From Salinimicrobium catena (lineage in GTDB: Bacteria > Bacteroidota > Bacteroidia > Flavobacteriales > Flavobacteriaceae): a stretch of DNA of 64,000 nt. The stretch spans positions 1 to 64,000 of the forward strand of contig NZ_FNGG01000007.1 in the NCBI RefSeq assembly GCF_900102915.1. Reading direction: 5' to 3'. Below the pieces are notes generated by a model. The model was not told where the DNA came from and ran no database searches. It saw only the letters and a program-made list of their open reading frames with translations. Shown here one piece after another: positions 1 through 64,000 of this stretch (within the stretch, counting starts at the first letter, position 1; every line of letters begins with the position of its first letter). Both the position numbers and the translations under genes were made by a program.

Positions 1-2
1 AC

Positions 3-302
3 GGTTCAAAAGAAATGGAAAAACTCCATGAACATTATTTAACCACTCCCAGTATGGGTGGAAAAGCCTGGGAAAATGCTCATGCGGAATCGTTGAATGG
101 TATTCTCAAAAACGAATACATAGATTTTAGACATATGGATCTAACATTAACCGAGGCTCAGAGAATGATAAAAAAGGTGGTTTATTTATACAACAATGAG
201 CGGCCACATGGTTCACTAAAGAATAAAAAACCACAAGAATTTGTAAACTTTGTTCAGCACTTAACTACTGAACAAAGACCAATATTAAAGATTAATTATT
301 AA
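3..302 (+). CDS. IS3-family transposase, C-terminal part (cut by window start)
   Basis: The reading frame is open to the left edge, so the visible 100 codons are only the 3' end of an integrase-core (rve, DDE) transposase of IS3 orfB type. The end of the catalytic core is visible: NAHAESLNGILKNEYI contains the third catalytic residue Glu and the conserved Lys two turns later. The tail YNNERPHGSL is the usual IS3-family C-terminal signature. The first Met at position 15 is internal. The protein ends in LKINY at a TAA. The right inverted repeat should lie in the next tens of bases, but I could not define it without the left end. The element sits only about 80 bp upstream of metY, in the same orientation. 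Confidence 0.9.
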   Translation, partial: GSKEMEKLHEHYLTTPSMGGKAWENAHAESLNGILKNEYIDFRHMDLTLTEAQRMIKKVVYLYNNERPHGSLKNKKPQEFVNFVQHLTTEQRPILKINY

Positions 303-383
303 CCTGAAAAAAGGCAACCATATTCAGGCAAGCTCAAACATTAAACCTTAATCCTTAAACATTAAACCTTTAAACTATAAACT

Positions 384-1688
384 ATGAGTACACAAAACAA
401 TTTTTCGACCAATGCCCTTCATGCGGGCCACGACGTGAGTGCTAACGGAGGAACCAGGGCAGTCCCTATTTACCAGTCCTCTTCTTACGTCTTCAAAAAT
501 GCCGATCATGCGGCCGATCTGTTTTCCCTGGCCGAACCCGGATTCATCTACACCCGCATCAACAATCCCACAAATGACATCTTGGAACAACGCCTGGCTG
601 CCCTGGAAGGCGGAATCGCGGCGGTGGTAACTGCTTCGGGCACCGCGGCCATCAATACCACCCTGCTAACACTTTTGAAAGCCGGGGATCACATCGTGGC
701 CTCGAGCAGCCTTTACGGAGGAACCTATAACCTGCTGAGCGTGACCCTGCCGCGGCTGGGGATCAAGACCACTTTTGTTGATCCTTCCAATCCCGGGAAT
801 TTTTCAGAAGCCGCACAGGAAAACACCCGCGCATTTTTCCTGGAATCCCTTGGAAACCCCAAACTGGATGTACCCGATCTTGAGAAGATCTCACAGCAGG
901 CAAAACAGCATAAAGTGCCGCTTATTGTTGACAATACAGTCGCTTCCCCGGCGCTGCTGAATCCCATTGCACACGGTGCCGATATCGTCATCCACTCCCT
1001 TACCAAGTACATCAACGGTAACGGAACAGCGCTTGGAGGTGCCATTATAGATGCCGGAAATTTTGATTGGGCAAACGGTAAATTCCCTGAATTCACAGAA
1101 CCTTCTCCCGGGTACCACGGACTCATCTATCACGAGGTGCTTCAGGAAGCTGCCTTTATCGCCAAAGTGCGAATTGAAGGTCTGCGCGATCACGGTGCGG
1201 CGCTGAGTCCGTTCAATGCCTTCCAGATCTTGCAGGGGCTGGAAACCCTGGAGATCAGGATCAAAAAGCACAGCGAAAATGCCCTGGCCCTGGCTGAATG
1301 GTTGCAGCAGCAGGAAGAGGTGACCTGGGTTAATTATCCCGGCTTAAAAGACAGCAAGTATTACGAGCTTGCTCAGAAATACCTTCCAAAAGGTCAGAGC
1401 GGAGTGGTAACTTTTGGAGTCAAAGGAGGATATGAGGCCGCGAAGGTGATCGCCGATGAAACTAAGCTGTTCTCCCTGCTGGCCAATATAGGGGATACCA
1501 AATCACTGATCATCCACCCGGCCAGTACCACCCACCAGCAATTGAATGAGGGACAGCAGGCATCAACAGGCGTTACAAAAGACCTGGTGCGTTTGTCAGT
1601 GGGGCTGGAAGATCTGGAAGACCTGAAGGCGGATCTTAAAAATGCCTTTTTGAAGATCACACAAACAGCAGCTTTAAAAGAGGCTTAG
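384..1688 (+). CDS. metY: O-acetylhomoserine sulfhydrylase (Cys/Met metabolism PLP enzyme)
   Basis: PLP enzyme of the gamma-family that makes homocysteine from O-acetylhomoserine and sulfide in the cytoplasm. The 434-residue length fits MetY (about 430) rather than the shorter cystathionine synthases. Visible signatures are YTRINNPTND near residue 58, the SGTAA loop near 90 that holds the cofactor phosphate, VDNTVASP near 180, and the Schiff-base lysine K208 in HSLTKY. The substrate supplier metX and homoserine dehydrogenase follow on the same strand after about 300 bp. The start ATG follows a run of AT-rich repeats (AAACCTT/AAACTAT). The 5' region is very short because an IS element ends just upstream, so the native promoter and any leader RNA may be missing. 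Confidence 0.95.
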   Translation: MSTQNNFSTNALHAGHDVSANGGTRAVPIYQSSSYVFKNADHAADLFSLAEPGFIYTRINNPTNDILEQRLAALEGGIAAVVTASGTAAINTTLLTLLKAGDHIVASSSLYGGTYNLLSVTLPRLGIKTTFVDPSNPGNFSEAAQENTRAFFLESLGNPKLDVPDLEKISQQAKQHKVPLIVDNTVASPALLNPIAHGADIVIHSLTKYINGNGTALGGAIIDAGNFDWANGKFPEFTEPSPGYHGLIYHEVLQEAAFIAKVRIEGLRDHGAALSPFNAFQILQGLETLEIRIKKHSENALALAEWLQQQEEVTWVNYPGLKDSKYYELAQKYLPKGQSGVVTFGVKGGYEAAKVIADETKLFSLLANIGDTKSLIIHPASTTHQQLNEGQQASTGVTKDLVRLSVGLEDLEDLKADLKNAFLKITQTAALKEA

Positions 1689-1990
1689 GGGAAATCGATA
1701 AGGGATATTCGTGTCGAATAATGATTGTTCGTTTTTTTGCTTGTCCAAAAAAACGAACCAAAAAAAGGATGCTTTTTTGATAGGTGTTTCCAATTTCACT
1801 TCCGTAAAATTGGAACCGCGCTCACCCGGCTAAATTTTTTCCAAGGCTTCAAAAATTTTTAACGCCGGGAGAGCACTACACTCACAAAAAAGATCTTTTA
1901 CAAGAAGGTTTTGTCGACGCCCATATTATCAGGTTCACCAAAATAAAGGTGAAGCACTTTTCAGAAAGTTTCTTTTAAATTTTTAATAAT
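1689..1990 (+). other. intergenic region with a 12-bp perfect hairpin, possible gene remnant
   Basis: This gap separates metY from metX. At 1727-1738 and 1747-1758 lie perfect 12-base inverted repeats (GTTCGTTTTTTT / AAAAAAACGAAC) around an 8-base loop. The rest has no start-to-stop gene. Its forward frames translate into long stretches without stops (for example FLIGVSNFTSVKLEPRSPG) as decayed or repeat-borne coding sequence would, but I recognise no family. I see no SAM-riboswitch core. The hairpin is not followed by a T-run on the plus strand, so it is not a convincing intrinsic terminator for metY. Confidence 0.5.
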
Positions 1991-3004
1991 ATGCTAAATA
2001 CAGTTTTATTAACTCATTTCAATAACTCAGCAGGAACAGTTCAGGAGATCCCGGTGTATTTTGAAATTTTTGGTCCTTCTTTGGGAACGGCACCTGTGGT
2101 TTTGGTGAACCATTCCCTTACCGGGAACTCTGAGGTTACCGGAAGCCAAGGCTGGTGGAAAGAAATTGTGGGGCCGGGAAAAGGTATAGACACCAGCCTC
2201 TTCACAGTGCTTTCTATCAACGTTCCCGGAAATGGGGCGGGAGGAGAAAATGATCTCCTGAAAAATTATTCCGAATTCACTCTGGCGGATATAGCTAAAA
2301 TATTTCTCGAGGTTCTAAAGGAGCTGAAAATTGAAAGACTTTACGCCATTATTGGCGGATCTATTGGCGGCGCCCTGGCCTGGGAAATGGCAGCTTTAAA
2401 CCCCGCCCTGGCCCAAAATATAATTCCCATAGCAGCCCACTTAAGAACTTCTGATTGGGTGCGGGCACAGTGCAAGGTGCAGGAGCAAATTCTGAATAAT
2501 TCGGCAGATCCCGTGCATGATGCCCGGCTTCATGCCATGACCCTGTACAGAACGCCACAGTCGTTTGCGGCAAAATTCCGAAGAAATAAGAATGAGGGAA
2601 ACGGTCTTTTTGAGGTGGAAAACTGGCTTTTGCACCACGGGAAGAAACTGCGGGAGCGGTTTCATCTTTCTGCCTATAAGCTCATGAACCATCTGCTCAC
2701 CACCATAGACATCAGCCGGGGGAGCGGGGACCAAATAGCGGCAGCAGCGAAGATCGAGGGAAAGATCCATATCATAGGAATAGATTCAGACCTCTTTTTT
2801 ACTTCCGAAGAAAATCGGGCAACCTACAGGGAGCTCAAAAAGGTCAAAAAAGAGGTCTTTTATTCAGAGATGGTTTCCCCGCACGGGCACGATGCTTTTC
2901 TTATCGAATATGAGCAGCTTGAATGTATGCTCAGCCCAATTTTTAAAACAAATAATTCAGTCAAAAATGAAGAAGATACACATAGTGCTGTTTGGAACAG
3001 GTAA
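1991..3004 (+). CDS. metX: homoserine O-acetyltransferase (alpha/beta hydrolase)
   Basis: Activates homoserine with acetyl-CoA for the sulfhydrylase encoded upstream. The 337 residues fit the alpha/beta-hydrolase MetX family. The nucleophile elbow is GGSIGG with Ser124. NHSLTGNSEV near residue 40 matches the oxyanion-hole region (usually HALTG). The C-terminal half contains IDSDLFF (catalytic Asp region) and HGHDAFL (catalytic His). Both elements are in family order, so the triad appears intact. Its last 38 bases overlap the start of the homoserine dehydrogenase gene in another frame, which suggests translational coupling. Acetyl rather than succinyl specificity is inferred from the family and from metY next door. 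Confidence 0.93.
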   Translation: MLNTVLLTHFNNSAGTVQEIPVYFEIFGPSLGTAPVVLVNHSLTGNSEVTGSQGWWKEIVGPGKGIDTSLFTVLSINVPGNGAGGENDLLKNYSEFTLADIAKIFLEVLKELKIERLYAIIGGSIGGALAWEMAALNPALAQNIIPIAAHLRTSDWVRAQCKVQEQILNNSADPVHDARLHAMTLYRTPQSFAAKFRRNKNEGNGLFEVENWLLHHGKKLRERFHLSAYKLMNHLLTTIDISRGSGDQIAAAAKIEGKIHIIGIDSDLFFTSEENRATYRELKKVKKEVFYSEMVSPHGHDAFLIEYEQLECMLSPIFKTNNSVKNEEDTHSAVWNR

Positions 3005-4043
3005 TGTTGGCAGCAGTTTGATCCAACAGATACTAACAGCCGGGGAACACCTTAAGGAGCAGGAAGGCCTGGAGTTAAAGATTCCCGTGATCGCCAATTC
3101 CACGACCGCTTTCTTTCAAAAACATAACCAAAAACCATCCTGGGAAACCGATTTTAAGGTATTCGGTTTTCCTTACCAGTTACAAGATGTGCTGGATTAC
3201 GTAAGGGAGCAGGAATATGAAAACCTTGTTGCCGTAGATGCCACGGCCAGTGAGGAGTTTGTAGATAATTATCTTACCCTTGTCAAGGAAGGTTTCCATA
3301 TCGTGGCGGCGAACAAGGTGGCCAACACCAGGTCTTCGGCCTTTTATGAAGAACTGCGGAAAACTCTCAGGAAGAACAACAAATTTTTCCTGTATGAAAC
3401 GAATGTAGGCGCGGGACTGCCTGTGATCGAGACCCTGCGGAATTTTCACCGTTCCCATGAAGAGGTGACCAGGATTCGGGGAGTATTTTCGGGTTCCCTG
3501 AGCTATATCTTTAATACCTTTTGTGAAGAGGAAAGAGCTTTTTCTGAAGTGCTTTCCGAAGCATCTGAAAAAGGCTTTACAGAACCCGATCCGCGGGTGG
3601 ACCTTTCAGGAAAAGACGTGGGCAGAAAACTGTTGATCCTGGGCCGGGAACTCGGCCTGAAAAAGGAATTGCACGAGGTGGTCATTCAGGACCTGGTCCC
3701 AAGACATCTCAACGGGAGTTCCAGCCTTGAAAACTTTCAGAAGAAAAAGAAAGATCTGGACCTGGATTTTCTTCAGCTAAAGAATCAACTGAAGCAGGAT
3801 GAGGTGATAAGACATGTGGGCGAACTGGATATGAAGACGGGGAAGCTGGAGGTGAAACTGTCACGGGAGAAGAAAACCTCAGCATTGGGCAGCCTTCAGC
3901 ATGCCGACTCTTCTTTTGAGATCTTTACCAAATCCTACGGAGAGCAGCCGGTGGTGATCAAAGGTGCCGGAGCTGGTGCCGCGGTGACGGCGCGCGGTGT
4001 TCTTACAGATTTGATTAAATTAGCCGAAAAATTACCCTCATGA
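2967..4043 (+). CDS. hom: homoserine dehydrogenase
   Basis: Reduces aspartate semialdehyde to homoserine, the common precursor of methionine and threonine. An N-terminal Rossmann nucleotide site is visible (LFGTGNVGSSL, residues about 7-17), followed by VDATASEEF, ANKVANT and ETNVGAGLPVIETL, which match the homoserine-dehydrogenase catalytic region. It is a free-standing enzyme of 358 residues without the aspartokinase domain fused in some Bacteroidota and gammaproteobacteria, and I see no clear C-terminal ACT domain. The frame is open upstream to an ATG at 2892, but MKKIHIVLFGTG at 2967 is the natural N-terminus. It overlaps metX by 38 bases and the next gene by 4 (ATGA). Confidence 0.93.
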   Translation: MKKIHIVLFGTGNVGSSLIQQILTAGEHLKEQEGLELKIPVIANSTTAFFQKHNQKPSWETDFKVFGFPYQLQDVLDYVREQEYENLVAVDATASEEFVDNYLTLVKEGFHIVAANKVANTRSSAFYEELRKTLRKNNKFFLYETNVGAGLPVIETLRNFHRSHEEVTRIRGVFSGSLSYIFNTFCEEERAFSEVLSEASEKGFTEPDPRVDLSGKDVGRKLLILGRELGLKKELHEVVIQDLVPRHLNGSSSLENFQKKKKDLDLDFLQLKNQLKQDEVIRHVGELDMKTGKLEVKLSREKKTSALGSLQHADSSFEIFTKSYGEQPVVIKGAGAGAAVTARGVLTDLIKLAEKLPS

Positions 4044-4465
4044 AGATCCAGCTTAAAAGACTGAACGATAATTACCATTTTGAAACCGTGAACGAGCGTG
4101 GCAATGTGATCCACCTCGACAACAAGAGCGAACCCAATCCGCAGGGGGCAAGCCCCATGGAGTTACTGCTTATGGGAATTGCCGGATGCAGTGGGATAGA
4201 CATTGTGATGATCCTGAAAAAACAGCAGCTGGAGATCAAGGATCTTAGAATGGATGTGGAAGGCTTTAGGAAAGATGACGGCACCGTGCCCAACACCTTT
4301 ACCCGCATTCACGTGAAGGTTTACCTGGAAGGCGATATCCCGGCGAACAAGGCCCAGCGTGCCGCGGCACTTTCTTTTGAAAAGTATTGTTCTGTAGCCA
4401 TGATGCTTGAAAAAGCGGCTGAGATCACCTATGATGTTACCGTAAACGGAAAACCGGTGGAGTAA
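4040..4465 (+). CDS. OsmC-family protein (peroxide-reductase-like)
   Basis: Small 141-residue OsmC/Ohr-fold protein. The two family cysteines are visible: one in IAGCSGIDIV (about residue 53) and one in EKYCSVAMML (about residue 114), which in characterised members form the thiol pair that reduces organic hydroperoxides. The N-terminal beta-rich region HLDNKSEPNPQGASPMELLL is typical of the YhfA-like OsmC subgroup. It overlaps homoserine dehydrogenase by 4 bases (ATGA), so it is probably co-transcribed with the methionine genes. The substrate cannot be read from the sequence. Confidence 0.88.
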   Translation: MKIQLKRLNDNYHFETVNERGNVIHLDNKSEPNPQGASPMELLLMGIAGCSGIDIVMILKKQQLEIKDLRMDVEGFRKDDGTVPNTFTRIHVKVYLEGDIPANKAQRAAALSFEKYCSVAMMLEKAAEITYDVTVNGKPVE

Positions 4466-4483
4466 TTTCCGGCACCACGCCCC

Positions 4484-5578
4484 ATGAAAAAATTACTTGC
4501 CTGCCTGCTCTTCATTTCCGGAAACTGGCTCTTTGCCCAGGAAGACCGGCAATATTCCGTAGAGGCTAATTATTTCTACGGAAATATAGTAGAGCACAGT
4601 CCGGCGATCTCTCATCTCATAACGCATTACCCGGAAGGGGTGCTGCTTAGCTTCAGCAAAAAGACCTTTGGCGCCGAGGCCTGGGAGAGAAGGTATAACT
4701 ATCCTGAGCTGGGAGTGACCTTCACTTACCAGGATCTTAAAAATCAATATTTAGGTGAGAATTACGGGCTATACGCTCATATGGGCTTCTATTTTCTGAA
4801 AAGGCACCTTTTGCTGAAGGTGGGGCAGGGGCTGGCCTACGCCACCAATCCTTATGATCCTGACACCAATTACCAGAACAACGCCTTTGGCTCGCCGGTA
4901 CTGAGTACCACCTACCTGAGCGGAAATTTTCTATGGGAAGATATTTTTGAGGGCCTGGGATTTCAGGCCGGGATCTCCCTCATCCATTACTCCAACGCCG
5001 ATTTCATCTCGCCCAACAGCAGTACCAATACCGCGGCGGTCAATATAGGCATGAACTATTTGCTGGGGCATGAAAAGGAAATAAAATATGTACCAAAAGA
5101 GAAGGAGGGAAAATATACAGAACCCGTTCATGTAAACATGGTGCTGCGCAGCGGGGTGAATTCGGCGCGCATCATTGGTACCGGTTCCTTGCCTTTTTTA
5201 ACTCTTTCAGCCTATGCAGATAAGCGCCTAAGCAGAAAAAGCACACTACAGGCAGGTACTGAAATTTTCTTTTCCCGGGCAATGGAAGAATATATTAACT
5301 ACCATGCGGCTGCCTTCCCCGAAGGTGGAACTACGGGTGAGGAAGACGCGAAAAGGGTGGGGATCTTTGCCGGGCATCAACTTACTTTCCACAAAACCTC
5401 GGTCCTAACACAATTAGGATATTACATCTACTATCCATACGAACGCTTTGTGGACCAGGTTTACAACAGGGTAGGCCTTCAAAGGGAGCTTTATAAAGAT
5501 CTTTTTGCCTCGGTGACCGTGCGCTCGCACGGGGCTAATGCCGAGGCAGTTGAATTTTCAATCGGGTACAGGTTATGA
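4484..5578 (+). CDS. acyloxyacyl hydrolase, PagL-like lipid A deacylase
   Basis: Outer-membrane beta-barrel enzyme of the lipid A 3-O-deacylase type, 364 residues. It has a signal peptide (MKKLLACLLFISGNWLFAQ). The catalytic motif is visible as IHYSNADF with His168 and Ser170, matching the His-x-Ser pair of PagL, followed by SPNSSTN. Length exceeds classical PagL (about 150-170 residues): the second half (from about residue 200) adds further barrel-like strands, as in other Bacteroidota homologues. Activity on lipid A is inferred from the motif. It starts 18 bases after the OsmC gene and overlaps the next lipoprotein gene by 4 bases. Confidence 0.8.
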   Translation: MKKLLACLLFISGNWLFAQEDRQYSVEANYFYGNIVEHSPAISHLITHYPEGVLLSFSKKTFGAEAWERRYNYPELGVTFTYQDLKNQYLGENYGLYAHMGFYFLKRHLLLKVGQGLAYATNPYDPDTNYQNNAFGSPVLSTTYLSGNFLWEDIFEGLGFQAGISLIHYSNADFISPNSSTNTAAVNIGMNYLLGHEKEIKYVPKEKEGKYTEPVHVNMVLRSGVNSARIIGTGSLPFLTLSAYADKRLSRKSTLQAGTEIFFSRAMEEYINYHAAAFPEGGTTGEEDAKRVGIFAGHQLTFHKTSVLTQLGYYIYYPYERFVDQVYNRVGLQRELYKDLFASVTVRSHGANAEAVEFSIGYRL

Positions 5579-6333
5579 AAAAGGCAAATTTCTTCAGATT
5601 TCTTTTGTTGATGTTGCTGTTTGCGGCCTGTGATTCCCCAGATGCCCCCGAATGTCTCACGGCTCCCGGAAAGATCATCCAAAAAGAGGTGAATGCAGCC
5701 CCTTTTTCGCAGGTGGTGGTTTACGGAAAGATCAAGCTGTTCATTGAGCAGGGACCCGGGCAAAAGGTCATTATCGAGGCAGGAGAGAATCTGTTTGAAC
5801 AGGTGTCTGCGGAAGTAGTGGAAGGAAAACTGGTTTTGGAAGACCTGAGTTCCTGTACCTTTTTTCAAACCACCTATGAGCCGAAGGTGCATGTGACCAT
5901 CCCTAATTTAACTTTTATAGAAAACGCGGGAAACCGAATGATCGAAGGTGTCGGCACCCTGGAATTTCCTTCGATAAGGTTGCGGTCAAATAATTACGAC
6001 AAAAACCCGGAAGTCTACACAAACGGCGATTTCAGGTTCGATCTTATCTCCAAGAACATTTACGTGAGCGGCGACGACTTCTCCAATTTCTACCTCACCG
6101 GCAGTACCGACTATTTGGTGGCGCAGTTCTGGGCGGGAGACGGCAGGCTGGAAGCGCGCGAGCTGGTAGCCGACAGCATAAGGATCTTTCACCGGGGTAC
6201 CAATAAGATGATCCTTAATCCGCAGCAGTCATTAAAAGGAGAGATCAGAAGCACGGGAGATGTGATCTCGGTCAACCGACCCCCGGTGGTGGAGGTGGAG
6301 TCCTTCTATACCGGGAAATTGATCTTTGAATAG
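5575..6333 (+). CDS. DUF2807 (head-GIN-like) lipoprotein
   Basis: Secreted lipoprotein of 252 residues. The signal peptide ends in the lipobox LFAAC, so the mature protein starts at Cys18 or thereabouts. The rest is a beta-solenoid-like run with the DUF2807 pattern: short strands separated by Gly/Asn turns (VVVYGKIKLFIEQG, VEGKLVLEDL, GDFRFDLISKN). Typical members occur as putative auto-transporter adhesin head domains, but no function is established. It overlaps the PagL-like gene by ATGA and is the last gene before two strong hairpins. Confidence 0.8.
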   Translation: MKKANFFRFLLLMLLFAACDSPDAPECLTAPGKIIQKEVNAAPFSQVVVYGKIKLFIEQGPGQKVIIEAGENLFEQVSAEVVEGKLVLEDLSSCTFFQTTYEPKVHVTIPNLTFIENAGNRMIEGVGTLEFPSIRLRSNNYDKNPEVYTNGDFRFDLISKNIYVSGDDFSNFYLTGSTDYLVAQFWAGDGRLEARELVADSIRIFHRGTNKMILNPQQSLKGEIRSTGDVISVNRPPVVEVESFYTGKLIFE

Positions 6334-6341
6334 CCTATTCT

Positions 6342-6374
6342 AAACCTAACAGGTTTTGGAAACCTGTTAGGTTT
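6342..6374. terminator. perfect 15-bp hairpin between convergent genes
   Basis: Arms AAACCTAACAGGTTT (6342-6356) and AAACCTGTTAGGTTT (6360-6374) are exact reverse complements around a 3-base loop TGG. It lies between the end of the plus-strand lipoprotein operon and the end of gldA on the minus strand, so it probably serves as a bidirectional transcription stop, though no long T-run follows on either side. Confidence 0.7.
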
Positions 6375-6397
6375 GGTGGATTCCACCCACGAGATAT

Positions 6398-6430
6398 AAC
6401 CCTTTCAGGGTTTCAAACCCTGAAAGGGTT
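6398..6430. terminator. perfect 16-bp hairpin between convergent genes
   Basis: Arms AACCCTTTCAGGGTTT (6398-6413) and AAACCCTGAAAGGGTT (6415-6430) are exact reverse complements with a single base between them. It is the second hairpin in the same 125-bp convergent gap. Each half-arm is itself nearly self-complementary, which allows cruciform or two-hairpin alternatives. The bidirectional-terminator role is inferred from the position. Confidence 0.7.
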
Positions 6431-6458
6431 GTGATCAAATAAAGTTTTAGTGTCAAAC

Positions 6459-7361
6459 CTATTCTCTCTCCAGCGTCAATTCCGAAAACAAATTCTCTAA
6501 ATTCTTGTTCTTCCTGTTAAGCTGCAGGGTTTTTAACCCGTGGTCGTGCGCGAAATCGAAAACCGCAGGACGCATGTCTTTTTGAGTTTCAAAAACCAGT
6601 TCATAGACGAAGCCGCCGGTGTTCATTATTTCTGTTAAATGAGGCAAACGCTTGAGGGCAACTTCCTCGATCCTGTAGTCAAATTCCACTTCAATGATCT
6701 GTACCTGCTCATCGCGAAGGGCGGCCAGCTTTTTATCGGCTACTATTTTTCCTTTGTTGATGATGATCACGCGTTCACACAAAGCTTCCACTTCACGCAT
6801 GATGTGAGTGGAGAGGAAGATGGTCTTCTCCTTCCCGGTTTCCCTGATAAGGTCCCTGATCTCCACCAGCTGATTGGGATCGAGCCCAGTAGTTGGCTCA
6901 TCCAGGATAAGCACTTCGGGGTCGTGCAGCAGCGCATTTGCCAGGCCCACTCTTTGGCGGTAACCTTTGGAAAGCTGTTCGATCTTCTTGTTGGCTTCGG
7001 GCAAAAGACCTGTCTGTTGGATCACCTCTTCGATACGTGATTTAGGAATCTTATAAATAGAGGCATTAAATTCGAGGTACTCCCGCACGTACATTTCAGG
7101 GTATAACGGATTGTGCTCGGGGAGGTAACCAATGCTCTGCTGTGCTTTAAGCAAATCTTTCTCGAGGGAAAATCCATTTACGGCGGCTTCACCTTCCGAA
7201 GCATCCAGGTATCCCGTGAGTATCTTCATTAAAGTAGATTTTCCCGCTCCGTTAGGTCCCAAAAATCCGACTATTTCCCCTTTTTCTATGGAAAAGGAAA
7301 CCTCATCCAGCGCCTTCTGCTCCCCGTAATACTTCGTAATTCCCTTGACTGAAATGGACAT
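6459..7361 (-). CDS. gldA: gliding motility ABC transporter ATPase GldA
   Basis: ATP-binding subunit of the Gld ABC transporter associated with Bacteroidota gliding, 300 residues. Walker A is GPNGAGKST (residues about 35-43), the signature is QLSKGYRQRV, Walker B is VLILDEPTTGLD, and the switch His is in STHIMREVE. The C-terminal extension (about 220-300) is typical of GldA-type CcmA/ABC-2 ATPases. It stands alone here; its membrane partners GldF and GldG are not in the window. The start ATG gives MSISVKGITKYYG, the normal N-terminus. Confidence 0.93.
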   Translation of the reverse strand: MSISVKGITKYYGEQKALDEVSFSIEKGEIVGFLGPNGAGKSTLMKILTGYLDASEGEAAVNGFSLEKDLLKAQQSIGYLPEHNPLYPEMYVREYLEFNASIYKIPKSRIEEVIQQTGLLPEANKKIEQLSKGYRQRVGLANALLHDPEVLILDEPTTGLDPNQLVEIRDLIRETGKEKTIFLSTHIMREVEALCERVIIINKGKIVADKKLAALRDEQVQIIEVEFDYRIEEVALKRLPHLTEIMNTGGFVYELVFETQKDMRPAVFDFAHDHGLKTLQLNRKNKNLENLFSELTLERE

Positions 7362-7451
7362 GCGATTGCTTTTTTCAAAAGTAGTTTAAGTTTTCTAAAA
7401 TCAGAAACAGGAATGCTGCAAACGTTATAGTTTAAATTTCAGCTAAAATGG

Positions 7452-7482
7452 TTTTGTACTTTCAGATTAAATTCTACTTTAG
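7452..7482 (+). promoter_or_regulatory. candidate flavobacterial promoter for pheA leader
   Basis: TTTTG ends at 7456 and TACTTTAG spans 7475-7482, 18 bases apart. This approximates the Bacteroidota TTG / TAnnTTTG promoter with one mismatch in the -7 box. Initiation near 7488 would place the leader-peptide ATG (7501) about a dozen bases into the transcript. The call rests on consensus only. Confidence 0.5.
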
Positions 7483-7500
7483 TCGTTCAGAAAAACAACA

Positions 7501-7575
7501 ATGACAAAACGCATCTGGCAAACCTGGTTTTATTTTTATTTCTATTCAGGAGATAGGATCGGGAGTGTCGTATAA
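7501..7575 (+). CDS. pheL: aromatic leader peptide (pheA attenuator), 24 aa
   Basis: A short open frame from ATG 7501 to TAA 7573-7575 encodes 24 residues, of which eight of residues 6-15 are aromatic: W-Q-T-W followed immediately by F-Y-F-Y-F-Y. It lies 60 bp before the prephenate dehydratase gene and directly in front of a strong intrinsic terminator, the arrangement of amino-acid-controlled attenuators (known for gammaproteobacterial pheA/pheST; the Bacteroidota case here is my inference). ATCGGGA at 7558-7564, inside the last codons, can pair with TCCCGAT at 7600-7606, the 5' arm of the terminator. A ribosome stalled on the Phe/Tyr codons would leave it free to act as antiterminator; a ribosome reaching the stop codon would cover it. 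The symbol is by analogy. Confidence 0.75.
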   Translation: MTKRIWQTWFYFYFYSGDRIGSVV

Positions 7576-7596
7576 TGATATCAATTTTTATAACTC

Positions 7597-7628
7597 AAAT
7601 CCCGATGTTTTCATCGGGATTTTTTTTT
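7597..7628 (+). terminator. intrinsic terminator of the pheA attenuator
   Basis: AAATCCCGATG (7597-7607), loop TTTT (7608-7611), CATCGGGATTT (7612-7622), with an uninterrupted T-run from 7620 to 7628. The 11-bp stem with its T-run is a textbook intrinsic terminator. It lies upstream of pheA rather than downstream of a gene, which makes it a regulatory stop: the pheA ATG is only seven bases past the T-run. Confidence 0.85.
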
Positions 7629-7635
7629 GAAGAAT

Positions 7636-8499
7636 ATGAAAGAAAAAGTGGCCATACAGGGGATAGCAGGTTCTTTTCACCACCAGGTGGCGAGGGAATA
7701 TTTTGGGAATGAAGTGCAGGTAGAGGAGTGCATGACCTTTCAGTCGGTTATCGACAGCTTGAGGTCGGGCACTTCAGAAAAAGCGGTAATGGCCATTGAG
7801 AATTCCATCGCAGGCTCTATTTTGCCCAATTACGCGCTCATCGATGACAATGAGATCAGCATCACCGGTGAACATTACATACCCATTCAAATGAACCTGA
7901 TGGCGGTGCCGGGACAAAGCATTCAGGAAATAAAAAAAGTATATTCCCATCCCATGGCGCTGCTGCAGTGCAAGGAGTTCTTCAGGCATCATCCCCACAT
8001 CAAGCTCATTGAGGATGCAGATACTGCCTCGGTTGCCAAAAGGATCTCAGAAAATGGCAAAAAAGGAGTCGCCGCTGTGGCAAGTTCGGCAGCTGCGGAA
8101 CTTTTTAACCTGGAGATCATAGAAAGGAACATTCATACGGTAAAAAGCAATACCACGCGGTTCCTGATCCTTTCAGCAACAGCGAAGGAACAACAGAGCG
8201 ATAAGGCTTCGATCAAGTTCGTGATGGAAAGCAGGCAGGGCAGCCTGGTAAGCGCTCTAAATATTCTGAGGGATTATGAGCTGGACATGACCAAGATCCA
8301 GAGTGTGCCGGTGATAGAAATGCCCTGGAAGTACGCTTTTTTCATAGATGTAATTTTTACAGAGCCTGATAATTTTAAAAAGGCGATGCAGATCCTGGAG
8401 CTGATGACAGAACAGCTGAAGGTGCTGGGGGCTTACAAGAATGGAAATGCAGCCGGAAAGAGAGATAGACGATTGGCATTGGTGGAACCTAGAGAATAA
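7636..8499 (+). CDS. pheA: prephenate dehydratase
   Basis: Converts prephenate to phenylpyruvate in phenylalanine synthesis. Residues about 1-180 form the periplasmic-binding-like catalytic domain: QGIAGSFHHQVAREYF at the start, AIENSIAGSI (catalytic/binding loop, near residue 52) and SNTTRFLIL (the conserved TRF motif, near residue 175). The C-terminal part (about 195-275) is an ACT regulatory domain (ESRQGSLVSALNIL; the family ESRP appears as ESRQ). There is no fused chorismate mutase; that activity is on the next gene. The frame is open back to TTG 7627 inside the terminator T-run, so ATG 7636 is the likely start. Expression is probably set by the leader-peptide attenuator upstream. Confidence 0.95.
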   Translation: MKEKVAIQGIAGSFHHQVAREYFGNEVQVEECMTFQSVIDSLRSGTSEKAVMAIENSIAGSILPNYALIDDNEISITGEHYIPIQMNLMAVPGQSIQEIKKVYSHPMALLQCKEFFRHHPHIKLIEDADTASVAKRISENGKKGVAAVASSAAAELFNLEIIERNIHTVKSNTTRFLILSATAKEQQSDKASIKFVMESRQGSLVSALNILRDYELDMTKIQSVPVIEMPWKYAFFIDVIFTEPDNFKKAMQILELMTEQLKVLGAYKNGNAAGKRDRRLALVEPRE

Positions 8500-8605
8500 A
8501 GTGCTGTAAAAGCCGTATTTTTGCAGCCGGTAATGATGGGATAACTGAAGGCTGCTGTTCGTTAAATATTATCCCGCAGAATTAAATTTTTGACAGTAGA
8601 ATAAA
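8500..8605 (+). promoter_or_regulatory. pheA-aroF gap with a candidate -7 box
   Basis: TATTTTTG at 8516-8523 is a perfect Bacteroidota -7 element, but I see no well-spaced TTG. GGGATAA (8538-8544) and TTATCCC (8569-8575) are complementary and could form a 7-bp stem in the 5' leader of the next gene. No T-run follows it. The next gene may therefore have its own promoter in addition to read-through from pheA. Confidence 0.4.
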
Positions 8606-9688
8606 ATGGAGAATAAAAAGGAATTAAGAAACTGGCTGGATGCTTTCGGGCTTACTCACCCACTTGTTATCGCCGGCCCATGTAGCGCCGAGACCGAGGA
8701 ACAGGTGTTGAAGATCGCGCATGAGCTAAAGGATACGGATGCAACTGTATTGAGAGCAGGAATATGGAAACCCAGGACCAGACCGGGGAATTTTGAAGGA
8801 GTGGGAGCCCTGGGATTAAAATGGCTTCAGAAGGCCAAAGAAGAGACCGGTATGCTCACCACTACAGAGGTGGCCAATCCCACTCATGTTGATCTGGCGC
8901 TCAAACACGATATTGATATCCTATGGATAGGGGCGCGAACCACGGTTTCTCCTTTCATTGTACAGGAGATCGCCGACGCGCTGAAAGGAACAGAAAAGGT
9001 AGTGCTGGTGAAAAATCCGGTGAACCCGGACCTTTCTTTGTGGCTTGGAGCGGTGGAAAGATTGTACTCCAGCGACATCAAAAACCTGGGGGTGATCCAT
9101 CGTGGGTTCTCGACATATGAAAAAACCCGCTACCGGAACAATCCCGAATGGCAAATTCCCATTGACCTGCAGACAAAGTTTCCTGATCTTCCCTTGATCC
9201 TGGATCCTTCCCATATTGCGGGGAACCGCACCTCTATTTTTGATCTTTGTCAGACCGCCCTTGACCTGAACTACGACGGACTCATGGTAGAGACCCATTA
9301 CGATCCCGACAATGCCTGGAGCGACGCGCAGCAGCAGATCACGCCGGCTACATTGGTGCAGTACATGAAAGATCTTAAGATAAGAAAGGAGATCTCTGAA
9401 AGTCAGGAATTCCAAACAAAACTTCAAAATCTGAGGGCGATGATCGACATTGCCGATACCCAACTTCTGGATGTTTTGTCACGAAGAATGAAGATAGCTG
9501 ACGAAATAGGAAAAGCGAAAAAAGATCAAAACGTGGCTATTTTGCAGAATCAGCGCTGGAACGAGATCCTGGGGAAAATGATCCTGGAAGGGGAGCAGAA
9601 CGGCTTGAGTGAAGAGTTTATTTTGCGCATTTTCAAGGCGATCCATCAGGAATCCATCAACCATCAGAAAAAAGTAATTAGCGAATGA
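8606..9688 (+). CDS. aroF: bifunctional DAHP synthase / chorismate mutase (type II)
   Basis: Fusion that starts the shikimate pathway (3-deoxy-7-phosphoheptulonate synthase) and also converts chorismate to prephenate. Residues about 1-265 are a type I-beta DAHP synthase barrel (VIAGPCSAETEEQ near 20, KPRTRPGNFEG near 55, ILDPSHIAGNR near 200, ETHYDPDNAWSDA near 232). Residues about 270-355 are a helical AroQ-type chorismate mutase (LRAMIDIADTQLLDVLSRRM; VAILQNQRW). The chorismate mutase supplies substrate to PheA upstream. The 360-residue length is normal for this Bacteroidota fusion. Genes for prephenate dehydrogenase and an aminotransferase, which I would expect nearby in related genomes, are not between it and pheA. 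Confidence 0.95.
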   Translation: MENKKELRNWLDAFGLTHPLVIAGPCSAETEEQVLKIAHELKDTDATVLRAGIWKPRTRPGNFEGVGALGLKWLQKAKEETGMLTTTEVANPTHVDLALKHDIDILWIGARTTVSPFIVQEIADALKGTEKVVLVKNPVNPDLSLWLGAVERLYSSDIKNLGVIHRGFSTYEKTRYRNNPEWQIPIDLQTKFPDLPLILDPSHIAGNRTSIFDLCQTALDLNYDGLMVETHYDPDNAWSDAQQQITPATLVQYMKDLKIRKEISESQEFQTKLQNLRAMIDIADTQLLDVLSRRMKIADEIGKAKKDQNVAILQNQRWNEILGKMILEGEQNGLSEEFILRIFKAIHQESINHQKKVISE

Positions 9689-9713
9689 CTTCAGGATTTC
9701 GCATTTTTGTAAC

Positions 9714-10673
9714 ATGACAGGAACAGTTTATAAATCCACCGGAAGCTGGTACCAGGTAAAGTCTGACGAAGGGAAATTCTACCAGTGTCGCATTAAGGGT
9801 AAGTTCAGGATAAAGGGCATAAAAAGCACCAATCCTGTTGCCGTAGGGGACCGGGTGGAATTTAAGCTGGAGGATAATCCTTCCGAAGAGGAAGAAACCG
9901 GCGTGATCACCGGCATAAAAGACCGGGAGAATTATATCATCCGCAGGTCTGTGAACCTGTCAAAACAGACTCACATCATTGCCTCCAATATTGACCAGGC
10001 CTTTTTGCTGGTCACCCTTAACAATCCGCCCACTTTTACCACCTTTATAGATCGGTTCCTGGTGACTGCGGAAGCATACGGCATAAAAGCCATTCTGCTT
10101 TTTAACAAGATCGATACTTATAAGGACGAGGAACTTGATGAGGTAAAATATCTCGCCGCCATGTATCGCAGCATTGGGTATGAATGCCTGGGGACATCTG
10201 CAAAGACCGGTAAGAACGTTGACAAGGTGAAGGAGATGATGAAAGACAAAACCAGCATGATCTCGGGCCATAGCGGTACGGGTAAATCTACCCTTATCAA
10301 TACCATTGAGCCGAAGCTGGATCTCAAGACGATGCATATCTCGGAGCAGCATCGGCAGGGGCAACATACCACTACTTTTGCGGAAATGTTCGATCTTGAC
10401 TTTGGTGCACGCATCATTGATACTCCCGGAATAAAAGGTTTTGGGGTGGTGGATATTGAAAAAGAGGAACTGGGAGATTATTTTCCGGAATTCTTTGAGC
10501 GGAAGCAGGATTGCAAATTCAACAACTGTCTGCATTTAGATGAACCGCAATGTGCAGTAAAAGAAGCTTTGGAGGCCGGGGAGATCCCCTGGTCGCGATA
10601 TAAAAGTTACCTGCAGATCATCAAAGGCGAAGAAGATCAAAGTTACCGAATAGATAATTACGAACAGGAATGA
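9714..10673 (+). CDS. rsgA: ribosome small-subunit maturation GTPase RsgA
   Basis: Circularly permuted GTPase that checks 30S maturation. An OB-fold (about 1-70) precedes the GTPase motifs in the permuted order NKID (G4, about 122), SAKTGKN (G5), GHSGTGKSTLIN (G1/P-loop, about 186-197) and DTPGIKGFG (G3, about 238). The C-terminal zinc site is intact as C-x5-C-x-H-x5-C (CKFNNCLHLDEPQC). Length 319 is normal. CATTTTTG at 9703-9710 resembles a -7 box only a few bases from the ATG, so the mRNA leader may be very short. The 3' end overlaps dtd by ATGA. Confidence 0.95.
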   Translation: MTGTVYKSTGSWYQVKSDEGKFYQCRIKGKFRIKGIKSTNPVAVGDRVEFKLEDNPSEEEETGVITGIKDRENYIIRRSVNLSKQTHIIASNIDQAFLLVTLNNPPTFTTFIDRFLVTAEAYGIKAILLFNKIDTYKDEELDEVKYLAAMYRSIGYECLGTSAKTGKNVDKVKEMMKDKTSMISGHSGTGKSTLINTIEPKLDLKTMHISEQHRQGQHTTTFAEMFDLDFGARIIDTPGIKGFGVVDIEKEELGDYFPEFFERKQDCKFNNCLHLDEPQCAVKEALEAGEIPWSRYKSYLQIIKGEEDQSYRIDNYEQE

Positions 10674-11122
10674 GAGTAGTATTACAGCGGGTTTCAGAAG
10701 CATCGGTAACCATAGAAGGAAAAGTAAGATCAGAAATAGAAGAGGGACTTTTGATCCTCCTGGGAATAGAAGAAGAAGATTCGGAAGAAGATATCAAATG
10801 GCTCTGCGGAAAGATCGCGAAAATGCGAATTTTCAATGACGTTAATGGTGTAATGAACGATTGCCTGCTGGATGTAGACGGAGATGCCATAGTTGTGAGT
10901 CAGTTCACCCTGCATGCCGGTACAAAAAAAGGCAACAGGCCCAGCTATATAAAGGCTGCCAAACCTGAGGTAGCTATACCATTATACGAGAAATTCGTGA
11001 AGAGGCTGGAACAGGAATTAGGAAAATCCGTCGGCACAGGAGAATTTGGCGCCGATATGAAGGTGAGGCTGTTGAATGACGGGCCGGTAACCATCTTGGT
11101 GGATTCGAAGAACCGGGAATAA
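10670..11122 (+). CDS. dtd: D-aminoacyl-tRNA deacylase
   Basis: Hydrolyses D-amino acids and glycine mis-charged on tRNA. The 150-residue length and the start MRVVLQRVSEASV are typical. Both active-site elements are present: SQFTLHAGTKKGNRPSY (the family SQxT motif, near residue 78-95) and NDGPVTILVDS (cross-subunit GxPVT motif, near residue 139). It overlaps rsgA by 4 bases and is likely co-transcribed with it. Confidence 0.95.
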   Translation: MRVVLQRVSEASVTIEGKVRSEIEEGLLILLGIEEEDSEEDIKWLCGKIAKMRIFNDVNGVMNDCLLDVDGDAIVVSQFTLHAGTKKGNRPSYIKAAKPEVAIPLYEKFVKRLEQELGKSVGTGEFGADMKVRLLNDGPVTILVDSKNRE

Positions 11123-11209
11123 ATTTGGGAGAAAAATATTTTCCTGATTCTCAGAAAAATATCGTTAAAATTTTCTAAATTTAGATCCTTAATCTTTTCA
11201 TTTCGAACG

Positions 11210-13126
11210 ATGCGGAAAATTTCCTTCCTCGTTCTCCTCGGGTTTTTTACTTCCCTACTTACCGCCCAGGAGAGATCTTATCCTGTTTCCACCATAGATA
11301 ATTCTCTATTCGAAAATGCGAATGCAATTATTCGCAATGATGAAATTGAAATTGAGGTTACAGCAATTAATAAAATGTTCATTAGAACCGAACGAACAGT
11401 CACTGTTCTTAATGAACTTGGAGAAGAATTGATTTGGGCCGGGGAAGTGTATGATGATGACATCAAAATCAAAAAGCAGGAAGCATTAATTATCGATCAG
11501 GACGGAAATGAGATAAAAAAATTTAAAAAAAAGGATTTCCAGGACAGGAGTTTGGTCACAGGGGCAACACTTATCTCTGATGCCCGAATAAGTTACATTG
11601 ATTACTCACCAAAGGTATATCCTTTTACTGTGCAGTATATAAGTGAAGTACAAGCCGAGAGTACTATCTTCATTAAAGACTGGTTTCCTGTTAACTCATA
11701 TTCCCTGAGTGTTGAAAAATCTATTTACACACTGAGGAATCCGGCGAAAATTCCAATTCGATTTTTGGAAAAAAATCTTTCATCTCATAAAATTGAAAAA
11801 TTCACTTCGGAGTTTGAACTTGAATACTTGGTCGAACACTTACCAGCCTATAAATTCGAAAAATTCAGTCCCGGCATAAAAGAATTTGCTCCTTTGGTAA
11901 AGGTTGCTTTAAATCAATTCTCCCTTGTTGGAGTTAAGGGACAGGCAGAAAACTGGACACAATTGGGAAAATGGCAGTACGATAATCTGTTAGATAAGAA
12001 AATGGAACTTTCTCCTGAGACCGTAAGGAAAGTGAAGGACCTTACTGAAAATGCTACTGATGTTCGTGAAAAAATCAAATTAATCTATAATTATGTGCAG
12101 GAAAACACTCGTTACGTAAGTGTGCAGCTTGGAATTGGAGGCTGGGAACCAATGAGTGCTGATGAGGTAGACCATCTTAAATATGGTGATTGTAAAGGAC
12201 TGACTAATTATACCAAAGCATTACTGGCCAGTCAGAATATTCCTTCTTATTATGCTGTGGTCTATGGTGGAAGAGAACTGAAAGATATTGATGAAGAATT
12301 TGCTTCAATGGAAGGTAACCATGTTATTTTAAATGTTCCATATGAGCGTGAAAATATTTGGTTAGAGTGTACCAGTCAGACAAGCCCTTTTAATTATCTG
12401 GGAGGATTTACAGATAATAGAAAGGTATTATTAATTAAGTCCGATGGTGGTGAGATCATGGAAACTACAAAGTACACTCCCTCAGACAATCTAACAGAGA
12501 CCAAAATCTCTGTTACTATTGATGAAACCGGGAACTTTAATGCTCAATTGCATAGGGAAAGTTTTGGGGTTCCGTATGGCCTTATTTATCCCGTTTCCGA
12601 TCTCGATAGGTCCAGTAAAGAGTTGTACTATAAAAAAGAATTTGGACATCTAAAAAATCTTAAAATAAAAGAGATCAACCATACAAATGACTATTTACAC
12701 CCTAAGTTTCTGGAAGATCTTAAAGTCTCAGGAAGTAAATATGGTTCTGTTTTGGGTAAACGTCTGTTACTTCCGCTAAACTTCACAAATCTTCCTGCTT
12801 TAAATTTGCCACGCTCTTCTAATCGGGAACGGCAGGTAGAAATTAATAGAGGCTTCTCCTATAAAGATCATTTCCAATTTATTCTGCCCGGCTCCTCAAT
12901 TCTTGAGTTTATCCCCAATAACACTATCATCGAAAATGAATTTGGCTCTTTCAGGATCGAGATAGAATATGCACAAGTTGATGGACAGAACATGCTGATA
13001 GTGGAAAGAAGTTATGTTCTGCAGGATGGAAAATGGCCTGCTAAAAAATATGAAGAACTAAGAGACTTCATGCTTAATATAAATTCTTTAAGCAATCAAA
13101 AAGCTGTGATTGTATTAACCGATTAA
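11210..13126 (+). CDS. DUF3857 / transglutaminase-core secreted protein (catalytic residues present)
   Basis: Exported 638-residue protein with a signal peptide (MRKISFLVLLGFFTSLLTAQ). The N-terminal half (about 40-260) matches DUF3857 beta-sandwich proteins. Residues about 285-400 form a transglutaminase-like fold: YGDCKGLTNYTKALL with Cys328, NHVILNV with His371, and WLECT with Glu386 in place of the usual Asp. The C-terminal third is beta-rich. Cys and His are kept, so it may be an active peptidase or amidase; the substrate is unknown. It is followed 9 bases later by a related gene whose active site is lost. Both are visibly AT-richer than the genes on either side. Confidence 0.8.
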   Translation: MRKISFLVLLGFFTSLLTAQERSYPVSTIDNSLFENANAIIRNDEIEIEVTAINKMFIRTERTVTVLNELGEELIWAGEVYDDDIKIKKQEALIIDQDGNEIKKFKKKDFQDRSLVTGATLISDARISYIDYSPKVYPFTVQYISEVQAESTIFIKDWFPVNSYSLSVEKSIYTLRNPAKIPIRFLEKNLSSHKIEKFTSEFELEYLVEHLPAYKFEKFSPGIKEFAPLVKVALNQFSLVGVKGQAENWTQLGKWQYDNLLDKKMELSPETVRKVKDLTENATDVREKIKLIYNYVQENTRYVSVQLGIGGWEPMSADEVDHLKYGDCKGLTNYTKALLASQNIPSYYAVVYGGRELKDIDEEFASMEGNHVILNVPYERENIWLECTSQTSPFNYLGGFTDNRKVLLIKSDGGEIMETTKYTPSDNLTETKISVTIDETGNFNAQLHRESFGVPYGLIYPVSDLDRSSKELYYKKEFGHLKNLKIKEINHTNDYLHPKFLEDLKVSGSKYGSVLGKRLLLPLNFTNLPALNLPRSSNRERQVEINRGFSYKDHFQFILPGSSILEFIPNNTIIENEFGSFRIEIEYAQVDGQNMLIVERSYVLQDGKWPAKKYEELRDFMLNINSLSNQKAVIVLTD

Positions 13127-13135
13127 TTTGACTCT

Positions 13136-15148
13136 ATGAAAAAAATCTACACATTACTCTTAATGGCTTTCATAACTTCTGGAATATGGGCTCAAGATTT
13201 TAAATTCGGTAAAGTTTCAAAAGAAGAACTGGAGGAAAAAAAGCATCCTCAAAACAAGGAAGCCCATGCCGCCGTTCTTTACAGAAGCCAAAAGGTCTAT
13301 TACGACTTTGATGAAAGAAGCGGATTTACCGTGAATACTGAGGTGCACGAACGGATAAAGATCTATGATAAGGAAGGATTTGACTGGGCCACTAAAGAAA
13401 TTTCCTACTATCGTAACAATAATGGAGAAGAAAAAATTTCGAATTTAAAAGCTTATACCTATAACTTAGTTGAGGGTGAGGTTATTGATGAAAAACTTCG
13501 CAACAATGGAATCTTTCAGGAAGAAGCATCCAATTATAAGCTGAAAACAAAATTTACCATGCCTGCTATTAAGGAGGGGAGTGTAATAGAGTTCAGATAC
13601 ACATTGAGATCTCCATTTATCACTACCATTGATGTAACCCCGCTGCAATACACAATTCCTTTAAATAAAATAGACTTTGAGATTAAAATCCCGGAATTCT
13701 TTGGTTTCAGATTCCATTTTAATCCCCGATCTTCTATTTATTTCAAAATAGACACAGCGTCCGAAAATTTCACCTATAAAATAACAAAACAGGTTAGAGA
13801 AGGTGGGACTCGTTGGAATCCTGTCAGGCATTCTACTAGAACTGCAAAGGTCGATTATCTACAAAATGTTTATTCTATCCAGGAAGAAAATATACCTGCT
13901 CTGAAGAAGGAAAGCTATGTTGATTATTTGGAGAATTATGCAGCATTTATTAAGTGGGAACTTCAATTTACCAAGTTTCCCAATTCTCCCCTTGAAAATT
14001 ATGCGCAAACCTGGGAAGGAGTTACCAAAAGTATATATAATGATGCTGGACTCAATAAAGAACTACAGAAAACAGGATTTTTTGAAGATGATCTAGATGC
14101 TTTATTAGTAGGACTTGTTGATGAACCTTCAAAAGCCAGGGCAATTTTTGAGTATGTGAGAAAAAAAGTCAAGTGGAATGATTATTTGGGTTTTATAGCA
14201 GAAAACGGTGTGAAAAAGGCTTATAAAGAAGGACAGGGAAATGTGGGGGATATAAATCTTTTATTAGTGTCAATGCTCAGTTATGCAGGTATACAGGCAG
14301 ATCCTGTACTAGTAAGTACCCGAAATAATGGTATCCCGCTTTTTCCTACTCGTACTGGTTACAACTACGTTATAGCAGGTATAAGTAGTGTAGAAGGTAC
14401 CGTTCTTCTTGATGCTTCAGATCCTACAGTAGGATATGGAGAATTACCAGATAGAGCAAGAAATTGGCAGGGAAGGATCATTAGAAAAGATGGTAGTTCT
14501 GATTGGGTTAATCTAAGTCCAACCTACATCTCTGAAAATTCCCGAACTGTAAATGTCAAACTTTTAGAGGATTTAAATGTGGTAGGGAAATGTATTAAAA
14601 AGATGAGTGGATTAGAAGCAAAATCATACCGGGATAGTTTTGCTCCACTTGCCACGGATGAATATATAAAAATTCTTGAAAAGGATAGAGGTGATTTTAT
14701 AGTTACTGAAGTCAGCAATGAAAACAAGGGTTCTGAACTAATAGAGAATTACTCATTTGAACTGAAAGATGCAGTAGAGAATATAAGTGATCAGATATAT
14801 CTGAAGCCTTTGTTGTTTACTTCTTTGAGTGAAAATCCGTTTAAGGCAGAAGAAAGAATCTATCCCATATTTTTTAATTATCCAAAAGTGGAAAGTAACA
14901 CAATAAACATGATGATTCCGGATGGGTATGAGGTAGAACATTTGCCAGAAAGCGGAATATTGAACTTTAAAGATGGGGCTATTACCTATAAATTTCTTGT
15001 GACCCAGAATGGTAAGTACCTGAGGATTGAATCTATACTGGATATTAACGAAATTGTTTTTAATCCAATTGATTACAAAAACTTAAAGGATTTCTATTCA
15101 TTGATGGTAGAAAAACAGACAGAAGCTATAGTTTTGAAGAAAATTTAG
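13136..15148 (+). CDS. DUF3857 / transglutaminase-core secreted protein (active site lost)
   Basis: Paralogue-like partner of the preceding gene, 670 residues, signal peptide MKKIYTLLLMAFITSGIWAQ. The DUF3857 domain (about 50-260) is followed by a transglutaminase-like core at about 325-430. The expected GDCK motif reads GNVGD (Val370 where Cys is needed) and the expected NHV reads NYV (Tyr411 for His), while the third residue is kept in LLDASD. By sequence it should be catalytically dead and may serve as a structural or binding partner of its neighbour. Spacing to the previous gene is 9 bases and to the next only 2, consistent with one transcript. Confidence 0.8.
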   Translation: MKKIYTLLLMAFITSGIWAQDFKFGKVSKEELEEKKHPQNKEAHAAVLYRSQKVYYDFDERSGFTVNTEVHERIKIYDKEGFDWATKEISYYRNNNGEEKISNLKAYTYNLVEGEVIDEKLRNNGIFQEEASNYKLKTKFTMPAIKEGSVIEFRYTLRSPFITTIDVTPLQYTIPLNKIDFEIKIPEFFGFRFHFNPRSSIYFKIDTASENFTYKITKQVREGGTRWNPVRHSTRTAKVDYLQNVYSIQEENIPALKKESYVDYLENYAAFIKWELQFTKFPNSPLENYAQTWEGVTKSIYNDAGLNKELQKTGFFEDDLDALLVGLVDEPSKARAIFEYVRKKVKWNDYLGFIAENGVKKAYKEGQGNVGDINLLLVSMLSYAGIQADPVLVSTRNNGIPLFPTRTGYNYVIAGISSVEGTVLLDASDPTVGYGELPDRARNWQGRIIRKDGSSDWVNLSPTYISENSRTVNVKLLEDLNVVGKCIKKMSGLEAKSYRDSFAPLATDEYIKILEKDRGDFIVTEVSNENKGSELIENYSFELKDAVENISDQIYLKPLLFTSLSENPFKAEERIYPIFFNYPKVESNTINMMIPDGYEVEHLPESGILNFKDGAITYKFLVTQNGKYLRIESILDINEIVFNPIDYKNLKDFYSLMVEKQTEAIVLKKI

Positions 15149-15150
15149 AA

Positions 15151-15477
15151 ATGAACATACAAGACGCGCAAAAAGCGGTAGACGACTGGATCAAAGAACA
15201 CGGGGTGCGCTACTTTAACGAGTTGACCAATATGGCCCAGCTTACCGAAGAAGTTGGAGAGGTGGCCCGTATCATTGCCCGCCGCTATGGGGAGCAAAGC
15301 GAAAAGGAAAGCGATAAGGCCAAGGACCTGGGTGAGGAGCTGGCAGACGTGGTCTTCGTAGTGCTTTGCCTGGCAAACCAAACCGGCATCGACCTGCAGG
15401 AGGCTTTTGATAAGAAGCTTGACCTTAAGACCAAAAGAGATAAAGACAGGCACCATAACAATGAAAAACTTCAATAA
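15151..15477 (+). CDS. MazG-like nucleotide pyrophosphohydrolase
   Basis: All-alpha NTP pyrophosphatase of 108 residues, a single MazG-fold unit. The metal-binding pattern is visible: EEVGEVAR (EExxE, near residue 30) and EELADVVF (ExxxD, near residue 65). Such proteins hydrolyse (d)NTPs to monophosphates, usually as house-cleaning enzymes; the exact substrate is unknown. It begins 2 bases after the DUF3857 gene and shares its last base with the next start. Confidence 0.9.
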   Translation: MNIQDAQKAVDDWIKEHGVRYFNELTNMAQLTEEVGEVARIIARRYGEQSEKESDKAKDLGEELADVVFVVLCLANQTGIDLQEAFDKKLDLKTKRDKDRHHNNEKLQ

Positions 15478-15737
15478 TGGGAATTTTCGACAATTTTAAA
15501 AACCCTGATTTTTGGAAGAAGACGCTTCAGCTGGCGCTGGTTTTCTTTCTTCTATTTGTAGGGATCTCCTTGATCATTTCCCATTTCAGGCAGATCGTGT
15601 CCGGAAATTTTGCGGCTATTTATGAAGAAGAATGGGCGAACGGGCAGTGGGTGAACTATTTTCTGATCAAAGCTGTTATTTCTCTGGTGTATGCCATTTA
15701 CATGACCAGCCGCAGAAAGAACTTTAAAACCGAATAA
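15477..15737 (+). CDS. small two-TM membrane protein of unknown function
   Basis: 86 residues, MGIFDNFKNPDFWKKT at the N-terminus, with two hydrophobic helices (about 16-36, LQLALVFFLLFVGISLIIS, and about 63-77, LIKAVISLVYAIYM) and a basic C-terminus. I do not recognise a named family. Its position directly between the MazG-like gene (ATGG overlap) and aroA (5-base gap), with a good hydrophobicity pattern, argues for a real gene in this operon. Confidence 0.75.
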   Translation: MGIFDNFKNPDFWKKTLQLALVFFLLFVGISLIISHFRQIVSGNFAAIYEEEWANGQWVNYFLIKAVISLVYAIYMTSRRKNFKTE

Positions 15738-15742
15738 TAGCT

Positions 15743-16969
15743 ATGGATGTGCAGCTTTCTTTTTCTTCTGAAAACCTTCTTGGAGACGTGCAGATCACCG
15801 GTTCCAAAAGTGAGTCAAACCGGCTGCTTATCCTGCAGGCACTTTTTCCGCAGATAAGCATCAGCAATTTGTCCAACAGCGATGACACCCGGGTGCTTGA
15901 AAAGGCGCTGAGGTCGCGAGAAGGAGAGATCGACGTACATCACGCGGGGACTGCAATGCGTTTTCTTACCGCATATTTTGCTTCAAAAGAAGGAAGAGAG
16001 GTGGTGCTCACCGGTAGCGACCGCATGCAGGAACGCCCAATTAAGGTGTTGGTGCATGCCCTTCGGCAATTAGGCGCAGATATCACCTATCTTAAAAAAG
16101 AAGGTTTTCCTCCCCTGAAAGTAGTCGGAAAAAAGCTTAGCCTCAATGAGGTGACAGTAGAGGCGAACATCAGCAGCCAGTATATATCGGCGTTGATGTT
16201 GATCGCGCCTTCGCTGCCAGGCGGACTAGTGATCAACCTGGACGGAAAGGTAACTTCTGAACCCTATATACAGATGAGCCTGAAATTGCTGGAAATCTGT
16301 GGCATTAAAGGAAAATACGAAGAAAACCAGATCACTATAGAAGCGGCAAATGATCTTCCTCCGGTAGAGGTTAATGTGGAATCGGACTGGAGTTCAGCTT
16401 CCTATTTTTACAGCATGGCAGCTTTGAGCAGGGAGGCCAAAATAAGCCTGTCCAGTTTCAGGGAGTTCAGTTACCAGGGAGACCGGGCGGTAGCCGGCAT
16501 TTATCGACAGCTGGGAGTGGAAACCGAGTTTGAAGAGGGACGTATCATCCTTAGAAAAGTACCTTTTAAAAAGCCGCGTTCTTTTGAGCTTGACCTTGCT
16601 GACAGTCCTGATCTTGCCCAGACCATTGCCGTCACCTGTTTCGGGCTTGGATTGAGGTGTGACCTGACAGGCCTTCACACGCTACGCATCAAAGAAACAG
16701 ACCGCTTACAGGCCTTAAAGAACGAGCTTACAAAACTGGGAGGTAAAGTGGAGATCACTGCAGATTCTTTTCATCTTCAGGCTTCGGAAGGAATAAAATC
16801 TGGTACAAAAATTGAAACATATAATGACCACCGCATGGCTCTCGCCTTTGCAGCACTCAGCGTAAAAACGCCAATGGAGATCGCAGATGCAGAAGTGGTA
16901 TCAAAATCCTTTCCCGGCTTTTGGGAGGATCTGGAAAAGCTTGGTTTTTCTGTAAAGAATAGATGCTAA
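15743..16969 (+). CDS. aroA: 3-phosphoshikimate 1-carboxyvinyltransferase (EPSP synthase)
   Basis: Sixth step of the shikimate pathway: joins PEP to shikimate-3-phosphate. The phosphoshikimate-binding motif GSKSESNRLL is at residues about 20-30, the PEP-site region reads HAGTAMRFLTAYF near 73, MQERPIKVL near 95, and the C-terminal IKETDRLQALKNEL and DHRMALAFA motifs are intact. At 408 residues it is slightly shorter than most EPSP synthases (about 430). Its product leads to the chorismate used by the aroF/pheA block 6 kb upstream. Confidence 0.95.
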   Translation: MDVQLSFSSENLLGDVQITGSKSESNRLLILQALFPQISISNLSNSDDTRVLEKALRSREGEIDVHHAGTAMRFLTAYFASKEGREVVLTGSDRMQERPIKVLVHALRQLGADITYLKKEGFPPLKVVGKKLSLNEVTVEANISSQYISALMLIAPSLPGGLVINLDGKVTSEPYIQMSLKLLEICGIKGKYEENQITIEAANDLPPVEVNVESDWSSASYFYSMAALSREAKISLSSFREFSYQGDRAVAGIYRQLGVETEFEEGRIILRKVPFKKPRSFELDLADSPDLAQTIAVTCFGLGLRCDLTGLHTLRIKETDRLQALKNELTKLGGKVEITADSFHLQASEGIKSGTKIETYNDHRMALAFAALSVKTPMEIADAEVVSKSFPGFWEDLEKLGFSVKNRC

Positions 16970-17044
16970 TACTGAAATTCTTCAATTATTTTCCGCTGAG
17001 AGCACGCGTGGATTAACAGTTTTATTAAATAACTCTGCATTTAC

Positions 17045-17076
17045 TTGACAACCCCTATCTGTGGGTCGTATATTTG
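17045..17076 (+). promoter_or_regulatory. promoter of queA
   Basis: TTG at 17045-17047 (within TTGACA) and a perfect TATATTTG at 17069-17076, separated by 21 bases, match the Bacteroidota housekeeping promoter. The expected start of transcription is about 17082, leaving a leader of roughly 20 bases before the queA ATG. Confidence 0.75.
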
Positions 17077-17100
17077 CAGCTTTAAAAATCTATCTTACAT

Positions 17101-18156
17101 ATGGGAATGAAATTATCACACTTCAATTTTGATCTTCCGCCCGAACTGTTGGCAGAATATCCATCAGAACACCGCGACGAAGCTCGTTTAATGGTGTTGA
17201 ACAGGAAAGATCAAACAATTGAGCACAGGCAGTTCAAAGATCTTATCGACTATTTTGAACCGCATGATGTGATGGTATTGAACAATACCAAGGTTTTTCC
17301 GGCGCGTCTCTTCGGAAACAAGGAAAAAACCGGCGCTCGTATTGAAGTGTTCTTGTTGAGGGAATTGAATGCCGAAACCCGTTTATGGGATGTGCTGGTT
17401 GATCCTGCCAGGAAGATCAGGATAGGGAACAAGTTGTATTTTGGAGAAGACGAATCTTTGGTAGCTGAAGTGATCGACAATACCACTTCACGAGGAAGAA
17501 CCCTTAGATTCCTTTACGACGGTTCTTACGAAGAATTCAGAAACAAACTTACCGAGCTTGGGGAAACCCCACTTCCGAAATATATCAAAAGGGAAGTGCA
17601 GCCAGAAGACCAGGAAAGATATCAAACCATCTATGCCAAGCAGGAAGGTGCCGTAGCGGCTCCAACTGCCGGACTTCACTTCTCAAAGCACCTTTTGAAA
17701 AGGCTTGAGATCAAAGGAATTGATTTTGCCGAAGTTACTCTTCACGTTGGCTTGGGAACCTTTAGCCCGGTTGAAGTGGAGGATCTTTCCAAACACAAAA
17801 TGGACAGCGAGGAGGCCTTTATTGAGAAGCCTGCTGTTGAGACCATCAACAAGGCGATCAACGAAAAACGCAAGGTTTGTGCAGTAGGTACAACCGTGAT
17901 GAGATCGCTTGAAAGTTCGGTTTCTTCTAACAAGACGCTAAACGAATTCAGCGGATGGACGAACAAATTCATCTTTCCTCCGTACGACTTCAGCATCGCG
18001 AACTGTATGATCACCAACTTCCATACGCCAAAGTCAACTTTGTTGATGATGGTTTCCGCTTTTGCCGGTCATGATTTCATGAAAAAGGCTTATGAAGAAG
18101 CGGTTAAGGAAAAATACAAGTTCTATACTTACGGGGACGCCATGTTGATCCTTTAG
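17101..18156 (+). CDS. queA: S-adenosylmethionine:tRNA ribosyltransferase-isomerase
   Basis: Queuosine-pathway enzyme that transfers and isomerises the ribose of SAM onto preQ1 in tRNA. Characteristic segments: [17 protein letters not shown] at the start, [14 protein letters not shown] near 60, [13 protein letters not shown] near 180, [10 protein letters not shown] near 215 and [20 protein letters not shown] near 302. Length 351 is typical. A second in-frame ATG at 17107 would give the more usual MKLSHF N-terminus. It has its own promoter just upstream. Confidence 0.95.
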
Positions 18157-18201
18157 AAACAGTGGCCAGTGCTCAGAGGGCAGTGGACAGTGAATAATTT
18201 T

Positions 18202-18236
18202 AAACCTGCAAGGTCTGTTTTGACCTTGTAGGTTTT
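18202..18236 (+). terminator. intrinsic terminator after queA
   Basis: AAACCTGCAAGGTC (18202-18215) and GACCTTGTAGGTTT (18222-18235) pair over 14 positions with one G-T wobble around a 6-base loop, and T residues continue to 18237. The direct repeats CAGTGGCCAGTG and CAGTGGACAGTG lie just upstream (about 18160-18192). Confidence 0.75.
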
Positions 18237-18376
18237 TGCTTTTTTGAAAAGGAGGATATTTTCGTCTGGTCCAAATATAGAATCTTGAACTTTAAATCTT
18301 AAATCCTAAAAGCGGCTAACTTATTGATACTCAAAAATGACATTTTTGGAGATCATTAAAATCTAATTTAGTTTAC

Positions 18377-18391
18377 TACTTTTGCAGCGTG
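18377..18391 (+). promoter_or_regulatory. rlmN -7 box abutting the GTG start
   Basis: TACTTTTG at 18377-18384 is a perfect Bacteroidota -7 element and the rlmN GTG is at 18389. Transcription starting the usual few bases after the box would give a leaderless or nearly leaderless mRNA. I do not see a well-placed TTG about 20 bases upstream, so promoter strength is uncertain. Confidence 0.5.
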
Positions 18392-19429
18392 AAAAACGGA
18401 AAGAAAGACATACGGGCATTGACCAAGGAACAATTGCAGCAATTCTTTGTTTCGCAGGGCGATAAGTCCTTCCGCGGAACCCAGGTATACGAATGGCTGT
18501 GGGGCAAAGGCGCCCATTCCTTCGACGATATGACCAATATCTCTAAAGAGACCCGTCAAATGCTGGATGATAACTTTGTGATTAATCACATTAGGGTTGA
18601 CCAGATGCAGCGCAGCAGTGACGGTACCATCAAGAATGCGGTGAAATTACATGATGATCTTACCGTTGAATCTGTGCTCATTCCCACCCCCAGCAGGACG
18701 ACTGCCTGTGTTTCCTCGCAGGTGGGCTGCAGTCTGGACTGTAAATTCTGCGCTACCGCCAAACTGAAGCGAATGCGTAACCTGAATCCGGACGAGATCT
18801 ACGATCAGGTGGTGGCCATTGACAACGAGAGCAGACTGTATTTTGATAAACCGCTTTCAAATATCGTGTTCATGGGGATGGGAGAACCGCTCATGAACTA
18901 CAACAATGTACTCAAAGCAATTGAAAAGATCACTTCACCTGAAGGCTTGGGTATGTCTCCAAAACGAATTACCGTTTCTACTTCGGGGGTGCCAAAAATG
19001 ATCAAAAAAATGGCCGATGAGGAGGTGAAGTTTAAGCTTGCCGTTTCCCTGCATTCAGCAATAGACGAAGTGAGAACCTCAATAATGCCCTTCAATGCCA
19101 CTTTTCCGCTGAATGATCTGCGTGAGGCCCTGGAATACTGGTATGCGAAGACCAAAAGCCGCATCACCTACGAATATGTAGTTTGGAAAGGCATCAATGA
19201 TCGCCGTAAAGATGTAGAGGCACTGGTGAAATTCGCCAAATATGTTCCCTGTAAGGTTAATCTTATTGAATACAATCCTATAGGAGACGATCATTTTAAG
19301 CAGGCTCCTGATGAAACCACCGATATGTATGTACGCGAACTGGAAAGGAACGGGATCACCGTTACCGTAAGACGTTCGCGTGGAAAGGATATCGACGCGG
19401 CCTGCGGACAGTTGGCCAATAAATCCTGA
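18389..19429 (+). CDS. rlmN: dual-specificity 23S rRNA A2503 / tRNA A37 methyltransferase
   Basis: Radical-SAM methyltransferase, 346 residues. The cluster motif CSLDCKFCAT (CxxxCxxC) is at about residues 111-120. GMGEPLMNY, SLHSA and the C-terminal VTVRRSRGKDIDAACGQL region, with the resolving Cys, are all present. KKDIRALTKEQL is the normal flavobacterial N-terminus and the only nearby start codon is GTG at 18389, which lies immediately after a -7 promoter box. It is followed by the polyprenyl synthase after 64 bp. Confidence 0.94.
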   Translation: MKNGKKDIRALTKEQLQQFFVSQGDKSFRGTQVYEWLWGKGAHSFDDMTNISKETRQMLDDNFVINHIRVDQMQRSSDGTIKNAVKLHDDLTVESVLIPTPSRTTACVSSQVGCSLDCKFCATAKLKRMRNLNPDEIYDQVVAIDNESRLYFDKPLSNIVFMGMGEPLMNYNNVLKAIEKITSPEGLGMSPKRITVSTSGVPKMIKKMADEEVKFKLAVSLHSAIDEVRTSIMPFNATFPLNDLREALEYWYAKTKSRITYEYVVWKGINDRRKDVEALVKFAKYVPCKVNLIEYNPIGDDHFKQAPDETTDMYVRELERNGITVTVRRSRGKDIDAACGQLANKS

Positions 19430-19493
19430 TACTTCTATTTCGGAAAAGGCGAAGTGTTAAATCCCACAGGATTTAATTATCTTAGCTGCCCGA

Positions 19494-20471
19494 ATGAAGA
19501 TAATTTCCAAAATAAAGCTTCCGGTTGAGCAAGAGATGGAACTTTTTGAAAAGAAGTTCACTCAATCCATGTCTTCACAGGTAGCCCTTCTTAACCGCAT
19601 TACCCATTTCATTGTAAACCGCAAGGGGAAGCAAATGCGTCCCATGTTCGTTTTTCTGGTCGCCAAAATGGTTTCTGAAGGAAAGGTGAACGAACGTACC
19701 TATAGGGGAGCGTCGGTAATTGAGCTTATTCACACCGCCACGTTGGTTCATGATGATGTGGTGGACGATTCCAACCGCCGCCGCGGGTTTTTCTCCATAA
19801 ACGCGCTCTGGAAGAACAAGATCGCCGTGTTGGTCGGAGATTACCTGCTTTCCAAAGGACTCCTGCTTTCCATTGATAACAATGACTTTGACCTGCTGAA
19901 GATCATTTCGGTCGCGGTACGGGAAATGAGCGAAGGCGAATTGCTGCAGATAGAAAAGGCCCGTCGCCTGGATATTACGGAAGAGGTTTACTACGAGATC
20001 ATTCGGCAGAAAACCGCTACTTTGATCGCTGCCTGTTGCAGCTTGGGCGCAGCTTCGGTAAAACCCGATTCCGAAGAAGTGGAAAAAATGCGTCATTTTG
20101 GGGAGCTCATAGGAATGGCTTTCCAGATCAAGGATGATCTTTTCGACTACGGAAGTGAACGTATAGGGAAACCCACCGGGATCGATATCAAGGAGCAGAA
20201 AATGACTCTTCCCCTGATCTATACCCTCAACAACGTGACCGATAAAGAAAAAGCCTGGCTTATCAATTCGGTAAAAAATCATAATAAGGACAAGAAAAGG
20301 GTGAATGAGGTTATCGCTTTCGTAAAAGACAACGGCGGACTTGAATATGCGGTTGCAAAAATGAAGGAATTCCAGGAGCAGGCCCTTTCCATTCTAAATG
20401 ATTATCCGGATTCTCCCTACAAAGAATCCCTGGAGCTTATGGTCAACTACGTAATCGAGAGGAAGAAGTAG
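19494..20471 (+). CDS. polyprenyl diphosphate synthase (long-chain trans-prenyltransferase)
   Basis: Builds the isoprenoid chain of menaquinone or a related quinone. Both aspartate-rich motifs are intact: HDDVVDDSNRRRG (first, near residue 84) and KDDLFDYG (second, near residue 212). GKQMRP near 41 is the usual IPP-binding start. At 325 residues it resembles octaprenyl/solanesyl-type synthases (IspB class). The chain length cannot be read with confidence. Confidence 0.93.
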   Translation: MKIISKIKLPVEQEMELFEKKFTQSMSSQVALLNRITHFIVNRKGKQMRPMFVFLVAKMVSEGKVNERTYRGASVIELIHTATLVHDDVVDDSNRRRGFFSINALWKNKIAVLVGDYLLSKGLLLSIDNNDFDLLKIISVAVREMSEGELLQIEKARRLDITEEVYYEIIRQKTATLIAACCSLGAASVKPDSEEVEKMRHFGELIGMAFQIKDDLFDYGSERIGKPTGIDIKEQKMTLPLIYTLNNVTDKEKAWLINSVKNHNKDKKRVNEVIAFVKDNGGLEYAVAKMKEFQEQALSILNDYPDSPYKESLELMVNYVIERKK

Positions 20472-20757
20472 GTCTATATTTCAAATTCTAAGCACCAAGC
20501 ACCAAGCATTTACCCGCCGGAGCTTTAGCGTAGGAGGGCCAAATTCCAAATTTTGCGAGACTGATTTTCATGAGTTAATTGAAATTCCTGTATTCTAGGC
20601 TTATTTTTTATAAGAGACTTCGACCTTTCCTCCTTTCAGTCGGGCTCAGTCTGACATTCCGTTTCAAAAACATATTCGAAAAAAAATATTCCCCTCAGGC
20701 AACCTTTTGTAAATTAATTGCGTCTATGTTAATAGAAGGCCTTTTTAAAACTGACAG
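20472..20757 (+). other. intergenic leader of the sigma-factor operon
   Basis: No gene. It contains a short tandem GCACCAA-GCACCAA and an imperfect palindrome CCCGCCGGAGC...GGAGGGCC near 20513-20541 that looks like a dispersed small repeat. An AT-rich stretch with CTTTTG (about 20705) and TATGTTAA (about 20726) may be the promoter of the downstream sigma-factor gene, although the match to TAnnTTTG is imperfect. Confidence 0.4.
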
Positions 20758-21327
20758 GTGAAAGTAATTCAACTTTTTAAGAACGAAGCTCAACTTATAA
20801 AGCGTGCTGCCAAAAATAACCGGGAAGCGCAGCAGAAGCTTTATGAACGGCATTCTCCTAAGATGCTGAGCGTTTGCCGGCAATACGTAAAGGACCTGCA
20901 TGATGCTGAAGAAGTGATGCTGAATGGGTTTCTGAAAGGTTTTAATCATTTGTCAGATTTCAGGAATGACGGCAGTTTTGAAGGCTGGATGCGCAGGATC
21001 ATGGTAAGGGAGGCGATCAGCTTTCTTCGGAAGCAGAAGAAGATAGAGTTTGCAACCGACTTTTCAGAAGAAGTTGCAGCCTTTTCAGATCCGATTACTT
21101 CAGGGTTCAATGCGGCTCACATTCAGGAGTTGATCGATAGTCTGCCGGAAGGCTACAGGATGGTCTTCGTAATGTACACTGTTGACGGGTATAAGCATTC
21201 AGAAATAGCAAAAATGCTGAAGATCTCTGAAGGTACTTCGAAATCGCAACTTTTTAAGGCCAGGAAGGTCCTGCAGGAGAAATTGGAACAGGAAAACAAG
21301 ACAGGTTATGGAACCGAAAAGATTTGA
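20758..21327 (+). CDS. ECF-type RNA polymerase sigma factor
   Basis: 189-residue sigma-70 family factor with region 2 (LYERHSPKMLSVCRQYVKDLHDAEEVMLNGFLKGF, given here as residues about 27-60) and region 4 (LPEGYRMVFVMYTVDGYKHSEIAKML, about 130-155, then GTSKSQLFKARKVL). The start is GTG (MKVIQLFKNEAQL). The next gene starts inside its last 20 bases and encodes a one-TM protein, so the pair looks like a sigma/anti-sigma unit controlling the outer-membrane protein that follows. The regulon is not deducible. Confidence 0.92.
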   Translation: MKVIQLFKNEAQLIKRAAKNNREAQQKLYERHSPKMLSVCRQYVKDLHDAEEVMLNGFLKGFNHLSDFRNDGSFEGWMRRIMVREAISFLRKQKKIEFATDFSEEVAAFSDPITSGFNAAHIQELIDSLPEGYRMVFVMYTVDGYKHSEIAKMLKISEGTSKSQLFKARKVLQEKLEQENKTGYGTEKI

Positions 21328-21994
21328 AGAACAAATAAAGGAGCAGCTGCAAAAGCGTGAGATAAAACCTTCTGCTCGAAGCTGGGAAAAGCTTGAAGCC
21401 GGCCTGGAGCAGGAAAAGAAACCTTCCGGAGTTCGTTTTTGGTGGACAGGGGCAGCGGCGGCCATCGCCGGGGTGTTCTTCTTTTTAGGCACCTTGGTCA
21501 ACGATCCCGGTACTCCGGCAGTAGTTGAAGAATCCCCGAAGGATGTGAGGCCGAAGGAAATGTTCGAAAAGCCTGAAGAAGGAATTATGGTCGCTTCGGA
21601 AGAACCGGAAAAAGAAGAGGTTTTGAAGACTGAGGTTCTTCCGCAGAAAAAACCGGCACAAAAGATTGATAGAATCGCAGAGGTGACCCAACCTGTGAAG
21701 CCGGCTGAAGTGGAGCCGATTTTGATTTCCGAAGTCCGGGCAGAAAAACTCATTGCTGAAGCGGTACCAAAACCTGCGCCGGTGAGCGATGCCGAGGTCG
21801 AGGCGCTTCTAAACACGGCCATGGCCGAACTGGAGCAGCAAGAGGCTGCTTATGCTGTACAGCCTGTCGATGCCCAGGAACTGCTGCAGGAAGTGGAGCG
21901 GGAACTCGACCGCAACTTCAGGCAAAAGGTGTTCGAAGTTTTAAAAGAAGGATTTTCCAAGGCCAGGACTGCCATGGCAAACAGAAATTATTAA
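21308..21994 (+). CDS. single-TM protein, candidate anti-sigma factor
   Basis: 228 residues: a charged cytoplasmic N-terminus (MEPKRFEEQIKEQLQKREIKPSARSWEKL, positions 1-29), one TM helix (about 46-61, WWTGAAAAIAGVFFFLG), then a long Pro/Glu/Lys-rich stretch and a helical C-terminus with ALLNTAMAELEQQEAA and QELLQEVERELDRNFR. The topology and the 20-base overlap with the sigma gene suggest it anchors or inhibits that sigma factor. There is no recognisable zinc-binding anti-sigma motif, so the role is inferred from context. Confidence 0.75.
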   Translation: MEPKRFEEQIKEQLQKREIKPSARSWEKLEAGLEQEKKPSGVRFWWTGAAAAIAGVFFFLGTLVNDPGTPAVVEESPKDVRPKEMFEKPEEGIMVASEEPEKEEVLKTEVLPQKKPAQKIDRIAEVTQPVKPAEVEPILISEVRAEKLIAEAVPKPAPVSDAEVEALLNTAMAELEQQEAAYAVQPVDAQELLQEVERELDRNFRQKVFEVLKEGFSKARTAMANRNY

Positions 21995-22020
21995 TAAACA
22001 TCAATCATCAAAAATGCCTT

Positions 22021-22049
22021 TTTTGCCTCTCATTTTTGGAGAGGCAAAA
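22021..22049. promoter_or_regulatory. 11-bp perfect hairpin upstream of outer-membrane protein
   Basis: TTTTGCCTCTC (22021-22031) and GAGAGGCAAAA (22039-22049) pair exactly around a 7-base loop, and flanking GCCTT/AAGGC extend the pairing. No T-run follows on the plus strand. It sits in the 78-bp gap between the TM protein and the outer-membrane gene, so it may modulate read-through or stabilise the downstream mRNA. Confidence 0.55.
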
Positions 22050-22072
22050 CAAAGGCCTAAACCATTCACATT

Positions 22073-23089
22073 ATGAAAAGAATTACTTTTTACGCGCTAG
22101 TGTTCCTGATCAGCTTTTCCGTAAACCCGGTAGAGGCTCAGGAAAAGAATACCTCAGAAAAAATAGAGATCCTGGAAAAGAAACGGGAAGCGATCATTTC
22201 CGAAGAAAAGAAAGCTCTTAAAAAAGATGTGGAATTGATCAACCTTCGGTATGAAAAGAAGGAAATAGATTGGGAAGAAGCGGAGAAATTAAAGAGCGAG
22301 GCGGCTAAAAAGCACGCCAAAAATATTAAGGACAGGACAGCTGCACTTGACAGGCAACTGGCTGAACTAAAACAGGAAGATAGCGGCGGAACAAATTGGG
22401 AAGATGAACACGAAGATGAAGATGACGACTGGTACCATAAAAGCCGTTACAGTCGCACTACCACCCATCTCGTACTGGCGGCAGGTTTCAATAATGCGCT
22501 TCTGGACGGGCAGTCATTAAACGATTCAGACTTTAAAGCAGGTGGCAGCCGTTTCTTTGAAATTGGCCTGGCCTGGAGAACCCGAGTCTTTGAAAGATCG
22601 AACTGGTTGCGCTTTCGATATGGATTTTCATTTCAGTTCAATGGCCTGAAGCCAACCGACAACAGGTATTTTGTACAGACTGGAGAATTGGTTCAACTAC
22701 AGGAATACCCGCTCGACCTGGAAAAGTCAAAATTCAGAATGGATAACCTGGTATTCCCGGTACACTTCGAATTTGGTCCTTCAGAAAAGATCGAATCAGA
22801 GAGGAGCGTGTGGTTCTCTACCCGCAACAAGATCAAAGTAGGGCTGGGCGGTTATGCCGGATTCAATCTGGGAGAGCGCCAAAAACTGAGGTTTGAAGAG
22901 GAAGGGGAGAATGTCAAGAAAAAACTGAAAGGAGATCACAACACCAATGACTTTATCTACGGACTTAGCGGTTACCTGGGCTGGGGTGCGGCCGCTTTGT
23001 ATGTAAAATACGACTTGAATCCGATTTTTGACGATCCTAATCCTGAATTGAATAACGTATCTATTGGGTTGAGGTTTGACGTGAATTAG
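22073..23089 (+). CDS. outer-membrane beta-barrel protein with N-terminal coiled coil
   Basis: 338 residues with a signal peptide (MKRITFYALVFLISFSVNPVEAQ). Residues about 25-105 are highly charged Lys/Glu helical repeats likely to form a coiled coil, followed by an acidic linker (EDEHEDEDDDW near 120). From about 135 on, alternating strands with aromatic girdles (THLVLAAGFNNALL, NVSIGLRFDVN at the C-terminus) suggest a small barrel. I recognise no named family. As third gene after the sigma/TM pair it is the natural target of that regulatory unit. Confidence 0.75.
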   Translation: MKRITFYALVFLISFSVNPVEAQEKNTSEKIEILEKKREAIISEEKKALKKDVELINLRYEKKEIDWEEAEKLKSEAAKKHAKNIKDRTAALDRQLAELKQEDSGGTNWEDEHEDEDDDWYHKSRYSRTTTHLVLAAGFNNALLDGQSLNDSDFKAGGSRFFEIGLAWRTRVFERSNWLRFRYGFSFQFNGLKPTDNRYFVQTGELVQLQEYPLDLEKSKFRMDNLVFPVHFEFGPSEKIESERSVWFSTRNKIKVGLGGYAGFNLGERQKLRFEEEGENVKKKLKGDHNTNDFIYGLSGYLGWGAAALYVKYDLNPIFDDPNPELNNVSIGLRFDVN

Positions 23090-23129
23090 AGCTGAATTTG
23101 AATTAGTTAGGTAAGGGTTGTCACAAGTG

Positions 23130-23161
23130 TTGGCAACCTTTTTCTTTTATGCGTACATTTG
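23130..23161 (+). promoter_or_regulatory. promoter of dnaG
   Basis: TTG at 23130-23132 and TACATTTG at 23154-23161 are separated by 21 bases, a full match to the Bacteroidota promoter. Transcription from about 23167 would leave a leader of about 17 bases before the TTG start of dnaG. Confidence 0.75.
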
Positions 23162-23183
23162 ACAAAATTCTAGCCCAAATTTT

Positions 23184-25136
23184 TTGATCTCAAAGAATAC
23201 CATAGACCGCGTTTTTGAAGCTGCCCGAGTAGAAGAAGTGCTCGGCGATTTTGTGAACCTGAAGAAGTCGGGGAGCAATTTCAAAGGCCTTAGTCCCTTC
23301 AGCGATGAACGCACACCGAGTTTCATGGTGTCGCCGGTGAAGCAGATCTGGAAGGATTTTTCCAGCGGAAAAGGCGGAAATGTCGTCGCCTTTTTGATGG
23401 AGCATGAGCATTTCACCTACCCCGAAGCCATTAAATACCTGGCGAAGAAATACAATATTGAGGTCGAGGAAACCGAGCAGAGTCAGGAGCAGAAGGAGCA
23501 GGCCGATGAGCGGGAGAGCATGTACCTGGTTTCGGAATTTGCTGCTAAATATTTCCGGGATACGCTTCTAAGAACTGAACTGGGAAAAGCCATTGGACTT
23601 AGTTATTTCAAAGAGCGCGGCTTCACAGATGAAACCATTGAAAAATTTGGCTTGGGATATTGCCTTGACGAATGGGATGCCTTTACTTCAGAAGCCATTC
23701 GAAAAGGTTACAAACTTGAGTTTTTGGAAAAAACCGGGCTCAGCATTGTAAAAGGGGAGAAGCAGTTCGACCGATTTAAGGGGCGGGTAATGTTCCCTAT
23801 TCAGTCTATGTCGGGACGGGTGCTCGGTTTTGGCGGGCGAATTCTTACCAGCGACAAGAAAGCTGCCAAATATCTCAATAGCCCGGAAAGTTCGATCTAC
23901 CATAAGAGCAAGGTGCTTTACGGGATCTATCATGCCAAGCAGGCGATCGCGAAAGAAGATAACTGCTTTTTGGTAGAAGGGTATACAGATGTGATCCAGT
24001 TCAACCAGGCGGGGATCGAGAATGTGGTATCTTCTTCGGGTACGGCGCTCACCCCGGAACAGATAAGGCTGATCAACAGGCTTACGAAGAATATCACTGT
24101 TCTTTTCGACAGTGACGCTGCAGGACAGCGGGCTTCCCTTCGGGGAATTGATCTTATCCTGGAGCAGGGCATGAACGTGAAGGTATGTGCTTTTCCCGAC
24201 GGGGAAGATCCCGATAGTTTCGCGAAAAAGCATTCAGAGGAAGACATCAGGCTGTACCTGAAAAACAATTCCAAAGATTTTATCGAGTACAAGGCTTCCC
24301 TTTTGATGGAGGAGGCGCAGAACGATCCCGTGAAGAAAGCTTCGTTGATTCGCGATATGGTGGGGAGTATCTCCAAGATCCCAGATCATATTCAGCAAGA
24401 AATATATGTGCAGGAGACTTCCCGTATCATGGACATTTCTGAAGAAGTGATCTTCAGCACCCTGGCCCAAATGGCCGGTGGTGCAGCTAAGAAGTCTGCG
24501 CCAAAGAAGACGAAGAGTTTTGAAGTGGTGCGGGAAGATGGTGCACCCAGGACAAAAGTTGATGAACTTTATGTGCTGGAAAGAAAGATCATAAGCTTGT
24601 TATTGCTGTACGGACCTATGGAGGATGAGTTCGAAGATATGGTTCTCAAGATCAATGATAAGGGAGAAATGGAGCTGGAGCCGGAGATCCAGAAGGCAAG
24701 GGTATTCGAAAAAGTATTTTTGGACCTGCAGGAAGATGAGGTGGCTTTCGCTAATGAGAATTTCAGAAAGATCTATCAGCAGGTGATCTCAAAATTCCAG
24801 GAAGAGGAGCAATTTTCCCTGGAGACCTTCATCAATGAAATGCCTGCGGAAAATTCTTCCGAAGTCACGAACATCCTCATGGAGGAAGAGCAATATGTGC
24901 TTCATGACTGGGAACGCATGGAGATCTTTGTAAAAGATAAAAAAGCCGGAATCGGCCGGTTGGTGAACGAAACCATCTTGTCCCTTCGCCGTTACCTGGT
25001 GAATCAGAAGATCAATGAGCTTAACCAGGAGGTGAAACAGGCCCCTGCCGAAAGAGCACAGGAGATCCTTCAGGATATCATGGATTATTTATCCCTCAAA
25101 AGAGTACTTTCCAATAAGCTGAACCGCGTTATGTAG
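23184..25136 (+). CDS. dnaG: DNA primase, zinc-ligand-free variant
   Basis: Synthesises RNA primers at the replication fork; 650 residues. Order: N-terminal CHC2-like domain (about 1-95), catalytic core with EGYTDVIQF (TOPRIM glutamate, near residue 266) and LFDSDAAG (DxD, near residue 310), and a helical helicase-binding C-terminus (about 450-650). The start is TTG; MISKNTIDRVFEAARVEEV is the normal N-terminus and no ATG fits. The CHC2 fold is recognisable (GLSPFSDERTPSF; KDFSSGKGGN) but all expected zinc ligands are replaced: Ser37, Ser40, Asp58 and Ser61 stand where Cys/His/Cys/Cys are usual. The C-terminus overlaps the convergent response-regulator gene by 8 bases. Confidence 0.95.
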   Translation: MISKNTIDRVFEAARVEEVLGDFVNLKKSGSNFKGLSPFSDERTPSFMVSPVKQIWKDFSSGKGGNVVAFLMEHEHFTYPEAIKYLAKKYNIEVEETEQSQEQKEQADERESMYLVSEFAAKYFRDTLLRTELGKAIGLSYFKERGFTDETIEKFGLGYCLDEWDAFTSEAIRKGYKLEFLEKTGLSIVKGEKQFDRFKGRVMFPIQSMSGRVLGFGGRILTSDKKAAKYLNSPESSIYHKSKVLYGIYHAKQAIAKEDNCFLVEGYTDVIQFNQAGIENVVSSSGTALTPEQIRLINRLTKNITVLFDSDAAGQRASLRGIDLILEQGMNVKVCAFPDGEDPDSFAKKHSEEDIRLYLKNNSKDFIEYKASLLMEEAQNDPVKKASLIRDMVGSISKIPDHIQQEIYVQETSRIMDISEEVIFSTLAQMAGGAAKKSAPKKTKSFEVVREDGAPRTKVDELYVLERKIISLLLLYGPMEDEFEDMVLKINDKGEMELEPEIQKARVFEKVFLDLQEDEVAFANENFRKIYQQVISKFQEEEQFSLETFINEMPAENSSEVTNILMEEEQYVLHDWERMEIFVKDKKAGIGRLVNETILSLRRYLVNQKINELNQEVKQAPAERAQEILQDIMDYLSLKRVLSNKLNRVM

Positions 25137-25767
25137 TTCGCAGCTGCAACAACCTGCTTTGATTGATAAGATCGGCCAGGTTGTCAACCCGTAGTTTTTT
25201 GAGCAACCGCGTTTTGTAGGTGCTCACCGTCTTTTCATTGATGTCAAGAGCTTCGGCGATGTCTTTGTTCCTTTTTCCGGTAGAAAGCAGGTTGAGAACC
25301 TCGATCTCCCTTGTGGAGAGTTTCTTGTAGCGTGATACCAGGTTGTTGGATCTGGTGGTTCCCGAATTGATCTTGTCGCTGATCTCCTTGTTGAGGTAAA
25401 TACCACCCCTTGCTACCTGGTAAACAGCTTCCTGAAGAGTTTCGGTAGAAGCGGTCTTGGAAAGATAAGCGGCAGCACCGGCCTTGATGGCGTTAAGCGC
25501 GTACATTTCTTCCGGGTGACAGCTAAGTATAAGGATCTTTGTTCCGGGATGTTCAGATTTTATGGTACGCAGGGCAGTGATTCCATTAATTTCGGGCAGA
25601 TCGATTTCCATGATAAGCACATCCGGATTCTTGCTCCGCAGCGCCTTAAAAAGGTCTTTTCCATTCGTCACTTTCCCTACCACTTCATAAACCCCTTCTC
25701 TTTCTAAAAGAGAGGAAATTCCCATTCTTGTAATGGGATGATGGTCTGCTATTAATATTTTTGTCAT
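25129..25767 (-). CDS. NarL/LuxR-type response regulator with Glu at the phosphosite
   Basis: 212 residues: receiver domain (about 1-120) and LuxR-type HTH (about 145-205; LSTREIEVLNLLSTGKRNKDIAEAL). In the receiver the usual LMDIxMP reads IMEIDLP, so Glu54 replaces the phosphorylated Asp, and the acidic pair near the N-terminus is D8-H9 rather than D-D. Thr/Ser (LSCH) and Lys (SKTA) switch residues remain. A Glu here often mimics phosphorylation, so the protein may act independently of a kinase; none is adjacent. It converges on dnaG with an 8-base overlap. The target genes are unknown. Confidence 0.9.
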   Translation of the reverse strand: MTKILIADHHPITRMGISSLLEREGVYEVVGKVTNGKDLFKALRSKNPDVLIMEIDLPEINGITALRTIKSEHPGTKILILSCHPEEMYALNAIKAGAAAYLSKTASTETLQEAVYQVARGGIYLNKEISDKINSGTTRSNNLVSRYKKLSTREIEVLNLLSTGKRNKDIAEALDINEKTVSTYKTRLLKKLRVDNLADLINQSRLLQLRTT

Positions 25768-25905
25768 TGTTTGAATTTTAGCACAAAGAATTTCATTGCG
25801 GGGGTACTGTAAAATTCTGATTTATAGTTTTAAATAAGCTAACAGGAGGATTATGAAAGTTAAAACCTTATTTTTTGATGAACCAATTTATTCGATAAAG
25901 GGCAA

Positions 25906-26694
25906 TTATTTTAGATGAACAGGGATCTCGCAAACCGGGATCGGTACCATCTTATGCTTGTTGGCCCTGTTCCTCATCTTGTAGATCCTGAAGGCTTCCT
26001 GTTCTCTTCCTGTAAAATCCTCTTCTGTCTTTCCTTTTTCTTCCATTTCCATGGCCCATTCCAATTCGGCATAGGTCGCACCGATCTGTTCTTCATCGGT
26101 ACGGCTGTCGCCAAACAGCCCGTCGGTAGGTTGGGCGTTCACGATCTCGTCAATAATGCCCATTTTTCCGGCCATTTCATAGACCTCACTTTTCATAAGA
26201 TCGGCCAGCGGACTTAGGTCCACTCCGCCATCACCATATTTGGTAAAGAATCCAACGCCAAAATCTTCCACTTTATTGCCGGTGCCGGCCACCAAATAAT
26301 TATGCAGTCCTGCATAATAGTAAAGCGTGGTCATCCTTAACCTGGCCCGGGTATTGGCAAGGGCAAGTTCCTGTTTGGGACTGGCTTCAATAGAAGGGAC
26401 TGCTCTTTTAAAATCCTCAAAAACACTGGTGAGATTGGTTCTTACATCGCTCACATTGGCGAAATTTTTCTTCAGGTTCTCAATATGCAGTTTTCCTCTG
26501 GAGACTTGTTCAGGTGCCTGGTGTATAGGGAGTTCCACACATAGGGTGCGGAGTCCGGTACGGGCACACAGGGAAGAAACAACGGCAGAATCTATTCCGC
26601 CGCTGATGCCTACCACGAACCCGTTCATTTTGGCCGAGGTGGCGTATTCTTTTAACCAGTTCACTACATATTCTATAACTTTTTCGGTTTGCAT
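25906..26694 (-). CDS. nadE: NAD+ synthase
   Basis: Amidates deamido-NAD+ in the last step of NAD synthesis. The ATP-pyrophosphatase P-loop SGGIDSA is at about residues 30-36. GTGNKVEDFGVGFFTKYGDGGVD (positions about 137-159) and LMKSEVYEMA follow in family order. At 262 residues it lacks the glutaminase domain, so it should use ammonia. The 140 bp to the response-regulator gene on the same strand contains no gene. Confidence 0.94.
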   Translation of the reverse strand: MQTEKVIEYVVNWLKEYATSAKMNGFVVGISGGIDSAVVSSLCARTGLRTLCVELPIHQAPEQVSRGKLHIENLKKNFANVSDVRTNLTSVFEDFKRAVPSIEASPKQELALANTRARLRMTTLYYYAGLHNYLVAGTGNKVEDFGVGFFTKYGDGGVDLSPLADLMKSEVYEMAGKMGIIDEIVNAQPTDGLFGDSRTDEEQIGATYAELEWAMEMEEKGKTEEDFTGREQEAFRIYKMRNRANKHKMVPIPVCEIPVHLK

Positions 26695-26798
26695 TCGTTG
26701 GGCGATTTAAGCTGGAAATAATATCTTTGTTAACAAAAATAAACTTTAAGCTTAATTATTTAAAGCTTCCCCCGTTAAACCCTTCTTAATTCTGATTA

Positions 26799-27758
26799 AT
26801 GCTGAAAAAACTCATTTTTTGCTCTGTTTTTTTAATCTTGATAAGTTGTGTCGAAGAGGATCAAACTGAGAAGGAAATAGCTCAAATTCCGGTCGAGCTT
26901 GAAGTGACGAGATTTGATGAACGGTTTGCTATGGCTACGGAAGACAGCCTGGAAAACCTGAAAAAAGAGTTTCCGTATCTTTTTCCTAAGCGATTCCCAG
27001 ATTCTGTTTGGGTGGAGAAAATGACCGACACCATTCAGCTGGAACTGAATGAGGCAGTTGCTTCTGAATTTCCTGACCTGAAGGATACCCGGGAGGAACT
27101 GGAGAGGCTTTTTCAGCATATCAAATATTATTTTCCTGCAAGTGAGCTGCCCGAAGTAGTTACGCTGACCTCTGATGTGGATTACCGCAACCAGGTGATC
27201 TGGACCAATGAAGTGCTGCTTATCGCACTGGACACCTATCTGGGGGAAGATCATGAGCTGTACGTGGGAATAGAGCAGTACATCAGCAAAAACCTTAATA
27301 AAGGACAGATCGTGGTGGATGTGGCAGGCGCTTTTGCCGAAACGGAGCTCAAGAGACCTTCGTCCCGTTCTTTTTTGGCAAGCATGATCTACTATGGTAA
27401 GATCCTGTACCTCAAAGATAAATTAGTGCCGTTCAAGACAAAGGCCGAAAGGATGGGATACAGCGAGAAGGAACTGGAGTGGGCCCAGGCCAATGAAGAC
27501 CAGATATGGCGCTATTTTGTGGAGAAAGAACTGCTGTATTCGTCAGATCAGCAGCTGGGACCGAGATTTCTTTTTCCGGCGCCATTTTCGAAGTTCTACC
27601 TGGAGCTGGATAATGAAGCACCGGCCAGACTGGGACAGTACATTGGCTGGCAGATCGTGAGACAATATATGAGCAAAAACGAGGTTTCTTTAAAAGAAAT
27701 GCTGCATGCAGATGAAGAGACCATTTTTAAACAATCAAATTATAAACCGAGTAAGTGA
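26799..27758 (+). CDS. gldB: gliding motility lipoprotein GldB
   Basis: 319-residue lipoprotein required for gliding and type IX secretion-related functions in flavobacteria. The signal peptide ends in the lipobox LISC with Cys17, followed by acidic residues. The body contains the GldB/DUF2268-like features VTRFDERFA, LYVGIEQYIS and LGQYIGWQIVRQYM. Its stop codon overlaps the gldC ATG by one base (TGATG), the usual gldB-gldC coupling. Confidence 0.9.
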   Translation: MLKKLIFCSVFLILISCVEEDQTEKEIAQIPVELEVTRFDERFAMATEDSLENLKKEFPYLFPKRFPDSVWVEKMTDTIQLELNEAVASEFPDLKDTREELERLFQHIKYYFPASELPEVVTLTSDVDYRNQVIWTNEVLLIALDTYLGEDHELYVGIEQYISKNLNKGQIVVDVAGAFAETELKRPSSRSFLASMIYYGKILYLKDKLVPFKTKAERMGYSEKELEWAQANEDQIWRYFVEKELLYSSDQQLGPRFLFPAPFSKFYLELDNEAPARLGQYIGWQIVRQYMSKNEVSLKEMLHADEETIFKQSNYKPSK

Positions 27759-28096
27759 TGGCTAAATTCAAGGAATCAAATATCAATATCAAAGTGGCGC
27801 TGGATGAGAACCGGGTGCCCGAAGAACTACAGTGGAGCGCCGAAGACGGCGGAGTGGAAAACCAGGAGGCTAAGGCTATGTTACTCTCCATGTGGGACGC
27901 TAAACAAAAGGAAACGCTGAAGATCGACCTGTGGACCAAAGATATGCCGCTTGACGATATGAAGATGTTCTTTCACCAAACCCTGGTGACCATGAGCGAT
28001 ACTTTTTACCGCGCCACGCAAGATGAAAAGATGCGAGACACCATGAAAGATTTCTGCGACTTCTTCGCAGATAAGATGGACCTAAAGAAAAAGTAA
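27758..28096 (+). CDS. gldC: gliding motility protein GldC
   Basis: Small soluble protein of 112 residues (MAKFKESNINIKVALDENRVP). It matches GldC, which stabilises GldB in flavobacteria (known for the family). ATG 27758 is chosen over the GTG three bases earlier because it gives the usual N-terminus and overlaps the gldB stop. It is followed by a bidirectional hairpin. Confidence 0.9.
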   Translation: MAKFKESNINIKVALDENRVPEELQWSAEDGGVENQEAKAMLLSMWDAKQKETLKIDLWTKDMPLDDMKMFFHQTLVTMSDTFYRATQDEKMRDTMKDFCDFFADKMDLKKK

Positions 28097-28102
28097 AAGA
28101 GA

Positions 28103-28128
28103 GGCGGGAAGAAATTTCCGCCTTTTTT
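28103..28128. terminator. bidirectional terminator between gldC and engB
   Basis: GGCGG at 28103-28107 pairs with CCGCC at 28118-28122, the inner GAA/TTT extends the stem, and a T-run (28123-28128) follows on the plus strand. It serves the convergent gldC (ends 28096) and engB (ends 28127). Confidence 0.75.
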
Positions 28129-28729
28129 ATTGTGCGAATTGAGAATTGATCCTGTCTATATAGTCCAGGACTTCATCTCTTCCCATTCCGCTGGAAGAAG
28201 AGGTAATAAAATACTGTGGCATCTCTGTCCAGGTCTGCAGCATTTCTGCCTGGTAATCATTGATGTTCCTCTCAAGCGCCTTCGGCTTTAATTTATCGGC
28301 CTTGGTATAGATGATGCAAAAGGGAACCTGATGTTCCCCCAGCCATTCCATGAATTCAAGGTCAATAGGCTGAGGTTTATGCCTGCTGTCAATAAGAACA
28401 AAGGCGCAGATCATTTGCTCCCGCTTCTCAAAATATGCGGTGATGAACTTCTGAAATGTCTTTTTAGCTGATTTTGATACCTGTGCGTAGCCATATCCCG
28501 GAAGATCCACAAGATGCCAGCTTTTGTTGATCAAAAAATGGTTGATGAGCTGAGTTTTCCCGGGGCGGCCCGAAGTCTTTGCCAGGTTCTTTCTTTCGGT
28601 TAGCATGTTGATGAGGGAGGATTTTCCCACATTACTTCTGCCAATAAAAGCGTACTCCGGCAGCCTGCTGTCGGGGCATTTAGCAACTTCAGAATTGCTG
28701 ATAACGAACTCTGCAGATGTGATCTTCAT
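28127..28729 (-). CDS. engB: ribosome-biogenesis GTPase EngB/YsxC
   Basis: 200-residue GTPase for large-subunit assembly. The P-loop is GRSNVGKSS (about residues 29-37), followed by GKTQLINHF (switch I), DLPGYGYA (G3), TKADKLKP (G4, near 142) and ITSSSSGMG (G5). Length is normal. Four bases separate it from the hydrolase gene on the same strand. Confidence 0.95.
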
Positions 28730-28733
28730 AACC

Positions 28734-29498
28734 TTAGTAGTTACGGTCGCTCAACCACTTGTAGAGGATCTCGTTGAAAGCAGAAGGATGCTCCATCATG
28801 GCAGCGTGTCCGCATTTCTCGATCCAGAACAGGTCGGCATCAGGTAATAACCTGTAAAAATCTTCGGCAACTTCAGGCGGCGTTACGTTGTCATTTCGAC
28901 CCCAGATGATACAGGTAGGTGTGGTCATTTTTGGGAGGTCCTTTGACATGTTGTGCCTAATTGCCGATTTTGCGATGGCCAGGGTCTTGATAAGCTTGTT
29001 GCGGTCATTCACCGTTTCAAAAACATCGTCAACGATCTCCTTGGTAGCCACTTTAGGGTCGTAAAATACGTTCTCGGCCTTTTTTCTGATGTATTCGTAA
29101 TCTCCGCGTTTGGGGTAGCTTTCTCCCATTGCGCTTTCGTAAAGACCGGAACTTCCGGTAATGACAAGAGCCTTTACATATTCCGGGTACATTTTGGTGC
29201 CTAAAAGGGCAATGTGCCCCCCAAGGGAATTTCCGAGTAAAATGACCTCTTTAAAAGCTTTATGGTCAATGAATTCCTTTAAATATTTGGCAAAATTAGC
29301 AACGCTGGTTTTCAACAGCGACAGTTCGTAAAGCGGAAGTTTAAGGATGATGACCTTATATCCTTTCTTAGGGAAAAAATCCAGAACACCTTCAAAATTG
29401 CTCAGACCTCCCATTAACCCATGCAGGATAATTATCGGTGTGCCTTCTCCCTCCTCTACATAGCTGAATTTTCCTTCTTCCCTTAAATTATTTTTCAT
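28734..29498 (-). CDS. alpha/beta hydrolase
   Basis: 254 residues with the hydrolase fold: [10 protein letters not shown] (oxyanion region, near 25), [11 protein letters not shown] (nucleophile elbow Ser near 98), [10 protein letters not shown] (acid Asp, near 200) and [10 protein letters not shown] (His, near 230). All three catalytic positions are present. The substrate is not predictable. It sits between engB and the dcw cluster on the opposite strand, with a 286-bp divergent gap to mraZ. Confidence 0.85.
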
Positions 29499-29720
29499 TG
29501 GTTGCCTTTGCTGTTAGCTTCGCAAATATAGCGAATTCGATACAAGTATAAAGATTTTAGCTTAGTCTCGTAATTTTTGAGAAACGATTTTGAAATTTTT
29601 ATAAACACCGAAAATCTTCTGCTTTATAATTTTTTTAACAAAAAATCGCCACAACTGAAACGTCTTCAAGCAGTTGGTTTCTCTGAGACTTTCGCTTGCG
29701 GAATGGGAAAATTTATTAAC

Positions 29721-29750
29721 AATGTGGTAAAAAGTGGTAAAAAGTGGTTT
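29721..29750 (+). promoter_or_regulatory. MraZ operator: three 10-bp boxes
   Basis: AATGTGGTAA (29721), AAAGTGGTAA (29731) and AAAGTGGTTT (29741) follow each other with an exact 10-base period. The AAAGTGG core in tandem is the known MraZ-binding pattern in other bacteria. The boxes end 10 bases before the -7 element of mraZ, so bound MraZ would cover the -35 region and autoregulate the division cluster. Confidence 0.8.
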
Positions 29751-29759
29751 AAATTTCAA

Positions 29760-29767
29760 TATATTTG
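29760..29767 (+). promoter_or_regulatory. dcw cluster promoter, -7 box
   Basis: TATATTTG at 29760-29767 is a perfect Bacteroidota -7 element. Transcription would start near 29773, giving a leader of about 12 bases before the GTG of mraZ. No TTG is found at the right distance; the MraZ boxes occupy that place. Confidence 0.65.
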
Positions 29768-29784
29768 ACTCGTAAACTGATCTT

Positions 29785-30252
29785 GTGGTAAATCTCATCG
29801 GCACATACGAATGCAAGGTAGACGCGAAAGGGCGGCTCATGGTCCCTGCGGCTATGAAGAAGCAGCTCCTGCCGGTACTGCAGGATGGGTTTGTGCTCAA
29901 AAGATCGGTTTTTGAACCGTGTTTAGAGCTGTATCCCATGGAGCAGTGGAACAACGTGATGAAGCGGGTGGGAAAACTTAACCCGTTTAAAAGACAGAAC
30001 AATAATTTCATTAGAAAGTTTACAGCCGGCGTGAAGGTCGTGGAGGTGGATTCTAATGGGAGGTTACTTATTCCTAAAGACCTTATCGGGTTCGCTGGAA
30101 TTGAAAAAGAGATCGTTTTCTCTGCCTCGGTGAACAACATCATCGAGATCTGGGACAAACAAAAATATGAAAGTGCCATAGACGGGGGTGAGGATTTCGC
30201 TGAACTTACAGAGACCGTAATGGGAAATTTTGGTGAAGATGAACTATCATAA
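29785..30252 (+). CDS. mraZ: transcriptional regulator MraZ
   Basis: DNA-binding protein of the AbrB-like double-SpoVT fold, 155 residues. Two repeats are visible: IGTYECKVDAKGRLMVPAA (first, near residue 4) and VEVDSNGRLLIPKDL (second, near residue 90). The start codon is GTG (MVNLIGTYE is the family N-terminus). It heads the dcw cluster and three matching 10-bp boxes lie upstream, so autoregulation is likely. It overlaps rsmH by 14 bases. Confidence 0.95.
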   Translation: MVNLIGTYECKVDAKGRLMVPAAMKKQLLPVLQDGFVLKRSVFEPCLELYPMEQWNNVMKRVGKLNPFKRQNNNFIRKFTAGVKVVEVDSNGRLLIPKDLIGFAGIEKEIVFSASVNNIIEIWDKQKYESAIDGGEDFAELTETVMGNFGEDELS

Positions 30253-31135
30253 TCCGGTATTGCTGAAGGAGACCGTAGACGGTCTCAACATACAGCCTAA
30301 TGGGGTGTATGTTGATGTGACCTTTGGCGGCGGCGGTCATTCGCGCGAGATCCTGAAAAGGTTAGGGCCTGAAGGGAAACTGTACGCCTTTGACCAGGAT
30401 AAGGATGCGCTTGAAAATGCCATTGATGATGACCGGTTCACGCTGATCAATGAAAACTTCAGGTTCATAAAAAGATTTTTGAGGTTTCACGGGGTGCGGA
30501 AGGTGGATGGGATCCTTGGGGACTTCGGGGTTTCCAGTCATCAATTCGATGTGGCCGAAAGAGGATTTTCCACTCGCTTCGAATCCAGGCTGGATATGCG
30601 AATGAACCAGCAGAGCAACCTGAGCGCGTTTGAAGTGGTGAATCAGTATGAGGAAAAGCAGCTGCGTGATGTGCTTTATAATTATGGAGAGCTTCGGAAT
30701 GCTCCCAAGATCGCGAGGACTATTGTCTCTGCAAGAAAAGAAGGAGAGATCGCTACCAGTGAGCGGCTTAAAGAGGTGTTGCAGCCTTTTTTGCCTGCCG
30801 GCAGAGAGCACAAGGTCCTGGCGCAGGTGTATCAGGCAATTCGAATTGAGGTGAACCAGGAGATAGAGGTGTTGAAGGAATTCCTTTTGCAGACCGAAGA
30901 TCTATTGAAACCAGGAGGCAGGCTGAGCCTGATCTCCTACCATTCGCTGGAAGATCGGTTGGTGAAAAGATATATTAGGAGCGGCATGTTTGAGGGGGAG
31001 CCTGAAAAGGATTTCTACGGAAATATTTCGGTGCCGTTCAAGAAAGTGGGGAAATTGATCGTACCTACTTCCGAAGAAATAAAACAGAACAACAGGGCGA
31101 GGAGTGCCAAACTCCGTGTCGCCGAAAGAATATAG
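30239..31135 (+). CDS. rsmH: 16S rRNA C1402 N4-methyltransferase
   Basis: SAM-dependent methyltransferase (MraW), 298 residues from ATG 30239. MNYHNPVLLKETVD is the usual N-terminus and the upstream TTG/GTG codons of the same frame are not needed. SAM site: YVDVTFGGGGHSREIL (near residue 22). Further signatures are LGDFGVSSHQFD (near 98) and SYHSLEDRLVKRY (near 235). It overlaps mraZ and precedes the FtsL-like gene by 14 bases. Confidence 0.95.
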   Translation: MNYHNPVLLKETVDGLNIQPNGVYVDVTFGGGGHSREILKRLGPEGKLYAFDQDKDALENAIDDDRFTLINENFRFIKRFLRFHGVRKVDGILGDFGVSSHQFDVAERGFSTRFESRLDMRMNQQSNLSAFEVVNQYEEKQLRDVLYNYGELRNAPKIARTIVSARKEGEIATSERLKEVLQPFLPAGREHKVLAQVYQAIRIEVNQEIEVLKEFLLQTEDLLKPGGRLSLISYHSLEDRLVKRYIRSGMFEGEPEKDFYGNISVPFKKVGKLIVPTSEEIKQNNRARSAKLRVAERI

Positions 31136-31149
31136 CGGTAGCGGGAAAA

Positions 31150-31467
31150 ATGAAGCAAGGGATCTACGATATATTAAAAGGTAAATTTTTAGTCAGTAAC
31201 GACGCGTTCAATAACTGGCGTTTTATATTGTTCTGTACTGTGCTTGCCATTATCATGATAGGGAGTTCGCACAGTGCCGAAAGAAAAGTGCACGAGATAG
31301 CTCGGCTAAATGATGAAGTGAGGGAGCTGAGAAGTGAGTTCGTGGATATGCGGTCGAACCTGATGCGGCTTAAGATGGAATCTACCATCAGCCGAAGAAT
31401 GGCAGGCAGAGGGATCAAACCTTCTGAAGTGCCGCCAACGAAAATTGTGATCAAAGAAAAAGAATAA
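31150..31467 (+). CDS. ftsL: FtsL-like division protein
   Basis: 105-residue bitopic protein with a cytoplasmic N-terminus, one TM helix (about 26-42, FILFCTVLAIIMIGSS) and a coiled-coil-like periplasmic segment (RKVHEIARLNDEVRELRSEF, about 45-64). Sequence alone is weak for FtsL, but its size, topology and fixed place between rsmH and the division transpeptidase identify it as the Bacteroidota FtsL equivalent of the FtsQLB complex. Confidence 0.85.
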   Translation: MKQGIYDILKGKFLVSNDAFNNWRFILFCTVLAIIMIGSSHSAERKVHEIARLNDEVRELRSEFVDMRSNLMRLKMESTISRRMAGRGIKPSEVPPTKIVIKEKE

Positions 31468-31474
31468 CCGCTGA

Positions 31475-33481
31475 ATGGCTACCACTGAAAAGAACATATT
31501 GTACCGCATCTATTTCGTTGCAGCATGTATGCTCCTGCTGGCCATTGGCGTGGGGGTAAAACTGCTGGACATTCAGTTCCTGGAAGGGGATAAGTATGAG
31601 CAGATCGCCCAGCAGCGCACCTACAAGAATTTTGTCATTCCTGCCAACCGCGGGAACCTGTATGATGCCGGCGGAAACCTGCTGGCCACTTCTGTGCCTA
31701 AATATGACATCAGGTTTGACGCGGTTACAGTATCAGATAAAAATTTTGAGGAAAACCTTCTTCCTCTTTCCGAAGAATTGTCAAAGATGTTCGGAAAATC
31801 AAGCGCGCATTATGCGAAGACCTTGCGCACGGCCCGGGCCAACAAGCACCGTTATTTCCTAATCGCCCGCAACCTTGGATATTCAGAATACATCAGGATC
31901 AAGAATTTTCCAATGTTCAGATTGGGTTCTAACCGCGGAGGGATAATCGTGGAGCAGCGTACAGTGAGGGAGCATCCGTTAGGAAAAATGGGTGAGCGCA
32001 CCGTAGGTTATGAGCGCCAGGATGACAGCGGATACTACACCCGGGTGGGACTGGAAGGCGCTTTTGGTCCTTACCTTAGAGGGAAGGAAGGCCGACGCCT
32101 TAAGCAAAAGATCGCCAAAGGCCAGTGGAAGCCTATTAGTGATAACAATGAGGTAGAGCCGAAAGATGGCTACGACCTTATTTCGACCATTGATGTTAAG
32201 ATACAGGACATCGCTCATCACGCGTTGCTGCGGCAGCTTGAAAAATATGAGGCCGATCACGGATCTGTAGTGGTGATGGAAACCGAAACGGGCGAGATCA
32301 AGGCGATCTCTAACCTGGGGCGCACTTCTGAAGGCACTTATTTTGAAAAACTGAATTACGCCGTGGGTGAATCTCACGAGCCGGGATCTACCTTTAAACT
32401 TATGGCCATGATCGTGGCGCTTGAAGATAAAGTGATCGACACCAGCACCGTGGTAGATACAGATAACGGGATCATGACCATCTACGGCCGAAAGGTGCGG
32501 GATTCCCACCGGGGCGGCTACGGAAAGATCTCCGCAGCCAAGGCTTTCGAAGTTTCCTCTAACGTGGGGCTGGTAAAATTGATCTACGATAATTATAAGG
32601 ACAAGCCGCAGCAGTTCGTTGACGGTTTAAAAGATATGCATTTGCATGAAGAACTGGGATTAGCCATCAAAGGAGAAGGGGAGCCCTATATTCCTGCTCC
32701 CGGAGATAAGACCTGGAGCGGTCTTTCATTGCCCTGGATGGCATACGGGTACGGAAGTATCCAGCTTACTCCCTTGCAGACCCTTACCTTCTACAACGCC
32801 ATTGCCAATGGCGGGGAAATGGTAAAACCACGTTTCATAAAAGAAGTGAAGGAGTGGGATCGCACGGTGGAGAAATTCGAAAAGAAAGTGATCGATCCGG
32901 CTATTTGCAGCCCGGAGACCGTGGAGAAGGTAAAAGAAATGATGAAGAACGTGGTAGAGCGTGGTACAGGAAAAAGTCTCTACGAACCTCATTTTTCAAT
33001 GGCGGGAAAAACGGGAACCGCGCAGACCGAATATTGGATGAAGGACTGGCCTAAAAATCCACGATACATTTCCTCTTTTGTAGGATTCTTTCCGGTAGAA
33101 AAGCCGAAATATTCCTGCATTGTGGTGATCCATAAACCCGATTATCGCACAGGCTATTACGGCGCCGATGTGAGCGGACCAGTTTTTAAAAGGATAGCCC
33201 AGAAGATCTTTACCGACACTCCCGTGCTGGATGAATTCAGCAAACTGGATACGGTGGTACCGGTGATCGAAAAAGATTATAATAAATATTTCTCTGTAGC
33301 TAGAAAATACAAGGAAATAATGCCGAACTTAAAGGGGATGCCGGCTATGGATGCCATTTCTGTTCTTGAGAACCTGGGACTGCGAGTGCAGTTTTCGGGA
33401 AGTGGGGAAGTAAAGCGGCAATCCATAAGCCCGGGAAGCAAAATTTCTAAGGACCAAATAGTAAAATTGATTTTAGGTTGA
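31475..33481 (+). CDS. ftsI: division transpeptidase (FtsI/PBP3) with C-terminal PASTA domain
   Basis: Class B penicillin-binding protein cross-linking septal peptidoglycan, 668 residues. There is a TM anchor at about 14-31, then a dimerisation/pedestal domain (NRGNLYDAGGNLLATS near 60), and a transpeptidase domain with SxxK in EPGSTFK (near 306), SSN in FEVSSNVGL (near 363) and KTGTAQ (near 513). Residues about 610-668 form one PASTA repeat (MPNLKGMPAMDAISVLENLGL), common in Bacteroidota FtsI. It overlaps the murE TTG start by 4 bases. Confidence 0.95.
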   Translation: MATTEKNILYRIYFVAACMLLLAIGVGVKLLDIQFLEGDKYEQIAQQRTYKNFVIPANRGNLYDAGGNLLATSVPKYDIRFDAVTVSDKNFEENLLPLSEELSKMFGKSSAHYAKTLRTARANKHRYFLIARNLGYSEYIRIKNFPMFRLGSNRGGIIVEQRTVREHPLGKMGERTVGYERQDDSGYYTRVGLEGAFGPYLRGKEGRRLKQKIAKGQWKPISDNNEVEPKDGYDLISTIDVKIQDIAHHALLRQLEKYEADHGSVVVMETETGEIKAISNLGRTSEGTYFEKLNYAVGESHEPGSTFKLMAMIVALEDKVIDTSTVVDTDNGIMTIYGRKVRDSHRGGYGKISAAKAFEVSSNVGLVKLIYDNYKDKPQQFVDGLKDMHLHEELGLAIKGEGEPYIPAPGDKTWSGLSLPWMAYGYGSIQLTPLQTLTFYNAIANGGEMVKPRFIKEVKEWDRTVEKFEKKVIDPAICSPETVEKVKEMMKNVVERGTGKSLYEPHFSMAGKTGTAQTEYWMKDWPKNPRYISSFVGFFPVEKPKYSCIVVIHKPDYRTGYYGADVSGPVFKRIAQKIFTDTPVLDEFSKLDTVVPVIEKDYNKYFSVARKYKEIMPNLKGMPAMDAISVLENLGLRVQFSGSGEVKRQSISPGSKISKDQIVKLILG

Positions 33482-34941
33482 AGTTATTAAAAGACATATT
33501 ATATAGAGTTTCCCTTGAAGCAGTGGTGGGCAATACGGCTGTGACCGTGAATGAGATCCATTTTGATTCCAGAAAGGTCTCTTTTAATGATGTTTTTGTT
33601 GCCATTAAAGGAACCCTTTCAGACGGGCACCGCTTTATAGAAAAGGCGATAGAACAGGGGGCTTTGGCTGTAATTTGTGAGGAGATGCCTAAAAATACCG
33701 TGAACGGGATCACTTATGTGCAGGTGAAAGATTCACAACAGGCCCTGGCTTATATGGCCGCCAATTTTTATGATGACCCCTCAAAAAACCTGAAACTGGT
33801 TGGGGTTACCGGTACCAATGGAAAGACCACTGTGGCTTCCCTTTTATACCAGTTATTTACAAAAGCCGGGTTCAAGGTGGGGCTGCTTTCTACTGTACAG
33901 ATACGTGTGGGGGAGGAGACCTTCAAAGCCACTCACACTACCCCAGATTCAGTAACCATCAACAGTTATCTGAAAAAGATGAACGAAGCCGGGGTAGAAT
34001 ATTGTTTCATGGAAGTGAGCAGCCACGGGATCGCGCAGCATAGAACTACCGGACTTCATTTTGCCGGAGGGATCTTCACCAATCTTACGCACGAACATCT
34101 GGATTACCACAATACTTTTGCCGAATACAGGGATGTGAAAAAAGCCTTTTTTGACCAACTCCCTGCTTCGGCCTTTGCACTTACCAATGCAGATGACAAG
34201 AATGGGAAGGTGATGCTTCAAAATACAAAGGCTAAAAAATACACTTACGCCCTTAAGTCGGTTGCCGACTACAAGGCGCAGATCCTGGAAAATGATTTTG
34301 GCGGTTTGCTGCTGAAGGTGAACGATCACGAGGTGTGGACCAAGCTGATAGGAAACTTCAATGCCTATAACGTGCTGGCTATTTTCGCCGCTTCGGAATT
34401 ACTCGGATTGCAAACCGTGGAAAGCCTGAGGCATATCAGTGAACTGGAAGCGGTAAGCGGAAGGTTTCAGTATTACATTTCCGAAGGAAAGATCACGGCC
34501 ATCGTTGATTATGCCCACACGCCAGATGCCTTACAGAACGTACTGGAGACCATCAACAGCATACGGACGAAAAATGAGGAATTGATCACGGTGGTAGGAT
34601 GCGGCGGAGATCGCGACCGCACCAAAAGGCCAAAAATGGGACATATCGCTTCGGCTCTGAGCACCAAAGTTATCTTTACCAGCGATAATCCCAGGACAGA
34701 AGATCCAGATAAGATCATTGAAGAGATCGAAGAAGGAGTGGAGCCGCAAAATTTCAAAAAGATCATGTCGGTCACCAATCGCAGACAGGCGATAAAGGCT
34801 GCATGCCAAATGGCAGAGAAAAAAGATATCATCCTCATCGCCGGAAAAGGGCATGAGACGTATCAGGAAATAAACGGGGAAAGAAAGGATTTTGACGACC
34901 TCAAGATCGTGACCGAATTTTTAAAAGAATTAAATAAATAG
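33478..34941 (+). CDS. murE: UDP-MurNAc-tripeptide synthetase (meso-DAP ligase)
   Basis: Adds the third residue to the peptidoglycan stem. The ATP site is GTNGKTTVA (near 111), followed by HTTPDS and YAHTPDAL. The specificity motif DNPR (TSDNPRTEDP, near 403) points to meso-diaminopimelate rather than lysine. Length 487 is normal. The start is TTG overlapping the ftsI stop (TTGA), with N-terminus MKLLKDILYRV. Confidence 0.95.
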   Translation: MKLLKDILYRVSLEAVVGNTAVTVNEIHFDSRKVSFNDVFVAIKGTLSDGHRFIEKAIEQGALAVICEEMPKNTVNGITYVQVKDSQQALAYMAANFYDDPSKNLKLVGVTGTNGKTTVASLLYQLFTKAGFKVGLLSTVQIRVGEETFKATHTTPDSVTINSYLKKMNEAGVEYCFMEVSSHGIAQHRTTGLHFAGGIFTNLTHEHLDYHNTFAEYRDVKKAFFDQLPASAFALTNADDKNGKVMLQNTKAKKYTYALKSVADYKAQILENDFGGLLLKVNDHEVWTKLIGNFNAYNVLAIFAASELLGLQTVESLRHISELEAVSGRFQYYISEGKITAIVDYAHTPDALQNVLETINSIRTKNEELITVVGCGGDRDRTKRPKMGHIASALSTKVIFTSDNPRTEDPDKIIEEIEEGVEPQNFKKIMSVTNRRQAIKAACQMAEKKDIILIAGKGHETYQEINGERKDFDDLKIVTEFLKELNK

Positions 34942-34974
34942 TTCTCTTCAGCGCGAGAGAAGAAGTATAAGAAT

Positions 34975-36219
34975 ATGTTGTACCACTTATTTGAATATCT
35001 GGAAAAAAACTACACCTTCCCCGGGGAGCTGCTCTACCAGTACATCTCCTTCAGGTCTGCGATGGCCATTATTTTTTCGCTAGGTATTTCTACCATCTAT
35101 GGAAAAAGGATCATAAATTACCTTTCCAGGCAGCAAATAGGCGAGAGCGTTCGGGACCTTGGCCTGGAAGGGCAGACCGAAAAAGCGGGTACTCCGACTA
35201 TGGGAGGTATTATTATTATCATCGCTACTTTGATCCCGGTGTTGCTGTTCGCTAAGCTCAACAATATTTATGTCATCCTGCTTATTGTTACCACTCTCTG
35301 GATGGGGGCTATCGGATTTCTGGATGACTATATCAAGACCTTTCGGAAGGATAAAGAAGGCCTGAAAGGTATATTTAAAGTATTTGGCCAGGTAGGTCTT
35401 GGAGTGATCGTGGGAGCTACGCTCTTCTTTCACCCGGACATTACCATAAAGGAGAATCCGCAGGTGCCGCTTTCGGCTACTGCGGTGGAGCTGATCTCTT
35501 CCGCAGAAAGTGAAAAAATCGAGGTCACGCCCGAAGAAAAATCAACCAAGACCACCATCCCGTTCGTGAAGAATAACGAGTTCGACTATGCGAGTCTCAT
35601 CACCTGGATCAACCCGGAATGGTCAAAGTACGCGTGGCTGATCTTTATACCTATTGTGATCTTTATCGTGACCGCCGTGTCTAACGGGGCCAATCTTACC
35701 GATGGGATCGACGGACTCGCGGCAGGGACCTCGGCCATAATTGTGCTCACGCTTGGGCTTTTCGCCTGGGTTTCAGGTAACATCATTTTTTCAGATTACC
35801 TCAACGTGATGTACATCCCCAGAACGGGGGAAATGACCATATACATTTCGGCCTTTGCGGGGGCTTTGGTCGGATTCCTTTGGTACAACACCTTTCCTGC
35901 CCAGGTGTTTATGGGCGATACGGGAAGTCTTACCATTGGCGGGATCATCGCCGTGCTGGCGCTGGCCACCAGAAAAGAATTACTGATCCCCATTTTATGC
36001 GGAGTGTTCTTAATAGAGAATTTATCTGTGGTAATGCAGGTGGGCTGGTTCAAGTATACCCGAAAGAAGTATGGAGAAGGAAGACGGGTCTTTCTAATGT
36101 CGCCTTTGCACCATCATTTTCAGAAAGCAGGCTTTCATGAAAGCAAGATCGTGGTGAGGTTCTGGATCATTGGGATCTTCCTGGCCATTGTGACCATAGT
36201 AACGCTGAAGATAAGATAA
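34975..36219 (+). CDS. mraY: phospho-MurNAc-pentapeptide transferase
   Basis: Polytopic membrane enzyme making lipid I. Signature motifs: GTPTMGG (near 73), FLDDYIKTF (near 115), [15 protein letters not shown] (near 238-252) and [11 protein letters not shown] (near 372). At 414 residues it is about 50 longer than the E. coli enzyme. The extra length is a hydrophilic insertion at about residues 155-215, rich in Glu/Lys/Thr, as seen in many Bacteroidota MraY proteins. Ten or so hydrophobic helices are visible. Confidence 0.95.
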
Positions 36220-36220
36220 C

Positions 36221-37582
36221 ATGAATAACGAACAAGGACATAACCGGCATCAGTTCCTCGCCATCCTTGGCGGAGGAGAAAGCGGTGTGGGTACGGCCAT
36301 CCTCGGAAAGAAGGAAGGTTATACCGTCTTTGTTTCAGATAAAGGAAAGATCGCCGAGAATTACAGGCAGCTGCTGGACGAGCATGAGATAGAGTGGGAA
36401 GAGGAAAACCATTCCGAAGAGAGGATCCTAACAGCCGACCTGGTTATGAAAAGTCCGGGAATTCCCGAAGATGCACCACTGGTGAACCTGATAAGAGGAA
36501 AGGGAATCCCAGTTATTTCTGAAATCGAATTCGCTTCGAGATTCACCAATGCCAATATCATTGGGATCACCGGCAGCAACGGGAAGACCACCACCACCAA
36601 GTTCACCCATTTCATTTTGAAGAACGGGGGATTAAAAGTGGGCATGGCCGGTAATGTGGGGCAGAGTTTTGCACGACAAGTTGCCGAGACCGATGTGGAT
36701 CATTACGTGCTGGAGCTAAGCAGTTTTCAGCTGGACGGTATAGAAGAGTTTTGTCCGCATATCGCGGTGCTCACCAACATCACGCCCGATCACCTGGACA
36801 GGTATCGGCACAACTTTGACAATTATATCGCTTCCAAGTTCAGGATCACCATGAACCAAACAGAAGAAGATTACTTTATATATGACGCCGATGATGAAAT
36901 AATTACCAAATGGCTTCGGGAAAACCCGATAAGGTCTCAAAAACTGCCTTTTTCGCTTCAGAAGGAAGTGATTCCGGGCGCTTACATCAAAGATGAACAA
37001 ATCATAATCAGCCTTGAAAATACCCAAATAACAATGCCAACATCAGATCTAACCCTTGAGGGAAAACACAATGCCAAGAACGCCATGGCAGCAGCTACCG
37101 TTGCACAATTACTGCGCATAAGGAAAGAGACAATTAGAGAAAGCCTTTCCAATTTCCAGGGCGTGGAGCACCGGCTTGAAAAAGTGCTTAAAATAAACAA
37201 CGTTCAGTACATCAATGATTCCAAGGCTACGAACGTCAATGCCACCTACTATGCTCTTGAGAGTATGGACGCAGAAACCATCTGGATAGTAGGAGGTGTG
37301 GATAAAGGGAATAACTACGCGGAGCTTTTGCCGCTGGTAAATGAGAAAGTGAAAGCCATAGTATGTCTCGGGGTGAATAACGAGCCGATCCTTAGCGCCT
37401 TTGGCAACTGTGTGGATGTCATAGTAGAGACGCGCAGCATGGAAGACGCGGTGAAAGAAGCGTACAAGCTTGCCGAAAAAGGTGACAGCGTACTGCTTTC
37501 CCCTGCATGTGCCAGTTTCGACCTGTTCAAAAATTATGAAGACAGGGGCAGACAGTTCAAAGAGGCTGTACGTAATCTATAA
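36221..37582 (+). CDS. murD: UDP-MurNAc-L-Ala--D-Glu ligase
   Basis: Adds D-glutamate to UDP-MurNAc-L-alanine. An N-terminal Rossmann-like domain (LGGGESGVGTAILG, near 14) is followed by the ATP loop GSNGKTTTTKF (near 112), NITPDHLDRY (near 188), the middle-domain GKHNAKNAMAA and INDSKATNVNAT (near 330). Length 453 is normal. It starts one base after the mraY stop. Confidence 0.95.
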   Translation: MNNEQGHNRHQFLAILGGGESGVGTAILGKKEGYTVFVSDKGKIAENYRQLLDEHEIEWEEENHSEERILTADLVMKSPGIPEDAPLVNLIRGKGIPVISEIEFASRFTNANIIGITGSNGKTTTTKFTHFILKNGGLKVGMAGNVGQSFARQVAETDVDHYVLELSSFQLDGIEEFCPHIAVLTNITPDHLDRYRHNFDNYIASKFRITMNQTEEDYFIYDADDEIITKWLRENPIRSQKLPFSLQKEVIPGAYIKDEQIIISLENTQITMPTSDLTLEGKHNAKNAMAAATVAQLLRIRKETIRESLSNFQGVEHRLEKVLKINNVQYINDSKATNVNATYYALESMDAETIWIVGGVDKGNNYAELLPLVNEKVKAIVCLGVNNEPILSAFGNCVDVIVETRSMEDAVKEAYKLAEKGDSVLLSPACASFDLFKNYEDRGRQFKEAVRNL

Positions 37583-37610
37583 GAAGTAAAAGTTTTAAAG
37601 AAGAACATTA

Positions 37611-38819
37611 ATGAGCAACGTTTTTTCCAGGATAAAAGGTGACAAAGCTATTTGGGCGTCTGCCGGCCTGTTGGCAATATTTTCGTTTTTGCCGGTCTAC
37701 AGCGCGAGTAGCAACCTTGCCTATTTATATGGAGACGGAAGCACTTTTCAATACCTGGTAAACCACTTCATCTATTTGTTCCTGGGCTTTGTGATCATGT
37801 TCTTTGTGCATAAAGTACCCTACCGATATTTCATCGGGATCTCGATCCTTATGTTACCTGTGCTGGTCCTGCTGCTGGTCTATACCGTTTCCCAGGGAAT
37901 GGTGATAGACGGGGCTAATGCCAGTAGGTGGATCTCCATTCCCTTCATTAACAAGACCTTCCAGACCTCCACGCTGGCTTCGGTAGTATTATTGACCTAC
38001 GTGGCGAGGTATATGGCGAAGATGAAAGATAAAACCTTTAGTTTCCAGGAGTCGATCCTGCCGTTATGGGTGCCTGTGGCGCTTGTGCTCGGCCTTATTC
38101 TTCCGGCTAACTTTTCTACCACCGCCATTCTCTTCTTTATGGTGCTGGTCTTGGTATTCATAGGAGGATATCCTTTGAAATATATTGGAATCGTGGTAGG
38201 AACTGGAGTGGTGGCGCTGGCTATGTTCATGTTGACCGCCAAAGCTTTTCCCGGACTTTTCCCTAACCGGGTGGATACCTGGATAAGCAGGGTAGAGAAT
38301 TTTGCCAATGATGAAGATACCGAAGCCGATTATCAGATAGAAAAAGCGAAAATAGCCATCGCCAGTGGCGGGGTTGCAGGTGTGGGAATCGGGAAGAGCG
38401 TGCAGCGGAACTTCCTTCCGCAGTCCTCTTCAGATTTCATTTACGCGATCATAGTCGAAGAAATGGGCTTGATTGGCGCCTTCGGAGTGATGCTGGCCTA
38501 CCTCATGTTGTTCTTCAGGATAATAATTGTGGCCACCAAGGCCGACACCATCTTCGGTAAGTTACTGGTGATAGGAGTAGGATTGCCTATTATTTTCCAG
38601 GCGCTGGTAAATATGGCGGTAGCTGTGGAACTTTTCCCGGTCACGGGACAGACATTGCCCTTAATCAGCAGCGGGGGATCCTCTATCTGGATGACTTGCC
38701 TGGCTTTAGGAATGGTGTTGAGCGTTAGTGCGAAACGTCAGGAAGAAATTCAGAAACAGGAAGAGGAATTGGAAGTGGATGACGAAAATCCGCTGGAAAT
38801 TTTAAGCGAAGCAATATGA
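37611..38819 (+). CDS. ftsW: SEDS peptidoglycan glycosyltransferase FtsW
   Basis: 402-residue polytopic division protein with about 10 TM helices. SEDS signatures: [11 protein letters not shown] (near 102), [13 protein letters not shown] and the C-terminal [16 protein letters not shown] (near 344-358). It polymerises septal glycan together with FtsI encoded 4 kb upstream. The Glu/Asp-rich cytoplasmic tail ends 4 bases inside murG (ATGA). Confidence 0.95.
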
Positions 38820-39910
38820 AAAAAGAGATTCGAGTCATCATATCGGGAGGAGGAACGGGAGGTCACATTTTTCCGGCCATTTCTATTGCTAACGAAATAA
38901 AGTTGCGGTATCCCGATGCGGATATCCTTTTTGTGGGAGCGCAAGACAGGATGGAAATGCAAAAAGTTCCCGAAGCCGGTTATCCTATAGAAGGATTATG
39001 GATAAGTGGGTTGCAGAGAAGATTAACCGTTAAAAACCTGCTTTTCCCGGTCAAGCTGGTGAAGAGCCTGTGGAAAGCAAGGGATATCATCAGGAAATTC
39101 AAGCCAGATGTGGTCATAGGTACCGGCGGTTTTGCCAGCGGACCGTTGCTGCAAATGGCCAACCGCGACAAGATCCCAACCCTCATTCAGGAGCAGAATT
39201 CCTATCCGGGAATTACCAATAAATTGCTGGCCAAAGATGCCAACGTGATCTGCACGGCGTATCCCGATATGCACCGGTTCTTTCCAATAGACAAGATCGT
39301 GCTGACAGGAAATCCGGTTAGGCAGGATCTTCTCGATGTTCAGAAAAAGAGGGAAGAGGCGGTAGCATTCTTCGGAATAGATCCCGCCAAAAAGACCGTG
39401 CTCGTTCTGGGAGGAAGCTTGGGCGCGAGAAGGATAAATGAATTGATAGACGATAACCTGAAGGAATTCAGAAAGAACGACCTGCAGGTGCTTTGGCAAA
39501 CCGGCAGTCTTTATTTTGAGGAATACAAGCATCACGGGGAACTGGATTTTGTGCAGACATTTGATTTTCTGAAGAGAATAGACCTGGCCTACGCGGCTGC
39601 GGATATTATTATTTCCAGAGCCGGGGCGGGTACTGTTTCTGAACTATGCATTGTTGGAAAACCGGTGGTGTTCATTCCGTCACCGAATGTGGCAGAAGAT
39701 CATCAGACAAAGAACGCCATGTCGGTCGCTGAAAAGGACGCGGCGGTGGTGCTTTCAGAAAGTCATTTGGAGCAGGGCTTCAGGTCCATATTTTTCCCTC
39801 TGGTGCAATCAGACGAGAAACTGGAAAGTCTCGGCAGGAACATAAAGAAACTTGAAAAACCTTTTGCCACGGCCAACATCGTGGATGAGATAGAAAAACT
39901 AGTCACCTGA
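38816..39910 (+). CDS. murG: UDP-GlcNAc:lipid I GlcNAc-transferase
   Basis: Peripheral membrane glycosyltransferase making lipid II, 364 residues. The N-terminal glycine-rich loop [12 protein letters not shown] is at about residue 10, GTGGFASGP near 103, NSYPGITNK near 130, and [11 protein letters not shown] near 200. The donor site [11 protein letters not shown] is near 264. Length is normal. Confidence 0.95.
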
Positions 39911-39919
39911 AAAACATAA

Positions 39920-41275
39920 ATGGGGCATTACGATAACATACGGAACATTTATTTTATAGGCATCGGCGGGATAGGAATGAGCGCCCTTGCCCGTTATTTC
40001 CATGCCCTGGATTATAATGTTTCGGGATATGACCGTTCCAGTTCAGACCTGGTCAACCAATTAAGGGCTGAAGGTATTGAGGTGATCAATTCCTCAAAAG
40101 TAGAAGACCTGCCCGAAGCCATTTTGGAAGACAAAGAATCCCTTATCGTTTACACTCCGGCCATTCCCAAAGAACATCCTCAATACCTGCATTTTGTAGC
40201 TGATAGTTACCAGATGGAGAAGAGGGCAGAGGTGCTGGGAAAACTCACCAAAGGACATTTTACTCTTGCGGTGGCCGGTACCCACGGAAAAACCACTACC
40301 AGTACCATGCTGGCGCACCTGCTGAAGGCGACCGGCGCAGAAGTGACAGCCTTCCTGGGAGGGATAAGCGAAAATTATGACTCCAATCTCATTATGTCGG
40401 GAGACAAGGTGATGGTAGTAGAGGCCGATGAATTCGACAGGTCCTTTTTACAGCTGGCGCCAAACATCGCTGCGATCACTTCTATGGATGCAGATCACCT
40501 TGACATCTACGGAGAAGACTCCCAAATAAAAGATTCTTTCAGGGCTTTTGCTGCTTTGGTTCCCGAAGACGGGAAGCTCTTTTTTGCAAACGGCCTTCCG
40601 CTTAAAGGTACTTCTGTGGGAGTAGAGGATGATTCAGATGTTATTGCTCAAAACGTACAGATTAAGAACGGCAGTTACCTTTTTGATCTAAAGACAAAAG
40701 AAAGAACATATCCCGGTTTCAGTTTGCAGCTGCCGGGAAGACATAATTTACAAAATGCGGTCACAGCCCTGGCAATGGCACTTGAATTCGGTGCCCCCCC
40801 CGAGTTACTCGCCGGGGCCCTGGCCTCATTTAAAGGAGTTCAAAGAAGGTTCTCGTACAGGATAAGAACCGAGGAACTGGCGCTGATCGATGATTATGCC
40901 CATCACCCGGCAGAGATCACTGCCGTGCACCAGGCCATTAAAGAAATGCATCCGGGGAAAAAGGTGCTGGCGGTGTTTCAGCCGCATCTTTTCAGCCGTA
41001 CCCGCGACTTTGCCGAGGAGTTCGGCAGGAGCCTCAGCCTCTTTGACGAGGTGTTGTTGCTGGATATTTACCCGGCGAGAGAAGAGCCCATTGAAGGGGT
41101 GACTTCAGAATGGCTGCTTGAAAAAATCGAAAATAATAAGAAGCAACTGGTTCAAAAAGAGGAGCTTCCGCAGGCGATAAAAAACAGCGACGCCAGAGTG
41201 GTGGTCATTCTGGGAGCCGGCGATATTGGTGAAGAAGTGGAAAGAATAAAGAAAAAAATGGCAGGTGAAAATTAA
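39920..41275 (+). CDS. murC: UDP-MurNAc--L-alanine ligase
   Basis: First amino-acid ligase of peptidoglycan synthesis. Rossmann loop GIGGIGMSALA (near 15), ATP loop GTHGKTTTSTM (near 119), VVEADEFDRSF (near 172), PGRHNLQNAVTA and DDYAHHPAEI (near 325). Length 451 is normal. Its last 11 bases overlap ftsQ. Confidence 0.95.
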   Translation: MGHYDNIRNIYFIGIGGIGMSALARYFHALDYNVSGYDRSSSDLVNQLRAEGIEVINSSKVEDLPEAILEDKESLIVYTPAIPKEHPQYLHFVADSYQMEKRAEVLGKLTKGHFTLAVAGTHGKTTTSTMLAHLLKATGAEVTAFLGGISENYDSNLIMSGDKVMVVEADEFDRSFLQLAPNIAAITSMDADHLDIYGEDSQIKDSFRAFAALVPEDGKLFFANGLPLKGTSVGVEDDSDVIAQNVQIKNGSYLFDLKTKERTYPGFSLQLPGRHNLQNAVTALAMALEFGAPPELLAGALASFKGVQRRFSYRIRTEELALIDDYAHHPAEITAVHQAIKEMHPGKKVLAVFQPHLFSRTRDFAEEFGRSLSLFDEVLLLDIYPAREEPIEGVTSEWLLEKIENNKKQLVQKEELPQAIKNSDARVVVILGAGDIGEEVERIKKKMAGEN

Positions 41276-41981
41276 CTGGAATTACATAAAAACATTCTTG
41301 CTCATTGGCGTAGTGTTCTTTTTATTTGCATTCGCTGAAAAGCGCAATCACGGACGAGTACTTTCCGAAGTAAATCTGCATTTTACCAATAGCGAGAACC
41401 TTTACCTCACCGAGGAAGCGGTTAATAAGTTGTTGATACAAAATAAGGTGAAGGTCAGGAGCATAGAGAAAGAAACTTTAGATTTGAATAGGGTGGAGAC
41501 TCTCCTGGAGGCTCATGACATGATAGAGAATGCAGAGGTTTTCATGACTGTGGATGGAAAATTAGGGGCTAAGATCACACAGAGGAAACCCATTGCCAGG
41601 GTAATGGCAGGGCTGCCGTATTATATGGACAGACAGGGCTTAAAAATGCCGCTATCTGAACATTATTCGGCACGAGTGCCGCTGGTAACGGGAGTTTCAG
41701 AAGATCAATTGCAGGAAATACATCCGCTGGTCACTTACATCAGGAATGATGAATTTTTGACCAAACATGTAACCGAGCTGAACCGCCTCAAGAACGGAAA
41801 ATACAGACTTCGCCTAAGACAGCTCGATTTTGAGGTGCTCCTGGGAACCGTGGAAGATATAGATACGAAATTTCGAAATTTTAAGGCTTTTTATCTCAAA
41901 GCAATGAAAGATGAAAAGCTGAATGCCTATAAAAAAGTGGACCTACAATTTGGGGATCAGGTTGTATGCACTAAAAAGTAA
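41265..41981 (+). CDS. ftsQ: cell division protein FtsQ
   Basis: Bitopic division protein, 238 residues: short basic N-terminus, TM helix about 8-25 (TFLLIGVVFFLFAFAE), then a POTRA-like domain (VNLHFTNSENLYLTEEAVNKLL, about 36-57, and VETLLEAHDMIENAEVFM, about 77-94). Weakly conserved family, but the topology and position between murC and ftsA settle it. Confidence 0.9.
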   Translation: MKINWNYIKTFLLIGVVFFLFAFAEKRNHGRVLSEVNLHFTNSENLYLTEEAVNKLLIQNKVKVRSIEKETLDLNRVETLLEAHDMIENAEVFMTVDGKLGAKITQRKPIARVMAGLPYYMDRQGLKMPLSEHYSARVPLVTGVSEDQLQEIHPLVTYIRNDEFLTKHVTELNRLKNGKYRLRLRQLDFEVLLGTVEDIDTKFRNFKAFYLKAMKDEKLNAYKKVDLQFGDQVVCTKK

Positions 41982-41984
41982 ATT

Positions 41985-43331
41985 ATGGAACAGAACGACA
42001 TCGCAGTAGGATTAGATATCGGGACTACCAAGATCGTTGCCATGATCGGCCGTAAGAATGAATACGGCAAAATGGAGATCATAGGGATCGGGAAAGCAAA
42101 AAGCCTGGGGGTACACAGGGGAGTGGTGAATAATATCACGCAAACCATTCAGTCTATCCAGCAGGCCATACAGGAAGCCGAAGCAGATTCGGGCCTCAAG
42201 ATCAAAGATGTGGTAGTGGGTATCGCCGGGCAGCACATTCGCAGTCTGCAGCACAGCGACTACATCACCCGCCCGAATCCGGATGAGGTGATAGACGCTT
42301 CAGACATTGAGCAGTTGTGCAACCAGGTCCATAAGCTGGTGATGCTTCCTGGGGAAGAGATCATTCATGTGCTTCCGCAGGAATTCAAAGTAGACGGGCA
42401 GGCCGAGATCAAGGAGCCTATTGGGATGTACGGTGGCCGTTTAGAGGCTAATTTCCACGTGGTGGTAGGCCAGGTTTCTTCCATCAGGAACATTGGGCGC
42501 TGCGTGAAAAGTGCCGGACTGGAACTTTCAGCCGTTACTTTAGAGCCGCTGGCCTCTGCTAACGCGGTGCTGAGCCAGGAAGAAAAAGAAGCCGGGGTAG
42601 CCCTGGTAGATATTGGAGGAGGTACTACAGACCTTGCCATTTTTAAGGATGGAATCATTCGGCACACTGCCGTGATCCCATTCGGAGGAGGGGTGATCAC
42701 CGAAGATATCAAGGAAGGCTGTTCCATTATTGAAAAACAGGCCGAGCTGCTGAAGGTGAAATTCGGATCTGCATGGCCGGGAGAGAACAAGGATAACGAG
42801 ATAGTTTCCATTCCCGGATTGAGAGGAAGGGAGCCAAAAGAGATCACTTTGAAGAACCTTTCAAAGATCATTCATGCGAGAGTGGTGGAGATCATTGAGC
42901 AGGTTTTCCTGGAAATAAAGAATTACGGACACGAAGAGCAAAAGAAAAAATTAATCGCAGGGATCGTCTTGACAGGTGGTGGAGCGCAGCTGAAGCATAT
43001 CAAGCAGCTGGTAGAATACATCACCGGAATGGATACCAGAATTGGATATCCTAACGAACATTTGGCAGGAGACAGTGATGTGGAAACGACCAGTCCTGTT
43101 TATGCCACGGCAGTAGGACTTGTGCTGAACAGCCTTGAGATCGTTAAGAAACAGCCGCAGGAAGAATTAATGGAAGAGGCAGCCGAAGAGGAGGCCAGGA
43201 GCGAAATGCACGACTATGAGGAGGAAGAAGAAAAGGATCCGCAGGAACACCAGACAATAAGCCAGCCGCGCAGAACAATATTTGAAAAATGGTTTGAAAA
43301 ATTCAAGGATTTTTTAGACAACGCCGAATAA
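41985..43331 (+). CDS. ftsA: cell division protein FtsA
   Basis: Actin-like membrane tether for FtsZ, 448 residues. Phosphate-1 motif VGLDIGTTKIVAMIG (near 8), phosphate-2 DIGGGTTDLAIF (near 206) and the adenosine motif IVLTGGGAQLKHI (near 328) are present. The C-terminus ends in the amphipathic membrane-targeting helix TIFEKWFEKFKDFLDN. Three bases separate it from ftsQ. Confidence 0.95.
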   Translation: MEQNDIAVGLDIGTTKIVAMIGRKNEYGKMEIIGIGKAKSLGVHRGVVNNITQTIQSIQQAIQEAEADSGLKIKDVVVGIAGQHIRSLQHSDYITRPNPDEVIDASDIEQLCNQVHKLVMLPGEEIIHVLPQEFKVDGQAEIKEPIGMYGGRLEANFHVVVGQVSSIRNIGRCVKSAGLELSAVTLEPLASANAVLSQEEKEAGVALVDIGGGTTDLAIFKDGIIRHTAVIPFGGGVITEDIKEGCSIIEKQAELLKVKFGSAWPGENKDNEIVSIPGLRGREPKEITLKNLSKIIHARVVEIIEQVFLEIKNYGHEEQKKKLIAGIVLTGGGAQLKHIKQLVEYITGMDTRIGYPNEHLAGDSDVETTSPVYATAVGLVLNSLEIVKKQPQEELMEEAAEEEARSEMHDYEEEEEKDPQEHQTISQPRRTIFEKWFEKFKDFLDNAE

Positions 43332-43392
43332 GCGGCAAATAAAATACTATGAAGAAAAGAAAAAGAAGTAAAGAACCAGTAAAACAGAATTT

Positions 43393-45357
43393 ATGAGCAG
43401 CACAGAATTCGGAAACATTTCATTCGATCTCCCAAAGAATCAATCGAACGTAATCAAAGTTATTGGTGTTGGCGGAGGAGGTAGCAACGCGATCAATCAC
43501 ATGTTCCAACAGGGAATCAAAGGAGTTGATTTCGTGATCTGCAACACAGACGCCCAGGCCCTTGAGAACAGCCCGGTTCCCAACAAGATTCAGCTTGGTG
43601 TAAGTACCACCGAAGGTCTTGGCGCGGGAGCCGATCCGCAGGTAGGGGAAAAAGCTGCCGTGGAAAGCTTTGACGACATCAAGGGAATGCTGAATTCCAA
43701 TACCAAAATGGTATTTGTGACTGCCGGAATGGGAGGTGGTACCGGTACCGGTGCGGCGCCTATCATCGCGAAGCAGGCCAAGGATATGGGAATCCTTACG
43801 GTAGGTATTGTGACCATTCCTTTCCAGTTCGAGGGAAGAACCCGAAACGAACAGGCACAGGTGGGAGTTGAAAACCTGAGAAACCATTGTGATTCACTTA
43901 TCGTGATCAACAATAACAAGCTGCGCGAAGTTTATGGTAACCTTGGTTTCAAAGCGGGATTCTCAAAAGCCGATGAGGTGCTTGCTACTGCTTCTCGCGG
44001 AATTGCAGAAGTAATTACTCATCACTATACACAAAACATTGACTTGCGTGATGCCAAGACCGTATTGAGCAATAGCGGAACGGCCATTATGGGGTCTGCA
44101 CAGGCTTCGGGAGCTAACCGTGCCACCGATGCCATCAGCAAAGCGCTGGATTCACCACTTCTTAATGACAACAAGATCACCGGAGCTAAAAATGTATTGC
44201 TGCTTATCATTTCTGGTTCCGAAGAGATCACCATTGATGAGATAGGAGAAATAAGTGATCACATTCAGGCAGAGGCCGGTCACAGTGCCAACATTATCAT
44301 GGGGGTTGGAGAAGATGAGAGTCTTGATGAATCTATTTCGGTTACCATCATCGCCACGGGTTTTGATGTGGAGCAACAAAATGAGATCGTAAATACCGAA
44401 GCAAAGAAGATCATCCACACGCTGGAGGATGAGCAAAGGGCCGAACACGAGCTTTCTCCAAAAAAGACATCTTCAACTTACCAGCCTGCCCCTAAAAAGG
44501 AGGAGGAAAAGAAGATCGTTCACACGCTTTCTTTAGAGGAGGAAGAGGAAGATAAGGAGCCGGAGAGTAACCATACTTCGGAAGAAGTGCGAAATATGGC
44601 CGTAGATTACGAAGAAGTAGAACCTTCAGAAGACGAGTTCATTATCACCGATGCGGTGAATGACATTGAGGTGACCGATCCTGAAATGGTAGAGCCAGAT
44701 AACCAGGAGCAGTTCATGTTCACCTTTGATTTTCCAAAGAACCAGGAAGAGCAACAGGAGCCTGAAGAAGAGCCACGCATGGAGACTCCTAAACAGCAGG
44801 AGCCAAAGAAAGTGGTGCACAGGCTTTTTGACGAGGAGTCAGACAGCAGAGAGCAAAATAAGCCGAAGGAACGTGCTGCACAGAGAGATCAGAACGGGGT
44901 GACCAGGTATTCTCTTAGCGACTATATGGAAGTAGAGGAGATGCTGAATTCCACTCCTAAGAACACTGCTCCTAAAAAAGAAGAGAAGCAACCGGAGCCC
45001 GAAATGAGCAAGCCTGCATACCAGGAACCTCAACCGGCAAAACCGGCACCTAAGCCCGAAAAGAAAGAGAATCAGGAGGAGGACGATGATCCTTTCAACA
45101 ATCCTATCAACGAAACTTTGGTAAAAAGGGCCGCGGAAAGAAGGGCGAAAATGAAGGAGTTTAATTACAAGTTCAGGAACAACATTTCAAAGATCGATGA
45201 GATCGAAAAACAACCTGCTTATAAGCGTCAGGGAATCAATCTTGACAATTCCCGACCAGGGGAGGAAAAGATCTCCAGAACCAGCCTAAATACTGGTGAT
45301 GATGACGAGATCAGGTTCAGGACCAACAATTCCTTTTTACACGATAATGTAGACTAA
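43393..45357 (+). CDS. ftsZ: cell division protein FtsZ (long Bacteroidota form)
   Basis: Tubulin-like GTPase forming the Z ring. The globular part (about 1-335) contains GVGGGGSNAINHM, the tubulin signature GGGTGTGAAPI (near 116) and NNNKLREVYGN. The remaining roughly 320 residues are a disordered Glu/Pro/Lys-rich linker with a helical segment (TLVKRAAERRAKMKEFNY, about 574-591). The 654-residue total is far above the usual 380-400 but typical of Flavobacteriia. It ends just before a terminator that closes the dcw transcript. Confidence 0.95.
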   Translation: MSSTEFGNISFDLPKNQSNVIKVIGVGGGGSNAINHMFQQGIKGVDFVICNTDAQALENSPVPNKIQLGVSTTEGLGAGADPQVGEKAAVESFDDIKGMLNSNTKMVFVTAGMGGGTGTGAAPIIAKQAKDMGILTVGIVTIPFQFEGRTRNEQAQVGVENLRNHCDSLIVINNNKLREVYGNLGFKAGFSKADEVLATASRGIAEVITHHYTQNIDLRDAKTVLSNSGTAIMGSAQASGANRATDAISKALDSPLLNDNKITGAKNVLLLIISGSEEITIDEIGEISDHIQAEAGHSANIIMGVGEDESLDESISVTIIATGFDVEQQNEIVNTEAKKIIHTLEDEQRAEHELSPKKTSSTYQPAPKKEEEKKIVHTLSLEEEEEDKEPESNHTSEEVRNMAVDYEEVEPSEDEFIITDAVNDIEVTDPEMVEPDNQEQFMFTFDFPKNQEEQQEPEEEPRMETPKQQEPKKVVHRLFDEESDSREQNKPKERAAQRDQNGVTRYSLSDYMEVEEMLNSTPKNTAPKKEEKQPEPEMSKPAYQEPQPAKPAPKPEKKENQEEDDDPFNNPINETLVKRAAERRAKMKEFNYKFRNNISKIDEIEKQPAYKRQGINLDNSRPGEEKISRTSLNTGDDDEIRFRTNNSFLHDNVD

Positions 45358-45381
45358 TCTAACCAATATTAGTCCCCCCTT

Positions 45382-45415
45382 AAACCCGAATCCATCCCCA
45401 GGGATTCGGGTTTTA
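45382..45415 (+). terminator. intrinsic terminator of the dcw cluster
   Basis: AAACCCGAATCC (45382-45393) pairs exactly with GGATTCGGGTTT (45402-45413) around an 8-base loop, followed by TTTATTTTT. The 12-bp stem with T-run lies 25 bases past the ftsZ stop. Confidence 0.85.
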
Positions 45416-45450
45416 TTTTTATCTTCGCACTAAATAAATCCAAGCTTAAA

Positions 45451-45900
45451 ATGAGTTTACAGGAAAAAGTAATGACCGAGATGAAGGCTGCTATGCGGGC
45501 CAAAGACAGCAATAAACTGGAGGCTCTTAGAGCCGTGAAAAGTGCGATCCTGCTGGCGCAGACCAATGCCGCGGGTAAGGACGGCCTTAATGAGGACGAA
45601 GAGCTTAAGCTGTTACAGAAGCTGGTAAAACAGCGTAAGGAAAGCGCGGCCATTTACAAGGAGCAGGGGAGAGAAGACCTGGCCCAGCCCGAGCTTGACC
45701 AGGCAGCGGTGATAGAAAGCTTTCTTCCGGAGCAAATGAGCGAAGAAGAGATCGAAAAAGAGGTGGAGGCAATAATAGCCAAGACCGGCGCCACCGGCAT
45801 GCAGGGCATGGGGAAAGTGATGGGAATCGCTTCCAAGGAGCTTGCTGGAAAAGCTGACGGCAAGACCATTTCTATGATCGTAAAGAAGAAGCTTGCTTAA
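45451..45900 (+). CDS. GatB/YqeY-domain protein
   Basis: 149-residue helical protein (MSLQEKVMTEMKAAMRAKD) of the YqeY family, which resembles the tRNA-binding tail domain of the GatB amidotransferase subunit. ALRAVKSAI, LLQKLVKQRKESA and the C-terminal MGKVMGIASKELAGKADGK (a conserved helix-hairpin) are visible. The function of free-standing members is unknown. A TATCTTCG near 45419 could be its -7 box. It lies between two terminators, so it is probably monocistronic. Confidence 0.92.
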   Translation: MSLQEKVMTEMKAAMRAKDSNKLEALRAVKSAILLAQTNAAGKDGLNEDEELKLLQKLVKQRKESAAIYKEQGREDLAQPELDQAAVIESFLPEQMSEEEIEKEVEAIIAKTGATGMQGMGKVMGIASKELAGKADGKTISMIVKKKLA

Positions 45901-45925
45901 ATAAGAAAAAGAATAGATCGTAAAG

Positions 45926-45953
45926 AAACCCCTGCTTAGCAGGGTTTTTTTTT
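45926..45953 (+). terminator. intrinsic terminator after yqeY-like gene
   Basis: AAACCCCTGC and GCAGGGTTT form a stem around TTA (one extra C in the 5' arm), followed by an uninterrupted T-run to 45953. Confidence 0.8.
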
Positions 45954-46141
45954 GCCTGAAGGTTTCCTACCAATTGGCGATAAACAGTTTGATACAATTC
46001 CAGGCCAGTATTATGTTTTTCGTGTTGATATTTTACTGTTTGTCAGCTTGTTAAGGTTTTTACCGGTATTGTTTAACAGAATTTTTCAATAATTCTGAGG
46101 TCCCTTTAGTAGCTTAGAAAGGCTTACAGGATCCCAATATT

Positions 46142-49100
46142 ATGAACTTTTCTACCTATACCCCGGCGTTATGCCTGCTCTTGTTCTTCTTTGGGGTTAC
46201 CTATTCCCAGAAGAAGAACCCTTCTGTCTATCCTGAAAACAAGGAGAGGCTTCAAAGATTTTATTTAATAGGAGATACCGGACATAATTCATCCAAAGAT
46301 GGGTTACCGGCATTAAACGCCCTTGACACTTTTCTTCAAACCGAAGAAAATACAGGGAGTGAATATGTTCTCTTCCTGGGAGACAATTTTCCCGGTATCA
46401 AAGAACTTCCCTGGTCTACCTCCATGCCGGGGCTTGAAAAATTTAAGGACCGGCACCTCTACATACCCGGAGAACAGGAATGGCAAAGAAAGGGTATTGA
46501 GGGGCTGAAGGAGACCCAATCCTTTTTAGAGGAAAAATACCAGAGAGAGGATGTTTTTGTGCCAAAACCGGGATGCGCTTTTTCTTTCATTGATATTTCA
46601 GACGAGGTTCATTTGATAGTTTTGAATACCCAATGGTTTTTGGCCGACTGGAATGAACACCCTTTAATTAATGATGATTGCCCAGAGATAAAAACCAGGG
46701 AAGCCATGTTCCTTGAGATCGAAACAGAGCTAAAAAAGAACCAGAATAAGACTACCATTTTTGCGCTTCATCACCCATTAAGGTCCAACGGAGTTCATGG
46801 AGGTAAATTTAGCTGGTCTTCCAATATCTTAAAAGAGGAAGGTTCCCTTCCGATACCTGTGGTAGGCCAGCTAGTGAATTTCTTGAGAACTAGCGGGGGT
46901 ATTTCCCGCCAGGATATGGGGAATCCTCAGTATCGCAGTTTGGTCAACCGGCTGCAAACCCTCGCCGGACTCTGGGGAAAGGTGGTATTTGTCTCAGGTC
47001 ATGATCATTCTTTACAATACCTGGAAGACGAAAATATTAAGCAGGTCGTGGCGGGATCGGGATCTTCAAAAGCATATGTGCGCCAAGATGCAAATACTCT
47101 TTTTGCCTCAGAAAAAGAAGGTTTTGCGGTACTTGATGTTTTTAAGGACGGTTCCTCCCAAATCAGGTTTTTTCGCAGTGACAATGGAAATCCAAATTTG
47201 CTGTACCAGCATCAGGTGTTCGAAAAAGAAGCAAGTTTTGACGTGCAGGAGCTTTCGGAGAGTTTTCCTGCAACTGTGAAGGCTTCTATTTATTCCGAAG
47301 AAGAAACTGATAAATCAGATTTTTACAGGAAATTGTGGGGAGACAGGTACAGGAAACTTTATGAACAACCTGTAAACGTACCGGTAGCCATACTGGACAC
47401 GTTGTATGGAGGGTTGAAGCCTATGAGGTCTGGAGGGGGGCATCAAACCACCTCTCTAAGGGTTCGGGACACCACAGGAAGAGAATATAACTTCAGAATG
47501 TTGCGGAAGGACCCTACACAGTTCCTGCAGGCTACCGCCTTTAAGAACAAACCAATTGAAGAAATGTTTGAGGAAACCTTCGCAGCTAAGATGATTCGCG
47601 ACTTTTTCACTGCCTCCCATCCCTATGCTTTTCTGGCTGTGCCCGTTCTTGCTGATGCGGCCGGAGTCTACCATACCAATCCTGAGATCTACTACTTGCC
47701 CAGGCAAAAGAGCCTGCAAGACTATAATACCATTCATGGAGATGCCCTTTATATGATCGAGGAGCGGCCCGAGGAAAATTGGCTGGGATATGAAAGTTTT
47801 GGAGAACCCAACCACGATATCCAAAGCACAGATGGTATGTTTGATAGGTTGCGGCGCGATGAAAAATACAGCCTTGACGAGGCTGCTTATATAAGAGCCC
47901 GCATGTTTGACATGCTTATTGGAGATTGGGACCGGCACAATGACCAATGGCGATGGGCAGAAATAGAGCAGGAGAATGGAAACCGAATTTTTAAACCTAT
48001 TCCCAGGGACAGGGACCAGGTCTTCTCAAATTTTGACGGGCTGGTGTTTGATAAATTAAGAAAGTTGATCGGCTTTATAAATCAGTTTGGTAAGTATGAT
48101 ACAGAGATAACCGATCTTGACTGGTTTAACCGCTCTGCTGCCAATTTGGATCGAGTTTTGGTGCAAAGCTGTGGAAGACAGGAGTGGATCAAGCAAGCCG
48201 AATTCCTGCAAAAAGCAATTACAGATGAGATCATTAAGGATGCTTTTTCTCGACTTCCCGAGGAGGCACAGGGAACTACCACTAATGAAATAATTGAGAA
48301 CCTGAAGGGGAGAAAAGACAATCTGGTAAAAATCGCCACAGAGTATTATGATCTAATTAGCGAAATAGGAATCATGACCGGAACAGATAAGGATGATTTC
48401 ATTGATGTGGAACGACTGGAAAATGGCGACACTCACGTGCGTATTTCCCGCAATAAGGACGGTAAGAGAGAAGAGATAGTGAGTGAGCGAACCTTCAGGA
48501 AAATGGAAACTGATGAAATCTGGGTCTACGGGCTGGACGATGAAGATCAGTTTTACGTAAAAGGAGAAAAGAAACCCGGCATCAAAGTGAGGCTTATTGG
48601 CGGACAAAATAACGATGTGTATACTCTATTTCAGGGTGCGGGAATCAGAGTTTATGATTACAAAACGAAAAAAAACAGGATAGAAGAGAACAGGGGCGGA
48701 AAGATCTTTCGCACAGATAATTATCAAATTAATGTTTTTGATAAGAATCATAAGATCGTTCACAAGAAAAACCTGCTCCCGTATGTGGGCTATAACCCTG
48801 ATAACGGAGTCATTCTTGGCGTTCAAACGTCATTCACCAAAAACAGCCTGGTACGTAAGCCTTTTACTGCCAAATACAGGATTAGCGCCGGATACTTTTT
48901 TGCTACAGGGGGATTTGAAGCAGCTTATTCGGGAGAATTTGCCTATCCTGAATTTAAATATAATTTTCTGGCTGGCGCAGATTATTCAAGTGCGAAAAAT
49001 ACCATCAACTTCTTTGGTTTTGGAAACGAAACCCAAAATTTGGACAATGTGTATTCCAGAGATTATAACCGAATAAGGGTAGAATCCTTCGGTGCTGAGG

Positions 49101-49801
49101 CAGGTTTGGTTCGTCGTAATCTCTACGGAAGCACCTTCACCTATAAAGCCCTCTTTGAAGGGGTAGAAGTCGAGGCCACCCCGGATAGGTTCATTTCGGA
49201 AGCCTTTCCAGAAAATGAAAAGTTCTTTGACCAGATGTTTTATGCCGGACTGGAGGGAGCCTACAGCTATGAAAGTGTGAACAGCAGGATAAATCCTTCC
49301 CGCGGACTTATTTTTCACTTAACGGCCGGGGGTAAACTAAACCTTAAAGAGACGGGGCGACATTTTTATTATGTCAATCCTTTCCTGGAAGTATACACCC
49401 CTTTGACAGCAAACGAACGTTTGGTGCTCAACCCAAGATTGCAGTCACAACTAAATTTTAGAGAAGATTTTGAATTTTATCATGCCGCAACTTTAGGAGG
49501 CAAAACCGGCTTAAGGAGTTTTCGCCATGAGCGGTTTACCGGCACCCGTGCCTTTGCAGCCGGTACAGACCTTCGGTATAACTTTGAGACCATTAAAAAT
49601 AATTTTTTACCGGTACAGGTTGGGGTGCTTGCCGGTTATGATCTTGGAAGGGTGTGGATGAATGAAAAAACCAGTGAAAAGTGGCATCATAGCTACGGGG
49701 GCGGATTTTGGTTAGCAATAGCTGAAGCTGCAGGAGAAGTGAATCTATTTCATGGAAAAGAAGGATTCCGTTTTTCATTTGGTTTTCAAATGGGCTTGTA
49801 A
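46142..49801 (+). CDS. metallophosphoesterase / kinase-like / outer-membrane barrel fusion
   Basis: 1219 residues with a signal peptide (to about 22). Part 1 (about 35-330) is a calcineurin-like phosphoesterase: GDTGH (Asp45), GDNF (Asp81, Asn82), PGEQEW where GNHD/E is usual, LHHP (His210/211) and GHDH (His287/289). Part 2 (about 400-660) shows elements in protein-kinase order: a Gly-rich GGLKPMRSGGG (423 on), FRMLRKDP with Lys456, a hinge-like YMIEERP, GDWDRHNDQW (594-603) as catalytic-loop-like segment and PRDRDQVF (622-628) as metal-loop-like segment, recalling HipA/CotH/FAM20 folds; this is my inference. Part 3 (about 850-1219) is a BamA/TamA-like surface-antigen barrel ending in FRFSFGFQMGL with a terminal aromatic strand. 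It is a lone gene between a terminator and tRNA-Arg. Confidence 0.85.
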   Translation: MNFSTYTPALCLLLFFFGVTYSQKKNPSVYPENKERLQRFYLIGDTGHNSSKDGLPALNALDTFLQTEENTGSEYVLFLGDNFPGIKELPWSTSMPGLEKFKDRHLYIPGEQEWQRKGIEGLKETQSFLEEKYQREDVFVPKPGCAFSFIDISDEVHLIVLNTQWFLADWNEHPLINDDCPEIKTREAMFLEIETELKKNQNKTTIFALHHPLRSNGVHGGKFSWSSNILKEEGSLPIPVVGQLVNFLRTSGGISRQDMGNPQYRSLVNRLQTLAGLWGKVVFVSGHDHSLQYLEDENIKQVVAGSGSSKAYVRQDANTLFASEKEGFAVLDVFKDGSSQIRFFRSDNGNPNLLYQHQVFEKEASFDVQELSESFPATVKASIYSEEETDKSDFYRKLWGDRYRKLYEQPVNVPVAILDTLYGGLKPMRSGGGHQTTSLRVRDTTGREYNFRMLRKDPTQFLQATAFKNKPIEEMFEETFAAKMIRDFFTASHPYAFLAVPVLADAAGVYHTNPEIYYLPRQKSLQDYNTIHGDALYMIEERPEENWLGYESFGEPNHDIQSTDGMFDRLRRDEKYSLDEAAYIRARMFDMLIGDWDRHNDQWRWAEIEQENGNRIFKPIPRDRDQVFSNFDGLVFDKLRKLIGFINQFGKYDTEITDLDWFNRSAANLDRVLVQSCGRQEWIKQAEFLQKAITDEIIKDAFSRLPEEAQGTTTNEIIENLKGRKDNLVKIATEYYDLISEIGIMTGTDKDDFIDVERLENGDTHVRISRNKDGKREEIVSERTFRKMETDEIWVYGLDDEDQFYVKGEKKPGIKVRLIGGQNNDVYTLFQGAGIRVYDYKTKKNRIEENRGGKIFRTDNYQINVFDKNHKIVHKKNLLPYVGYNPDNGVILGVQTSFTKNSLVRKPFTAKYRISAGYFFATGGFEAAYSGEFAYPEFKYNFLAGADYSSAKNTINFFGFGNETQNLDNVYSRDYNRIRVESFGAEAGLVRRNLYGSTFTYKALFEGVEVEATPDRFISEAFPENEKFFDQMFYAGLEGAYSYESVNSRINPSRGLIFHLTAGGKLNLKETGRHFYYVNPFLEVYTPLTANERLVLNPRLQSQLNFREDFEFYHAATLGGKTGLRSFRHERFTGTRAFAAGTDLRYNFETIKNNFLPVQVGVLAGYDLGRVWMNEKTSEKWHHSYGGGFWLAIAEAAGEVNLFHGKEGFRFSFGFQMGL

Positions 49802-50042
49802 ATCCAAAAAGGGCACTATTGCAGATGCCAGGGGGCATTATAAAAAGACGTTCTAATTTGTAGAATTTTCGGTTTTTAACTCCTGGTCCTTTCATAGGCC
49901 CCCGACAAATTAACACAGCAGCAGTTTTGGATATGTTTTCATTGGTTTTGCAAGAACTTTTTGTGTAAATTGCGCCACTTTTAAGGCAGTCTTGTCTGTC
50001 GCCAGGCAGGGTTCACAACCGAAAGTCTTTGAAAAATTTATT

Positions 50043-50116
50043 GGCCGCGTAGTTCAACTGGATAGAATATCAGATTTCGGCTCTGAGGGTTGGGGGTTCG
50101 AATCCTCCCGCGGTCA
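50043..50116 (+). tRNA. tRNA-Arg (anticodon TCG)
   Basis: 74 bases fold as a tRNA: acceptor GGCCGCG with CGCGGTC and discriminator A, D-arm GTTC-AACTGGATA-GAAT, anticodon stem TCAGA/TCTGA around loop TTTCGGC (anticodon TCG, reading CGA), T-arm GGGGG-TTCGAAT-CCTCC. No CCA is encoded, as usual in this group. An integrase gene starts 213 bp downstream, so its 3' half is the likely attachment site of the island that follows. Confidence 0.93.
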
Positions 50117-50210
50117 CTTTTTTTTAACATTTTTCCTGCAAAACCCTTGATTTTCAAGGGTTTTCATTTTTAATGATATTATAATGTATTGTTAAAAATG
50201 GAAATAAAAG

Positions 50211-50292
50211 TTCACAATTCGGTCAACACTTTTTTGTATATTGTTGTTGCGATTTAGTTATGGATCTTTTTGAGTAGTTGATTTGACTTTCG
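50211..50292 (+). repeat. short repeats at the left end of the island (candidate arm sites)
   Basis: TTCACAATTCGGTCAACA (50211-50228) recurs with one difference at 61412-61429, and TTGATTTGACTTTCG (50278-50292) recurs exactly at 61132-61146. Both pairs are in the same orientation, one copy beside the integrase and tRNA and one near the other end of the AT-rich block. They may be integrase arm-binding sites or remnants of a duplication. Confidence 0.5.
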
Positions 50293-50328
50293 TCTTATAA
50301 AGATGTTTCATTTTAAAAGACGACAACT

Positions 50329-51624
50329 ATGAAAACCTCAAGTACCTTCTCCATCCTCTTCTGGATCAATTCCTCACGTCTTAGAAATAATCATGCTGGC
50401 CTATACGTCCGCATAACGTGCAATAGTAAACGGGTAAACATAAGTTTAAAAACTAAAGTCAAGAAAAATATTTGGGAAAGCAAAAAATCAAGAGCAAAAG
50501 GAAACTCTAAAGAAGCCAAACAAATAAATCAATTGCTCCAGATCACCCGCTCACAGCTTTATCAGTGTTACGTTGATCTAAAACAGGAAGGGAAAACTAT
50601 TTCAGCTGAATCTATCAAAAAGCGCTTTTTGGGTGAAGACCAGAAAAATTACACGTTAAGAGACCTCATTAACTATCATAACGAAAAAAACCAGAAGGTA
50701 TTGAATAAATTCACCCTTCGGCATTATGAGACCACTCAAAGGTACCTGATGGAGTATATTCGAAAAGAATACAAAACGAAAGATATAGCTCTAAAAGAAA
50801 TGAACTACAGTTTTGTAGTGGGGCTGGAAAGTTTTCTAAGAAATTATACTCCCAGGCATTATCAAAAATGTATTGGCCATAACGCCATTATGAAGCACAT
50901 CCAGAGGTTGCGTAAAATGATTACCCTTGCCTACCATATCGAATGGATAGAAAGAGATCCATTCGTCAAATTCAAACCCCGCATTTTGAAAAAGGAACGC
51001 GGCTTTTTAACTGAAAAGGAAATAACTGCAATCGAGCGACTCCGGTTTCCCACAGAAAGGCTAGAGGTAGTAAGAGATCTGTTTATTTTTAGTTGTTATA
51101 CCGGAATTTCGTTTGGGGATATAATGCTTCTTTCTGCTGAAAATCTGATGAGCGGTGAAGATGGCAATGATTGGATTATCACCAAAAGAAAAAAAACATT
51201 AAATCCGGTTAAGATTCCCTTACTTTCTAAGGCCCAAAGGATAATTTTGAAATACAGAGATTCTCCCAGGACTGTGGTTTATGACAGTCTGCTTCCAAGA
51301 ATTTCCAACCAAAAGGCAAATGCGTACCTCAAGGAAATCCAGGCCCAGGCAAAAATAAATAAGAAGCTTACCTTTCATTTAGCCCGTCATACGTTTGCAA
51401 CTACTATTACTCTCTCCAATGGTGTTCCTCTTGAGACTATCTCAAAGTTACTCGGCCATTCGGAGCTGAGAACCACCCAGATTTATGCTAAGGTGGTTGA
51501 AAAAAAAGTTAGTGAAGATATGATGAAGCTGCGGCAGAAAATTGACAGGGAACCTGAGCCGGAAATAGAGGAAGAATTCAATAGCAATGGAGTGGATTTT
51601 TGTTATCACTACAGGGAAAAATAA
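50329..51624 (+). CDS. tyrosine-type site-specific integrase
   Basis: 431 residues, Bacteroidota phage/transposon integrase type: arm-binding N-terminus (about 1-95), SAM-like core-binding domain (about 110-215), catalytic domain (about 225-405). HLARHTFA (HxxR), LLGHSELRTTQIY (H...Y, nucleophile Tyr near 390) are clear. The first Arg region reads YTGISFGDI, with Ser where TGLR is usual, a substitution common in Bacteroidota members (they often show TGLAF/Y). It is oriented away from the tRNA-Arg gene, directly downstream of it, and should catalyse integration and excision of the island. Confidence 0.92.
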   Translation: MKTSSTFSILFWINSSRLRNNHAGLYVRITCNSKRVNISLKTKVKKNIWESKKSRAKGNSKEAKQINQLLQITRSQLYQCYVDLKQEGKTISAESIKKRFLGEDQKNYTLRDLINYHNEKNQKVLNKFTLRHYETTQRYLMEYIRKEYKTKDIALKEMNYSFVVGLESFLRNYTPRHYQKCIGHNAIMKHIQRLRKMITLAYHIEWIERDPFVKFKPRILKKERGFLTEKEITAIERLRFPTERLEVVRDLFIFSCYTGISFGDIMLLSAENLMSGEDGNDWIITKRKKTLNPVKIPLLSKAQRIILKYRDSPRTVVYDSLLPRISNQKANAYLKEIQAQAKINKKLTFHLARHTFATTITLSNGVPLETISKLLGHSELRTTQIYAKVVEKKVSEDMMKLRQKIDREPEPEIEEEFNSNGVDFCYHYREK

Positions 51625-52351
51625 ATCAAATAACTCATGGAACTTACACTCTTGATGCATTAAATTACCCAAAAGAACCTTTGTTTCAGAGGGTTCGGAA
51701 AGGATATTACTAATATTCTTTTAAATATCTTATTCAATTACAGGCTAATCACCTGGCACACAGATGAATGGGCAATGCAACCGTGCGGAGCAGGTTGCCC
51801 TCTTGCTTTTCCTTATTCCTTCATCCAAGCATAAAAATTTTTAAAAGTAGACAAACCTGACCAGGAGATCAGGTAATCTGTTTAGAAACTTTTCTGACTT
51901 AGATTCGTTACTAAAAATACCTATTCTAATGATCTTCCTACCCTCGCCATAAGCTTCCCAGCCTTTATCGAAAAGGAGGTGTAAGGGAAAAAAAGAAAAC
52001 GCTGCTTCCGACCATTTCTCCTTCACTAGCTTACTCTGTATCGCCATCCATTTTTTTACTGTTTATTAGAAGGATTTGAACTCAAAAATGATCTCAGCGA
52101 CGGGGAAGAGGACAGACTATTATGAAAAATAGCGAAGGAGGTGATACAAAATTTAGTTCAGGAAATTTTTTCTTCGTATTAGGTCAGAATTTTATTGCAC
52201 TCTCCTATACCTCTTATTTGACATGAATTCCTCTTAATAAAATGGTATATCCAAATTAGGGAGGGGAGATATTTCGAACTAGGTATTAAGAGAGAATAGT
52301 CAAAGATGGTATTACGGTAGAAGAATCAGGAGAAGGAGGAGCATTTCAGGA
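51625..52351. other. mostly non-coding island DNA
   Basis: 727 bp without a convincing gene apart from a doubtful small minus-strand frame at 51841-52047. Composition is AT-rich with scattered purine-rich stretches (GGAGGTGATAC near 52138). I see no repeats, RNA or mobile element. Confidence 0.4.
51841..52047 (-). CDS. doubtful small hypothetical protein (68 aa)
   Basis: ATG-started frame encoding MAIQSKLVKEKWSEAAFSFF and a C-terminal half with basic and aromatic residues (LPDLLVRFVYF at the end). The amino-acid mix is protein-like, but I recognise no family, see no promoter, and the gene is isolated in a non-coding stretch. It could be a real small gene or a relic. Confidence 0.25.
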   Translation of the reverse strand: MAIQSKLVKEKWSEAAFSFFPLHLLFDKGWEAYGEGRKIIRIGIFSNESKSEKFLNRLPDLLVRFVYF

Positions 52352-52540
52352 TCAATTGTCCCTGTGGCTTTCTAGAACTTCAAGCCCTTCACGGGTAAGA
52401 GTAATTTCTTCTGCATTAATCTCTATCATTTTCAACTCCACCAAATCATTTAAGTGAAGATTTAAATCCTGTTCTTCCAAGATCTCCTCAACTTGACCCT
52501 TGTTCAGAAGTTCTAAAAGCTTTATAAGATGGGGGGACAT
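52352..52540 (-). CDS. small winged-helix-like hypothetical protein (62 aa)
   Basis: 62 residues: MSPHLIKLLELLNKGQVEEI, then NDLVELKMIEINAEEITLTREGLEVL. The pattern helix - helix - EEITLTREGLEVLE resembles the wing and last helix of small winged-helix (MarR/ArsR-like) domains. Acidic overall, so DNA binding is uncertain. Codon use and composition look coding. No operon partner. Confidence 0.5.
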   Translation of the reverse strand: MSPHLIKLLELLNKGQVEEILEEQDLNLHLNDLVELKMIEINAEEITLTREGLEVLESHRDN

Positions 52541-52860
52541 AAAAATATACTATTTGTGTAAATTAAAGGTCGACGGACCATGTGATAATTCCGGAAGTGG
52601 AGCAGTTCAACTCACCAGCCGGTGAAAAACAGTTGGAGCATAGATCCAGGTATAGTCATACATAGCAGTAGATTCAACCATATTGTATACAAATTATAAT
52701 TCAAATCTTATTAGAAAATTACTTTTTCTCAATTTTAGAGATCAAAGAAAGTAGTCCAAGGTATAGAGGATAAGAAAATTTACGCGAAAATCCTTTGTTG
52801 TTGTTTTAGCATAAGGGGATAAAAAATAAATAAAAACTGAAGTCAAAGACCAAATCGAAT
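52541..52860. other. intergenic, no feature seen
   Basis: 320 bp of AT-rich DNA downstream of the lipoprotein gene (minus strand). No reading frame, tRNA or clear terminator. CACCAGCCGGTGA near 52611 is a short palindrome only. Confidence 0.4.
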
Positions 52861-53949
52861 TTACGGGGCTGTGTCGTCTTCTAATTTTTCGAAAACCAGA
52901 GTTTCTAAGTCCCCTGCTAGTTCACTTTCTATTTCAAGTTCTAAATTATCAACTTCAATTTCAGTGACTTCCCATTTTTGGTTTAAAGCTTCAAAAGGGG
53001 CAGAAGTAGCAAAGTCTAGCACTAAAAACAGTTTATTTGTATCTCTACTTTCAATATTCCATTTTCCAGAGACGGTTGTTTCATCGTTACTGGCCTTGAC
53101 ATCCATATTGCTATTAAAGGAAAAAGTATAGCCGTTATACTCTTCTGTAAATTCACCATTCTCCGTGGTGTATTCTTCGATGGTCCAATTTCCCTGGGTT
53201 AGAAAATCAAGTAAGACATCTTCATCATCATCATCGTAATCAAAATCATCATCTTCATCACAAGTGTCAACATTGTTTTCTATAGCAGATTCTAAAGACT
53301 CCAGGCTGCTTATCATAAGTTCGTAACCATCAGAGAGAATTAGAACAATAGGAAGGTTGAGATGAACTGCAATATAATCTTCAAGATTATCAAGGAGAGC
53401 AAAAAATTCAGCATCATTGGATACTATTATGGTAGTTGGAATAGATGCATTAGACGCAAGAACTTCGAAGGTTAAAGGATATTTAAAGTTTATACATTCA
53501 ATATCTTCATCCAACTCATCTTCATCAGAACTTTCAGAAATATACGTATTTAGTTCGGACTGGTTAAAAACAGTAACTTGTGTATAATCAGAAAAAATAA
53601 TATCTATTGGAAATTTGATTTGGATTTCATCGTCATCATCCGAATAAGCTTCAATAGCATTCTCTATTAACTGATAATCACTTTCTGTTCTGACTTCAAT
53701 TGTAATTCCATTCACAATCACAGTAACAGGCAACACTATAGTTATATTATTTGCTCCATCTAGGATGTTGTCTTTTGACCCATCTTTAAGAGTAGTACGA
53801 CTTACTAATTCAAACAATCGGGTGTCCGACTGGATTTGAGACACTTCATATTCCTCAAAGGTTTCAGGTATGCTTTCCTGGCAAGATAGAATTAAAGCTA
53901 AAAAAGATATGGTAAACCAAGGGCAGAAGCATTTTTTCAAAACCCGCAT
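52861..53949 (-). CDS. acidic two-repeat lipoprotein with lipocalin-like C-terminus
   Basis: About 362 residues from MRVLKKCF (an earlier ATG at 53973 adds 8). The lipobox ends in ALILSC, so it is a lipoprotein. Two copies of a roughly 75-residue beta-rich unit are visible: IVLPVTVIVNGITIEV...FPIDIIFSDY and FKYPLTFEVLAS...LPIVLILSDGYEL, each followed by an Asp/Glu-rich stretch (SDDDDEI; DEDDDFDYDDDDEDV). The C-terminal 110 residues (LLDFLTQGNWTIEEY ... GKWNIESRD ... LNQKWEVTEIE) resemble small lipocalin-like domains of Bacteroidota lipoproteins. It is divergent from the sigma/FecR/receptor genes. The acidic runs suggest cation binding; that and its link to the receptor are inference. Confidence 0.8.
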   Translation of the reverse strand: MRVLKKCFCPWFTISFLALILSCQESIPETFEEYEVSQIQSDTRLFELVSRTTLKDGSKDNILDGANNITIVLPVTVIVNGITIEVRTESDYQLIENAIEAYSDDDDEIQIKFPIDIIFSDYTQVTVFNQSELNTYISESSDEDELDEDIECINFKYPLTFEVLASNASIPTTIIVSNDAEFFALLDNLEDYIAVHLNLPIVLILSDGYELMISSLESLESAIENNVDTCDEDDDFDYDDDDEDVLLDFLTQGNWTIEEYTTENGEFTEEYNGYTFSFNSNMDVKASNDETTVSGKWNIESRDTNKLFLVLDFATSAPFEALNQKWEVTEIEVDNLELEIESELAGDLETLVFEKLEDDTAP

Positions 53950-54038
53950 AATAAATCGTTTATTATATAACATCTAATACTTATATATTTACCCTTGAAA
54001 ACATAAACTTTTTTATTTTGCAAAAAAGCTAATTATCA

Positions 54039-54554
54039 TTGGAAAAGAAATTGAACGACGATATCTGTGACGAAAATTTATTTTCAAGTATCTATAACAA
54101 ATATATACAAGATTTAAATGATTTTTTATATTACAAATATGGTTCACTTTTAGGGCCAGAAGACAAAGCACAAGAAGCTTATATTCAGCTCTGGACCAAT
54201 TGCGCAAAAGTATCTTCAGACAAAGCAAAAAGTTTTTTGTTTACCGTAGCAAATAATCTGATGCTAAACGAAGTGAAACATCAGAAAGTAGTTTTAAAAT
54301 ATCAAGAGATCAGGAATGGTGATTCTGATAATGAGAGTCCAGAATTCTTGCTTGAGCACGAACAATATCTTCAAAAATACAAAAAAGCTCTAGAGAATCT
54401 TTCAGAAGTTCAGCGTGTTGCTTTTTTGTTGAATCGTGTTGAGGGTAAAAAACATAGTGAAATTGCTGAAATGCTTGGTATAACATTAAGGGCAGCAAGA
54501 AAAAGGATCTACAGCGCAGTCGAAAATTTGAGAAAAGAAATAGATGGAATCTAA
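54039..54554 (+). CDS. FecI-type ECF sigma factor
   Basis: 171 residues with region 2 (LFSSIYNKYIQDLNDFLYY; LGPEDKAQEAYIQLW, about 13-50) and region 4 (LSEVQRVAFLLNRVEGKKHSEIAEML then RAARKRIYSAVENLRKEI, about 118-168). The start is TTG (MEKKLNDDIC). FecR and a TonB-dependent receptor with a signalling domain follow, so this is the sigma factor of a surface-signalling system. The divergent lipoprotein promoter shares its upstream region and is a likely target. Confidence 0.9.
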   Translation: MEKKLNDDICDENLFSSIYNKYIQDLNDFLYYKYGSLLGPEDKAQEAYIQLWTNCAKVSSDKAKSFLFTVANNLMLNEVKHQKVVLKYQEIRNGDSDNESPEFLLEHEQYLQKYKKALENLSEVQRVAFLLNRVEGKKHSEIAEMLGITLRAARKRIYSAVENLRKEIDGI

Positions 54555-54598
54555 AACGGGTAAATTTTTAATGGACAGTTGTTATATATATAAATAGT

Positions 54599-55513
54599 GT
54601 GAAAGTGGATAAGGAATCTTTATTAATAAAATGGTTGGACGGTGAGTTGAGCGATAGTGAATTGGCACTATTTAAGCAACTTCCTGAATATCAATCGTAC
54701 AAGAAATTAAATGAGAATGCAGCTTATTTCAAGTCTCCAATTATTAATAAAGAAAAGCAATATGCCATTCTCAAATCCCGATTGGAAAAAGAAAAGAGAC
54801 TAGCTTCTAATGAAAATGCCTCTTTCAAAATACTTATGCGTATTGCAGCTATTTTTGTAGTTGGTTTGGGTTTATACGTCGCAACAATAAAAGAAGATTT
54901 GGTAAAGGTCAATACGTCGATTGCAGAACAAACCAACTTTAGCTTACCTGATAATTCTGAAATTATTCTTAATGCGGACTCAAAAATAAAATATAACGAA
55001 AAAGATTGGGAGAAAAAGAGAGAAGTAATTCTTAAGGGGGAAGCTTTTTTTAAAGTAGCTAAAGGGGAAAAATTCGAGGTAGAAACAGATCTCGGCACTG
55101 TTACCGTGTTGGGTACAAAATTTAATGTAAAGCAACGGGGAAAACTTTTAGAAGTCCATTGTTATGAAGGATTAGTAAAAGTCGAGGTAGGTGAATATAA
55201 TTTCAAATTACCAGAAGGAACTTCTTTACGCTTGTTTGAAAACAAGTTAAAAAAAGGAAAAACAAACTTTACAAATCCATCTTGGATTTCAGGGAAAACT
55301 ACTTTTGAGAGTGTGCCATATTACGTGGTCGTGGAAGAGTTTGAAAGACAGTATGGTGTCACTGTTGTGTTAAATAACTTTGATAGGCAAAAAATCTTTA
55401 CAGGAAGCTTTATTCATGATAACATGGATTTAGCTTTAAAATCTATTACCCAGCCTTTTAAGCTAAGCTATAAGATTAATAAGGACCATATAAGAATATT
55501 CAAGAATGACTAA
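54599..55513 (+). CDS. FecR-family anti-sigma factor
   Basis: 304 residues from a GTG start. The cytoplasmic N-terminus (about 1-75) binds sigma in the family. One TM helix lies at about 79-98 (ILMRIAAIFVVGLGLYVAT). The periplasmic FecR domain (about 115-210) has LPDNSEIILNADSKIKY and VEVETDLGTVTVLGTKFNV-like strands, and a C-terminal DUF4974-like domain spans about 235-302 (FESVPYYVVVEEFERQYGV; LALKSITQPFKLSYKI). It overlaps the receptor gene by 8 bases, so they are translationally coupled. Confidence 0.92.
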   Translation: MKVDKESLLIKWLDGELSDSELALFKQLPEYQSYKKLNENAAYFKSPIINKEKQYAILKSRLEKEKRLASNENASFKILMRIAAIFVVGLGLYVATIKEDLVKVNTSIAEQTNFSLPDNSEIILNADSKIKYNEKDWEKKREVILKGEAFFKVAKGEKFEVETDLGTVTVLGTKFNVKQRGKLLEVHCYEGLVKVEVGEYNFKLPEGTSLRLFENKLKKGKTNFTNPSWISGKTTFESVPYYVVVEEFERQYGVTVVLNNFDRQKIFTGSFIHDNMDLALKSITQPFKLSYKINKDHIRIFKND

Positions 55514-58022
55514 AAAAGGACTACTTATTTTTTGTACTTCCTTTTTTCTATGGTTCAATTTTCTTTCCTCTCAAACAATTCAGGAGAAACAATTACTAAC
55601 AGAAGTTCTAAAAGAATTAGAGGCTAATTACATTGCAAGTTTTTCTTATTCTAATGAGGACATTCAAGGTATTAAAATCTTACCACCTTCAAAAGATTTT
55701 TCCTTTAATGAAGCTATTAATTATTTGAGGAATAAAACAGAACTTAATTTCAACGTTCTAGAAAATCGGATGGTGACTATTGTAGCACCTGAAGGTACCT
55801 TATTTGAAATATGCGGTATTTTATTGGATCAGGAAACCAAATATCCCATTGAAGGTGCTAAAATCAAAACAGGATTGAAATCTGCCATTAGTAAAGAAAA
55901 TGGTTCATTTGAAATTCAAGCTATAAAAATAGGTGACACTTTAGAAATTAGACATGGTAGTTACGAAAATTTTTTCATAACAATCACAGATGTGCCATTT
56001 GATTGCTGGACTATAATCTTAAGACAAAAAGTTTATGAATTAAACGAAGTTATAGTATCTAATTTTATGACAAAAGGAATTAGAAAAACTTCAGATGGGG
56101 CTACCAAGATAAACTACAACCAGTTCGGAATATTGCCTGGTCTCATTGATACTGATGCACTTCAAACGGTTCAATCCTTACCAGGAGTAAATAGTATAGA
56201 TGAAACAGTAACCAATATTAATATTAGAGGTGGATCCCACGATCAGAATCAGATAACATGGAATAATATCAAAATGTATCAGACAGGGCATTTTTTTAGC
56301 CTTATATCCGCATTTAATCCAAATATGACCAACAAGGTTACATTGTATAAAAATGGAACGCCTTCAGAATTTTCCGAAGGCGTCTCTGGAACAATTAGCA
56401 TAGAAAGCACAGATAAAATAGCAGAAAATTTTAAGACTACATTAAGCGGTAATTTGATTGAAGTGAATGGAATGTTTGATATTCCCATAGGTAAAAAAGC
56501 ATCTATACAAATCTCTGGAAGACGTTCCTATAGTGATTTCATTAATACCTATACATCGAAAAATTATTTTGAAAAGGCATTCCAAAATACCGAAGTAATC
56601 CAAAATGAAAGCAATGTCATTTCAGAAGACGATAGGTTTAAGTTTTTTGATATTGAAGCAGTTTTGAACTATAAAATGACGGAAAAGGATAAGCTTAAGG
56701 TTAGTTTCATTACTATGAAGAATCACTTGTCGTTTTTTGAAAGTGCCCTTATTCTGGAAGTAGAAGAGAAAAGGAAAAGTACATCTGAACAACAAAACAT
56801 GGCTTTGGGAATTTCCTATGACCATATTTGGGACGATAGATTCAGAACGACCTTACAGATTTATGGACTTCAATATGATTTGAAAGCCAAGAATGTTGAT
56901 ATTCTGAATGAAAAACAATTGGTTCAAGAAAATAGTATTGGTGAGACAGAATTCAAAATCGCATCAAATTTTCGCCTCAATAATAATATAACACTCAGCG
57001 GGGGGTATAGTTTTCATGAAACGGGTATTTACAATCTAAACGAATCCAATAACCCACTGTTTAGGACCTATTCAAAGGACGTATTGAGAAAGCATGCCCT
57101 TTTTACAGGTGGACAGCTTGGGACCATTGATCAAAAAACAATTTTTAGAACCGGATTTCGAATCAATTATATTGGTTCTTTTAACCAGTTTATTTTAGAA
57201 CCAAGACTTAGTTTTAACCAGAAGATTTCAGAGGCTCTAACCTGGAATATTCTTGGTGAATATAAACATCAAACTACTACACAGTCTGTGGATTTTCAAA
57301 ACGATTTTCTCGGAGTAGAGAACCGGAGATGGATAGCATCGAACAACGAAGATATTCCTATTATCAAGAGTAGGCAGTTGTCTACAGGCTTAACGTATAA
57401 AGAAAATCATTGGTTGATAAATTTTGAGCTGTTTTACAAAGAAGTTGAAGGGATAGTTGCCCAAAGTCAGGGATTTCAAAATCAGTATGAATATAAAACA
57501 GATCGAGGAAGTTACTCCGGACAAGGCATTGATGCTTTTATTAGTAAAAAATTAGGCCTTTTAAGCTTTTGGGCAAGTTACTCGATTCAGGATTTGAAGT
57601 ATGAATTTAAAACTTTGCAAGTATCAGAATTCCCCAACAATTTTAATGTAGATCATTCTGTGAAGTTAGGCACTTCCTACAGTTTTAGCAAATTGAAAAT
57701 AGCAACAGGTTTAAAGTGGTACACAGGTAAAGCGATTACAAATCCAGTGCGGGGAAAGGAAGTAATGAATGGTGAAATAAATTTTGAACCCGCAAACGCC
57801 AGTAAATTGCCCGATTATTTTAGATGGGATGCATCCATGATATATGATTTTGAGGTCAAAAAATTTTTAGACATAGAAATGGGTATTTCTTTATGGAATA
57901 TTACCAATAAGAATAACATCACCAACAAATTTTATAAATACAGCGAAGTACATTCGTATTTAGATATTAAAGAAAATTCGTTAGAATTTACACCAAACAT
58001 CCTTTTAAAAATGATTTTTTAA
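55506..58022 (+). CDS. TonB-dependent receptor with N-terminal signalling domain
   Basis: 838-residue outer-membrane transporter. There is a signal peptide (to about 22), then an STN-like secretin/TonB short domain (about 28-95; LEANYIASFSYSNEDIQG), a carboxypeptidase-regulatory-like beta domain (about 100-175; CGILLDQETKYPIEGAKI), a plug (about 200-310; SLPGVNSIDETVTNINIRGG) and a 22-strand barrel. No SusD partner follows, so it is not a classic glycan (SusCD) system. The STN domain fits signalling to the FecR upstream. The ligand is unknown; a metal complex or peptide is as likely as a glycan. The gene is AT-rich like the whole island. Confidence 0.92.
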   Translation: MTKKGLLIFCTSFFLWFNFLSSQTIQEKQLLTEVLKELEANYIASFSYSNEDIQGIKILPPSKDFSFNEAINYLRNKTELNFNVLENRMVTIVAPEGTLFEICGILLDQETKYPIEGAKIKTGLKSAISKENGSFEIQAIKIGDTLEIRHGSYENFFITITDVPFDCWTIILRQKVYELNEVIVSNFMTKGIRKTSDGATKINYNQFGILPGLIDTDALQTVQSLPGVNSIDETVTNINIRGGSHDQNQITWNNIKMYQTGHFFSLISAFNPNMTNKVTLYKNGTPSEFSEGVSGTISIESTDKIAENFKTTLSGNLIEVNGMFDIPIGKKASIQISGRRSYSDFINTYTSKNYFEKAFQNTEVIQNESNVISEDDRFKFFDIEAVLNYKMTEKDKLKVSFITMKNHLSFFESALILEVEEKRKSTSEQQNMALGISYDHIWDDRFRTTLQIYGLQYDLKAKNVDILNEKQLVQENSIGETEFKIASNFRLNNNITLSGGYSFHETGIYNLNESNNPLFRTYSKDVLRKHALFTGGQLGTIDQKTIFRTGFRINYIGSFNQFILEPRLSFNQKISEALTWNILGEYKHQTTTQSVDFQNDFLGVENRRWIASNNEDIPIIKSRQLSTGLTYKENHWLINFELFYKEVEGIVAQSQGFQNQYEYKTDRGSYSGQGIDAFISKKLGLLSFWASYSIQDLKYEFKTLQVSEFPNNFNVDHSVKLGTSYSFSKLKIATGLKWYTGKAITNPVRGKEVMNGEINFEPANASKLPDYFRWDASMIYDFEVKKFLDIEMGISLWNITNKNNITNKFYKYSEVHSYLDIKENSLEFTPNILLKMIF

Positions 58023-58546
58023 ATGATTTCCGAAAGTTGACTTAATATTGAAATGGCTGAATGACATGGTTGCTATTTTGGCTTTGTTTGTGAATTTATC
58101 CTGCCAGGACTTCTAGAAAATTTAAAACAGCCGATCCAAAGTTTCTTTCTTTCGTTCAGTGGCATAATTATGGTTTGCCATAGTTGATTTCTAGTAGTTC
58201 TAATTACCTTTTAAAGTCTAACAAAGATTTTTTTTTATGTGAATATTTCGTTCCTCCCCAGTCAATTTTTTCTATAAGCTTTTTTCAAATTTCTCAATTT
58301 AGTCAAATACATATTTTTTGTCAGACCATAGAATCGCCTTCAGCTTCTATTATTACCTTCAAAAGCCTTAGAGGAATGAATTCATGCAGTTTACAGAACT
58401 AGAACTTTAGAGGTTTATAAATAGATTGTTCCGGAGTGTACAGGAAAGTAAATTAACACGGCAAAGGGTGGAGCACGACATAATGTAAAATGGAGCGAAA
58501 GTAGTGAAATACAAATGACATTTGTGTCGGGAATACAAAAGTAAAA
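58023..58546. other. intergenic, no gene seen
   Basis: About 520 bp between the receptor gene and the convergent lipoprotein. AT-rich, with frames broken in all directions; one 72-codon frame at 58184 has no family and poor protein character. Possibly decayed sequence. Confidence 0.4.
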
Positions 58547-58571
58547 TGGCATCCATTCTTAATGGATGCCA
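58547..58571. terminator. hairpin after the DUF4382-like gene
   Basis: TGGCATCCATT (58547-58557) and AATGGATGCCA (58561-58571) are exact complements around CTT. It lies 26 bases past the stop of the minus-strand lipoprotein gene (58598). On that strand it is followed by a short T-rich tract. Confidence 0.75.
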
Positions 58572-58597
58572 CCTCCTTTAAATTCTATCTTTAGTTT

Positions 58598-59332
58598 TTA
58601 CTCCTCGTCTTGATCATCCTCATCATCTTCCATTTCCACATCACTTGCTAAATCCAGTCCATCAGCAACGACATCAAAAATTTCAGTGTTCTCAGTTGAG
58701 CTAACAACTATAACACCTTCTTCGTTCTTAGTTGCATTGGCATACTGCTCATCAGTAACGGAAATAAACCATGCCACAGGATCGAAAGTGATTTGAGCAA
58801 TAGCTACTTGAGCTTCTCCAAAGGAAATTAATCCTTCTCTCTCTACTTCAAAAGTTTCCTCAGAGTTAAATTCGAAACGAATGTTATGCTCTACTCCATC
58901 TGGAGCTACATAAGTTCCAAAAAGAAGAATAGCCGGTTGTTCTGATCCTTCACTTAATTCTATTTCCACCTCTACTTCTTCATAATTTCCTGCAGGAATT
59001 GATATGAAATTGATGTCAGGTGTAGTGGTTCCGGTAGCGAAATCAATTAACGTGTTTTGCTTTAGTTCGAATTCTATTTCTATAGAATCATTGTCTGTTT
59101 CTGCTTCGAATTCTAACCTGCTAATGGCAATATGTCCTGTAGAAAAGGAAAGGGTACCGGCGGCAGCTTGCTTTAGTGGAGTTTCCTTGCTAATGGCTTG
59201 AGTTGTTAAAGCCGATTTAACTGTGTTGAATTCTACTCCCACTTGTGCTTCTGGGGTAGATTCGGATTCTGTGCTACAAGAAAATAAAGCCACAGCTACG
59301 GTCATCATAAATGTTAAGGATAAGTTTTTCAT
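58598..59332 (-). CDS. DUF4382-like acidic lipoprotein
   Basis: 244 residues with a signal peptide ending VALFSC (lipobox). The mature protein is a beta-sandwich-like run (GTLSFSTGHIAISRLEFEA; INFISIPAGNYEEVEVEIEL; RFEFNSEETFEVE; AQVAIAQITFDPVAWF), a pattern I associate with DUF4382-type lipoproteins. The C-terminus is strongly acidic (DVEMEDDEDDQDEE), echoing the Asp-rich tracts of the lipoprotein at 52.9 kb. Promoter and regulation are not evident. It is probably an envelope-facing binding protein and may belong to the same signalling regulon. Confidence 0.7.
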   Translation of the reverse strand: MKNLSLTFMMTVAVALFSCSTESESTPEAQVGVEFNTVKSALTTQAISKETPLKQAAAGTLSFSTGHIAISRLEFEAETDNDSIEIEFELKQNTLIDFATGTTTPDINFISIPAGNYEEVEVEIELSEGSEQPAILLFGTYVAPDGVEHNIRFEFNSEETFEVEREGLISFGEAQVAIAQITFDPVAWFISVTDEQYANATKNEEGVIVVSSTENTEIFDVVADGLDLASDVEMEDDEDDQDEE

Positions 59333-59596
59333 TTTTAATAGATTTAGGTTTATGTTATATCTCTATAACAACAGTCGTATTTAATTTTACCCTTCCTATT
59401 CTGTTAATTTTTAAAAAGAAAGAATTTTGTCCTGATCTATATGTAGTAATTCACTGGCCCATAGGCTTATATAACTGTAAATAAGAGTAGATATTTTTGG
59501 GAGATTGCTGGAGGCCGTACAGAAAAAAAACCACTTTTATTTTTTCATCCTGAGTGTTTTCCATTTTGATTACCTGATCAAATGCAGTCGGCTGAA

Positions 59597-59820
59597 CAGA
59601 TGCGGCTGTTTTCCATTTACTTCCTTCAGAGCCCTCGCTGTTACCATTTTTGATGGCCTGCCATTTACGGGATTTAGAATTAGGATAGGTCGTACGGAAG
59701 CACCGGTTTAGAGGGAGAATGCTGATCCAGGCGGCTAACTTCTAAATCCCGTTCCTTTGCCTGCCAAAATGGTTACAGACGGGGAGGGCCTGAAAGTAAA
59801 TGCCGTTGAAGCTGCACGGG
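59597..59820. repeat. 224-bp imperfect foldback (two inverted, diverged copies)
   Basis: The arms 59597-59684 and 59735-59820 are reverse complements with gaps: for example ACGGGATTTAGAATTAGG (59667-59684) against CTAACTTCTAAATCCCGT (59735-59752), and GTTACCATTTT...GGCCTGCC against GGCAGGC...AAAATGGTTAC. About 50 bases separate them. Both copies keep an open protein-like frame when read outward-in from the centre (left copy on the minus strand includes QAIKNGNSEGSEGSKWKTAA; right copy on the plus strand AKMVTDGEGLKVNAVEAA), so they look like two remnants of one gene family in opposite orientation, or a small foldback element. Confidence 0.6.
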
Positions 59821-60018
59821 TACTTTTATCTTGTGATATGGGTAGGACGAAGCAGGCGGACGCATTGCGCAAGGATTCCTGAAGCTGGACAAACCTGTGG
59901 AGCAGTAAGAGGACAGCGCAGGGAAACCTGGAGCAATGGGTGCAAGACTTTCACCCAAAGCTCTTTTCCCGAAACGCAGTGTAGGGGAATGTGCTTTGGG
60001 AGACATTTCCTTGTCTTC

Positions 60019-60168
60019 AGTTGTCGTAAAAAATCCAGTTGTGCCAGTCTCAACATAGGGTTTGAGCAAAAATAAGTTAGGTAAAAAGGATACAACTCGA
60101 GACACAACTGGTGTACACCATGAGGAACAACTTGTGCCGCGAAAATCGTTTTTCTAGGGAAAAACGAT
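60019..60168. promoter_or_regulatory. AGTTGT/ACAACT cluster and 10-bp hairpin
   Basis: Five copies of AGTTGT or its complement ACAACT lie at 60019, 60037, 60092, 60104 and 60127, together with the palindrome GGTGTACACC (60110-60119). A perfect hairpin follows (ATCGTTTTTC 60145-60154, loop TAGG, GAAAAACGAT 60159-60168). They are downstream of the minus-strand gene ending at 60241, so the hairpin is its plausible terminator. The motif cluster could be a binding site or iteron-like array. Confidence 0.45.
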
Positions 60169-60240
60169 ATAAAAACTATCTAAAACTTTTAAAAAAGCTA
60201 AAAGCTTATTTTTTATTTCTTTTTATATATAACCTTTACT

Positions 60241-60984
60241 TTATGTTTTCATTTTTTTCCGGCGGGTGAAAGAAAAAAGTGGAATGACTGCATCGATAAG
60301 CTGCAAACGAGAAGCTCCGTTATGGTACACAATATTCTGAGGGTGATCGTTGTATTTCAGGCATAGCTGCATGGGTCTTTTTTGAACTGCTCTTTTGGAA
60401 TAATTCTTTTGTACTTCAAGGAGGTTTTCTCTTGCAGCTGCACATTTTAACCGAGAAGCCAGGGCCGGTGAAATATTAAATATTTTAGAAACTCCGTGCA
60501 CAGAAACAGGTACAGCCAAATCCCGGTTCAGACGAAAATGCAGAAAATGATAGGTTCTCCCTTTTATCAGAACGCTCTTCTGTTTCTTCAATCTTCTCAG
60601 AAATGCTTTATAGAGATAGGCATAGATGCCTGCCCCCACAAATGCTTTCAGCTTCAACAGGTCGAGGGGTCGTAAAACCATGGCAGATCGGCTCCGCCAG
60701 TTATTTTCACTTCGGATCTTATCAAAGGATTTGATAATGTAATACCCTGTCCTGGTATTAAGCCTGATCCAGCCTTTCTGCTCAAAAAACTTCAGATAAG
60801 ACCGGAGGGTTTTTTCTGATTTGATCCTTAGTACATGTTTTATGGCCATTAGCTCTCCACAGGATAGTTTTGTTTTTCCCTGTGGGTACAACATTTTCAA
60901 GAGCAAGAAGAACCTTAGCCTGGAAACATAATGTTCCTCCTGGGAGGAAATCAACAATTGTAAGGGGACAGTAATAGGGCGCAT
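60241..60984 (-). CDS. unrecognised basic protein, possibly DNA-binding
   Basis: 247 residues, strongly basic. The N-terminal part has a winged-helix flavour (LSCGELMAIKHVL, SEKTLRSYLKFFEQKGWIRL, RTGYYIIKSFDKI, about 40-90), consistent with a replication-initiator-like or regulatory protein of mobile elements, but I recognise no family. The middle (PLDLLKLKAFVGAGIYAYLY) is hydrophobic. The C-terminus ends in RRKKMKT. It is isolated on the minus strand near the right end of the island. Confidence 0.65.
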   Translation of the reverse strand: MRPITVPLQLLISSQEEHYVSRLRFFLLLKMLYPQGKTKLSCGELMAIKHVLRIKSEKTLRSYLKFFEQKGWIRLNTRTGYYIIKSFDKIRSENNWRSRSAMVLRPLDLLKLKAFVGAGIYAYLYKAFLRRLKKQKSVLIKGRTYHFLHFRLNRDLAVPVSVHGVSKIFNISPALASRLKCAAARENLLEVQKNYSKRAVQKRPMQLCLKYNDHPQNIVYHNGASRLQLIDAVIPLFSFTRRKKMKT

Positions 60985-61726
60985 AAAAAGGTATCAGGAA
61001 AAATCACAGGAATAGAATATCAAAGCCGTTTTTTATTCTAAGGGGGTCGGGCAGTAAAGAGTCCTTTTCTAATCATGACAATAACAGATAAAAAAATCCC
61101 TCCGAAAATCATCTGACCTTCATAGGGATAATTGATTTGACTTTCGATAAGTCAAATGTGGGATGCGGAAAGCAATATGAACATCCCCTGAATCAACTTT
61201 AACCAAATTGAGGAGTATGAATTGAAGAATCTTTACTGCAAATACCATTTTTATTAATTTTCTTTCAAGAGCAACGAGAAATATCATTTTCTGTGATATG
61301 AGGAATTGAGGAGGCGAAATAAAGAAGGTTCTGTTAGTTTTGAATTTGTTTCAGGTTAATTAAGCACAAATGATTTCGTTCACCTTGAGACGAAAAAAAT
61401 GCTCAAAAAGATTCACAATTCAGTCAACATCGCGAATTTTAAACCATGAAATTTCATTGTTTGCATGGTCTGCGGGATGGGTTCTAAAATTCCCGCCATA
61501 GTTTCGTTACTACCTCTATGCATTCGCGGGTGCGTTAGTAGTGGTTGTCAGGTTGATGGAACTCAATTCCGTACTTTTTGGGCTTCGGCTTTCCACCAGG
61601 ATAGCACCATACCTCCTACTTCAGATAGAAATACTGAAGTAGTGTTGTGGAAAATTATGTGGACAACTTTCCAAGAGTGCAAAATATAGCTCTACCTTAT
61701 TGCCTACTTTTACACCCGTAAACCTG
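60985..61726. other. gap with right-end repeats and palindromes
   Basis: No convincing gene. TTGATTTGACTTTCG (61132-61146) and TTCACAATTCAGTCAACA (61412-61429) repeat motifs found beside the integrase. ATGAAATTTCAT (61446-61457) is a perfect palindrome. GCGGGA/TCCCGC (61472-61477, 61491-61496) enclose GGGTTC-AA, and CTACTTCAG/CTGAAGTAG (61616-61624, 61634-61642) form a 9-bp stem. A 74-codon frame at 61465 does not look like protein. The right boundary of the island probably falls here. Confidence 0.45.
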
Positions 61727-61843
61727 TAACTGAAAAGTATTACCCACTCGTAATAAGAAAGGGGAATCATGTGAAAATCATGAACTGTTGCGCAACTGTA
61801 AGTAGCTAATAGCTACAAGTCAGAACACCTTCCTTTTCAGTTA
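61727..61843 (+). ncRNA. adenosylcobalamin riboswitch aptamer
   Basis: P1 pairs TAACTGAAAAG (61727-61737) with CTTTTCAGTTA (61833-61843). Inside are the conserved blocks in order: GGGGAATCATGTGAAAATCA (about 61767-61786), CTGTTGCGCAACTGTAA (about 61789-61805) and the B12-box-like AAGTCAGAACACCTTCC (about 61817-61833; consensus AGYCAGGAnACCTGCC). The B12 box deviates from consensus at a few positions but the architecture is clear. It precedes B12-independent ribonucleotide reductase genes. Confidence 0.85.
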
Positions 61844-61873
61844 GACTTTACTTTCGCATAAAAAGTAAATGTC

Positions 61874-61928
61874 CATCGATACTCCGTGAACCATCCTTCT
61901 TCACAGGATTCCTTGGCGATGTTTTTTT
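61874..61928 (+). terminator. riboswitch expression-platform terminator
   Basis: CATCG (61874-61878) pairs with CGATG (61917-61921), and inside it TCCGTGAA pairs with TTCAC-A-GGA (61883-61890 with 61900-61908), followed by seven T residues (61922-61928). A second hairpin, TTTACTTT/AAAGTAAA (61847-61854, 61862-61869), lies between aptamer and terminator and may be part of the switch. B12 binding would favour this terminator and silence nrdBA. Confidence 0.7.
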
Positions 61929-61961
61929 ATGCTTTTGAATTGAACTAAAAACAAAAGTATT

Positions 61962-62936
61962 ATGAGTATTTTCGACCCACGACTAAATTATAAGCCCTTT
62001 GAATATCCCGAAGTCTTACAATTCACAGAAGCATTAAACAGAACCTATTGGGTGCATTCTGAAGTGGATTTTACTGCCGATGTACAGGATTTCCACTCTC
62101 ACCTCACTCCAAAGGAAAAACAGGTGATCAAACGGAGCCTTCTGGCCATAGCCCAGATAGAGGTTGCCGTCAAATCTTTTTGGGGGAATCTGTATGAGCA
62201 TCTACCTAAACCCGAATTTAATGGCCTTGGTAGTACCTTTGCCGAATGTGAATTTCGACATTCTGAAGCTTATTCCAGATTGTTGGAAGTCTTGGGATAC
62301 AATAACGAATTCCAGAACCTCGTTGAAACTCCTGTAATTAAAAAACGGATAAAATATCTTTCAAAAGCCCTTGCACATACTAGATCCAAGGATAAAAAGG
62401 AGTACGTAAGCTCCTTGATTCTTTTTTCCATTCTTATTGAAAATGTTTCTCTATTTAGCCAATTCGCGATCATCCTTTCCTTTTCCAGGTTTAAAGGGGT
62501 GATGAAAAATGTTAGCAACATTATAGCCTGGACCTCAGTGGACGAACAAATCCACGCCAATGCGGGAATCTATATCGTAAAAAAGATCCAAGAAGAGTAT
62601 CCGGAATTTTTTAATCAACATTCGCTGGAGGAAATCAGGGCAATGGTTGATAATTCAATAGAAGTAGAAGCCGAAATACTCGACTGGATCTTTTCTGAAG
62701 GAGAAATTGAGCACCTCAGTAAACGGGATCTGCTAAATTTTATGAAATTTCGTGTAGACGAGAGCCTGGATAAAATTGGAATGGAAAAACTTTATCCTGT
62801 ATCAAGCTCTGGAAATCAACCCCTCTTATGGTTTGAAGAAGAAATCTTTGCGAATAGCCTGGACGATTTTTTTGCCAAAAGACCCGTTGACTACACCAAG
62901 CATGACAAAAGTATTACCGCTAACGATTTATTTTAG
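61962..62936 (+). CDS. nrdB: class I ribonucleotide reductase, beta (radical) subunit
   Basis: 324-residue ferritin-like subunit that holds the metal cofactor. Predicted ligands: Glu67 (where E. coli has Asp84), Glu97 and His100 (EFRH), Glu160, Glu195 and His198 (DEQIH). Tyr104 sits at the radical position (HSEAY). No N-terminal ATP-cone is present, unlike some flavobacterial NrdB proteins that carry one. The Glu67 variant leaves the metal type (Fe2, Mn/Fe) open. It is controlled by the B12 riboswitch upstream and precedes nrdA by 11 bases. Confidence 0.93.
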   Translation: MSIFDPRLNYKPFEYPEVLQFTEALNRTYWVHSEVDFTADVQDFHSHLTPKEKQVIKRSLLAIAQIEVAVKSFWGNLYEHLPKPEFNGLGSTFAECEFRHSEAYSRLLEVLGYNNEFQNLVETPVIKKRIKYLSKALAHTRSKDKKEYVSSLILFSILIENVSLFSQFAIILSFSRFKGVMKNVSNIIAWTSVDEQIHANAGIYIVKKIQEEYPEFFNQHSLEEIRAMVDNSIEVEAEILDWIFSEGEIEHLSKRDLLNFMKFRVDESLDKIGMEKLYPVSSSGNQPLLWFEEEIFANSLDDFFAKRPVDYTKHDKSITANDLF

Positions 62937-62947
62937 AAAATTACGAT

Positions 62948-64000
62948 ATGAAGGAAAGACTATGGTGGCTTAATGAAGAAAGCCAGCAAATATTGAACCG
63001 CGGCTATTTGCTTAAAGGAGAAACCACAGAAGCGGCAATAGAAAGAATAGCCAATGCGGCAGCTAAAAGATTGTTTAAACCTGAAATGGCAGGGGCTTTT
63101 ATTGAGATGATCGAAAGAGGCTGGATGAGCCTGAGTTCGCCCATTTGGGCCAATATGGGTACAGAAAGAGGCCTTCCCATTTCCTGCTTTAATGTTTACG
63201 TTCCTGATACCATTGAGGGCATCACACATAAACTTGGAGAGGTAATCATGCAGACAAAGATTGGCGGGGGAACCTCAGGTTATTTTGGGGAGCTTCGAGG
63301 CCGTGGAAGCGCTGTAACCGATAATGGCAAGAGCAGTGGGGCCACCAGTTTCATGAAGCTCTTTGACACAGCTATGGATACCATTTCCCAGGGCGGAGTA
63401 AGACGTGGCGCTTTTGCTGCATATCTTGATATAGACCATCCAGACATTGCAGAATTTCTGGAAATAAAAAATATTGGAAATCCCATTCAAAATCTCTTCA
63501 ATGGGGTTTGTGTTCCAGATTACTGGATGCAAGAAATGATAGATGGAGATTACCAGAAACGGGAAATATGGGCAAAAGTACTGGAGAGCCGCCAACAGAA
63601 AGGGCTTCCTTACCTCTTTTTTACAGATAACATCAACAGGAATAAACCACAGGTATATAAAGACCAGGAATTAACTATCCATTCCAGTAACCTTTGTTCA
63701 GAAATCGCCCTTCCTTCCAGCAAAGAGGAATCTTTCATCTGTTGCTTATCTTCCATGAACTTGGAACTATATGATGAATGGAAAGATACAGAGGCTGTTA
63801 AATTAGCTATATATTTCCTGGATGCCGTATTACAGGAATTTATAGCTAAAACTGAAGACAATTACTATCTTTCATCAGCAAACAGATTTGCAAAGCGCCA
63901 TCGGGCTCTTGGCTTGGGAGTAATGGGCTGGCACTCTTACCTTCAAAAGAATATGATCCCTTTTGAAGGACTTCAGGCCAAAGGTCTCACTAATAATATA
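62948..64000 (+). CDS. nrdA: class I ribonucleotide reductase, alpha subunit (cut by window end)
   Basis: Catalytic subunit reducing ribonucleoside diphosphates; 351 codons are visible and the frame runs off the window. Catalytic residues seen: Cys80 (LPISCFNVYV), the N-x-C-x-E triad Asn248-Cys250-Glu252 (SSNLCSEI) and the partner Cys in SFICCLSS. The first redox Cys is at residue 80, compared with 225 in E. coli NrdA, so the ATP-cone and most of the N-terminal helical domain are missing. This is a compact NrdA type also found in some phages and Bacteroidota. Start ATG 62948 follows nrdB by 11 bases. Confidence 0.92.
   Translation, partial: MKERLWWLNEESQQILNRGYLLKGETTEAAIERIANAAAKRLFKPEMAGAFIEMIERGWMSLSSPIWANMGTERGLPISCFNVYVPDTIEGITHKLGEVIMQTKIGGGTSGYFGELRGRGSAVTDNGKSSGATSFMKLFDTAMDTISQGGVRRGAFAAYLDIDHPDIAEFLEIKNIGNPIQNLFNGVCVPDYWMQEMIDGDYQKREIWAKVLESRQQKGLPYLFFTDNINRNKPQVYKDQELTIHSSNLCSEIALPSSKEESFICCLSSMNLELYDEWKDTEAVKLAIYFLDAVLQEFIAKTEDNYYLSSANRFAKRHRALGLGVMGWHSYLQKNMIPFEGLQAKGLTNNI

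Follow-up and report, generated by a model that had tools for sequence, protein, structure and literature searches.

In Salinimicrobium catena the gene for prephenate dehydratase, pheA, is very probably controlled by a classical ribosome-mediated transcription attenuator that functions without a Shine-Dalgarno motif. The window analysed is a stretch of 64,000 nucleotides, and all coordinates given here are positions within it. A leader ORF is located between a candidate promoter of the Bacteroidota type and an intrinsic terminator, all directly before pheA, and the anatomy of leader, terminator and pairing segments is real and beyond chance. The proposal is based on sequence, namely on this anatomy, its conservation, pairing segments that change in step, their position relative to the codons and the promoter motif. 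The leader is presumably translated, with transcription and translation closely enough coupled, the terminator presumably works, and a response to each of the amino acids is expected.

Anatomy of the pheA leader region

The features of the locus are as follows.

7453-7482, + strand: candidate sigma-A promoter of the Bacteroidota type, with TTTG at 7453-7456 and a -7 box, TACTTTAG, at 7475-7482
7501-7575, + strand: leader peptide ORF MTKRIWQTWFYFYFYSGDRIGSVV, 24 codons plus TAA
7516-7545, + strand: regulatory codons, Trp at 7516-7518 and 7525-7527 and a Phe/Tyr run at 7528-7545
7523-7537, + strand: segment 1, which forms the protector hairpin 1:2 with 7549-7563 in the minimum-energy fold
7549-7564, + strand: segment 2, with the core ATCGGGA at 7558-7564; its partner is segment 1 or the 5' arm of the terminator
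7597-7607, + strand: segment 3, the 5' arm of the terminator, with the core TCCCGAT at 7600-7606, which forms the antiterminator with 7558-7564
7612-7622 and 7620-7628, + strand: segment 4 and T run of the intrinsic terminator (-15.5 kcal/mol)
7636-8499, + strand: pheA, prephenate dehydratase (PF00800, E 1.5e-59)
8606-9688, + strand: DAHP synthase-chorismate mutase fusion, called aroG here (PF00793 and PF01817), the next gene and probably in the same operon

The gap between pheA and the divergent gene upstream is 274 bases long. That neighbour, at 6459-7361 on the minus strand, we take to be an ABC-transporter ATPase from its sequence. The coordinates that the initial annotation gave for the reading frame were right: Trp at codons 6 and 9 and Phe-Tyr-Phe-Tyr-Phe-Tyr at codons 10-15 were confirmed base for base. 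Eight of the 24 codons are aromatic, and codons for the amino acid of the downstream operon are clustered in a short frame. The strong intrinsic terminator that had been placed at 7597-7628, between the frame and pheA, is also there, with a stem of 11 pairs (7597-7607/7612-7622) followed by nine T at 7620-7628, and the two short segments said to pair, ATCGGGA and TCCCGAT, are exact reverse complements. The most likely start of pheA is the ATG at 7636, 7 nt after the T run; an alternative TTG start at 7627 overlaps the end of the T run.

Conservation in the genus and family

The family sample consisted of 120 genomes from 119 genera, with a PheA match in 107 and none in 13. Two matches near contig ends (G013 and G042) were left out and 105 loci were obtained; ten more genomes of the window's genus brought the set to 115. 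An aromatic-rich leader precedes pheA in 112 of these 115 loci. In 110 the leader lies within 260 nt of pheA, and these are the leaders analysed below; L116 and L134, in which it lies further upstream, are outside those analyses. In the remaining three (L085, L100 and L133) an aromatic leader is absent from the 500 nt before pheA. L085 has direct repeats about 110 nt apart and a GC-rich hairpin, CCCGCC...GGCGGG, before pheA. The closest named PheA in the genome collection is that of Salinimicrobium sediminis (L015), with 75% identity to the window protein; a PheA scan of the genome contigs gave 24 loci, and the 23 others, mostly from Lachnospiraceae and 31-35% identical, were left out.

Within the genus all 12 genomes have the leader DNA, Tyr-Phe-Tyr-Phe-Tyr occurs in every one of the leaders, and segment 2 reads ATCGGGAG in 11 and ATCGGGGG in the remaining one. 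The aromatic codons and the pairing of 7558-7564 with 7600-7606, for which the initial annotation had suggested a comparison with relatives, are conserved in the genus, the family and the class.

Terminator-like sites are common in this DNA; 11 were listed in the 8 kb between 6500 and 14500 against 7.5 expected, the one before pheA having the most pairs, and an ordinary intergenic terminator that insulates pheA, accompanied by an ORF that arose by chance, could in principle look similar. The probability of this explanation is practically negligible. An ATG ORF with at least 7 aromatic residues in 10 is present within 260 nt of pheA in 109 of the 115 real loci but in only 6 of 2300 dinucleotide shuffles, and the 8 in 10 found upstream of pheA in the window is matched by none of 2000 shuffles of its own sequence. 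In addition, the upstream neighbour is on the other strand, and its transcript has no need of this terminator. The leader and the pairing are conserved in relatives, and changes in segment 2 are accompanied by changes in the terminator arm.

It had been suggested that the leader may sense Phe, Tyr and Trp together. The Phe and Tyr part of this suggestion holds well, as both occur in 110 of 110 leaders. The Trp part is weaker, with Trp, and thus all three amino acids, in 82 of the 110 and at least 18 changes on the PheA tree. This distribution suggests that Phe and Tyr are the constant part of the signal and that Trp is optional.

The residues that follow the aromatic run vary by genus (RDRIGSAV, KRGTGLL and RNETLYV are examples), and their codons carry segment 2. 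This variation bears on a different role for the ORF, that of encoding a small aromatic peptide with a function in trans, with the RNA switch secondary. An aromatic-rich peptide has been kept through the family, and PMC7298713 reports that another leader peptide acts in trans. Nevertheless, the differences between genera after the run argue against such a peptide, the window peptide has no match in Pfam, and neither it nor the peptides of three relatives have a match in NCBIfam. A peptide acting in trans is very unlikely to be the main function of the locus, though it may have such a role in addition.

Direct sensing of the amino acid by an aptamer or a protein-binding leader, that is, a riboswitch or an antitermination-protein site with the ORF incidental, is extremely unlikely. 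The leader RNA is indeed structured, with a fold z of -4.76 and none of 200 shuffles equally stable. However, in an alignment of 59 leaders the columns with at least 90% conservation fall in the codon run rich in T, in the core of the stem and in the T run, and there is no conserved unpaired core elsewhere in it. At gathering score Rfam 15 finds nothing upstream of pheA; its two matches in the window, to a tRNA and a cobalamin riboswitch, lie elsewhere.

Terminator and alternative pairing

An intrinsic terminator is located between the ORF and the structural gene in the window and in 110 of 110 family loci, these being the loci with an aromatic leader within 260 nt of pheA; L134 also has one. 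The antiterminator uses the 5' arm of this terminator, and the two structures are therefore mutually exclusive. In the window the 2:3 pairing has a local fold energy of -14.1 kcal/mol. For each leader the partner of the 5' arm was sought from the last aromatic codon to the terminator. In 106 of the 110 leaders no more than 5 of 100 shuffles gave pairing as good, and the mean energy was -11.0 kcal/mol against -4.8 for the shuffles. The four leaders that fail this test include L118, at -4.0 kcal/mol. In 109 of the 110, an unrestricted search placed the start of the arm's best partner 8-21 nt downstream of the first base of the last aromatic codon.

On average the two segments are also matched to one another within a species. 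When the terminator arms were permuted among species the mean weakened to -8.0 kcal/mol, a loss of 2.9, and none of 10,000 permutations equalled the real set. A leader's own arm beats that of another species in 78% of swaps, and foreign arms often pair almost as well. The central pair of 2:3 is A-T in 44 leaders, G-C in 34, G-T in 4 and A-C in none of the 82 leaders counted, the 28 of 110 that are without one or both motifs being left out. These counts were made on motif-anchored positions because segment 2 shifts by 1-2 columns between subgroups in the MAFFT alignment, which holds 59 of the 110 leaders, hand-picked across subgroups. The survey rows are related; on the PheA tree there are at least 5 changes of the central base of segment 2 and 6 of the arm base. 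A test of the central bases on independent pairs was never discordant, and with only 4 pairs and a median p of 0.25 it is underpowered.

The segment 1:2 hairpin was modelled as the probability that segment 2 is paired with segment 1 before segment 3 is made. The window value is 0.86. The mean is 0.75 for the real leaders against 0.47 for codon-shuffled ones, and the real value is the higher in 101 of 110.

The leader could instead act mainly on translation, by hiding the start of pheA, rather than on transcription. In the window the T run ends 7 nt before the ATG at 7636 and the stem could hinder initiation, yet nine T follow directly after the stem, and in L060, L070 and L087, which have the same anatomy, the stem lies about 87-125 nt before pheA. 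Control of this kind has very little probability.

Ribosome position and the proposed mechanism

In the folding model the ribosome footprint was assumed to begin 12 nt upstream of the P-site codon and to end 12 nt downstream of the A-site codon's first base, RNA upstream of it was treated as unpaired, the transcript extended up to the terminator loop and the output was the probability of the antiterminator, P(2:3). Averaged over the leaders, P(2:3) stays at 0.95-0.97 across the last aromatic codon and the ten codons preceding it, and falls to 0.59 two codons further on, 0.26 three codons on and 0.08 at the stop. This profile suggests that the end of the aromatic run coincides with the point from which a ribosome starts to mask segment 2. 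At the stop P(2:3) is below 0.2 in 91% of the 110 leaders. The geometry of the initial annotation, in which ribosomes stalled on Phe/Tyr leave the antiterminator free and ribosomes at the stop cover it, is reproduced by the model with its assumed footprint (0.96 versus 0.08), and the spacing fits it as well.

In the window P(2:3) is 1.0 over the Phe/Tyr run, 0.41 at codon 17 and 0.1 at codon 18; it then recovers to 0.52-0.74 for codons 19-22 and is 0.0 once the stop is reached. A stall anywhere from codon 3 to codon 16 gives at least 0.97, and the start codon 0.75. According to the model, codon position alone does not single out Phe and Tyr. With segment 3 out and no ribosome on the RNA, P(2:3) is 0.80 in the window and 0.67 on average. 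The antiterminator thus wins over the protector hairpin at equilibrium, and protection by 1:2 could only be kinetic; the fate of an untranslated RNA would likewise depend on kinetics.

The proposed mechanism is as follows. The nascent RNA would fold into 1:2 and, once segment 3 has been made, into either 2:3, the antiterminator, or 3:4, the terminator. When charged Phe- and Tyr-tRNA are plentiful, the ribosome would reach the stop at 7573 and cover segment 2; 3:4 would then form, and RNA polymerase would halt in the T run and not reach pheA. A shortage of charged Phe- or Tyr-tRNA, or of Trp-tRNA for codons 6 and 9, would stall the ribosome in codons 6-15 with its leading edge just short of segment 2, and segment 2 could capture segment 3. 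With 2:3 formed, pheA-aroG would be transcribed, or pheA-aminotransferase-tyrA-aroG in most relatives. Such a switch works only with a ribosome close behind RNA polymerase, and its conservation is therefore indirect evidence of coupling on these leaders.

Promoter and translation start

The -7 box TACTTTAG has one mismatch to TAnnTTTG, the flavobacterial and Bacteroidota -7 consensus given in PMC9723704 and PMC7366714, and transcription probably starts near 7488, about 13 nt before the leader ORF. In 105 of the 110 leaders the 50 nt before the ATG contain the motif TAnnTT[TAC]G, most often at -26, as compared with 10% of mononucleotide shuffles. The window leader has A at -3 and -6, and A is at -3 in 87 of the 110. 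None of the 110 leaders, the window's included, has GAGG or AGGAG in the 20 nt that precede its ATG. An A at -3 and the absence of Shine-Dalgarno sequences are described for flavobacteria in PMC6847099, and the promoter box, the A at -3 and the lack of a Shine-Dalgarno motif in the leaders thus fit published features of the group.

The operon and the apparent loss of tyrA

Of the family loci, 84 extend at least 3.3 kb past the start of pheA, and in 83 of them an aroG-like ORF follows. ORFs resembling the aminotransferase, tyrA and DAHP synthase-chorismate mutase genes are all present after pheA in 73; among the rest, nine have the DAHP synthase ORF alone, one is without only tyrA and one has none. 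The aminotransferase is presumed to be one from its sequence. In the window species and S. sediminis the DAHP synthase gene follows pheA directly, the aminotransferase and tyrA being missing between them (8499-8606 in the window). At E 0.001 PF02153, the tyrA domain, has no match in the genomes of these two species and is present in the other 10 of the 12 genus genomes. The leaders of the two species keep three and four Tyr codons, respectively. Each of the 12 genus genomes codes for a protein of some 600 residues that matches PF00351, the aromatic amino-acid hydroxylase family, in two pieces, and this hydroxylase-like protein is a possible source of Tyr. The PheA ORFs of the same two species are about 287-290 residues long as compared with 274-276 in most of the relatives listed.

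There may be more Tyr codons in leaders where tyrA is in the operon, with a mean of 3.7 at 69 loci against 2.4 at nine; this difference is suggestive only and is confounded by relatedness, as 7-8 of the nine loci with aroG alone have very similar leaders.

Occurrence outside the family

With the window PheA as query, 31 of 109 genomes surveyed in the class gave a match, the other 78 being outside the count; the set outside the family comprised 28 pheA loci, including that of G149 (L173). In 18 of the 28, from 12 families by code, a terminator accompanies a leader in which 6 or more of 10 residues are aromatic; the other 10 did not show this combination. When an antiterminator is added (at most 10 of 200 shuffles equal), 15 of the 28 remain, from 9 families. 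MKRFNTYFWFYYYFFKALPGFERVAVCC (L165) and MNRFSFTYYFYYFYFSRVKAGVCM (L160) are examples of these leaders.

In the survey of the order, PF00800 was found in 56 of 98 genomes and the best 30 of those loci were read. Among these 30, the families coded f58 and f62 (L185 and L198) have the leader anatomy. In f2, 13 of 14 loci have a different-looking PheA that starts MKIAFLGP and no leader, the fourteenth (L176) not being counted. The 11 loci of f69, from 0.6-Mb genomes, showed nothing convincing, with a Phe/Tyr-rich ORF only in L186 and L197, and the leader is absent from the f65 locus (L187).

It is about an even chance that the attenuator was inherited from early in the class and responds to Phe and Tyr together, with Trp added in most members, to set the entry to the aromatic pathway, by which is meant DAHP synthase-chorismate mutase and prephenate dehydratase and dehydrogenase in one operon. 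If this is true, close coupling of transcription and translation would be old and would have been maintained in a phylum without Shine-Dalgarno sequences, and Tyr codons would have persisted in the switch even where a lineage has lost tyrA.

Relation to known systems

A known counterpart is pheL-pheA of gammaproteobacteria (RF01859), in which a Phe-rich leader ORF, alternative hairpins and a terminator precede pheA, and it is in these three features that the flavobacterial locus resembles it. There are also differences. The flavobacterial leaders mix Phe and Tyr codons, often with Trp, whereas pheL-pheA uses Phe alone; none of the 110 has GAGG or AGGAG before the leader; and the operon of most relatives of the window adds an aminotransferase, tyrA and DAHP synthase-chorismate mutase. 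Leaders for several amino acids are known from E. coli ilvGMEDA (Ile/Val/Leu) and thrABC (Thr/Ile). As in those operons, a single leader carries codons for several amino acids of a shared pathway; however, the flavobacterial amino acids are aromatic and the phylum is a different one.

Structured 5' regions before pheA, hisG and other genes are reported for Flavobacterium psychrophilum and for other genera of Flavobacteriaceae in PMC9723704, with no Rfam match, and the same paper sees "strong clues" that leader peptides attenuate amino-acid operons more generally. The F. psychrophilum element is thus before the same gene, in the same family and equally without an Rfam match. The section of that paper on these elements gives no leader peptide, codons, antiterminator or range beyond the family for pheA; its Table S7 and Appendix D9 may hold more. 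Short ORFs reminiscent of leader peptides are mentioned for Bacteroides 5' UTRs in PMC7366714. Among the open PMC full texts searched, PMC9723704 is the only one found with a pheA 5' element in Bacteroidota, and the attenuation surveys cited in PMC4833913 may hold predictions for this phylum; the text of PMC2965389, by term search, does not name Bacteroid-, Flavobact- or pheA.

The statement of the initial annotation that few such leaders have been described in Bacteroidota therefore needs qualification, as a structured 5' element before pheA and general clues to attenuation were already on record. The mechanism itself is classical, and the conserved element before pheA had been noted in F. 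psychrophilum (PMC9723704). As far as open papers show, what is new is the exact anatomy at pheA, the fixed mixture of Phe and Tyr, the geometry over 110 genomes and the occurrence in other families of the class. The locus offers a clear and testable Bacteroidota case of ribosome-mediated attenuation, with exact coordinates and more than 100 natural variants. For flavobacterial genetics it is a candidate for a compact control element that responds to Phe and Tyr, and it could become a new Rfam family.

Other RNA elements and leaders in the genome

A permissive Rfam search gave 27 matches, all below gathering score, and no family membership was assigned from it. The best of them, MicX, at 28.1 bits (E 0.00015) against a gathering score of 75, was rejected, and RF01859 Phe_leader, at 23.5 bits against 55 (E 0.075 in a search of 301 bases), falls short of membership. 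The cobalamin riboswitch RF00174 is located at 61719-61850 of the window, with 55.3 bits.

Two other loci of the same genome have a comparable arrangement. The leader MKFNFANNWWWKHLRRSS, with three consecutive Trp codons (WWW), precedes trpE together with a terminator and a pairing segment (L218, 1329-1450), and MKAKQLDHHHSHSFALAR, with HHHSH, precedes hisG in the same way (L220, reverse complement, about 1193-1320). By their sequences these are probably a trp and a his attenuator, respectively. Counting these two leaders, the organism appears to regulate no fewer than three amino-acid operons by attenuation, and the trpE leader is a candidate sensor dedicated to Trp.
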